A DNA stretch of 36,455 nucleotides from Prauserella cavernicola (GTDB lineage Bacteria > Actinomycetota > Actinomycetes > Mycobacteriales > Pseudonocardiaceae). The DNA lies in contig NZ_JAENJH010000017.1 of the NCBI RefSeq assembly GCF_016595675.1, positions 1 to 36,455 on the forward strand, written 5' to 3'. The position numbers and the translations under genes were made by a program. Positions 1-36,455 of this stretch are shown one piece after another. The notes below the pieces were generated by a model. That model had not been told where the DNA came from and made no database searches. It was given only the letters and a program-made list of their open reading frames with translations. Within the stretch, counting starts at the first letter, position 1, and each line of letters opens with the position of its first letter.

Positions 1-7
1 GGGACAC

Positions 8-67
8 GAAGGCCTCCGGTTCGTGAAGCGGTTCCTCGACAGCTCCACTTCACAACCAGAGGCCTTC
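8..67. repeat. Long imperfect inverted repeat / hairpin at the window edge
   Basis: The arm at 8-28 and the arm at 48-67 are reverse complements over about 20 bases, with one mismatch and one extra base, around a loop of about 19 bases. On the minus strand it lies just downstream of the phosphatase stop codon, so it could end that transcript. It could also be the edge of a mobile element or an intergenic repeat cut off by the window. No T-run follows it, and no transposase fragment can be recognised here, so the role is open. Confidence 0.5.
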
Positions 68-128
68 GCCTGTCTCAACGACAAGCCGACATCAACCCAA
101 CCCCGAACAACGTCCCTGGACATCACAT

Positions 129-1727
129 CTAGCCGGGCGTGGCCTCGGTGAGACCGGGGTTGCGGTCGGCGACGACGAACGACGCCCGCGTGCGCGCCGG
201 AAGGCCCGCCTCGGTGACCTTGTCGAGCACGCGGAAGTCGGCCCGGACCTCGTCGCGGGTGATCTTCGTGCGCACATAGCCGCGCTGGTTGTTGCGGAAC
301 TTGATGTGCGGGTTGAGCTTGAGGTTGTTGTCGTCGTTCGGGTCGGAGTCGGCTCCGTCGCCGCCCGAGGTGATGGACGAGGTCACCAGCTCGGTGCCCA
401 CCACGGCGCTGTCCGCGTCCGCGTAGTTCGCCTTGAGCTCGTTGGCCCAGTGGGTGTGCACGTCACCGGTGAGCACCAGCGGGTTGCGCACGCCCGCGGC
501 GAGCCAGCCCTCGGCGATCCGCTCCTGCGAACCGCGGTAGCCGTCCCAGGCGTCCATGCTCGTCGCGCCCGCGGCGTTGACGCGCCTGGCGAAGAACACC
601 TGCTGGCCGAGCACGTCCCAGCGCGCCCGCGAGCGACGGAACTGGTCAAGCAGCCACGCCTCCTGCTCGTCGCCGGTCAGCGACCTGGCGGGGTCGGCGG
701 CGTCGGCGCACACCTTCCAGCCGTCGTCGCACGCCTGGTCGTCGCGGTACTGGCGGGTGTCGAGCATGTGGAAGTTCGCCAGCGCGCCCCAGCGCACGGT
801 GCGGTAGAGCTGGATGTGCGAGCCGCTCGGCCGGTTGCGCCTGCGCAGCGGCATGTTCTCGTAGAGCGCCCGGAAGGCGTCGGCGCGGCGCTGGATGAAG
901 TTCGGCTGCGGGAGCTGAGGCTTCTCGTAGACGTCGCTCGCCCAGTTGTTGTCGACCTCGTGGTCGTCGGGCACGAAGAGCCACGGCGCCACCGCGTGCG
1001 CGGCCTGCAGGTCGGCGTCGGTGCGGTACTGCGCGTAGCGCTGCCGGTAGTTGGCCAGCGACTCGGTCTCCGGGCCGGAGTGGTCGCGCACGTTGCCGGT
1101 GGGGGAGACGTAGCTGTCGGCCTTGTACTCGTAGATGTAGTCGCCGAGGTGCAGCACCAGGTCCGGTTCGTCGGCGGCCAGGTGCGAGTAGGCGGTGAAG
1201 TAGCCGTGCTCGTACTGAGAGCACGACGCGAAGCTCATGGCCAGTCCGGCGCCGAGCACGCCGGGCGCGGGGGCCGTGCGGGTGCGTCCGGCGGGCGAGA
1301 CGTGCCTGCCCATGCGGAAGCGGTAGAAGTACTCGCTGCCCGGAGCGAGGCCCGCGACCTCGGCGTGCACCGCGTAGCCAGCGGCGGCGTCGGTGCGCTC
1401 GCGGCCACGCCGGACGATTTTGCGGAACCGCTCGTCCCTGGCGATCTCCCACTCCACCTCGATGGTGCCGCTCATGCCGCCGAGGCCGTCCTCGGCCAGC
1501 GGCGAGCGGGCGAGGCGCGTCCACAGCACGACGCTGTGGTGGTCCGGGTCGCCGGAGGCCACGCCGAGCGTGAAGACCTCACCGGTGCCCGGCTTTCCCG
1601 CGCCCTGCGCCGCCGAGGCGCCGAGGGGCAGAGCCGTGCCGACGGCGACGGCGCCGAGCGCGGCTCCGCCCGCGAGGACGGTGCGGCGGGACGGCGTGAG
1701 TGGACTGTTCTCACCTGTTACGTGCAC
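129..1727 (-). CDS. phoD: PhoD-type alkaline phosphatase/phosphodiesterase, Tat-exported
   Basis: Predicted secreted phosphatase of the PhoD family (532 aa), which releases phosphate from organic phosphoesters outside the cell. The N-terminus has a twin-arginine signal (SRRTVL at residues 13-18) and an Ala-rich hydrophobic stretch ending near residue 40. A fibronectin-like PhoD N-domain follows, then the metallophosphatase domain. The family's metal-binding pieces are visible: Cys169 in FASCSQ, GDYIYEY at 195-201, DDHE at 254-257, and TGDVHTHW in the C-terminal third. In known PhoD enzymes these bind iron and calcium. The GTG start is preceded by GGGAG at 7-nt spacing. The gene is transcribed away from groES, and the two share a 293-bp intergenic region. 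PhoD genes are commonly induced by phosphate starvation, but no PHO box was identified by eye. Confidence 0.93.
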
Positions 1728-1878
1728 GAGAGCACTCCCAACGTGGTGGTGGGGCTGTCAGAGCCCGCACAGCCTGCACGGCGTTGATGGCCGTCCTTCA
1801 CCGGCGGAGTGATCAGGTGGTGAATCTTTGGTGTGACGAGGCTCCCCTGACCAGGCGCGTCGCCGTGGGGGACCCTGG

Positions 1879-1908
1879 TTGCGTGGCTAGCACTCCGCTA
1901 GCTAGAGT
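1879..1908 (+). promoter_or_regulatory. Probable groES promoter
   Basis: A -35-like TTGCGT (1879-1884) and a -10-like TAGAGT (1903-1908) are 18 nt apart. The -10 and most of the spacer lie inside the CIRCE operator, as expected for HrcA repression by occlusion. The match to consensus is only partial; position and overlap are the main support. Confidence 0.5.
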
Positions 1909-1913
1909 GCTAA
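1887..1913. promoter_or_regulatory. CIRCE operator (HrcA binding site)
   Basis: CTAGCACTC, nine bases, then GAGTGCTAA. This matches the CIRCE consensus TTAGCACTC-N9-GAGTGCTAA in 17 of 18 arm positions; only the first base differs. CIRCE is the operator of the heat-shock repressor HrcA and typically precedes groES in actinobacteria. It is about 110 nt upstream of the groES start. Confidence 0.95.
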
Positions 1914-2020
1914 TTACACGGCGCCAAACACGCCCCGGCACCCGCGACGGCGGGGGTGGTAGGAGCCGTACCCATCTAGGTACCTGCCAACGCTTTCGAC
2001 GACCCGTGGAGGTCAACCCG

Positions 2021-2314
2021 GTGAGCGTGAACATCAAGCCGCTCGAGGACAAGATCGTTGTCCAGACGAGCGAGGCCGAGGAGACGACTGCCTCCGGTCT
2101 CGTCATCCCCGACACCGCTAAGGAAAAGCCCCAGGAGGGCAAGGTTCTGGCCGTGGGCCCGGGCCGCGTCGACGACAAGGGCAACCGCATTCCTGTGGAT
2201 GTCAAGGAAGGCGACGTCGTCATCTACTCCAAGTACGGTGGCACCGAGGTCAAGTACAACGGCGAGGACTACTTGATCCTGTCCGCCCGCGATGTGCTGG
2301 CCGTCATCAACTGA
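2021..2314 (+). CDS. groES: Co-chaperonin GroES (Hsp10)
   Basis: GroES, 97 aa, the heptameric lid of the GroEL folding chamber in the cytoplasm. The sequence has the family hallmarks: an N-terminal [10 protein letters not shown] strand, the mobile loop around residues 16-33 ending in [20 protein letters not shown], and a C-terminal [15 protein letters not shown]. The GTG start is chosen because GGAGG at 2008-2012 sits 8 nt upstream and gives the usual length; the frame stays open further upstream without homology. CIRCE upstream implies HrcA control. groEL1 follows after an 88-nt gap that contains a strong hairpin. Confidence 0.97.
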
Positions 2315-2334
2315 CGACGCCCCGCCTATGCGAT

Positions 2335-4019
<1,685 letters not shown>

Positions 4020-4041
4020 TGACGCGCTAGCACCGACACGA

Positions 4042-4078
4042 AACGGGGCGGCACTCCACATCGGAGTGCCGCCCCGTT
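4042..4078. terminator. Terminator after groEL1
   Basis: A perfect 16-bp stem (4042-4057 with 4063-4078) with a 5-nt loop. It lies between the convergent groEL1 and whiB-type genes, so it could serve both strands. Confidence 0.9.
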
Positions 4079-4112
4079 CGTCGTGAACAGCGGTTCGTTC
4101 GGCCCGGCCGGC

Positions 4113-4415
4113 TCAGAAGCCGGTCAGCGCCAGTGAACGCTTCTGGGTCTTGATGATGTTCTCCCGCTCGGACTCAGACAAGCCGCCCCAGATCCCATAC
4201 GGCTCGTGCACGGCGAGCGCGTGCGACCGGCACAGTTGCAGCACGGGGCAGGAGTGGCAGACGGCTTTCGCCCTCGCCTCCCGCCGCGCTCTCGCCGGCC
4301 CTCTCTCGCCATCCGGATGGAAGAAGGAACCGCTGTCCATCCCCCTGCACGACCCCTCGAGTTGCCAGTCCCAAACGTCGGCGTTCGGACCAGGGAGTCT
4401 GCGCGTGTCTGCCAT
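4113..4415 (-). CDS. whiB3: WhiB-family Fe-S regulator (WhiD/WhiB3 type)
   Basis: WhiB-like protein of 100 aa. The four cluster cysteines are C23, C53, C56 and C62 (CxxC plus C-x5-C), followed by the GIWGG turn at 74-78 and a basic C-terminal end. Wbl proteins hold a [4Fe-4S] cluster sensitive to O2 and NO and bind domain 4 of the principal sigma factor to redirect transcription. Its position beside groEL1 and upstream of bldM/sigD/guaB matches whiD of Streptomyces (sporulation) and whiB3 of mycobacteria (redox and lipid control). The symbol is inferred from this synteny. The ATG has GGAGG at 8-nt spacing. A good vegetative-type promoter lies about 90 bp upstream. Confidence 0.93.
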   Translation of the reverse strand: MADTRRLPGPNADVWDWQLEGSCRGMDSGSFFHPDGERGPARARREARAKAVCHSCPVLQLCRSHALAVHEPYGIWGGLSESERENIIKTQKRSLALTGF

Positions 4416-4502
4416 CGTGACCGCCTCCGGTACCCGGCCCCACGCGGCCGGATTCTGCAGTTGTACTAGGTGCGACTACTCCATTTGGTGCAACCGGGCG
4501 TA

Positions 4503-4531
4503 ACGTTAGAAGCGCGCCAATACTTGTTCAA
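4503..4531 (-). promoter_or_regulatory. Probable sigma-A/HrdB-type promoter of the whiB-type gene
   Basis: Read on the minus strand, TTGAAC (4531-4526) and TAACGT (4508-4503) are separated by exactly 17 bp. This predicts a start near 4496 and a 5' leader of about 80 nt before the whiB-type ATG. Confidence 0.55.
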
Positions 4532-4640
4532 GGGTTGCGGATCTTTTCAGCCGTTAGGTCTCCCCCGCCGGTGTGAGTGGTGACACACAGAGCAGGCCAG
4601 TCCGGTTGCCGTCACCCTGTGGGCCAGGGATATTTACCGG

Positions 4641-5702
4641 GTGGGGTCCGGGTCCGGCTCAGATCACGCAGCCGGCGGACCGCCGGCTGTGCGCGAGCCG
4701 ATTCCCCCAGTACCTCCACGATCCTCAGTGCCTCCAGCGCCATTGACGCCGTCCGAACCCACGCTGCCCGTCGCCGCGGTCGCCCGCAGGCTCGGCGTCG
4801 CGCCGTCGACGTTGCGCACCTGGGACCGGCGCTACGGGCTCGGTCCCAGCAGGCACACGGGCGGCAGGCACCGCCGCTACGGCTCCTCCGACGTCGTGCG
4901 CCTCGAACTGATGCAGCGCGCGCTGCTGCGCGGCGCCTCCACGGCGGAGGCCGCGCGCTACGCGCTCGCCAACCTGCCCAAAGCCATCTCCGAAACCGCA
5001 CCGCCCGCCGCCGAGCTGTTCGCCGGGCCGCCCGACGGCGAGGTGGTGCTGGGCGCGGACCGGGATCAGGCGCCCGACTTCGAGGGTGCGCTCGGCCCGC
5101 CCCGGTTCGCCCGCCAGCTCAGCACGGCGGCGCTCGCGATGGACGTCCGTGCCGTGCAGCACCTGCTCGCCGAGGCCATCGGCTCGCTCGGCGTGCTCGA
5201 GGCATGGGAGGGCGTGGTCCGGCCGGTGGTCACGGCGCTGGGAGCAGCCGACGAACGCGCCGAGGTGCGCTACCTGCTGACCGAGTGCGTCTTCGGTGCC
5301 ATGGTGCGGGCCACGCCGGTGCTATCCGACGCCAGGAACCAGCGTCCAGTCCTGCTGTGCAGCGTGCCCGAGGAGCGGGACACGCTCGCGGTCTACGTGC
5401 TCGCCGCCGCGCTCGCGGAGCGCCACATCGTCACGCAGCTCTTCGGGGTGCCGCTGCCGGCCGACGTCCTCGCGGTCGCGGTGCGCAGGAGCGCCCCGTC
5501 CGCCGTGGTGCTGTGGGCGCAGCGGGGCAACGCCAACCCGAGGTTGTTCACGCGGATCTCCCGGGGTCGCCAGCGCGGGCGGCTGTTCGCGTGTGGTCCC
5601 GCGTGGCACGCCGAGCAGCTGCCGCCGAAGGTCGAGCTGCTCGGTGACGTCCGAGCGGCCGCGGATCGCGTCGAGTACGTCCTGCTGGGCGGTACGGAGT
5701 GA
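4641..5702 (+). CDS. MerR-type regulator with degenerate cobalamin-binding-like C-terminal region
   Basis: A protein of up to 353 aa. After a Pro-rich N-terminus of about 40 residues there is a MerR helix-turn-helix at 42-112 (PVAAVARRLGVAPSTLRTWDRRYG, then GRHRRY). Residues 145-350 resemble the helical cap plus Rossmann-like cobalamin domain of CarH/LitR light sensors. The family signatures are missing, however: the cap has a Trp at 189 but no Wx9EH, and the region equivalent to DxHxxG reads ERDTLA (245-250) with no His. B12 binding as in CarH is therefore unlikely. The GTG at 4641 is the longest start; in-frame GTGs at 4689 and 4731 would also keep the DNA-binding domain. It is followed closely by the 5731 gene and then bldM, so a role in the same control circuit is inferred. 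Confidence 0.8.
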   Translation: MGSGSGSDHAAGGPPAVREPIPPVPPRSSVPPAPLTPSEPTLPVAAVARRLGVAPSTLRTWDRRYGLGPSRHTGGRHRRYGSSDVVRLELMQRALLRGASTAEAARYALANLPKAISETAPPAAELFAGPPDGEVVLGADRDQAPDFEGALGPPRFARQLSTAALAMDVRAVQHLLAEAIGSLGVLEAWEGVVRPVVTALGAADERAEVRYLLTECVFGAMVRATPVLSDARNQRPVLLCSVPEERDTLAVYVLAAALAERHIVTQLFGVPLPADVLAVAVRRSAPSAVVLWAQRGNANPRLFTRISRGRQRGRLFACGPAWHAEQLPPKVELLGDVRAAADRVEYVLLGGTE

Positions 5703-5730
5703 GAGCGAGGACGTGCTGACGGGAGAGAGT

Positions 5731-6564
5731 GTGCTGCGCCGCGCGGCGTTCGGGGACACACCGGGCCTCGACGACCGTGCGCTGACCGCCGTCACCGGCC
5801 CGCGGCAACGTTGGCTCGCGGCGGTGGTGCTCGGGGCTCGCGGCCGCTACGCCGCGGCCACCACCCTGCTCGAGCAGCTCCGGCGGGGTCGCGACCCACT
5901 GCTCGCCTCGCTGGCCTCGGCGACGCTGGCCTCGCACCGGCGTCAGCTCGGCGGGCACGCGGCGGCGCTGCCGCTCGACGCCGCCGCGCTGCGCCCGGCC
6001 TTCGCCGCGGCGGGGCCGTCCGACGACGACGGGTTCGATCCGGCCGGCGCGCGGGCCGACGCGCTGCTCGGTCTGGCCGCCGACAACCTGGGCCAGGGCA
6101 GGCTCACCGCCGCTCGCAGGTTCATCGCGGCCGCGGCCGGGCACGTGGACTCGTGGCGCACGGCTGTCCGCGCTGGCTGGGTCGGCGCGGAGGTCGAACT
6201 CGCCTCGGGCGACGCCGCGGCCGCCGTGCCGCACGCGGAGCGAGCCCTCGCGCGGGCACGCCAGCGGGGAGCTGTGCGGCACGTGGTGAAGTCCTCGCTC
6301 GTCCTCGGCGCGGCGCTGGCCGCCACGGGCGAGGTCGCCGCGCGGGAGCGGGCGGCCCGGCTCGTCGGCGACGCGGTCGCCGCGACCGACGAGCACCGGC
6401 TCGGGTCGCTGGGGTGGCCGGCGGGACTGCTCGCGGCGGAGCTCGATCCCGCGCACGCTGATTGGAACCGTTCCAGAGTTACTCGCGAGTTATACGCTCT
6501 GTTACCGGCGTCCGACCCCGAGGGAAGGCGGCTCGCGCGCACTTCTCCGTGGGTACCGATTTGA
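5731..6564 (+). CDS. Helix-rich protein of unknown function, TPR-like
   Basis: No family was recognised. The protein (277 aa) is almost entirely alpha-helical and Ala/Arg-rich. Repeating pieces resemble tetratricopeptide helices, for example WLAAVVLGARGRYAAATTLL, LGLAADNLGQGRLTAARRFI and ELASGDAAAAVPHAERAL. That suggests a protein-interaction scaffold; there is no signal peptide or membrane segment. The GTG at 5731 is chosen because GGGAG lies 5 nt upstream; an in-frame GTG at 5713 is an alternative. It starts 28 nt after the MerR-like gene and is probably co-transcribed with it. It ends 140 nt before bldM. Confidence 0.75.
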   Translation: MLRRAAFGDTPGLDDRALTAVTGPRQRWLAAVVLGARGRYAAATTLLEQLRRGRDPLLASLASATLASHRRQLGGHAAALPLDAAALRPAFAAAGPSDDDGFDPAGARADALLGLAADNLGQGRLTAARRFIAAAAGHVDSWRTAVRAGWVGAEVELASGDAAAAVPHAERALARARQRGAVRHVVKSSLVLGAALAATGEVAARERAARLVGDAVAATDEHRLGSLGWPAGLLAAELDPAHADWNRSRVTRELYALLPASDPEGRRLARTSPWVPI

Positions 6565-6606
6565 CCTGTTACCTGGGTCACAAAGGGCATACCGACATCT
6601 GGGCGA

Positions 6607-6626
6607 GGCATTTTTCAAAAAAAGCC
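6607..6626. repeat. AT-rich palindrome upstream of bldM
   Basis: GGCATTTTT and AAAAAAGCC form a 9-base inverted repeat with one mismatch around CA. Such an AT tract is unusual in this GC-rich stretch. It lies about 80 bp before the bldM start, so it could be an operator or a bent-DNA element. No regulator is identified. Confidence 0.4.
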
Positions 6627-6704
6627 ACCAGATCGTGTCAAGGTGGGACCTAAAGCGTCCGATAGGGGAAGTGGAATGTCACCCGGCTGCAGGAAGGAAA
6701 CCCC

Positions 6705-7301
6705 GTGACGACGGTCTTGATCTGCGACGACCGACGCAGTGTCCGCGAAGGTCTCACGCGCGTGATGTCTGCCGTTCCCGGCGTCAGTCGCATCGACTGT
6801 GTAGCGCACGGTGACGAGTTGCTCGCCCGCTACTCGCGGCAGCCGGTGGATGTCGTGCTCGTTGGCACGCAGCGCGCTGTGCCGACCGGTGTGGAGGCGA
6901 CCCGCAGGCTGGTCTCCGCGAACCCCCAGGCGAACGTGATCGTGTTCGGCGCTCCCGACGACGCGGGCAGCATCGCCGCGGCGATCGCGGGCGGTGCGCG
7001 CGGATACCTGCGCTGGGACGCCTCTCGTCCCGAACTCGTCGCCGCACTGGCTCACACCCTTGCGAGCACCTCGGTGCCGGCGCCCCGTCAGCCCTCCGAC
7101 CCCGGCGTCCAGCTCACCGAGCGCGAGCTCCAGGTGCTGCGGGGCATGAGCCAGGGCAAGAGCAACGGTCAGATCGGCAGGGAGCTGTACCTGTCGGAGG
7201 ACACCGTCAAGACCCACGCCCGCCGGCTGTTCCGCAAGCTCGGCGTCCGTGACCGCGCACAGGCCGTCGCGCACGGCTTCCGGCGCGGCCTGGTGGCCTG
7301 A
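6705..7301 (+). CDS. bldM: BldM-like atypical response regulator
   Basis: A NarL/LuxR-type regulator (198 aa) closely resembling Streptomyces BldM, which switches on aerial-hyphae and sporulation genes. The receiver spans 1-120 and the LuxR helix-turn-helix about 133-198, with LTERELQVLRGMSQGKSN and EDTVKTHARRLFRKLG. The acidic pair D8-D9 is kept. The phosphate-acceptor position 54 is Gly (VVLVGTQ) instead of Asp; the usual Thr/Ser on beta-4 reads FGAP, and the usual Lys is replaced in GYLRWDAS. The receiver therefore cannot be phosphorylated in the normal way. The GTG start has a strong AGGAAGG ribosome site. bldM between whiD and sigD is the Streptomyces arrangement. Any partner, such as WhiI in Streptomyces, is outside this window. 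Confidence 0.9.
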   Translation: MTTVLICDDRRSVREGLTRVMSAVPGVSRIDCVAHGDELLARYSRQPVDVVLVGTQRAVPTGVEATRRLVSANPQANVIVFGAPDDAGSIAAAIAGGARGYLRWDASRPELVAALAHTLASTSVPAPRQPSDPGVQLTERELQVLRGMSQGKSNGQIGRELYLSEDTVKTHARRLFRKLGVRDRAQAVAHGFRRGLVA

Positions 7302-7355
7302 CCGGTTCGTCGCACTCCGACGTCAACGGCCCAGCCGGCTAATCGCATACGGTTC

Positions 7356-7395
7356 GCGGCGCGCCACGTGGCTCCTCAGTCACGTGGCGCGCCGC
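7356..7395 (+). terminator. Terminator after bldM
   Basis: A perfect 15-bp GC-rich stem (7356-7370 with 7381-7395) with a 10-nt loop, followed by GTTGT. It lies 55 nt after the bldM stop. Confidence 0.85.
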
Positions 7396-7432
7396 GTTGT
7401 ACTGTGACGTTCGCCGTATCACCTGCAAGTGT

Positions 7433-7511
7433 CGGTCGTTGAATCTTGGATTAGTGCGGTAAGGTCGCGTTTCTGCAGGTTGCAGGATGCGTTCTTCGCA
7501 TTCAACGACCG
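7433..7511. repeat. 12-bp perfect inverted repeat flanking a small hairpin, upstream of sigD
   Basis: CGGTCGTTGAAT (7433-7444) recurs as its exact reverse complement (7500-7511), with 55 bp between. Inside lies a 5-bp hairpin (CTGCA-GGT-TGCAG, 7473-7485). It could be paired operator half-sites for a looping regulator of sigD, or the base of a structured leader RNA. Confidence 0.65.
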
Positions 7512-7625
7512 TGAGCGAAATCCGGGGGGTTGGCAGGTACGGTGGGTATCACCGGCGTGAGGGATAACTAGCCGCACGCCGTTCTTCATGTACGCCTACA
7601 CGTAACACCGGGACTGTTGTCTGCG

Positions 7626-8198
7626 ATGGCCAATGTGGGGGATGGACTGGACGAGTCAGTCGCCGCCGCTGTTGAGGGTGACCCACAAGCGGTAGAGCGG
7701 CTGCTGGCCGCGATCCGTCCCCTTGTGGTGCGGTACTGCCGCGCCAGAGTTGGCAGGCAAGAACGTTCGTTCGCTTCGGCTGACGACGTAGCGCAGGAGG
7801 TGTGTCTCGCGGTGCTCACGGCGTTGCCTTCGTATCGTGATCAAGGCCGCCCTTTCCTCGCGTTCGTCTACGGCATCGCTCAGCACAAGGTGGCCGACGC
7901 GCATCGCGCGGCGGCCAGGAACCGTGCTGAGCCTGTCGCCGAGGTTCCGGACGAGGCGGAGGGTGACGTCGGCCCCGAGCAGCACGCCCTGCAGGGCGAG
8001 CTGAACACGCGGATGTCACAGCTTCTGCAGGTCTTGCCGGACAAACAACGCGAGATCGTGGTGTTGCGGGTGGTCGTCGGACTGTCCGCGGAGGAGACCG
8101 CCGAGGCCGTGGGGTCCACCCCGGGTGCCGTTCGGGTCGCCCAGCATCGCGCCCTCGCGCGGCTGCGCAAGGTGCTGGCCGCTGAGGAGGTGGTCTGA
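7626..8198 (+). CDS. sigD: ECF-type RNA polymerase sigma factor SigD/ShbA
   Basis: A group IV sigma factor of 190 aa. Region 2 (about residues 20-95, with SADDVAQEVCLAVL) binds the core enzyme and the -10 element. Region 4 (about 130-185, LPDKQREIVVLRVVVGLSAEETA and GAVRVAQHRALARLR) binds the -35 element. Gene context (whiD/bldM upstream, rsdA and guaB downstream) matches mycobacterial SigD and Streptomyces ShbA; ShbA transcribes hrdB, the principal sigma gene. The ATG at 7626 is preferred, with TTG at 7617 and GTG at 7635 possible; no clear ribosome site is visible for any. The stop abuts the GTG of rsdA, implying coupled translation with its antagonist. Confidence 0.92.
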   Translation: MANVGDGLDESVAAAVEGDPQAVERLLAAIRPLVVRYCRARVGRQERSFASADDVAQEVCLAVLTALPSYRDQGRPFLAFVYGIAQHKVADAHRAAARNRAEPVAEVPDEAEGDVGPEQHALQGELNTRMSQLLQVLPDKQREIVVLRVVVGLSAEETAEAVGSTPGAVRVAQHRALARLRKVLAAEEVV

Positions 8199-9161
8199 GT
8201 GACGGAACGCGAAGGCGGGAACCAGGAGAACGGCGAAGTGTCGCCTTATCCGCGGGCGAGTGAGCCCGACGAGTCCTCGGACACTCTCGAGCTGTCGGCG
8301 ATCCAGGCCGACGACGCTCTGCTCGACGCGCTGGGCGGGTCCGACCCGCAGGTCGCCGACGGCCTCGGTGACCAGGAGCTGAACGCGCTCCTGCTCGCGT
8401 GGCGCCGCGACATCGACAGCGAGCCGATCGCCGACCTGGTCGACACGGCCACCGCCGTCACCACGATCAAGGCCGCCTCCATCGCGAAGCGGCACGCGGG
8501 CAGAGGACGCAGACGCAGGATGCTCGTCCCCGTCGCGGCCGCCGCCGCCGTGCTCGCCATCGGGTTCACCGGCACCGCACTGGCCGCCAGGGACGCGCAG
8601 CCCGGCGACACCCTGTGGGGCCTGTCCAAAGTCCTCTACGCCGATCACGCCCGCTCGGTCGAAGCCGCCGCCTCCGTGCGGACCGACCTGGAAGCGGCCT
8701 ACCTCGCGATCGCCCAGGAGCGCTACGAGGACGCGCGCCGCGCACTGCAGGCTGCCGAGGCCTCGCTCGGCCAGGTCACGGCCGAGGACGAACTCGCCCA
8801 GCTCAAGGCCAGGCACACGGAGCTGATGGCCCAGCTCAACAAGCCGCCGACGAACCCGGGGAACAACAACAACCAGCCGCCGCCGTTGCCCGGTCCGCCG
8901 GACAGCAGCTCCTCGACGGCCACCGACACCAAGCCGACCGAGGAACCGCACCTGCCGCTGCCGACGGAGCCGGGCCCGACGGAGCTTCCCGACACGTCCA
9001 CGAGTCCCACCACGGACCCGTCGACGTCGTCGAGCGAGCCTCCGCCGCCGAGCACGTCCACGAGTGGCGACACGACCAGTGGGGAGTCGGGCAGCAGCGG
9101 TCAGCCCTTCGGCAAACAGCCGAACGCGATCTCCGGCGGCAGCGTCGAGTCGTCGAACTGA
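8199..9161 (+). CDS. rsdA: Membrane-anchored anti-sigma-D factor RsdA
   Basis: A predicted anti-sigma factor (320 aa) that holds SigD at the membrane. The cytoplasmic part (1-107) includes the acidic/helical segment LGDQELNALLLAWRRDID (about 57-73), as in the RsdA sigma-binding region. One transmembrane helix spans 108-130. Outside, a helical segment (about 140-215) precedes a Pro/Ser/Thr-rich tail of about 100 residues. In mycobacteria RsdA is released by regulated proteolysis, with ClpXP degrading the cytoplasmic fragment; the same is inferred here. The GTG start lies directly after the sigD TGA. The tail is low-complexity and likely spans the cell wall. Confidence 0.9.
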   Translation: MTEREGGNQENGEVSPYPRASEPDESSDTLELSAIQADDALLDALGGSDPQVADGLGDQELNALLLAWRRDIDSEPIADLVDTATAVTTIKAASIAKRHAGRGRRRRMLVPVAAAAAVLAIGFTGTALAARDAQPGDTLWGLSKVLYADHARSVEAAASVRTDLEAAYLAIAQERYEDARRALQAAEASLGQVTAEDELAQLKARHTELMAQLNKPPTNPGNNNNQPPPLPGPPDSSSSTATDTKPTEEPHLPLPTEPGPTELPDTSTSPTTDPSTSSSEPPPPSTSTSGDTTSGESGSSGQPFGKQPNAISGGSVESSN

Positions 9162-9175
9162 CGCCCGCTCCCACG

Positions 9176-9228
9176 ACACGCGAAAGGGGCGCGTGACCCG
9201 GACCGGGTCACGCGCCCCTTTCGCGTGT
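9176..9228. terminator. Bidirectional terminator between rsdA and the DUF5319 gene
   Basis: A perfect 24-bp stem (9176-9199 with 9205-9228) with a 5-nt loop. It carries an AAAGGGG/CCCCTTT block and ends 6 bp before the convergent gene's stop codon. It should act on both strands. Confidence 0.95.
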
Positions 9229-9233
9229 GTCGA

Positions 9234-11270
<2,037 letters not shown>

Positions 11271-11285
11271 CCAGGGACGTGGAGC

Positions 11286-11307
11286 CCGTGGACGTGCGCG
11301 TCCACGG
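11286..11307 (+). terminator. Hairpin between guaB and guaB3
   Basis: A perfect 9-bp stem (11286-11294 with 11299-11307) with a TGCG loop and no T-run. It may attenuate or stabilise transcripts rather than end them fully. Confidence 0.5.
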
Positions 11308-11358
11308 CAGCATTCAGAATGAGCCCGCAGGATTTCCGGCGGGGAGAAGGGACTTGAC

Positions 11359-12501
11359 GTGCGGGATCTGGTCGAGATCGGCATGGGGCGTACCGCGCGG
11401 CGGTCGTATGACCTCGACGACATCGACATCGTGCCCTCGCGGCGCACGCGGTCGTCGAAGGTGGTGTCCACCGGCTGGCAGATCGACGCCTACCGGTTCG
11501 ACCTGCCGCTCGTGACGCACCCGACCGACGCGGTGGTCTCGCCGGACACGGCGGTGTCGATCGGCAAGCTCGGCGGGCTCGGCGTGCTCAACGCCGAGGG
11601 CCTGTGGGCCCGGCACGCCGACGCCGAGAGCGTGCTCGCGCGGGTCGTCGCGGCCGCGAAGGACGGCGCGGGCGTCGACGACGTCGTGCAGCTGCTGCAG
11701 GAGCTGCACTCGGCGTCGATCCGGCCCGATCTGCTGACCGAGGCGATCCGCACCGTGCGCGACTCGGGCGTGACCGTCGCGGCGCGGGTGAGCCCGCAGC
11801 ACGCCGCCGAGCTCACCCCGCACCTGCTGTCCGCGGGCGTCGAGCTGCTGGTCGTGCAGGGCACGATCGTCTCGGCCGAGCACGTCACCAAGGACAAGTC
11901 CGAGGACGACCCGCTCAACCTCAAGGACTTCATCGCCGACCTCGACGTGCCGGTGATCGCGGGCGGCGTGAGCGACTACCGCACCGCGATGCACCTGATG
12001 CGCACCGGCGCGGCCGGCGTGATCGTCGGCCACGGCTACACGCCGGGCGTGACCAGCACCGACCGCGTGCTCGGCATCGGCGTTCCGATGGCGACCGCGG
12101 TGATCGACGCCGCGGCGGCGCGCCGTGACTACCTCGACGAGACCGGTGGGCGCTACGTCCACGTGCTCGCCGACGGCGGCATCAGCTGCAGTGGCGACAT
12201 CGCCAAGGCCATCGCCTGCGGTGCTGACGCCGTGATGCTCGGCGCACCGCTGGCCGCCGCCACCGAGGCGCCCGGCAAGGGCCTGTACTGGACGGCCGCC
12301 GCGGCCCACCCGTCGCTGCCGCGCTCGCGCGTGGCTCCCGTGCCGAGCAGGGACGCGGACCTCAAGACGTTGCTGCACGGGCCGTCGTCCGACGCGGAGG
12401 GCGTGGTGAACCTGTTCGGCGCGCTGCGTCGCGCGCTCGCCAAGACCGGGTACTCGGACCTCAAGGAGTTCCAGCGGGTCGGTCTCACCGTCCGTAACTG
12501 A
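11359..12501 (+). CDS. guaB3: GuaB3-family IMP dehydrogenase-like protein
   Basis: An IMPDH/GMP-reductase-fold protein (380 aa) without CBS domains, conserved beside guaB in actinobacteria. The barrel is recognisable ([41 protein letters not shown]). The loop that carries the catalytic Cys in GuaB reads GHGYTPGVTSTDR (224-236) with no cysteine; Thr232 or its neighbour takes that place. Ordinary IMPDH chemistry is therefore doubtful for this copy. GuaB3 proteins of other phyla have been reported active, so the function stays open. The GTG start follows a GAGAAGGGA ribosome site. It probably shares a transcript with guaB. Confidence 0.93.
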   Translation: MRDLVEIGMGRTARRSYDLDDIDIVPSRRTRSSKVVSTGWQIDAYRFDLPLVTHPTDAVVSPDTAVSIGKLGGLGVLNAEGLWARHADAESVLARVVAAAKDGAGVDDVVQLLQELHSASIRPDLLTEAIRTVRDSGVTVAARVSPQHAAELTPHLLSAGVELLVVQGTIVSAEHVTKDKSEDDPLNLKDFIADLDVPVIAGGVSDYRTAMHLMRTGAAGVIVGHGYTPGVTSTDRVLGIGVPMATAVIDAAAARRDYLDETGGRYVHVLADGGISCSGDIAKAIACGADAVMLGAPLAAATEAPGKGLYWTAAAAHPSLPRSRVAPVPSRDADLKTLLHGPSSDAEGVVNLFGALRRALAKTGYSDLKEFQRVGLTVRN

Positions 12502-12521
12502 ACTGGCCAGTAACTTACCCC

Positions 12522-12550
12522 TGGTCAGAAAAGCTCCCCGGAGCTACAGT
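12522..12550 (+). promoter_or_regulatory. Promoter for a leaderless choD-like mRNA
   Basis: TGGTCA (12522-12527) and TACAGT (12545-12550) are 17 bp apart. The -10 ends 7 nt before the GTG start at 12558, so transcription should begin at or next to the start codon. No ribosome site is present at normal spacing. Confidence 0.55.
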
Positions 12551-12557
12551 TTTTGGT

Positions 12558-14282
12558 GTGACTTCGCGTAACACCATCACTGGAGATGGCACGCCGGAGC
12601 CCGACTACGACGTCGTCGTGGTCGGGTCCGGCTTCGGCGGCAGCGTCGCGGCCCTGCGGCTGACCGAGAAGGGCTACCGGGTCGCGGTCATCGAGGCGGG
12701 CAGGCGCTTCGCCGACGACGAGTTCGCCAGGACCTCCTGGGACCTGCGCAGATATCTGTGGGCGCCCGCGCTCGGCTGCTTCGGCATCCAGCGCATCCAC
12801 CTGCTCAAGGACGTCATGGTCCTCGCGGGCGCGGGGGTCGGCGGCGGGTCGCTCGTGTACGCCAACACGCTGTACCGGCCACTCGAGCCGTTCTACGCCG
12901 ACCGGCAGTGGTCGCACATCACCGACTGGCGGGCCGAGCTCGCACCGCACTACGACCAGGCCAGCCGCATGCTCGGGGTCGTCACCAACACGTCGGTGAC
13001 GCCCTCGGACGAGGTGATGCGCAAGGTCGCCGCCGACCTGGGTGTCTCGGAGAGCTACCACCCGACCCCGGTCGGCGTGTACTTCGGAAAGCCTGGCGAG
13101 GACGCCGAGGATCCGTTCTTCGGCGGAGCGGGGCCCGCGCGCACCGGCTGCACCGAGTGCGGTTCCTGCATGACCGGCTGCCGGGTCGGCGCCAAGAACA
13201 CGCTGGTCAAGAACTATCTGTACCTCGCGGAACAGAGCGGGGCGAAGGTCGTGCCGCTCACCACGGTCACCGCCGTGCGGCCCGCGGGCGACGGCTCGTT
13301 CGAGGTCGACCTCCGCAAGACCGGCACCACGTCCCGCCGCTTCCGGCACACGCTCACGGCAGGCCACGTGGTGTTCGCCGCGGGCACCTGGGGCACGCAG
13401 CGGCTGCTGCACGAGATGCGCGACACCGGTGCGCTCCCGCGCCTGTCGCGCCGGCTTGGCGAGCTCAGCCGGACCAACTCGGAGGCCATCATCGGAGCGG
13501 GCCGTCCCGGCGTGGACCCCGAGAACGACTACAGCCGCGGCGTGGCCATCACGTCCTCGATCCACCCCGACGAGTCGACCCACATCGAGCCCGTGCGCTA
13601 CGGCAGGGGCAGCAACGCGATGAGCCTGCTGCAGACCGTCGCCACCGACGGCTCGTCCGAGGTGCCGCGCTGGCGGCAGGCCCTGCGGTTCCTGGCCCGG
13701 CATCCGGTGCAGACGCTGAAGCTGCTCAACGGCTACCGGTGGAGCGAGCGGACGGTGATCCTGCTGGTGATGCAGAGCCTCGACAACTCGATCACCACCT
13801 ACACCCGGCGCGGTCCGTTCGGGCGTAGGAGCTTCACGTCCCGCCAGGGCCACGGCGAGCCCAATCCGACGTTCATCCCGGCCGGGCACGAGGCGAACCT
13901 GCGTACGGCCGAGCACATCGGCGGCATGGCGGGCGGCACGTGGGGTGAGATCTTCGACATCCCGCTCACCGCGCACTTCATCGGCGGTGCGCCCATCGGG
14001 ACCAGCTCCGACGAGGGCGTGATCGACCCGTACCAGCGCGTGCACAACTATCCGAACCTGCACGTCGTCGACGGTGCGGCGATCACGGCGAACCTCGGCG
14101 TGAACCCGTCGCTCACGATCACCGCGCAGGCCGAGCGCGCGTTCTCGTTGTGGCCCAACAAGGGCGAGGCCGACCCTCGCCCCGCGCAGGGCGAGACCTA
14201 CCGGCGGGTGGAGCCGGTCGCGCCGGTCGCCCCGGCGGTCCCGGCCCACGCGCCGGGTGCGCTCACAGCTGCACGCCGGTGA
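12558..14282 (+). CDS. choD: GMC-family FAD oxidoreductase, ChoD-like
   Basis: A flavoprotein of the GMC family (574 aa). It matches mycobacterial ChoD (annotated cholesterol oxidase) in position after guaB3 and in overall sequence. The FAD-binding GxGxxG is GSGFGG (23-28), with the flavin-ring segment GAGVGGGSLVYANTLY (91-106) and the GMC C-terminal block (HVVDGAAITANLGVNPSLTITA). Between them C198, C201, C204 and C208 form CxxCxxCxxxC, a spacing able to hold an Fe-S cluster. The true substrate is uncertain: mycobacterial ChoD is not the main cholesterol oxidase, so a sterol or other alcohol is only inferred. The C-terminal 45 residues are Pro/Ala-rich. The 3' end overlaps the convergent ALDH-like gene by 20 bp. 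Confidence 0.9.
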   Translation: MTSRNTITGDGTPEPDYDVVVVGSGFGGSVAALRLTEKGYRVAVIEAGRRFADDEFARTSWDLRRYLWAPALGCFGIQRIHLLKDVMVLAGAGVGGGSLVYANTLYRPLEPFYADRQWSHITDWRAELAPHYDQASRMLGVVTNTSVTPSDEVMRKVAADLGVSESYHPTPVGVYFGKPGEDAEDPFFGGAGPARTGCTECGSCMTGCRVGAKNTLVKNYLYLAEQSGAKVVPLTTVTAVRPAGDGSFEVDLRKTGTTSRRFRHTLTAGHVVFAAGTWGTQRLLHEMRDTGALPRLSRRLGELSRTNSEAIIGAGRPGVDPENDYSRGVAITSSIHPDESTHIEPVRYGRGSNAMSLLQTVATDGSSEVPRWRQALRFLARHPVQTLKLLNGYRWSERTVILLVMQSLDNSITTYTRRGPFGRRSFTSRQGHGEPNPTFIPAGHEANLRTAEHIGGMAGGTWGEIFDIPLTAHFIGGAPIGTSSDEGVIDPYQRVHNYPNLHVVDGAAITANLGVNPSLTITAQAERAFSLWPNKGEADPRPAQGETYRRVEPVAPVAPAVPAHAPGALTAARR

Positions 14283-15567
14283 GCACCGTGAGGCGCTCGG
14301 TGGTGAACTCGCTGATCGTCGCCCTGACCGAGTCGGGGCGGTAGCCCGCCACGTCGCCGACCACCACGGTGTCGGCGACAAGTTCGGCCGAGGCGCGCAT
14401 CGCGAGCGTCAGGTCGCGCGTGAACACTCCTGCGCGCGTGCCCGCGGCCGCCGCGAACGCGTCCTCCAGCGAGTCGGCGGTCGAGAGCACCAGCACCGGG
14501 CCCGCCACGGTGTCCTCGGGCGCGACCCCGCCGAACAGCGTCGGCTCCGCGGTGATGCCGTCGAGCCCGCCGCCGGTGAGCAGCTTCGCGCCCGCGTGCA
14601 CGGCGTCCTCGAGCCACGCCGCGAGCCGCCGGGCCGCCCTCGGCGTGGCGAGCGGGCCCACGGACACGGCCGGGTCGAACACCCCGCCCGTCGGCTGCGC
14701 GCTCATCGCGTCGGTCAGTCGCGCGGTGAACTCCTCGGCGATCGCCGACTCGACGACCACGCGGCGCACGGCGTAGGGGCTCTGTCCCGCTTCCCTGGTC
14801 GCCGAGGCCGCGACGCGTGCGGCGGCGTCGCCGAGGTCGGTCCAGTCGGCGAGCACCAGCGCCGTCGCGCTGCCCTCGGCGCCCGAGTAGTGCACCGCGA
14901 ACCGGGGGTCGGCGGACAGCTTCTCGGCGGTCTCGAGCGGCAGCACCGAGAAGGAGCCCGTCGGCAGCCGCGCCCCCGCGAGCACCTCGCCGAGCGCGAG
15001 GGCCGACAGTGGCGCGCGCGGGTCGGGCACGAGCACGACGGGTGCGCCTGCGGCGAGCGCGGCGGCCGTCGTGTGCACGGCGACGCCGAGCGGGCTGTGG
15101 GCGGGCACGGTACCGAGCACGATCCCCTTCGGGGCGCGGCGCACGAGGCCCATCCGCTGTTCCCCGGCCGGGTCGGCGTCGAGCCGGTTCAGCGCGCCCT
15201 CGGAGGCCGCCGCCTCCCGTGCGGCGGACCGCAGCGCCGAGACGGCGTCGGCTACCTCGGTCTCGGCCCACCGCAGTGGCTTTCCACACTCCGCGGTGAT
15301 CAGCTCGGCGAGCTCGTCACCGCGGGCGGCGAGCCGCTCGGCCACGTCGCGCAGCATCGTGGCTCGCGTGTGCGCGGGGGTGCGGCGCAGGGCCGCCGCG
15401 ACGGCGACGGCCGCGCCGAGGGCGTGTTCGACCTGGTCGGAGTCCGGCAACGTCACGGTGGCGACCTCGGTGTCGTCGCCGGGGTGCGTGACGGCGAACG
15501 TGCTGGCACCGTGCTCCGCGCTGCCTGCGATCCAGGCCGCTCGCGGCTGCGGTGTGATGGCGTCCAT
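14263..15567 (-). CDS. Aldehyde-dehydrogenase-fold protein lacking catalytic residues
   Basis: The protein (434 aa) follows the ALDH fold along its length but is shorter than the usual 480-500. Active-site positions are changed. The PWNxP that supplies the oxyanion Asn reads VPAHSP (154-159). The NAD-binding KP region reads PDPRAP. The segment with the general-base Glu (ELGG) is deleted or replaced around residues 236-258. The GQxC catalytic motif reads GQSP (261-264), with Pro for the nucleophilic Cys. A normal aldehyde oxidation is not expected, so it is probably a pseudoenzyme with a structural or regulatory role. The frame is intact and codon use is normal, so it is not a decaying gene. 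It is convergent with choD (20-bp overlap) and divergent from guaA. Confidence 0.85.
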   Translation of the reverse strand: MDAITPQPRAAWIAGSAEHGASTFAVTHPGDDTEVATVTLPDSDQVEHALGAAVAVAAALRRTPAHTRATMLRDVAERLAARGDELAELITAECGKPLRWAETEVADAVSALRSAAREAAASEGALNRLDADPAGEQRMGLVRRAPKGIVLGTVPAHSPLGVAVHTTAAALAAGAPVVLVPDPRAPLSALALGEVLAGARLPTGSFSVLPLETAEKLSADPRFAVHYSGAEGSATALVLADWTDLGDAAARVAASATREAGQSPYAVRRVVVESAIAEEFTARLTDAMSAQPTGGVFDPAVSVGPLATPRAARRLAAWLEDAVHAGAKLLTGGGLDGITAEPTLFGGVAPEDTVAGPVLVLSTADSLEDAFAAAAGTRAGVFTRDLTLAMRASAELVADTVVVGDVAGYRPDSVRATISEFTTERLTVLTGVQL

Positions 15568-15660
15568 AGTGCAGCACCGTATCGGCCACCTGCGCTCAGC
15601 GCCGGGCAGCTCACCTGCGACGATGAAGACGCCCGTTCGTGAATGCCAGGAGGTCCGGCA

Positions 15661-17205
15661 GTGGCAGAAGGTCCAGTGCTCGTCGTGGACTACGGAGCCC
15701 AGTACGCGCAGCTCATCGCCAGGCGAGTCCGCGAGGCACAGGTGTACTCGGAGGTCGTTCCGCACACGACCTCGGTCGAGCAGATGCTGGAGCGCAAGCC
15801 GGCCGCGATCGTCCTGTCCGGCGGCCCGTCCAGCGTCTACGCCGACAGCGCCCCGAGAGTCGATCCCGCGCTGTTCGACGCGGGTGTGCCGGTGTTCGGC
15901 ATCTGCTACGGCTTCCAGGCGATGGCGCAGGCGCTCGGCGGCGACGTCGAGCACACCGGCACGCGTGAGTACGGCCGCACGGAGCTGGGTGTCAGCGGCG
16001 GCGCTCTGCACGAGGAGCTGCCCGCGCGGCACCCGGTGTGGATGAGCCACGGCGACTGCGTCACCAAGGCGCCGGAGGGCTTCTCGGTCACGGCGTCCAG
16101 CGAGGGCGCGCCGGTGGCCGGGTTCGAGGACGTCGAGCGCCGCTTCGCCGGAGTGCAGTACCACCCCGAGGTCGCGCACTCGCCGCACGGCCAGGAGGTG
16201 CTCCGCCGCTTCCTGCACGACATCGCAGGCATCCGTCCGCAGTGGACCACGGCGTCCATTGTGGACGACCAGGTGGCGCGGGTGCGGGCGCAGATCGGCG
16301 ACGGTCACGCGATCTGCGCGCTGTCGGGCGGAGTGGACTCCGCCGTCGCGGCCACGCTCGTGCAGCGGGCGATCGGCGAGCGGCTGACGTGCGTCTTCGT
16401 CGACCACGGTCTGCTGCGTGCGGGCGAGCGCGCTCAGGTGGAGCGCGACTTCGTGGCCGCCACGGGCGTCAAGCTCGTCACGGTCGACGCGAGGGAGCGG
16501 TTCCTGTCCGCGCTCTCCGGGGTCACCGACCCCGAGGAGAAGCGCAAGATCATCGGCCGGGAGTTCATCCGCGTCTTCGAGCAGTCCGCCCGCGACCTCA
16601 AGGCCAGCGGTGACGCTGAGTTCCTCGTGCAGGGCACGCTCTACCCCGACGTCGTCGAGTCCGGCGGCGGCACCGGCGCCTCGAACATCAAGAGCCACCA
16701 CAACGTCGGCGGGCTGCCCGACGACCTGCAGTTCTCGCTCGTGGAGCCGTTGCGGCTGCTGTTCAAGGACGAGGTCCGCCGCGTCGGGCTCGAACTCGGC
16801 CTGCCCGAGACGATCGTGCACCGCCAGCCGTTCCCCGGCCCCGGTCTTGGGATCCGCATCATCGGCGAGGTCACGGCCGACCGGCTCGAGACGTTGCGCG
16901 CCGCCGACTCGATCGCGCGCGAGGAACTCACCGCGGCCGGGCTGGACCGCGACATCTGGCAGTGCCCCGTGGTGCTGCTCGCCGACGTGCGCAGTGTCGG
17001 AGTGCAGGGCGACGGCCGCACCTACGGCCATCCCGTGGTGTTGCGCCCGGTTTCGAGCGAAGACGCCATGACGGCGGACTGGACCCGGCTACCCTATGAC
17101 GTGCTCGAGCGCATCTCGACGAGGATCACGAACGAGGTCGCGGAGGTGAACCGGGTCGTGCTCGACGTGACGAGCAAGCCGCCGGGCACCATCGAGTGGG
17201 AGTGA
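15661..17205 (+). CDS. guaA: GMP synthase (glutamine-hydrolysing)
   Basis: Converts XMP to GMP using ATP and glutamine, the last step of GMP synthesis (514 aa). The class I glutamine amidotransferase domain has Cys82 in GICYGFQ and the His168/Glu170 pair in YHPEV. The ATP pyrophosphatase domain has the P-loop SGGVDS at 222-227. The C-terminal dimerisation domain ends in the family signature KPPGTIEWE. The GTG at 15661 is chosen because AGGAGG (15648-15653) lies 7 nt upstream; an in-frame ATG at 15643 would place that site inside the gene. It is separated from guaB/guaB3 by choD and the divergent ALDH-like gene. The GIDE gene follows after 30 nt, probably in the same transcript. Confidence 0.98.
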
Positions 17206-17235
17206 CAGCGAAGCCGAACTGGGGGTAACCGGGTC

Positions 17236-18021
17236 ATGTGGATCGTAGGCGCGCTGCTCGTCGTGGCCGCCGTCGCCGGATTCTTCTGGATGCGGCACAC
17301 GAAGAGCGAACTGCACGCGATGATCGGCACCGAGACCCTCTCGATTCCCGAGCTGGAACGGCTTCGCGGCATCTCCGACGAGCTCGGCGCCAAGGGCGGT
17401 TTCCGCAAGACGGCCGAGGTCGTGGGCGCCGCCCACGCCCGGCCGGAGGGGCTGCTCACGTCGGAGCTGTCGAAGACCGAGTGCGTCTGGTACCGGTTCC
17501 AGGTCGAGCGGCAGTACGAGACGGTCGAGTACCGCGACGGCAAGCGGTACCGCACCAAGCGCACCGAACAGGTCGCCTCGCACACGTCGTGGGAGGGCTA
17601 CGCGGTCGTCGATCAGGAGGGCCGCACCCTCGGCGTGGACCCCAACGGGACCAAGCCCGACGCCGTGGAGCAGACGGTCAACCGGTTCGAGCCGTACCGG
17701 GGCAACGGCGGCTCGGTGGAGGTGTTCGGCTTCAAGCTGCCGCAGTTCGTGCTCGGCAGCGGCAGCACCACCATCGGCTACCAGTACAAGGAGTGGGTCA
17801 TCCGCCCGGGGCGGCGGCTCTACATCCTCGGCGAGGTACACGACAAGATCGGCCCGCTGGTGATCAGCAAGCCCGAGAACGGCGGCCACTACCTCGTCTC
17901 GACCCGTACCGAGCAGGAGCTGCGCGACGACCGCGTGCAGCGGCACAAGTTCCTGTCCATCGGGGTCATCGCGGGCACGCTGATCGGCATCGTGCTCGTC
18001 GTCGCCGACATCGTCACCTAG
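17236..18021 (+). CDS. GIDE-domain membrane protein
   Basis: A two-pass membrane protein (261 aa): an N-terminal helix at 2-18 and a C-terminal helix at about 241-260 flank a soluble domain of about 220 residues. That domain has the features of the GIDE/BAM domain: an early bundle, then ECVWYRFQVER, a strand-rich core, and LYILGEVHDKIG near residue 200. In eukaryotes it is found in the mitochondrial/chloroplast E3 ligases MULAN and SP1, where it is joined to a RING finger; there is no RING here. The bacterial function is unknown. The ATG start has a GGGGGT ribosome site. It sits 30 nt after guaA and faces the PspC cluster, so an envelope role is plausible but only inferred. Confidence 0.85.
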   Translation: MWIVGALLVVAAVAGFFWMRHTKSELHAMIGTETLSIPELERLRGISDELGAKGGFRKTAEVVGAAHARPEGLLTSELSKTECVWYRFQVERQYETVEYRDGKRYRTKRTEQVASHTSWEGYAVVDQEGRTLGVDPNGTKPDAVEQTVNRFEPYRGNGGSVEVFGFKLPQFVLGSGSTTIGYQYKEWVIRPGRRLYILGEVHDKIGPLVISKPENGGHYLVSTRTEQELRDDRVQRHKFLSIGVIAGTLIGIVLVVADIVT

Positions 18022-18036
18022 TACCCGCACACAGAA

Positions 18037-18072
18037 AACGGGCCGGGTGGAGTGGCTGCCACCCGGCCCGTT
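18037..18072. terminator. Bidirectional terminator
   Basis: A perfect 14-bp stem (18037-18050 with 18059-18072) with an 8-nt loop. AAA lies before it and a short T-containing tail after, between the convergent GIDE and small membrane protein genes. Confidence 0.9.
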
Positions 18073-18084
18073 CTCGTCGTCGCG

Positions 18085-18312
18085 TCAGTCCCGGTTGCGT
18101 CCCGGTCGCATCGAGGCCACCAGCATCAGCGTGCCCACCAGCACCGCCCCTCCCGCGAGCACCCAGCGCATGTCCACCGACGGGAACCAGTTGTGGCCGT
18201 CGGAGAGGACGTAGGCCGAGACCAGCAGGGTCGCGATCCCGGCGAGCATGGCGAACACGTCCACGCCCGTCCTGCCGCACCGCTGCGCGGTCTGCTTCTC
18301 CTGCTCAGCCAC
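18085..18312 (-). CDS. Small two-helix membrane protein
   Basis: A 75-aa protein of unknown function. After a polar N-terminus (AEQEKQTAQRCGRTG) there are two hydrophobic helices (about 18-36 and 49-66), then a basic end (MRPGRNRD). The GTG at 18312 is chosen because GGAGG lies 6 nt upstream. The start codon overlaps the 3' end of the PspC gene by 8 bp, so translation is probably coupled. It is likely a partner of the PspC-type protein in the membrane. Confidence 0.8.
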   Translation of the reverse strand: MAEQEKQTAQRCGRTGVDVFAMLAGIATLLVSAYVLSDGHNWFPSVDMRWVLAGGAVLVGTLMLVASMRPGRNRD

Positions 18313-19561
18313 GGGACACCTCCAGGTTTCCTGCTCCGGACTCGACGTGCAGAGTGATGCGCTGGCCACCGGTACCGTCCGGTCCGGTGTCGAAGCCCCG
18401 CAGCTCCCCGTTGCCGACCCCGGACTGCGTGCGGCCGAAGCAGTCGACGTTGCCCGCCGTCGCGTCGCAGACGTAGGTGACGTCGGCGGTGCGCGGCACG
18501 ATCACCTCGACGTTGCCCGCGCCGTTGCGCACGGTGGTCTCGATCGGCGTGCTCGACTCCGGCACTTCCCTCAGGTCGAGCTCGACCAGCCCGGCGGTGC
18601 GCTCGTAGCTCGGCAGCACCTCCTCGGCAGAGGTGGGCGTGGCCTTCAGGTTGCCGAGGCCACCGCCGAAGTGGTCGAACGGCACCGTGGTGAAGAACAG
18701 CGCCGCCGCCGCCAGCGGTGCGGCGAGCCAGACGAGCCCGCGGACGCCGCCGAGGAACGAGCCCGCGACGAGTCCCGTGCCGAGCACGCCCAGCACCAGG
18801 CCGAGCACGTGTGCCGCCGTGAACCAGCCGCCGACGCTCGCCGCGAGCGCGGCACCGACACCGCCGACGACCAGCGCCACGGCCAGCGTCACCAGGCCGA
18901 CCTTCGACTTGCGCCGAGGCGGCGGCGGGGGAGCGGGCGGCTCGGGAGCGGGGGCGGGCGAGGGCAGGTCCCACGCCAGCGGTGCCGCACCCAGCGGGTC
19001 CCACGAGCCCGCCCACGTCGTCGGCTCCTGAGTCGTGATGGGCGAGTAGCCGTAGGCCGCGGTGCCGACGGAGTCGTAGGTGCTCGCCGCGGTGGCGGTC
19101 GCTGCGGGCCGGTTCAGGTGCCCCCGGCTGCGGTGCAGCAGGTACACACCGGTGACGACCAGCGCGAGCCCGATGAAGCCGCCGCCGTCGAACCAGTTGC
19201 CCGCGAACGTCCAGGTCAGCGAGGGCACCAGGATGATGCACAGCACCAGCGCGAAGCCCTTCGACACCGAGCTGCGGCCCTTGCCGGCCAGATGCTCGAA
19301 GCCGGAGACCTCGTCGTCCTCGCCGGGCAGGAACAGCCAGCCCAGCAGGTACAGCGTCAGCCCGACGCCGCCGAAGATCGTGAGGGCGACCAGGACCACC
19401 CTGATCACCACGGGATCGATGCCGTAGCGGTTGCCGATGGCCGCCGCCACGCCCGCCAGCTTGCGGCCCTGGTGCGGCCGCCGCGGCCTGCTCTTCCAGA
19501 AGTCCTTCACCGTTGCCTCGAAGCTGTCGATGTGCCCCGAGGCGTTCGTCGCGCCACTCAT
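18305..19561 (-). CDS. PspC-domain membrane protein with LiaF-like C-terminal domain
   Basis: A predicted envelope-stress protein (418 aa). The PspC domain (26-85, RKLAGVAAAIGNRYGID then a membrane helix) is followed by two helices near 100-145, a Pro-rich linker (about 200-220) and four more helices (about 222-300). It ends in an extracytoplasmic beta-rich domain (about 325-418, with IETTVRNGAGNVEVIVP and LHVESGAGNLEVSRG) like the C-terminus of LiaF/toastrack proteins. Such proteins sense or modulate cell-envelope damage. It is divergent from a PspC-type sensor kinase and response regulator (103 bp between starts), so one circuit is inferred. The ATG at 19561 has a weak ribosome site. Confidence 0.88.
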   Translation of the reverse strand: MSGATNASGHIDSFEATVKDFWKSRPRRPHQGRKLAGVAAAIGNRYGIDPVVIRVVLVALTIFGGVGLTLYLLGWLFLPGEDDEVSGFEHLAGKGRSSVSKGFALVLCIILVPSLTWTFAGNWFDGGGFIGLALVVTGVYLLHRSRGHLNRPAATATAASTYDSVGTAAYGYSPITTQEPTTWAGSWDPLGAAPLAWDLPSPAPAPEPPAPPPPPRRKSKVGLVTLAVALVVGGVGAALAASVGGWFTAAHVLGLVLGVLGTGLVAGSFLGGVRGLVWLAAPLAAAALFFTTVPFDHFGGGLGNLKATPTSAEEVLPSYERTAGLVELDLREVPESSTPIETTVRNGAGNVEVIVPRTADVTYVCDATAGNVDCFGRTQSGVGNGELRGFDTGPDGTGGQRITLHVESGAGNLEVSRG

Positions 19562-19663
19562 GACACAGAGAATGCGGGTAGCGGGCCGTGGCGCGCATCG
19601 GGGAAGACCCCTGAAACTCCACGGGCGAGGTCAGGGTGGGGGATCGGGTCAGGGGTTTCCCTG

Positions 19664-21058
19664 ATGAAACGTCCGCCGATGTCTGTGAACATGGATGACG
19701 TGCAGGAACAGCCCACGGAGGAACGCGCGGTCACCGCGGCACCGCCCGCGCCCGAGCGGGCCGAGGTCACCGCCTCCTCGTCGCGGGCCGTGGAGAGCTC
19801 CGACGGCCCGCCCAAGATGTATCGCCGCCGCACCGGCCGGGTGCTGGCAGGCGTCGCGGGCGGTCTCGCCGACCACCTCGGGGTCAAGGTCCTGTGGGTC
19901 CGCGCGACGTTCGCGGTACTGGCGGCCTTCGGTGGGCTCGGCCTCGCGATCTACGCCCTGCTGTGGGTGTTCGCCCCGCAAGCTTCGCGCGACGAGCCCG
20001 CGCAGACGGAGAACCCGAAGGAACGTCAGCAGGCCTACGGGATGGTCGCGCTCGGCGTCGGCCTCACGGTGGCGGGCGGGGCGATCACCGGCCTGTTCAG
20101 CGGCTGGGTCGGCCTGCCGATCGCCGTGGCCCTGGTCGGTCTCGCGGTGGTCTGGCGGGAGGCCGACGAGTCGCAGCGCCGCCGCTGGCGCGTGGGGGCC
20201 AAGTCGGGCGTCGCCGGGGCGCTGCTCGGTGGTGGTGGCTGGTCCGCGGCCGTCCGCATCTTCGCGGGCGTCGCACTGGTGATGACCGGCATCGGCGTGA
20301 TCGTGCTGCGCGACAGCACCAGCTTCGCCCAGGTGCAGTTCGCGCTCATCGCCGTCATCGCGACGCTCATCGGGGTCGCGGTGCTGACGGTGCCGTTCTG
20401 GCTGCGCATGATGCGCGACCTCGGCGAGGAGCGCCGGGCCCGCATCCGTACCGACGAGCGAGCCGAGATCGCCGCCCACCTGCACGACTCGGTGCTGCAG
20501 ACCCTGGCGCTGATCCAGAAGCAGGCCGAGTCGCCGAGGGAGGTCGCGAGGCTCGCACGAGGGCAGGAACGTGAGCTGCGCGGCTGGCTCTACGGCCCCA
20601 GCGGCTACGGCAAACCGCAGCAGGAGGAGTCCGCCGGGGAGGCGGGGATGCTGTCGCAGGCCGTCGCCACGGCGTGCGGCGAGGTGGAGGACACCTTCGC
20701 CATCTCGGTGCAGCAGGTGGTGGTCGGCGACACCGAGCTCGACGAACAGCTCTCCTCGCTCGTGCAGGCGGCCCGCGAGTCGATCGTCAACGCCGCCAAG
20801 CACGCGGGCGTCGAGGAGGTCAGCGTGTACGCCGAGGTGGAGCCCACCTCCGTCACCGTGTTCGTGCGGGACCGCGGCAAGGGCTTCGACCCCGACACCG
20901 TTCCGGACGACCGGCATGGCCTCGCCGACTCCATCAGGGGCAGGATGGAGCGCAACGGCGGCACCGTCCGGCTGCGCACCGCTCCCGGAGAGGGCACCGA
21001 GGTGCAGCTGGAAATGCCGCGCAAGACCACCGCCAAGACGTCGCAGGGGGCAACGTGA
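19664..21058 (+). CDS. PspC-domain sensor histidine kinase (NarL/HisKA_3 type)
   Basis: Membrane sensor kinase (464 aa). A polar N-terminus is followed by a PspC domain (52-108, TGRVLAGVAGGLADHLG), then about five further membrane helices to residue 247. A dimerisation/phosphoacceptor segment follows (HLHDSVLQTLALIQ, His274 probable acceptor). The HATPase_c domain has N-box NAAKHAG, DRGKGFDPD and a late GTEVQLEMP. This architecture belongs to actinobacterial envelope-stress kinases. The ATG at 19664 is chosen for AGGGG 8 nt upstream; ATGs at 19679 and 19691 lack such a site. The stop overlaps the GTG of the response regulator (GTGA), giving tight coupling. Confidence 0.9.
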   Translation: MKRPPMSVNMDDVQEQPTEERAVTAAPPAPERAEVTASSSRAVESSDGPPKMYRRRTGRVLAGVAGGLADHLGVKVLWVRATFAVLAAFGGLGLAIYALLWVFAPQASRDEPAQTENPKERQQAYGMVALGVGLTVAGGAITGLFSGWVGLPIAVALVGLAVVWREADESQRRRWRVGAKSGVAGALLGGGGWSAAVRIFAGVALVMTGIGVIVLRDSTSFAQVQFALIAVIATLIGVAVLTVPFWLRMMRDLGEERRARIRTDERAEIAAHLHDSVLQTLALIQKQAESPREVARLARGQERELRGWLYGPSGYGKPQQEESAGEAGMLSQAVATACGEVEDTFAISVQQVVVGDTELDEQLSSLVQAARESIVNAAKHAGVEEVSVYAEVEPTSVTVFVRDRGKGFDPDTVPDDRHGLADSIRGRMERNGGTVRLRTAPGEGTEVQLEMPRKTTAKTSQGAT

Positions 21059-21729
21059 CAGACAACCAGCAGGCCAGGCAGCCGGTGACGGTGTTCCTCG
21101 TCGACGACCACGCGCTGTTCCGCGCTGGAGTGCGCGCCGAGCTCGAGTCGATCACCGACGAGGTGCGCGTGGTCGGAGAGGCCGGGTCGGTCGCCGAGGC
21201 GGTCGCCGGGATCACCCGCATGCGCCCGCAGGTGGTGCTGCTCGACGTCCACATGCCCGACGGCGGCGGTGCGGAGGTGCTGCGGCGGCTGCGCACCGAA
21301 CTGCCCGACGTGGTGTTCCTGGCGCTGTCGGTGTCGGACGCCGCCGAGGACGTGATCGCCGTGATCCGCGCGGGCGCGAGGGGCTACGTCACCAAGACCA
21401 TCTCGTCGAAGGAACTGGTGCGCGCGGTCGTCAGGGTCGCCGAGGGTGACGCGGTGTTCTCGCCGAGGCTGGCCGGTTTCGTGCTCGACGCGTTCGCCGA
21501 CCGGCCTGGTTCCGAGCCCATCAGCGACCCCGAGCTCGACCTGCTGACCCCACGCGAGCGCGACGTGCTGCGCCTGCTCGCGCGGGGCTACGCGTACAAG
21601 GAGATCGCGTCGGAGCTGTTCATCTCGGTCAAGACGGTGGAGACCCACGTGTCGAGCGTCCTGCGCAAGACCCAGCTGTCCAACCGCTACGAGCTGTCCC
21701 GCTGGGCCTCCGACCGCAGGCTCGTCTGA
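21055..21729 (+). CDS. NarL/LuxR-family response regulator
   Basis: DNA-binding response regulator of 224 aa. The receiver (about 10-130) has the acidic pair D17-D18, phosphoacceptor D64 in LLDVHMPDGG, Ser in ALSV and Lys in GYVTKTIS, so it should be phosphorylated normally. The LuxR helix-turn-helix follows (LTPRERDVLRLLARGYAYKEIA, VKTVETHVSSVLRK). It is the evident partner of the overlapping PspC-type kinase. Likely targets include the divergent PspC gene and its own operon, but no operator was identified. The stop lies 4 bp from the convergent exporter stop, with no terminator visible between. Confidence 0.93.
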   Translation: MTDNQQARQPVTVFLVDDHALFRAGVRAELESITDEVRVVGEAGSVAEAVAGITRMRPQVVLLDVHMPDGGGAEVLRRLRTELPDVVFLALSVSDAAEDVIAVIRAGARGYVTKTISSKELVRAVVRVAEGDAVFSPRLAGFVLDAFADRPGSEPISDPELDLLTPRERDVLRLLARGYAYKEIASELFISVKTVETHVSSVLRKTQLSNRYELSRWASDRRLV

Positions 21730-21733
21730 CGCC

Positions 21734-22654
21734 TCATTCCGGCGCGACCCGTGCCCCGACGGCGGGCGGTGGCACCACGGTCGCGCGCTTGCGAACCCTG
21801 GTCAGTGCGACGCCCGCGAGCACCACCACCATGCCGATGATCACCCTGACGTTGAGGTCCTCGCCCAGGAACACCGTGCCGAGCAGCACGGAGACCACGG
21901 GCAGCAGGTAGCCGACGGTCGAGGTGGCGACCCCGCCCTCGGTGGCGATCAGCCGGTAGTTCAGCGCGAACGCGATGCCGGTGGAGAACACCCCGAGCAT
22001 GGCGACGGCGATCATCGCGGTGCCGTCGAGGTGGACGGGGCTCAGTCCGCCCGCAGGCAGTGCCACCAGCAGGAATCCGCTCGCCGTGATCATCTGTGCC
22101 GCGGCGAGCGCGAACGGTGAGACACCGGTGTTCGCGAGATAGCGGCCTTCGTAGACCATGACCCAGCCGTAGCTGGCCGCGGCGGCGAGGATCGCCACGG
22201 CACCCCAGCTGAGCAGGCCGGACGACTGCCAGGGCGCGAAGATCACGATCGTCCCGGCGAGCCCGAGCAGCAGCCCCGCCAGCCTGGTGCCGGACAGCCT
22301 GCGCTCCACCCGCCACACCAGTGCGACGGCCAGCGCCCACAGGGGAGTGGTCGCGTTGAGCACGCCGGTGACGCCCGAGTCGACGGTCTGCTCGCCGATC
22401 GCGAAGAGCAGGAACGGCAGTGCGTTGTGGAACAGCGCCGCCACCGCGAGATAGCCCCAGATGCGCTTCGACCGGGGCAGCCGGTCGCGTGCCAGGGAGC
22501 ACAGCAGCACGAGCACGGCGGCGCCGAGCACGAGCCTGCCCAGCACGAGCTGCACGGGGCTGAACGCGTCGAGCGCGAGTTTGATCCAGAAGAAGCTGGA
22601 GCCCCACATCAGTGCCAGAGCGGCCATGCGGAGCAGGGTTTTCGTCTCTCCCAC
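21734..22654 (-). CDS. EamA/DMT-family transporter
   Basis: An inner-membrane exporter of the drug/metabolite superfamily (306 aa) with ten predicted helices in two EamA repeats. The first begins LLRMAALALMWGSSFFWIKLAL; the second ends GTVFLGEDLNVRVIIGMVVVLAGVAL. The substrate is unknown; family members export amino acids, metabolites or toxic compounds. The GTG at 22654 gives full length with a short GGAG close upstream; the true start could be a few codons away. It is divergent from a LysR regulator (81 bp between starts), the usual layout in which the regulator controls the exporter. Confidence 0.9.
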   Translation of the reverse strand: MGETKTLLRMAALALMWGSSFFWIKLALDAFSPVQLVLGRLVLGAAVLVLLCSLARDRLPRSKRIWGYLAVAALFHNALPFLLFAIGEQTVDSGVTGVLNATTPLWALAVALVWRVERRLSGTRLAGLLLGLAGTIVIFAPWQSSGLLSWGAVAILAAAASYGWVMVYEGRYLANTGVSPFALAAAQMITASGFLLVALPAGGLSPVHLDGTAMIAVAMLGVFSTGIAFALNYRLIATEGGVATSTVGYLLPVVSVLLGTVFLGEDLNVRVIIGMVVVLAGVALTRVRKRATVVPPPAVGARVAPE

Positions 22655-22700
22655 GGCTCCAGGTTCGTCCCGCCCAGGTATAAGGACAAGCGAATTCTTC

Positions 22701-22729
22701 TGCACACTTGTTAAGCAAAACTGTAAGAT
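22701..22729 (+). promoter_or_regulatory. Promoter for a leaderless LysR mRNA
   Basis: TGCACA (22701-22706) and TAAGAT (22724-22729) have a 17-bp spacer. The -10 ends 6 nt before the LysR ATG at 22736, so the transcript should start at the ATG. No ribosome site precedes it. TTGTTAAGCAA within the spacer is a short inverted element that could be part of the LysR operator. Confidence 0.55.
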
Positions 22730-22735
22730 TGCGCC

Positions 22736-23623
22736 ATGCTCGACGTACGGCGGATGCAGGTGCTGCGCGCGGTCGTGACCAGCGGTTCGATCAGCGAGGC
22801 CGCCCGCAACCTCGGCTACACGCCCTCCGCGATCAGCCAGCAGCTCTCCACGCTGGAGCGGGAGGCGGGCACGGCGCTGCTCGAACGCATCGGGCGCGGC
22901 GTGCGGCCCACGGCGGCGGGCGAGTTGTTGTGCGAACACGCCGAGGTGCTCGGTACGCAGCTCGCGAAGGCCGAGTCGGCGCTGGCCGACCTCAGGAACG
23001 GTCGCACCGGCCGGCTCGCCATCCGCTACTTCGCCACGGCGGGCGCCGCGCTCGTGCCGCCCGCCATCGCGACCCTGCGCCGCGAGTGCCCGGGCATCCA
23101 GGTGGATCTCAAGCTCGTCGAGCCGGACGACCCGATGCCCGAGGTGGAGGCCGGAGAGGCCGACGTCGCGATCGTGGTGTTCCCGCGTTCCAAGCCGCCC
23201 GCCAAGGGCGTGGAGCTGGTGCACCTGCTCGACGACCCGTACCGGGCGGTGCTGCCGAAGGGCCACCCGCTGGCGCGCAAACGGTTGCTCGACCTCGCCG
23301 ACCTCGCCGACGAGCCCTGGGTGGGCAACGAGTACCCGCCTGGCCCGTGCCGCGACATCATGCTGCAGGCGTGCGGTGCCGCGGGTTTCGCGCCGAACTT
23401 CGTGGTGGAGTCCGAGGACTACGCCACGGCGCAGGGCTTCGTGGCTGCGGGCGTGGGGGTCTCGCTGCTGCCCGAGCTCGCGCTCGGCGCCCCGAACCCC
23501 GGCGTCGTGGTGCGCAAGGTGCGCAAACCCGAACCCGTGCGCGTGATCTACGCGGCCGTGGCCGCCCACGCCAGGGACAACCCGGCGGTGCGGACCCTGC
23601 TCACCGCGATGAGCGCCGGATAA
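22736..23623 (+). CDS. LysR-family transcriptional regulator
   Basis: A LysR-type regulator (295 aa). The N-terminal winged helix-turn-helix (1-65) is standard: LRAVVTSGSISEAARNLGYT, SAISQQLSTLEREAG. The effector domain (about 90-290) has the periplasmic-binding-protein fold, with conserved DVAIVV and LPKGHPLA pieces. The effector is unknown. Divergence from the EamA exporter suggests it controls that gene and itself. It probably uses a leaderless mRNA. Its stop is 4 bp from the convergent kinase-like gene. Confidence 0.93.
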   Translation: MLDVRRMQVLRAVVTSGSISEAARNLGYTPSAISQQLSTLEREAGTALLERIGRGVRPTAAGELLCEHAEVLGTQLAKAESALADLRNGRTGRLAIRYFATAGAALVPPAIATLRRECPGIQVDLKLVEPDDPMPEVEAGEADVAIVVFPRSKPPAKGVELVHLLDDPYRAVLPKGHPLARKRLLDLADLADEPWVGNEYPPGPCRDIMLQACGAAGFAPNFVVESEDYATAQGFVAAGVGVSLLPELALGAPNPGVVVRKVRKPEPVRVIYAAVAAHARDNPAVRTLLTAMSAG

Positions 23624-23627
23624 GCCG

Positions 23628-24587
23628 CTAGATCGCGAGGATCACGCCGACGACGATGATCGTCACCACGACCGCCGCCACGATCGCCCACTGCCACGGC
23701 CGCACCCTCGGGCCCGGCCGCCGCTGCGGTTCGGGCGCGGGCGCGGGAGGCGGCGTGACTCTCGGCGTCCTGGGCATCACCGGCACGGTCGGCATCGCGG
23801 GTGCGGTCGGAGGCACGAAGCCGTTGTGCTGGCCGCGGGTCACGGCCTTGAGCGCCGTCACCGCGTCGGCCATGGTCGGCCGCAGGTCGGGGTCGTCGCG
23901 CAGCATCTTCAGCAGCGCGCCCGTGAGCGCTCCGGTGCGGTTCGGCACGGCATGCTCGCTGACCCCGTCGGGCCCGAACGGCGGCACTCCCTCGACGGCG
24001 GCGAACAGCGTCGCGCCCAGCGAGTACGTGTCCGCGGCGGCGAGCGCGGGCTCGCCCTTGGCGACCTCGGGCGCCCGGTAGGCGGGGTCGGGAGGTCCGC
24101 CGGAGATGCCGATGTCGGTGATCTTCACGCCGCCGTCGTCGGCCAGCAGCACGTTGCCCGGCTCCACCAGGCGGTGCGGCATGCCGAGCGCGTGTGCGAC
24201 GGCCAGCGCCGAACCCAGTTGGATGCCCAGGAACGCGGCCTGCTCGGGAGTCAGCTGCCCGTACTCGGTGAGGAACTCGGCCATGTTGCGCGACGGGACG
24301 TACTCCATGACCAGCCACACGTCGTCGCCGTCGCGGAAGGCGTCGAACACCGCGATCGCGTTGGCGTGCAGGACGCGCGTGGCCTGCCTGCCCTCGTGCA
24401 GCGCCGACTGCCTGGCCTCCTCGGCACGCTCGGCCGGCAGGTCCGGGTCGATGTAGAGGCGCTTCGCGGCGACGGTCCGGTGCAGCATCGAGTCGAAGGC
24501 GAGCCACACTATGCCGGCTCGCCCTCGGCCGATGGGTTGGTCAAGTCGGTAGCGTTCGCCGACGAGAGCACCTTCTGTGTCGTTCAC
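23628..24587 (-). CDS. Ser/Thr protein kinase-like protein, predicted pseudokinase
   Basis: A kinase-fold membrane protein (319 aa). It keeps the ATP-binding Lys (K42 in VAAKRL), the alpha-C Glu (E65) and APE (172-174). The catalytic HRD motif is HRL (138-140), so the proton-accepting Asp is Leu, and the following Lys of xKPxN is Glu (VEPGN). DFG reads DIG (158-160). The activation loop is about ten residues shorter than in the neighbouring kinase and has a single Ser. Phosphotransfer is therefore unlikely. A Pro-rich linker leads to a single helix at the very C-terminus (298-319), with almost nothing outside the cell. The GTG start has AAGGGG close by. It lies 53 bp downstream of an intact kinase gene and is probably its regulator or scaffold. 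Confidence 0.88.
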   Translation of the reverse strand: MNDTEGALVGERYRLDQPIGRGRAGIVWLAFDSMLHRTVAAKRLYIDPDLPAERAEEARQSALHEGRQATRVLHANAIAVFDAFRDGDDVWLVMEYVPSRNMAEFLTEYGQLTPEQAAFLGIQLGSALAVAHALGMPHRLVEPGNVLLADDGGVKITDIGISGGPPDPAYRAPEVAKGEPALAAADTYSLGATLFAAVEGVPPFGPDGVSEHAVPNRTGALTGALLKMLRDDPDLRPTMADAVTALKAVTRGQHNGFVPPTAPAMPTVPVMPRTPRVTPPPAPAPEPQRRPGPRVRPWQWAIVAAVVVTIIVVGVILAI

Positions 24588-24640
24588 GCAGCCCCTTGTA
24601 CCGCAGTGTCGGTCAAACCGGCATCAACAGGCCCGAACCA

Positions 24641-26260
24641 TCACGACGTCGGTGTCGATGGTTCCGTGGGTTCCGACGTCGGCGAATCGTCCGTCGGGGA
24701 GGAAGGCGGTTCCTCCGTTTCGCTGGACGGCGGCTCCGGCGGCTCCGGCGGAACGTACGACGACGACTCCTCGGTCTCCTCCACCGGCGGCGGAACGTAC
24801 TCCGACGTCTCCTCGTAGGTCGGCTGGGGCTCCTCGACCTGCTGCTCGGTGGTGGTCGTCGAGGGAGGAGGGGTCGTGGTCGTCTGCGACACCTGCGACG
24901 TGGTCGCCACCGGCTTCTGCGCCGGCGGCTCCTCGGCGTCGCCGCCGCCGGACCCGCCGAAGACCCAGATCGCGAACGCGGCCATGCCGAGCACCACGAT
25001 GCTGCCCGCGAGGGCAGGCAGCTTCCAGTTCGCCTTTTCCTTCGGCTCGTCGTCGGCCGGGTCGTCGTAGGGCGAAGGCTGCCGGTCGTAGTCGTCGTGC
25101 CGGTCGTAGTCGTCGTAGTCGGCGTACGGGTCCGCACCGACCGGCACCGCGCGGGTGGCCTCGAGCCCGCCCTGCTGGTGGCCGTAGCCGTCGTAGTCTT
25201 CGTCCGGGTAGCCGCTGCCGGGCTCGTACCGGTCGTCCGCGTCGTCGTAGTACCCGCCGGCGTCCTCGCCGAGGGTGCCCGAGTGTCCCGCGGGCAGGTA
25301 GTCGTCGTCGGCGGCGGCCGCACCGAGAGCGGCACCCGCAGCACCGGCGCCCGCGGCGCCGAGCACGGCCGTTCCGGTGCCGATGGCGGGCTGGACGGCC
25401 GTGGCGTCGTTGTCGGGGGAGCCGCCCAGCGGCGTCTCGCCCCTGGCGACCGCCGAGAGCAGCTCCTCGCACTCGTCCGCCGTCGGGCGGTGCCGGGTGT
25501 CGGGGTGCAGCATCACGGCGAGCACGCTGGTGAGCGGGCCGGACTGCCTCGGCGGGTTGATCTGCCCCGCGGCCACCGCGTGCAGCAGGCCCAGCGTGTT
25601 CTCGCTGAGTCCGAACGGCGGCTGGCCCTCGGTGGCGGCGTAGAGCGTGGAGCCGAGCGAGAAGATGTCCGACTCGGGGCCGGGGTCGCCGCCGATCGCC
25701 ACCTCGGGAGCGAGGTAGGCGGGCGTGCCCGCGATCATGCCCGTCTTGGTGACGGTGACGTCGTCCTTGGCGCGCGAGATGCCGAAGTCGGTGATCTTCA
25801 CGAGCCCGCTGCCCGCGAGCAGGATGTTGCCGGGCTTGATGTCGCGGTGGACGATCCCGACGGCGTGCGCCTCCTTGAGAGCCGCCGCCACCTGGGCGCC
25901 GATCTTGGCGACCTCGACCGGGGACAACGTCCTGCGCTGCTGGAGCTCCTGGGCGAGGCTCGTCGACGCCAGGTACTCCATGATCAGGCACGGTTGCCCG
26001 TTGTCGTCGGTGACGACGTCGAACACCGAGATCGCGTTGGGGTGGTGCAGGCGGGCGGCGATCCTGCCCTCACGCATAGTGCGGGCGCGCGCGTCCTCCG
26101 CCTCGTTGTCCTCGAGGCCCGGCTGCAGCAGGAGCTGCTTGATCGCGACGGTGCGGTGCAGCACCTCATCCTGCGCCTGCCAGACCGCACCCATGGCACC
26201 GGTGCCGATGCGCTTGATGACGCGGTATCGGCCGGCGACCAGGCGACCCTCGTCGCTCAC
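24641..26260 (-). CDS. Transmembrane Ser/Thr protein kinase (PknB-like)
   Basis: An active-looking Hanks-type kinase (539 aa). The kinase domain (11-270) has the glycine loop GTGAMGAVW (19-27), Lys41, HRDIKPGN (138-145), DFG (158-160), an activation loop with several Thr (VTVTKTGMIAGT) and APE. A linker follows: Ala/Gly-rich (about 295-317), then strongly Asp/Tyr-rich (318-402). One membrane helix spans 413-435. The outside part (about 100 residues) is Thr/Pro/Glu/Ser-rich with no PASTA repeats, so muropeptide sensing as in PknB is not indicated. The GTG at 26260 is chosen for the AGGAGG just upstream; a longer frame to 26308 lacks support. It sits between a single-pass membrane protein and the pseudokinase. 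Confidence 0.93.
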   Translation of the reverse strand: MSDEGRLVAGRYRVIKRIGTGAMGAVWQAQDEVLHRTVAIKQLLLQPGLEDNEAEDARARTMREGRIAARLHHPNAISVFDVVTDDNGQPCLIMEYLASTSLAQELQQRRTLSPVEVAKIGAQVAAALKEAHAVGIVHRDIKPGNILLAGSGLVKITDFGISRAKDDVTVTKTGMIAGTPAYLAPEVAIGGDPGPESDIFSLGSTLYAATEGQPPFGLSENTLGLLHAVAAGQINPPRQSGPLTSVLAVMLHPDTRHRPTADECEELLSAVARGETPLGGSPDNDATAVQPAIGTGTAVLGAAGAGAAGAALGAAAADDDYLPAGHSGTLGEDAGGYYDDADDRYEPGSGYPDEDYDGYGHQQGGLEATRAVPVGADPYADYDDYDRHDDYDRQPSPYDDPADDEPKEKANWKLPALAGSIVVLGMAAFAIWVFGGSGGGDAEEPPAQKPVATTSQVSQTTTTPPPSTTTTEQQVEEPQPTYEETSEYVPPPVEETEESSSYVPPEPPEPPSSETEEPPSSPTDDSPTSEPTEPSTPTS

Positions 26261-26394
26261 GCGACCTCCTTCGGGGCTGTCGTCAGCAGGGGTGGAGCGT
26301 AGGCACAAACCGGCGAATTGCGTGCCGGAATACCGAGACCGACTCGTGACAGGTTAGGCCGCTCACTCTGCGCACACGAAGGCGGCACTCTCGG

Positions 26395-26417
26395 ACACAG
26401 GTGCTGTGCTCCTGTGT
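26395..26417. terminator. Weak hairpin after the 26435 gene
   Basis: A 7-bp inverted repeat (ACACAGG/CCTGTGT) with a 9-nt loop, just downstream of the stop at 26435 on the minus strand. There is no T-run. It may be a partial terminator ahead of the kinase gene. Confidence 0.35.
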
Positions 26418-26434
26418 GGTAGACGCCCCGGAGG

Positions 26435-27253
26435 TCAGTTGGGTTGCGCCGACAGCAGCTTCGCGTCGTTGATTCTGCCGCTCGGGCCGGCATCCACGCC
26501 GAGCTGCTGGGTGACCCGCAGTGGCGTTCCACGCTCGGGCACCATCGTCACCACCGCGAGCACCGAGCCGTCCCGCTCCTCGCGGAGGTCCTCCACCTCG
26601 ACGGAGTCCATCGAGCGCCACGCCTCGACGAGCGACTCGCGCTCGGCGGCGAGCGACGGCCCCAGCAGTTCCACGGCGTCGTCGGGCGAGGTGTCCACGC
26701 GCTCGTAGAACTCACGCACGGTGCCGACCCTGCCCTGTGCCGAGGTGTCGGCCTCGCCGGTCTGGCTGCCCTCACCGGCGTCGTCGCGCTGGGCGACCTG
26801 CCGCACCGCTCCTGCGGTGGCGGGCGCGCCCGCCACCGCAGGAGCCGCATCGTCGACCACGGCCTTCCCGGCGGTGCTCTTCGCGGGCAGCGCGAACCCG
26901 CCGAGCGCGGCGGCCCCGGTGATCTCGAGCGGTTCGCCGACGTCGTCGCCGCTGCTCTGGTCGTGATCGCTGGCGATCGAGGCGGCGACCACGATGGAAG
27001 TGCCCAGCAGTGCGAGGGCCAGCAGCAGCGCCGCGAGCTTGGCGCGCCTGGCGAACGGCCGCTCGGGCTCGGGTGGCGGCGGTGGCTCGTCCATCCGCTC
27101 GTCCCTGGTTCCCGGGGGTGGCAGGTACCTGCGCGGTTCGCGGAAGAACTCACGCAGGTACTCGTCGTCGACCAGGTCGTCGGCGAGGATCTCGTCACTC
27201 ATGACGTCCTCGACCGCGACGGTCGGCTCGGATGCGTGGCGCCGGTCGTGCAC
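26435..27253 (-). CDS. Single-pass membrane protein with extracellular C-terminal domain, unknown
   Basis: No family recognised (272 aa). The cytoplasmic N-terminus is acidic and then Pro-rich (PPPPPEPERP, about 57-66). One membrane helix spans about 72-94. An Ala-rich, low-complexity linker leads to a predicted folded domain of about 95 residues at the C-terminus (starting near VREFYERVDTSPDDAVELLG), which resembles small NTF2-like or lipoprotein-type domains. The GTG at 27253 has GAGGG 8 nt upstream, and the next codons show coding-type third-base use; an ATG at 27202 with GAGG is an alternative. It lies upstream of a Ser/Thr kinase in the same direction, so it could be a substrate or sensor partner (inference). 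Confidence 0.75.
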   Translation of the reverse strand: MHDRRHASEPTVAVEDVMSDEILADDLVDDEYLREFFREPRRYLPPPGTRDERMDEPPPPPEPERPFARRAKLAALLLALALLGTSIVVAASIASDHDQSSGDDVGEPLEITGAAALGGFALPAKSTAGKAVVDDAAPAVAGAPATAGAVRQVAQRDDAGEGSQTGEADTSAQGRVGTVREFYERVDTSPDDAVELLGPSLAAERESLVEAWRSMDSVEVEDLREERDGSVLAVVTMVPERGTPLRVTQQLGVDAGPSGRINDAKLLSAQPN

Positions 27254-27515
27254 TGGTTCGGCCCTCGTCTGTGTCGTCTCGTGGACTCGAAGTTCGGACC
27301 CCTCGCCTCTCAGGTAACCCTGCCGGGCGTTTCATCTCCAGGTTTTGTCGGTGGACTGTCGTGCCGACACGACGAACGGCAAATGGCATCACCCACGTAG
27401 AGCAATATGTGACCGTTCGGCGCACTGCACGTGCACCAGAATGTGCGAAAAGCGCGTGCATTCGCAGGTGAAGCGCCTATTCGGGGGTCAGAAAAACAGC
27501 CGGGAATCGTTCCCT

Positions 27516-28826
27516 CTACTGACCGTCACTCGCAATCTTCGAGTCGTCCTCGAACATGAGTTTGCGCGTTTCCTCGGTCTTGCTGCCGTCGGCGTGGGTT
27601 ACCTCGACCGTGTTGACGGTGTATCCCTCGTTCTGGTCGATGTAGATGTGCTTGACCTCGAAGTAGGCGACGTCCGCGTACCGCTCGCGCAGCCCGGCCT
27701 CGCCGCCGGCCGCGAGCTCGCCGGTGGTCATGGCGTACGCGGTGGACGAGTCCTCGGTGACGGTGTCGAGGTAGCTCTGCGAGGCCGCGCCGAGCTCATC
27801 GGCGTCGTAGGGCGGCAGGGTCACGTAGCGCTGCTTCGCCTTCGTCGTCGGGGCAGGCGTGACCGGCGGCTTCCGCAGCTCGGGCGTGGTCGGCTGCGGG
27901 TCGGTGGTCTGGCTGGGCTGCCCCGGCTCGCTCTCGGACGACGTGGCCGACTCGGAGCTGGAGGAGGACCGCAGTCCGGACTGGGTGTCGGTCTCGTTCT
28001 GCTCGTCGGCCGAGCTGGACGACGAGGACGAGGGGTCGCCATCGTCGGAGCTCTCGAGGGAAGAGGCGTCGTCGGTGAAGCTCTCGCTGTCCTCGGCGTA
28101 GCCCTCGTGCGGCAGCAGCGGTGCGACCCCGCCGTGGCGATCGGGCCAGCCCTCGATGGCCTGCCGGTCCGACGGCGGCTGGCCGACGAGCACGGTGCCC
28201 GCCACCAGCAGCGCCACCACCACGCCGCCGGAGGAGATGCTCGCGAACCAGGCGGCCTTACGCCAGCTCCTCGGCGGAGTCACCGACGCGGGAACGGAGC
28301 CGAGGTCGAACTTGCCGAGGCCGTCGGGCGGCGGGGCCAGGTACACGCGGGCCTCGTCGTCGGCACGTCGCGCGGGCCGCTCGCACGTGGTGAGTGTGAC
28401 CTTCTTCCTGCGGCTCGTGGGTTCGCCATCCACGTCGTCCGTGTCGTCCACGTCGCCCTGAGCCTCGGCGGCGTCGGGCATGTCGGGCACGTCTGGCCCA
28501 TCGAGGATCGCGGCGAGTGAGTCGGTCAGCTCCTCCGGCGCGGCCGGGGACGGAGCGGGGATCGGCAGCTCACCGCGCGAGGCTGCGAAGTCCACCGCGG
28601 GGCCCGCGGTGGCCACGGGGAGCGAGCCGCTGAACGGCGCTTCGGGCAGCACACCCGCCATCGCCGTCCTGAGGGAGCCCTCGTGCCTGCGATGGTGGCG
28701 AGGGGAAACCGGTACGGAAGGTGTCCAGGTGCCTGCACCCGGCGCATGCCTGCGCCTGCTCTGGGTCGAGGTCGGTCGGTCGTCGTCCGGAACGTGGCGC
28801 TGGGGGAAGTCGGCCCTGCCGTTCAT
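27516..28826 (-). CDS. Single-pass membrane protein with Ser-rich stalk, unknown
   Basis: No family recognised (436 aa). The long cytoplasmic part (1-188) is Pro/Asp-rich with a basic patch SRRKK (138-142). One membrane helix spans about 191-215. Outside there is a Ser/Glu/Asp-rich stalk (about 240-320), then Pro/Thr-rich sequence, then a C-terminal domain of about 95 residues (from YDADELGAASQSYLDTV), with strands such as YFEVKHIYIDQNEGY and VNTVEVTHADG. The architecture parallels the 26435 protein, so the two may be distant relatives or partners. The ATG at 28826 has GAAGGG upstream. The 262 bp between the two genes hold only a small palindrome (27358-27373). Confidence 0.75.
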   Translation of the reverse strand: MNGRADFPQRHVPDDDRPTSTQSRRRHAPGAGTWTPSVPVSPRHHRRHEGSLRTAMAGVLPEAPFSGSLPVATAGPAVDFAASRGELPIPAPSPAAPEELTDSLAAILDGPDVPDMPDAAEAQGDVDDTDDVDGEPTSRRKKVTLTTCERPARRADDEARVYLAPPPDGLGKFDLGSVPASVTPPRSWRKAAWFASISSGGVVVALLVAGTVLVGQPPSDRQAIEGWPDRHGGVAPLLPHEGYAEDSESFTDDASSLESSDDGDPSSSSSSSADEQNETDTQSGLRSSSSSESATSSESEPGQPSQTTDPQPTTPELRKPPVTPAPTTKAKQRYVTLPPYDADELGAASQSYLDTVTEDSSTAYAMTTGELAAGGEAGLRERYADVAYFEVKHIYIDQNEGYTVNTVEVTHADGSKTEETRKLMFEDDSKIASDGQ

Positions 28827-29079
28827 GTCAGCTGGACCCTTCGGCGTACGGTCTCTGACGCCGTCCGCGCCCCGGTTCGACCGATCGGAGCAGTGAGAGC
28901 ATGAGCATCTGCACGGCACGCTGCACGTGCGAAGCGCCCAGAGGCGCACAGAACGCTCGCGAGAACTCCCACCCGACCCACATTAGGAGCCATTGGCCCC
29001 CAGCGGCGTACCGGGGCACGATCCAGCCCCGGATATCACCCCTCTGGGCGCACCCACCCGGCGAGCTCTACGTGTGGTA

Positions 29080-29394
29080 CTACCCGCCGCTGCGGTATTT
29101 CGCCTGTGTCGACTGCAGTGCCTTGACCGCGGTTCCGCCACTGCCCACCGCGAGGATGATCGCGATGACGTCGAGAGCGGCCCCGCCACTGGTGAACAGC
29201 AGTGCGAGCAGTGAGACCGCAGTGGTCGCGCCCGCGACGCCCCACCTCGACCGCACGTACTGGGCGACCGGCGCGCCACCGGCTCGCTTGCTCGCCGCGC
29301 TGTTCAGCATGGCGAGGTAACCGGCGTGGCCCAAGGCCGCGAGCACACTCGCCAGTGCGATCACGAAGGCGATCAGGTGAATGATCGTGTCCAT
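29080..29394 (-). CDS. Small membrane protein, unknown
   Basis: A 104-aa protein with three hydrophobic segments (about 3-31, 52-68 and 72-90) and a basic end. No motif was recognised. The ATG at 29394 has only a weak TGGA ribosome site. It lies in the same direction as, and 64 bp downstream of, the chorismate mutase gene. The 253 bp between this gene's stop and the start of the 27516-28826 gene show nothing clear beyond possible promoter sequence. Confidence 0.65.
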
Positions 29395-29458
29395 GTGTCC
29401 AGTGTGCCCGAGTCCTGGAGTGCCCCGGCTCGGGGAACACCCTGAATTTTGCTCGAGC

Positions 29459-29737
29459 TCAGCGACCGAGCCTGCCGCGGCCGAGGTTCAGCAACGCCAT
29501 GGCGAGCTGACGGCCTTCGGGACCGAGTTCGCGGTAGCGCGCGAGCACGTCCATCTCGCGGTTGTAGACGATGCGCGGGCCGCCCGCGGCCATCCTCGCC
29601 GCGCCGATGGTCTTCGACACGTCGGCCCTGCGCTTGACGAGCCTCAGGATCTCGGCATCCAGCCAGTCGATCTCCTTGCGGAGGTCGTCGATGTTCTCTG
29701 CCGTGGTGTCGTCGGCGTCGTGAGTCTGCGCGCTCAT
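29459..29737 (-). CDS. Chorismate mutase, AroQ-delta type
   Basis: Chorismate to prephenate, the branch point to Phe and Tyr (92 aa). The all-helical AroQ fold is clear: [22 protein letters not shown] (16-37), then [15 protein letters not shown] (58-65) and a C-terminal GRGRLGR. It closely matches the intracellular mycobacterial enzyme Rv0948c, which is weak alone and is activated by binding DAHP synthase through its C-terminal end; the same is inferred here. The ATG at 29737 has GGAGG 6 nt upstream. Location next to pcrA matches mycobacteria. Confidence 0.95.
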
Positions 29738-29785
29738 GTGAACCTCCGGTCGTGTCCGGATCCGCATCGGGCCCCGAGCAGACGA

Positions 29786-29814
29786 AAGCCCCGGGTCCGA
29801 GGACTCCGGGGCTT
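29786..29814. terminator. Hairpin between chorismate mutase and pcrA
   Basis: AAGCCCCGG (29786-29794) pairs with CCGGGGCTT (29806-29814), and an inner GTCC/GGAC helix extends the stem. It lies in a divergent intergenic region, so it belongs to a 5' leader rather than to a gene end. It could attenuate the chorismate mutase transcript. Confidence 0.55.
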
Positions 29815-29844
29815 GCTGTGATGGCTGGTTGGCACTACGCGATC

Positions 29845-29869
29845 ACGGGAGCCGGAGTCCGGGTCCCGT
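29845..29869. repeat. Second hairpin in the pcrA upstream region
   Basis: ACGGGA/TCCCGT (outer, 6 bp) and CCGG/CCGG (inner) are symmetric around AGT, with one G-G mismatch between the helices. It lies 85 bp before the pcrA start. Role unknown. Confidence 0.4.
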
Positions 29870-29954
29870 AGAAAAATCGATGCGCGTAGCACTGCACGGG
29901 CCGAGTATGGCACATCGCTGGTTCGTCAGAGGTCCCAGGTAGCGTTGAATCACA

Positions 29955-32372
29955 ATGAACACCCTCTTCGATCTCCCCTCGGAACCGGGCAAACACGCGG
30001 ATCTGCTCGACGATCTGAACCCGGCACAGCGCGCTGCCGTGGAGCACAGCGGACCGCCGCTTCTGGTCGTCGCGGGCGCGGGCTCGGGCAAGACACGGGT
30101 GCTGACCCGGCGCATCGCGTACCTGCTCGGCGCGCGGAACGTGCACCCCGGCCAGATCATGGCCATCACCTTCACCAACAAGGCCGCGGCCGAGATGCGC
30201 GAGCGGGTCAGCGAGCTGGTGGGGCGCCGGGGCAACGCGATGTGGGTGTCGACGTTCCACTCGATGTGCGTGCGGCTGCTGCGGCGCGAGGCGAAGACAC
30301 TCGAGATGTCGTCGAACTTCTCGATCTACGACGCCGACGACAGCAGGCGGCTGATCACGCTTGTCGCGCGCGATCTCGACCTCGACCCCAAGCGCTACCC
30401 GGCGCGGGCGCTGGGCGGGCACATCTCGAACCTGAAGAACGAGCTGCTCGACGCCGAGACGGCGGCTGCGAAGGCCGCGAACGACTACGAGCGCAGGGCA
30501 GCCGAGGTCTACGGGGAGTACCAGCGCAGGCTGGCGCAGGCCAACGCGATGGACTTCGACGACCTGATCATGCGCACGGTGGAGCTGTTCCAGGCGTTCC
30601 CCGACGTCGCGGAGCACTACCGCCGCCGGTTCCGGCACGTGCTGGTCGACGAGTACCAGGACACCAACCACGCGCAGTACACGCTGGTGCGGGAGCTCGT
30701 CGGCACGGAGCGGACCGAATCGGGTGTCGAGCCGTCCGAGCTGTGCGTCGTCGGCGACGCGGACCAGTCGATCTACGCGTTCCGCGGCGCGACCATCCGC
30801 AACATCGAGGAGTTCGAGCGGGACTTCCCCGCGGCCCGAACGATCCTGCTGGAGCAGAACTACCGGTCGACGCAGACGATCCTGTCGGCGGCCAACTCGG
30901 TCATCGCGCGCAACCCGAACCGGCGGGACAAGCGGCTGTGGACCTCGTCGGGCGACGGCGAGAAGATCGTCGGCTACGTCGCCGACAACGAGCACGACGA
31001 GGCGGCGTTCGTCGCGAGCGAGATCGACGCGCTCGCCGACCAGGGCGAGGTGAAGTACTCCGACGTCGCGGTCTTCTACCGGACCAACAATCAGTCGCGG
31101 GTCTTCGAGGAGATCTTCATCAGGCTCGGCCTGCCGTACCGCGTGGTCGGCGGCGTCCGCTTCTACGAGCGGCGTGAGGTCAGGGACGCGCTGGCGTACC
31201 TGCGAGTGCTGGCAAACCCCGAAGACACCGTGAGCCTGCGGCGGGTGCTGAACGTGCCCAAGCGCGGCATCGGCGACAGGGCGGAGGCCGTCGTGGCCAC
31301 CCACGCCGAGCGGGAGCGCATCTCGTTCGCGGCGGCGCTGCGCGAGGCCGTGGCAGGCAACGTGCCGTTGCTGAACCCCCGTTCGCAGCGGTCCATCGCG
31401 TCCTTCGTGCAGTTGCTGGACGGGCTGTACGAGCTGGTCGAGTCCGGGGTCGAGGTGGCCGACGTGCTGGAGGCGGTGCTGGAGCGCACCGGCTACCGCT
31501 CCGAGCTCGAGGAGTCCGAGGATCCGCAGGACGCCTCCCGGCTGGAGAACCTGGACGAGCTCGTCACGGTCGCGCGTGAGTTCACGGAGTTCGCCGACAC
31601 CGTGCTCGAGGAGCAGGCGGAGGCCGAGCAGGACGTCGACGACGCCGTGGGCGTGCCGGAGCCCGGTTCGTTGCCCGCGTTCCTGGAGCGGGTGTCGCTG
31701 GTCGCCGACGCCGACTCGATCCCCTCGCCCGACGGCGAGGACGGTGAGGACGGTGAGGAGGACGCCGGGGTGGTCACGCTGATGACGGTGCACACCGCGA
31801 AGGGACTCGAGTACCCGGTCGTCTTCGGCACCGGCTGGGAGGACGGCGTCTTCCCTCACATGAGGGCGCTCGGCGAACCCGCTGAGCTGGCCGAGGAGCG
31901 CAGGCTGGCCTACGTGGCCATCACCCGCGCCCGGCAGCGTCTCTACGTCTCTCGCGCCCTGGTCCGGTCGGCGTGGGGGCAGCCGATGACCAACCCGGCC
32001 TCGCGGTTCTTGGACGAGATCCCCGCCGAGCTGCTCGACTGGCGGCGGCTGGCGCCGTCGAACGGTTCCGGCTCCGGCGGTGGTTCGCCGAGGGCCGCCA
32101 CGACGTGGGGCCGCAGGTCGGGCTTCGGCGACGACTCGGCTCAGGCCGGGATCGCGGCCAGGGGTATGCGCAGCACGTCGTTCAAGGGCTGGAAGGACAC
32201 GGTCGCACTGAACCTGGACGTCGGCGATCGCGTGAGCCACGACAAGTACGGCCTCGGTACGGTCGTGTCCACCGACGGATCGGGTCCCCGGGCCACGGCG
32301 ACCATCGATTTCGGCGCGTCGGGCAAGGTGCGGTTGATGCTCATCGGCAGCGTGCCGATGGTGAAGCTCTAG
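29955..32372 (+). CDS. pcrA: ATP-dependent DNA helicase PcrA/UvrD1
   Basis: A superfamily 1A 3'-5' helicase (805 aa) for nucleotide-excision repair and replication/transcription conflicts. The motifs are in order: Walker A AGAGSGKT (40-47), ITFTNKAA, motif II VDEYQD, motif III GDADQSIYAFRGA, QNYRS, then motif V VHTAKGLEYPVVF and motif VI AYVAITRARQRLYV. An acidic insert (DGEDGEDGEED) precedes motif V. The C-terminal 60 residues (GDRVSHDKYGLGTVV to the end) form the Tudor-like domain that contacts RNA polymerase in PcrA. It is orthologous to mycobacterial UvrD1. The ATG start has no strong ribosome site. A UUCG-type terminator follows. Confidence 0.97.
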   Translation: MNTLFDLPSEPGKHADLLDDLNPAQRAAVEHSGPPLLVVAGAGSGKTRVLTRRIAYLLGARNVHPGQIMAITFTNKAAAEMRERVSELVGRRGNAMWVSTFHSMCVRLLRREAKTLEMSSNFSIYDADDSRRLITLVARDLDLDPKRYPARALGGHISNLKNELLDAETAAAKAANDYERRAAEVYGEYQRRLAQANAMDFDDLIMRTVELFQAFPDVAEHYRRRFRHVLVDEYQDTNHAQYTLVRELVGTERTESGVEPSELCVVGDADQSIYAFRGATIRNIEEFERDFPAARTILLEQNYRSTQTILSAANSVIARNPNRRDKRLWTSSGDGEKIVGYVADNEHDEAAFVASEIDALADQGEVKYSDVAVFYRTNNQSRVFEEIFIRLGLPYRVVGGVRFYERREVRDALAYLRVLANPEDTVSLRRVLNVPKRGIGDRAEAVVATHAERERISFAAALREAVAGNVPLLNPRSQRSIASFVQLLDGLYELVESGVEVADVLEAVLERTGYRSELEESEDPQDASRLENLDELVTVAREFTEFADTVLEEQAEAEQDVDDAVGVPEPGSLPAFLERVSLVADADSIPSPDGEDGEDGEEDAGVVTLMTVHTAKGLEYPVVFGTGWEDGVFPHMRALGEPAELAEERRLAYVAITRARQRLYVSRALVRSAWGQPMTNPASRFLDEIPAELLDWRRLAPSNGSGSGGGSPRAATTWGRRSGFGDDSAQAGIAARGMRSTSFKGWKDTVALNLDVGDRVSHDKYGLGTVVSTDGSGPRATATIDFGASGKVRLMLIGSVPMVKL

Positions 32373-32380
32373 GTACTTCT

Positions 32381-32409
32381 TTCGGGTGAGCCGCTTCGGC
32401 GGCCCCGAA
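32381..32409 (+). terminator. Terminator after pcrA with UUCG tetraloop
   Basis: The outer TTCGGG/CCCGAA stem and inner GCCGC-TTCG-GCGGC hairpin are separated by a 3-nt bulge. It starts 9 nt after the pcrA stop. It ends 29 nt before the LexA box, isolating the next gene from pcrA read-through. Confidence 0.75.
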
Positions 32410-32438
32410 ACTGTCGTACCTCCACGCTAACCTTCTGT

Positions 32439-32454
32439 TCGAACACAAGTTCGA
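32439..32454. promoter_or_regulatory. LexA-binding SOS box
   Basis: TCGAAC-ACAA-GTTCGA is a perfect match to the actinobacterial LexA consensus TCGAAC-N4-GTTCGA, and one more T/A pair extends each side. A -10-like TAACCT (32428-32433) lies directly upstream, so bound LexA would block the start of transcription. It is 18 bp before the 32472 start codon. Confidence 0.9.
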
Positions 32455-32471
32455 AGGACGGGGCGACTGAG

Positions 32472-32774
32472 GTGGCCCCGGAACTGGGGGTAGCCGGTGT
32501 GGAGCGATGGTTTCAGGCGATCGGCGAGGGCGTTGCTCACTCGCTCGACGAGCTGCTCGATCGCGCTCTGGCGGAGGGTGGGCCGCTGGCGCCGGATGTC
32601 GGCAGGCTCGTCTCGGCCTGGAAGCTCCTGTTGCGGCTGCACGGCCGCACCGGGCGCGGAGGCTGCCGGGAGTGCGGGCGGGCGCAGGGGAGGCGCCTGT
32701 GCGCGGTGTGGCAGGTCGCCGTGGGGTACTTCCTCCGGCGGCTGCCGGAGGCTGAGCGGTCGAGAAGGGGCTGA
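32472..32774 (+). CDS. Small Cys-containing protein, probably SOS-induced, unknown
   Basis: A 100-aa soluble protein, family not recognised. The first 60 residues are helical (WFQAIGEGVAHSLDELLDRAL and VSAWKLLLRLHGRTGRG). Then comes a possible metal site: C65, C68 and C77 (CRECGRAQGRRLC), perhaps with H57, followed by an aromatic helix WQVAVGYFLRRL. The GTG at 32472 follows GACGGGG; a GTG at 32499 is an alternative. A near-perfect LexA box covers its promoter and a terminator shields it from pcrA, so it should be induced by DNA damage as a separate unit. A repair-related role is inferred from regulation only. The stop is 7 bp from the convergent M23 gene. Confidence 0.78.
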   Translation: MAPELGVAGVERWFQAIGEGVAHSLDELLDRALAEGGPLAPDVGRLVSAWKLLLRLHGRTGRGGCRECGRAQGRRLCAVWQVAVGYFLRRLPEAERSRRG

Positions 32775-32781
32775 GGCCCGA

Positions 32782-33606
32782 TCAGACCGAGACGCCGCGC
32801 TCCGCGAGCCACGGACGCGGGTCGACCTTCTGGCCGTCGGCGGTCCACACCTCGAAATGAAGGTGGGGGCCGGTCGACTGACCGCGGTTGCCGATCTCGG
32901 CGATCTGCTCGCCGGCCTTCACCCGCTGGCCCACGCTGACGTAGTAGTCATTCACGTGGCCGTAGACGTGGATCGTGCCGTCGTCCATCTGGACGCGGAC
33001 CCACATGCCGAAGCCGCTGGCCGAGCCGGCCTCGATCACGGTGCCGTCGGCGGCCGAGACGATCGGGGTGCCGATGCTGTTGGCAATGTCGATGCCGTAG
33101 TGGGTCGTTCCCCACCGGGCGCCGAAGCCGGAGGTGAAGCTGCCTTCGGCGGGAAGAACGGTCTTGGGGCGGGCGGCCTCTTCGGCGGCCCTGCGAGCGG
33201 CCTCGGCCTCTGCCGCGAGGCGGGCGTCGGTCACCTCGGTGCTCTCGGTGAGGCGCTGCACCTCGGCCGAGGCGTCGGTCGTGCGGGTCACCTGGAGAAG
33301 CTCGGGGGCGCCTGCCGGGGCGCTGCCGCCCATTCCGAACGAGGCGCTCGCGTCACGAGCGTTCGCCAGCGGCGTCACGTCGGTGTGCGAGTCAGTGCTG
33401 GAGCCCGTGGCGGCCTGGAGAGTCTGTCCAGCCGCGGCGGCGGCGAACGCGCCGGCGGCGACAGCCGCGACCACAACGCGGCCACGCAGGGCCGAGGAGG
33501 GCGCGGGGAGCCTATGGGAACCCCGGACACGAACGACGGCACCGTCCAGTGCGTCTTCGATCGCCGGGGAAGGAGCTTGGCCGCCGGGGGAGCGGTGTCG
33601 AGCCAA
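32782..33606 (-). CDS. M23-family peptidoglycan endopeptidase
   Basis: A membrane-anchored or secreted LytM-type zinc peptidase (274 aa) that cuts peptide bonds in peptidoglycan. A hydrophobic segment at 43-60 acts as signal or anchor, followed by a linker and a short coiled-coil-like stretch (AEVQRLTESTEV to AAEEAARP, 114-147). The M23 domain spans 150-274. Zinc ligands H169 and D173 (HYGID) and H250 (HLH), plus catalytic H217 and H248, are all present, so it should be active. It is positioned as mycobacterial Rv0950c between uvrD1 and sucC. A TTG start at 33606 is chosen because GGAAGG sits 7 nt upstream; a longer open frame to 33810 has no such support. Confidence 0.9.
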   Translation of the reverse strand: MARHRSPGGQAPSPAIEDALDGAVVRVRGSHRLPAPSSALRGRVVVAAVAAGAFAAAAAGQTLQAATGSSTDSHTDVTPLANARDASASFGMGGSAPAGAPELLQVTRTTDASAEVQRLTESTEVTDARLAAEAEAARRAAEEAARPKTVLPAEGSFTSGFGARWGTTHYGIDIANSIGTPIVSAADGTVIEAGSASGFGMWVRVQMDDGTIHVYGHVNDYYVSVGQRVKAGEQIAEIGNRGQSTGPHLHFEVWTADGQKVDPRPWLAERGVSV

Positions 33607-34065
33607 GACAGAGCCTTCCGTTACTCGGGGAGCCAGATCTCTGGACGCCGGGCGGGGGATCCCGGTGAGTGGTAATCGGGGGTAACCACTCTGTGGCGTG
33701 CCGGCCTCGGGGGGAGACCTGCCCACCAGTCCGCTCGTGACCTGACCGTAATGGGGACTGCGGGACAGTAACGAAGGGGCGCGGGCGGGAGCAAGATGCA
33801 GCCCTCGCATGGGCCGAACGAGGCAGGGTCTCGGAGGGGCGCGCGACGGAATGACACAAGGTCGGAAGGGGGTTGCTCCATTCGGTGTGACTTGCGTTAC
33901 ATAAGCGCAACCGTGCGACTAAACAACGGAAGTTCGGGGAACAAGGTCAAGTTATTTCGGTCCGGAGGACCGTTGCTAGCGTCGGCACGGACCCGGTCCA
34001 CTTGACCTACCCACGCGAGCCGTGAGCGTTCGTGCGCCACGTTGCTAGTCACCCGAGGTGAGCTG
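33607..34065. other. Divergent intergenic region with palindromes
   Basis: 459 bases between the M23 gene and the 34066 leader. On the M23 side a 7-bp hairpin (GAGTGGT/ACCACTC, 33667-33691) lies in the 5' leader. A near-palindrome at 33892-33910 (TTGCGTTA-CA-TAAGCGCAA) is a likely operator. On the other side there is a 6-bp hairpin (33958-33972), and TAGCGT (33977-33982) may be a -10 for the 34066-35843 genes; AAGGTCAAG (33943-33951) and CTTGACCT (34001-34008) are inverted around it. No c-di-AMP riboswitch signature was found. Confidence 0.5.
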
Positions 34066-34116
34066 ATGACTCGTCCCGTCCGCCCGCTACCTGAGCCGCC
34101 GGACGCGCGCCGTTGA
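34066..34116 (+). CDS. 16-codon leader ORF coupled to the membrane protein gene
   Basis: ATG followed by 15 codons and TGA gives the peptide MTRPVRPLPEPPDARR. A strong GAGGTGA ribosome site lies 5 nt upstream. Its TGA overlaps the TTG start of the next gene as TTGA, the classic layout for coupled translation; the downstream gene has no ribosome site of its own. The peptide is Pro/Arg-rich, which could slow ribosomes. It could alternatively mean that the true N-terminus lies elsewhere. Confidence 0.55.
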   Translation: MTRPVRPLPEPPDARR

Positions 34117-35843
34117 GCTCGCGCGTCCTCCCCGGAACGGATAGGCGGCCCGCGATCCTGCTGGCGGCGCTGGGCGCTGCAGCGCTGGCGGCGGTACTCC
34201 TGGCAGCGGGCGCGGTGGTCCCGGTCGTCGACGGTGCGGAGCCAGGGTTCGCCAGCGCTCCACTGCTGATCGTGCTGGCGTTGCTGCCGCTAGTCCTCGC
34301 CGGGGCGTTCATGATGCGGGGCAGGTCGTCCGTAGCGGCGGGCGTCCTCGTCGCCGCGGCCGCACTCGCGCCGGGACGTGCGGTGCTTGACCTGCAGTTC
34401 CTGGTCGACGCCTCGGTGGCGGTGCGCCCCGAGCTCTACCTCGCCACTGATCTGTTGTCGCACCCGGCGACCACCGGGTTGTGGCTGCTGCTGGCCGGGC
34501 ATGTGCTGACCGCGGTGGCCGGAGTTGTCGCGTTCCGCGTCACCCGGGCTGCCGGAGAGCAGGACGGCAGCGATGACGACGCGGTCCGCTGGCGGCAGCG
34601 CTGGCTGTTGGTGGTCGTCGTCGCGGCCGTGGTGGCGGGCATCGGGCTGCTGATGGCGCCGTTCGGCTCCACCGACGTCTATCTCCTCGCGCGCAATGCC
34701 TTCGAGGGCCCCGCGGTCGCGCTCGCCGGTTCCCTGTTGATCGCGTGCGCGTTGCCGTTGCTCGCGGCACTGGCCGTGACCTCGGGCAACGGCGGCTTCG
34801 CCAGGGGCGGGCTCATCGGTCTGGCGGCCGCGGTCTTCGTGCTCGCCGTTCCCGGTCTGGTGGCCGGGCTGGCCGTCGGCGCCGCCAGTCTGGGCGCGGG
34901 GCCGATCGTGGCGCTCGTGGGTGCCGCCGTGCTGCTCGCCGTGGCGGGTACTCGCCCCGACTCGGGCGAGGACACCGACGAGGGTCCGGACGCGGCCGGT
35001 GAGGCATCGGTGCCGGGCCGCGGCATGCTGTTCGCGGCAACTGGTGGGCTCGCCGTGCTCACCGCCGTCACCGCGGGCCTCGGCGCCACCACGGCGCAGC
35101 TCAGCAACACGGGCGCGTTCCCCGTGCCCGAGAGCCCCGCTCGCTGGGTTCTGCTGGTCGCGGGACTGCTCGTGGGCGTGCTGGGGCTGGCGATGTTCGT
35201 GCCGGCGGTGGCCTCATTGCTCCGGCCCGTGCTGTCCGTGGCCTGGGCGGGCGTGCTGATCGCGGGTACCGCGGTACTCGACACCGCGATCACCGCCACC
35301 GGAATTCCGGGCGCGCTCGAGACGGGGCCCGGGGTGCTGTGGACGTGGCTGGCGATGTTCGGCGCCGCGGTCACCGCGTGCTGCTCGATGGTCGCCGGAG
35401 TCGTGGAGCGCGAGGACGACGAGACCTTCGGCGGCGACGGGGGCGACTCGGAACTGGCCGGGATGAACATGCTGACCCCGCTCGCCGCCGCGGCAGTGCT
35501 CGCTGTCGCTGCCTTCGGCACTCCCGTGATCGTCGCGCCCGACTACGCGGCCGCGGGTCTGTGGTCGGACTTCGGTACGCCGTCCTGGGGTCTGCTCGCC
35601 GGCGCGCTGACGGTGCTTGGTGCTGTAGCGCTGGCACCGCGCAGCAGGCCCGTGCCTGCCGCCGCGTTGCTGGGCGGAGCCGCCTGTCTGCTCGGAGTGC
35701 ACGCCGCGACGCTGCCGTTGAGCAGCGGTGACATCGACGGCGCCGGTGCGGGAATCGGTGTGTGGTTCGCGCTCGCCGGGATCGTCGCGCTGGTGATCGC
35801 CGCCGGTATCGCGTTGTCGGGCCGGTCTCGCGAGACCGCGTGA
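34113..35843 (+). CDS. Polytopic membrane protein, unknown
   Basis: A 576-aa Ala/Val/Leu-rich protein with about 14 hydrophobic helices and two acidic cytoplasmic-type loops (GEQDGSDDDA near 149-158; EREDDETFGGDGGDSE near 432-447). No transporter motif was recognised. The TTG start overlaps the stop of the 16-codon leader, and no closer ribosome site is visible. The 3' end overlaps the next gene's GTG (GTGA), so the two are translated together. It is located just upstream of sucCD. Confidence 0.75.
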   Translation: MSSRVLPGTDRRPAILLAALGAAALAAVLLAAGAVVPVVDGAEPGFASAPLLIVLALLPLVLAGAFMMRGRSSVAAGVLVAAAALAPGRAVLDLQFLVDASVAVRPELYLATDLLSHPATTGLWLLLAGHVLTAVAGVVAFRVTRAAGEQDGSDDDAVRWRQRWLLVVVVAAVVAGIGLLMAPFGSTDVYLLARNAFEGPAVALAGSLLIACALPLLAALAVTSGNGGFARGGLIGLAAAVFVLAVPGLVAGLAVGAASLGAGPIVALVGAAVLLAVAGTRPDSGEDTDEGPDAAGEASVPGRGMLFAATGGLAVLTAVTAGLGATTAQLSNTGAFPVPESPARWVLLVAGLLVGVLGLAMFVPAVASLLRPVLSVAWAGVLIAGTAVLDTAITATGIPGALETGPGVLWTWLAMFGAAVTACCSMVAGVVEREDDETFGGDGGDSELAGMNMLTPLAAAAVLAVAAFGTPVIVAPDYAAAGLWSDFGTPSWGLLAGALTVLGAVALAPRSRPVPAAALLGGAACLLGVHAATLPLSSGDIDGAGAGIGVWFALAGIVALVIAAGIALSGRSRETA

Positions 35844-36184
35844 CGAGCGGGCGCCGCGTCCCACGGGTCGTGCTTGCCGAGCCGGCCGGAGCGTGTCCCG
35901 TCGCGGCGGTGCTCGCCAGGGCTCTGCGCGACGCCGGAGCAGAGGTGGTGCACGCCGGCGTGCTGGGCTCTCTCGAGGAGGTGCTGGCCACCGTGGAAGA
36001 AGAGGATCCGGACATTCTCGCCGTATCCATCGGCTCGTCGGCTGATCACGTTCTCGTCGATCACCTGACGGCTGCTCTGCCCGAACTGCGCGTGGCCGCT
36101 TTCGCAACCGATACAGACGTCACCCGATGGGTGATGGACAACGCGATGTGCGCCACAGATCCCAGCTCAGGAGGCTGTCGGTGA
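35840..36184 (+). CDS. Small cobalamin-domain-fold protein without the His ligand
   Basis: A 114-aa protein whose pattern matches the cobalamin-binding domain of mutases: RVVLAEPAGACPVAAVLARALRDAG, then VVHAGVLGSLEEVLATVEEEDPDILAVSIG. The DxHxxG loop that supplies the cobalt-binding His reads EPAGACP (14-20) with no His, and the SxL/GG pieces are reduced. B12 binding by the usual mode is therefore unlikely. The C-terminus has C104 and C113. The GTG overlaps the TGA of the membrane protein gene, suggesting the two work together, perhaps as a soluble sensor with a membrane partner (inference). Confidence 0.72.
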   Translation: MTSGRRVPRVVLAEPAGACPVAAVLARALRDAGAEVVHAGVLGSLEEVLATVEEEDPDILAVSIGSSADHVLVDHLTAALPELRVAAFATDTDVTRWVMDNAMCATDPSSGGCR

Positions 36185-36302
36185 CCGAGTTCACCAGGTG
36201 CGGCGGCCTTTGTCCGCGGACCTCTCGATAGGGTCGTCTGCGTCCGGCAGCACGGTTTGCAAATAAAACCACAGTGGCGTGTGTCGTCAGGAGACTGAAA
36301 GA

Positions 36303-36455
36303 GTGGACCTCTACGAGTACCAGGCGAAGGACCTCTTCGCCGCCCATGGTGTGCCGGTTTTGCCGGGTGCCGTGGCGAGTAATGCGGAAGAAGCGCGTGT
36401 GGCCGCCGAGGAGATCGGTGGGCCGGTCGTGGTCAAGGCGCAGGTGAAGACCGGT
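36303..36455 (+). CDS. sucC: Succinate-CoA ligase beta subunit, N-terminal part (cut by window)
   Basis: The first 51 codons of SucC, the beta subunit of succinyl-CoA synthetase in the TCA cycle. The N-terminal ATP-grasp signature is clear: [18 protein letters not shown], then [18 protein letters not shown]. The GTG at 36303 has AGGAG about 10 nt upstream. The rest, and presumably sucD, lie beyond the window. The 118 bp before it should hold its promoter, with an AT-rich stretch near 36258-36270. Confidence 0.95.

Follow-up and report, generated by a model that had tools for sequence, protein, structure and literature searches.

Is the small gene that follows pcrA in Prauserella cavernicola part of the response to DNA damage, and what might its product do? 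A first-pass annotation of a 36,455-nucleotide stretch of this genome (contig NZ_JAENJH010000017.1; hereafter the window) had drawn attention to a small Cys-rich protein of no recognised family encoded behind a LexA box. We examined its reading frame, its promoter, its neighbours and its relatives, and weighed what they suggest about its function.

A small conserved gene between pcrA and an M23 peptidase gene

The gene (32499..32774, plus strand; stop TGA 32772-32774) lies between the same-strand gene of a UvrD/PcrA-type helicase (pcrA, 29955..32372, an 805-aa frame named by sequence reading) and a convergent gene of an M23-type peptidase (32782..33810, minus strand, with a putative start; a 342-aa frame, its family also named by reading). 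Its position directly behind pcrA, as first described, is common among relatives: in a set of 72 orthologue loci, one per genome from 20 genera and biased towards recognisable copies because mostly better-scoring matches were chosen, pcrA lies upstream on the same strand in 63 and the M23 gene is convergent in 70. All 72 loci were retained in these counts and none extends further than about 1.5 kb upstream, so that a missing pcrA is no proof of its absence.

The terminator previously proposed between pcrA and the small gene corresponds to a terminator-like hairpin at the 3' end of pcrA (32372..32420, plus strand; RNA fold -24.3 kcal/mol, z -3.21, with equally good folds in 2 of 200 shuffles). 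It contains no T-run, and its 3' arm overlaps a promoter element described below. At the other end, only 7 nt separate the stop codon of the small gene from that of the M23 gene (32772-32784); no obvious terminator lies between them, and the transcripts of the two genes therefore probably overlap. The two genes themselves overlap in 13 of 70 loci, a count that leaves out one frameshifted locus, and gaps of up to several hundred nucleotides separate them at other loci.

The reading frame is probably shorter than the 100 aa originally assigned from GTG 32472, a codon that is GCG in relative L040 (Prauserella flavalba). An ATG or GTG occupies the position of GTG 32499 in 21 of 27 listed starts from the relatives and the window's own gene, mostly behind a G-rich stretch; the window has the Shine-Dalgarno sequence GGGGG at 32486..32490 (plus strand), and a similar stretch stands ahead of the equivalent start in most relatives. 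This start gives a protein of 91 aa. The six exceptions (L013, L042, L043, L045, L046 and L047) form the Prauserella group g33, where a proline codon at this position means that the start must be further upstream; the LexA boxes of this group lie 181-367 nt ahead of the matched stretch. With dN/dS values of about 0.19 against L040 and about 0.27 against L041, the 91-aa frame is, to judge from its codon substitutions, under purifying selection. These values, the orthologue alignment, the conserved residues and the structural model presented below mark it as a real, conserved gene.

A LexA box conserved upstream of the small gene

The window holds a single LexA box without mismatches, TCGAACACAAGTTCGA at 32439..32454 (plus strand). 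The perfect box reported earlier is thus confirmed. The genome of 7,209,600 bases contains eight further exact boxes, nine in all, compared with one match for a reversed control pattern. Five of the eight others precede or adjoin genes that we take, having read their translations by eye, to encode ImuA', DnaE2, DnaB, SbcD and radical-SAM proteins; exact boxes in this genome thus often point to damage genes.

The first-pass annotation had suggested looking for the box upstream of orthologues, and there it is widely kept. The best upstream box is exact in 43 of the 72 loci, with one mismatch in 17, two in 2 and at least three in 10. A box with no more than one mismatch is therefore present in 60 of 72 loci; when the 420-nt upstream sequences were replaced by first-order Markov versions in 200 rounds, such a box appeared on average in 0.13 loci and in at most 2. 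The central 4 bp of the box vary between genera. As previously stated, the box lies at the promoter; given the -10-like TAACCT (32428-32433) just upstream, however, it is expected to sit over the transcription start and not over the promoter as a whole. On sequence evidence, the presence and conservation of the box place the small gene in the LexA (SOS) regulon, under predicted LexA control.

The genome encodes two LexA homologues (L160 and L161), both above the family cut-off. Three one-mismatch boxes stand in front of the lexA gene at L160, whose divergent neighbour is a LysM-like gene with a hydrophobic stretch that presumably resembles Rv2719c, and no box better than three mismatches occurs in 3.6 kb at L161.

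A PafBC-type element adjoins the LexA box

Immediately upstream of the LexA box lies a second control element, which the first reading had missed: a PafBC/RecA-NDp-like promoter core, TGTCG-N11-TAACCT (32412..32433, plus strand). The available part of PMC5656591 gives the PafBC/RecA-NDp motif as tTGTCRgtg-8nt-TAnnnT, and that of PMC8151990 gives the Mycobacterium tuberculosis variants TGTCGG, TGTCAG and TGTCAC ahead of N10-TA-N3-T; the element in the window agrees with the published motif in core and spacing, with the weak gtg part unmatched. The core has a single match in the window, with 0.21 expected by chance and at least one match in 19 of 100 shuffles, so that this occurrence alone proves nothing. 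Across the orthologue loci, a core within 420 nt is present in 31 of 72 (control mean 0.81, maximum 4), and among the spacings of 6 to 17 that were tested, 11 is the commonest (31 loci), followed by 13 (16 loci, some of them through the same TATA stretches).

We then considered the joined pattern, a PafBC core followed by a perfect LexA box, which occurs in 173 of 390 Pseudonocardiaceae genomes and 26 of 46 genera; its reversed counterpart gave zero among the matches listed for these 390 genomes. The only joined site in the window's own genome is the small-gene promoter, and in relatives the pattern also precedes genes read as ImuA'-, DnaE2- and HEPN_SAV_6107-type. The own recA carries a one-mismatch LexA box and CTGTCGGACCCCGCCCGTAACGT upstream, and the genome has a PafC gene (PF19187 HTH_PafC, 139.5 bits against a cut-off of 32). 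In combining an SOS box and a RecA-NDp-type element in one upstream region, the small gene resembles mycobacterial recA, one of the mycobacterial genes described in the accessible text of PMC8223512 as being under double control by LexA and PafBC. Unlike those genes, which encode known repair proteins, it encodes an unrecognised small protein. With both elements in one promoter, the two damage pathways would meet there, and because of the PafBC-type element the link to DNA damage that was first drawn from the LexA box is stronger than had been claimed.

Of the 72 loci, 62 have a strict PafBC core or a LexA box with no more than one mismatch, and 30 have both. The ten loci with neither (five in g8, two in g22 and one each in g21, g27 and g31) have, as a post hoc observation, a TGTCR located 56-91 nt ahead of the profile start, and four of them (L093, L065, L077 and L059) carry the full TTGTCGGTG. 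This distribution suggests that damage control may be retained across loci while its agent, LexA or PafBC, changes. Could the motifs instead be chance or lingering matches in front of a gene without damage control? The box is lost at some loci, and some promoters, described below, are found without the protein; set against this, the controls are near zero for the box, the core and the joined pattern, and a paralogue of the gene has neither element at any of 11 loci. We regard this explanation as extremely improbable.

Genes of the HEPN_SAV_6107 type stand behind joined promoters in several genera (L126, L147-L149, L154, L155, L159, L163 and L174). One of the proteins was confirmed by Pfam and the remainder were named by reading; the product is possibly a damage-induced HEPN protein. 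Further joined promoters precede unnamed genes at L145 and L146 (genus g21), L131 and L151 (g58) and L168 (g5).

Joined promoters without a recognisable protein

Forty-three distinct joined-pattern sites were opened, chosen largely because no orthologue was listed there, and 15 of them adjoin the M23 gene. The family protein is encoded at three of them, the window and two divergent copies, L152 and L153. The other 12, from a sample whose selection favoured such sites, gave no profile match to it (L140-L144, L157, L164, L166, L167, L169, which is the same site as L175, L170 and L171). Eleven of the 12 also have pcrA, the exception being L144, and L166 comes from the same genus as the window. 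The protein has therefore repeatedly been lost or altered past recognition, and at these sites the promoter either lingers or serves something else; the lack of a recognisable protein at 12 of 15 promoters counts against a vital role. Aligned with the window, the DNA of L166 scores 82.6 against a shuffle maximum of 34.2, with the promoter kept and the coding part poorly aligned, and a g33 pair scores 79.3, slightly above its shuffles at 65.7. Both alignments would fit decay or very fast divergence.

Promoters that persist in this way raise the question of whether transcription itself is what matters, with a damage-induced transcript antisense to the M23 gene, or a small RNA, as the functional product and the protein as secondary. 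Such a role would also suit the 7-nt spacing of the stop codons in the window and the gene overlap in 13 of 70 loci. It is very unlikely, however, in view of the purifying selection on the protein, the HCCC residues kept in 71 of 72 loci, the gaps of several hundred nucleotides before M23 elsewhere, and a terminator-like inverted repeat, seen by eye, that precedes M23 at L140-L143.

A single new protein common to the promoter-only sites was considered but is not claimed, as their short reading frames differ between genera. In the pcrA-M23 gap of genus g15 (L140-L143), a mutually similar short frame lies behind the joined promoter in place of an HCCC protein; it begins MWxTG or MVRNG, contains ACAATS and has a good Shine-Dalgarno sequence in front, and it may be either a new small SOS protein or debris.

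A putative zinc-knuckle protein outside described families

The Pseudonocardiaceae are an antibiotic-producing family of soil bacteria, and in our searches the small protein is restricted to them. A 19-sequence profile matched at E 1e-6 in 310 of 390 Pseudonocardiaceae genomes, a count that mixes the SOS gene with its paralogue, and in a phylum sample of 296 genomes it matched only the window's own; the profile of the paralogue behaved likewise.

In agreement with the first-pass annotation, we found no family match for the protein in Pfam, NCBIfam, PHROGs, PADLOC or the sequences of the PDB. Foldseek searches up to E 10 returned 4 PDB matches and 18 viral ones, of which none reached E 0.001. 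Weak matches of single members to ribosomal protein S14 (E 0.0074 and 0.017) were judged to reflect a shared Cys-knuckle look and not homology. WhiB-like proteins are likewise small, Cys-rich, helical proteins of actinobacteria; unlike their four Cys, the small protein has three Cys and one His, and none of 19 members matched a Whib model in Pfam at E up to 1, so membership was rejected. No paper describing the protein appeared among the best-ranked matches in the open-licence literature, which leaves most subscription journals outside. Within the searches made, it represents an undescribed family.

The CxxC-x8-C motif noted earlier is present, and His48 ahead of it, missed at first reading, completes an HCCC set (His48, Cys56, Cys59 and Cys68). 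Conservation of the Cys residues had been named as a check on the annotation; the whole set is kept in 71 of 72 orthologue loci, and the exception, L024, looks frameshifted. Residues W42, L46, H49, the three Cys, W72, A75, F79 and R81 (in profile numbering, which is window numbering plus one) are kept in 65 to 72 of the 72 loci. From this conserved ligand set, which is that expected of a zinc-binding HCCC site, we infer that the protein binds zinc. An AlphaFold2 model made from the window protein and nine named relatives (mean pLDDT 85) predicts helices at 3-26 and 31-47, consistent with the helical N-terminus proposed before, followed by the knuckle and a short helix. With a calculated pI of 10.6, the basic charge and the conserved residues would suit a binding module better than an enzyme.

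These features also bear on the possibility of a damage checkpoint protein that delays cell division, as small lineage-specific SOS inhibitors do elsewhere. Small SOS proteins restricted to one lineage are often division inhibitors, SosA and DidA among them as far as the accessible accounts go, and the small protein resembles these two in being small, predicted to be damage-controlled and confined to one lineage. The corresponding actinobacterial mechanism is called still unidentified in the available part of a paper on Streptomyces venezuelae LexA (PMC9380542). Unlike SosA and DidA, the protein has an HCCC knuckle and matches neither of them in sequence or fold, and no membrane-spanning stretch is seen by eye or in the AlphaFold2 model. 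The genome moreover already has the LysM-like gene with a hydrophobic stretch divergent from lexA, and a checkpoint role is decidedly unlikely.

A paralogue beside an HTH regulator gene

The genome also encodes a paralogue with the same HCCC module (L081:8112-8561, contig C22; hhalign probability 98.6, E 9.6e-16 against the SOS family), which itself matches no described family. It lies beside a gene for a TPR-HTH regulator (L081:6100-7515, contig C22), an adjacency found in 11 of 15 loci tested as well as in the own genome. Unlike the small gene, the paralogue has a different neighbourhood and no damage-control element: none of the 11 loci beside TPR-HTH genes has a box better than three mismatches or a PafBC core. 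A more distant relative in the own genome (hhalign probability 69) adjoins an HTH-DUF5753 gene.

These neighbourhoods raise the possibility that the small protein, as its paralogue may do, partners an HTH transcription regulator, linking DNA damage to altered gene expression and not to repair. The SOS copy, however, has no adjoining HTH gene, its neighbours being pcrA and M23, and neighbourhood is weak evidence of function; we consider this reading unlikely.

A model for the small protein in the damage response

Combining these results, we consider the small protein a strong candidate for a so far unrecognised factor of the damage response. The explanation that we tentatively prefer, and to which we assign somewhat less than an even chance, is a small, damage-inducible zinc-knuckle binding protein of the damage response, restricted to Pseudonocardiaceae, repressed by LexA and activated by PafBC. 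LexA bound over the transcription start would repress the gene until RecA-driven loss of LexA opens it, a step with strong sequence support. PafBC, which is activated by single-stranded DNA according to the available part of PMC11804915, would act through the TGTCR element to bring RNA polymerase to the promoter, likewise with strong sequence support across relatives. The 91-aa product would then consist of two long helices and a short third one, with a zinc knuckle of His48, Cys56, Cys59 and Cys68 between them. In the last and weakest step, the knuckle and the helix surface may bind nucleic acid or a partner in repair or replication, tuning damage tolerance without acting as an enzyme; PcrA would be the first candidate partner, by adjacency only, and any repair role is conjectural. 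Against this explanation count the 12 of 72 loci without a box of at most one mismatch, the 12 of 15 opened promoters beside M23 without a recognisable family protein, the unmatched gtg part and lone insignificance of the PafBC core in the window, and the paralogue, which adjoins an HTH regulator gene and no repair gene. A bolder version, rather unlikely as it stands, is that the protein is a new fold and family, a LexA/PafBC-switched zinc-knuckle modulator of PcrA (for example of its RecA-filament or RNA-polymerase functions) through which Pseudonocardiaceae would balance repair against mutagenesis.

If the preferred explanation is true, the Pseudonocardiaceae would own a damage-response effector at a fixed place in the genome, under a promoter responsive to both damage pathways. 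The gene would offer a way into what small SOS proteins do in actinobacteria, where damage-linked division control is described as unidentified for Streptomyces (PMC9380542). It would likewise offer one into the evolutionary exchange of control between LexA and PafBC, given that a PafBC-type element is kept at loci that lack the LexA box.
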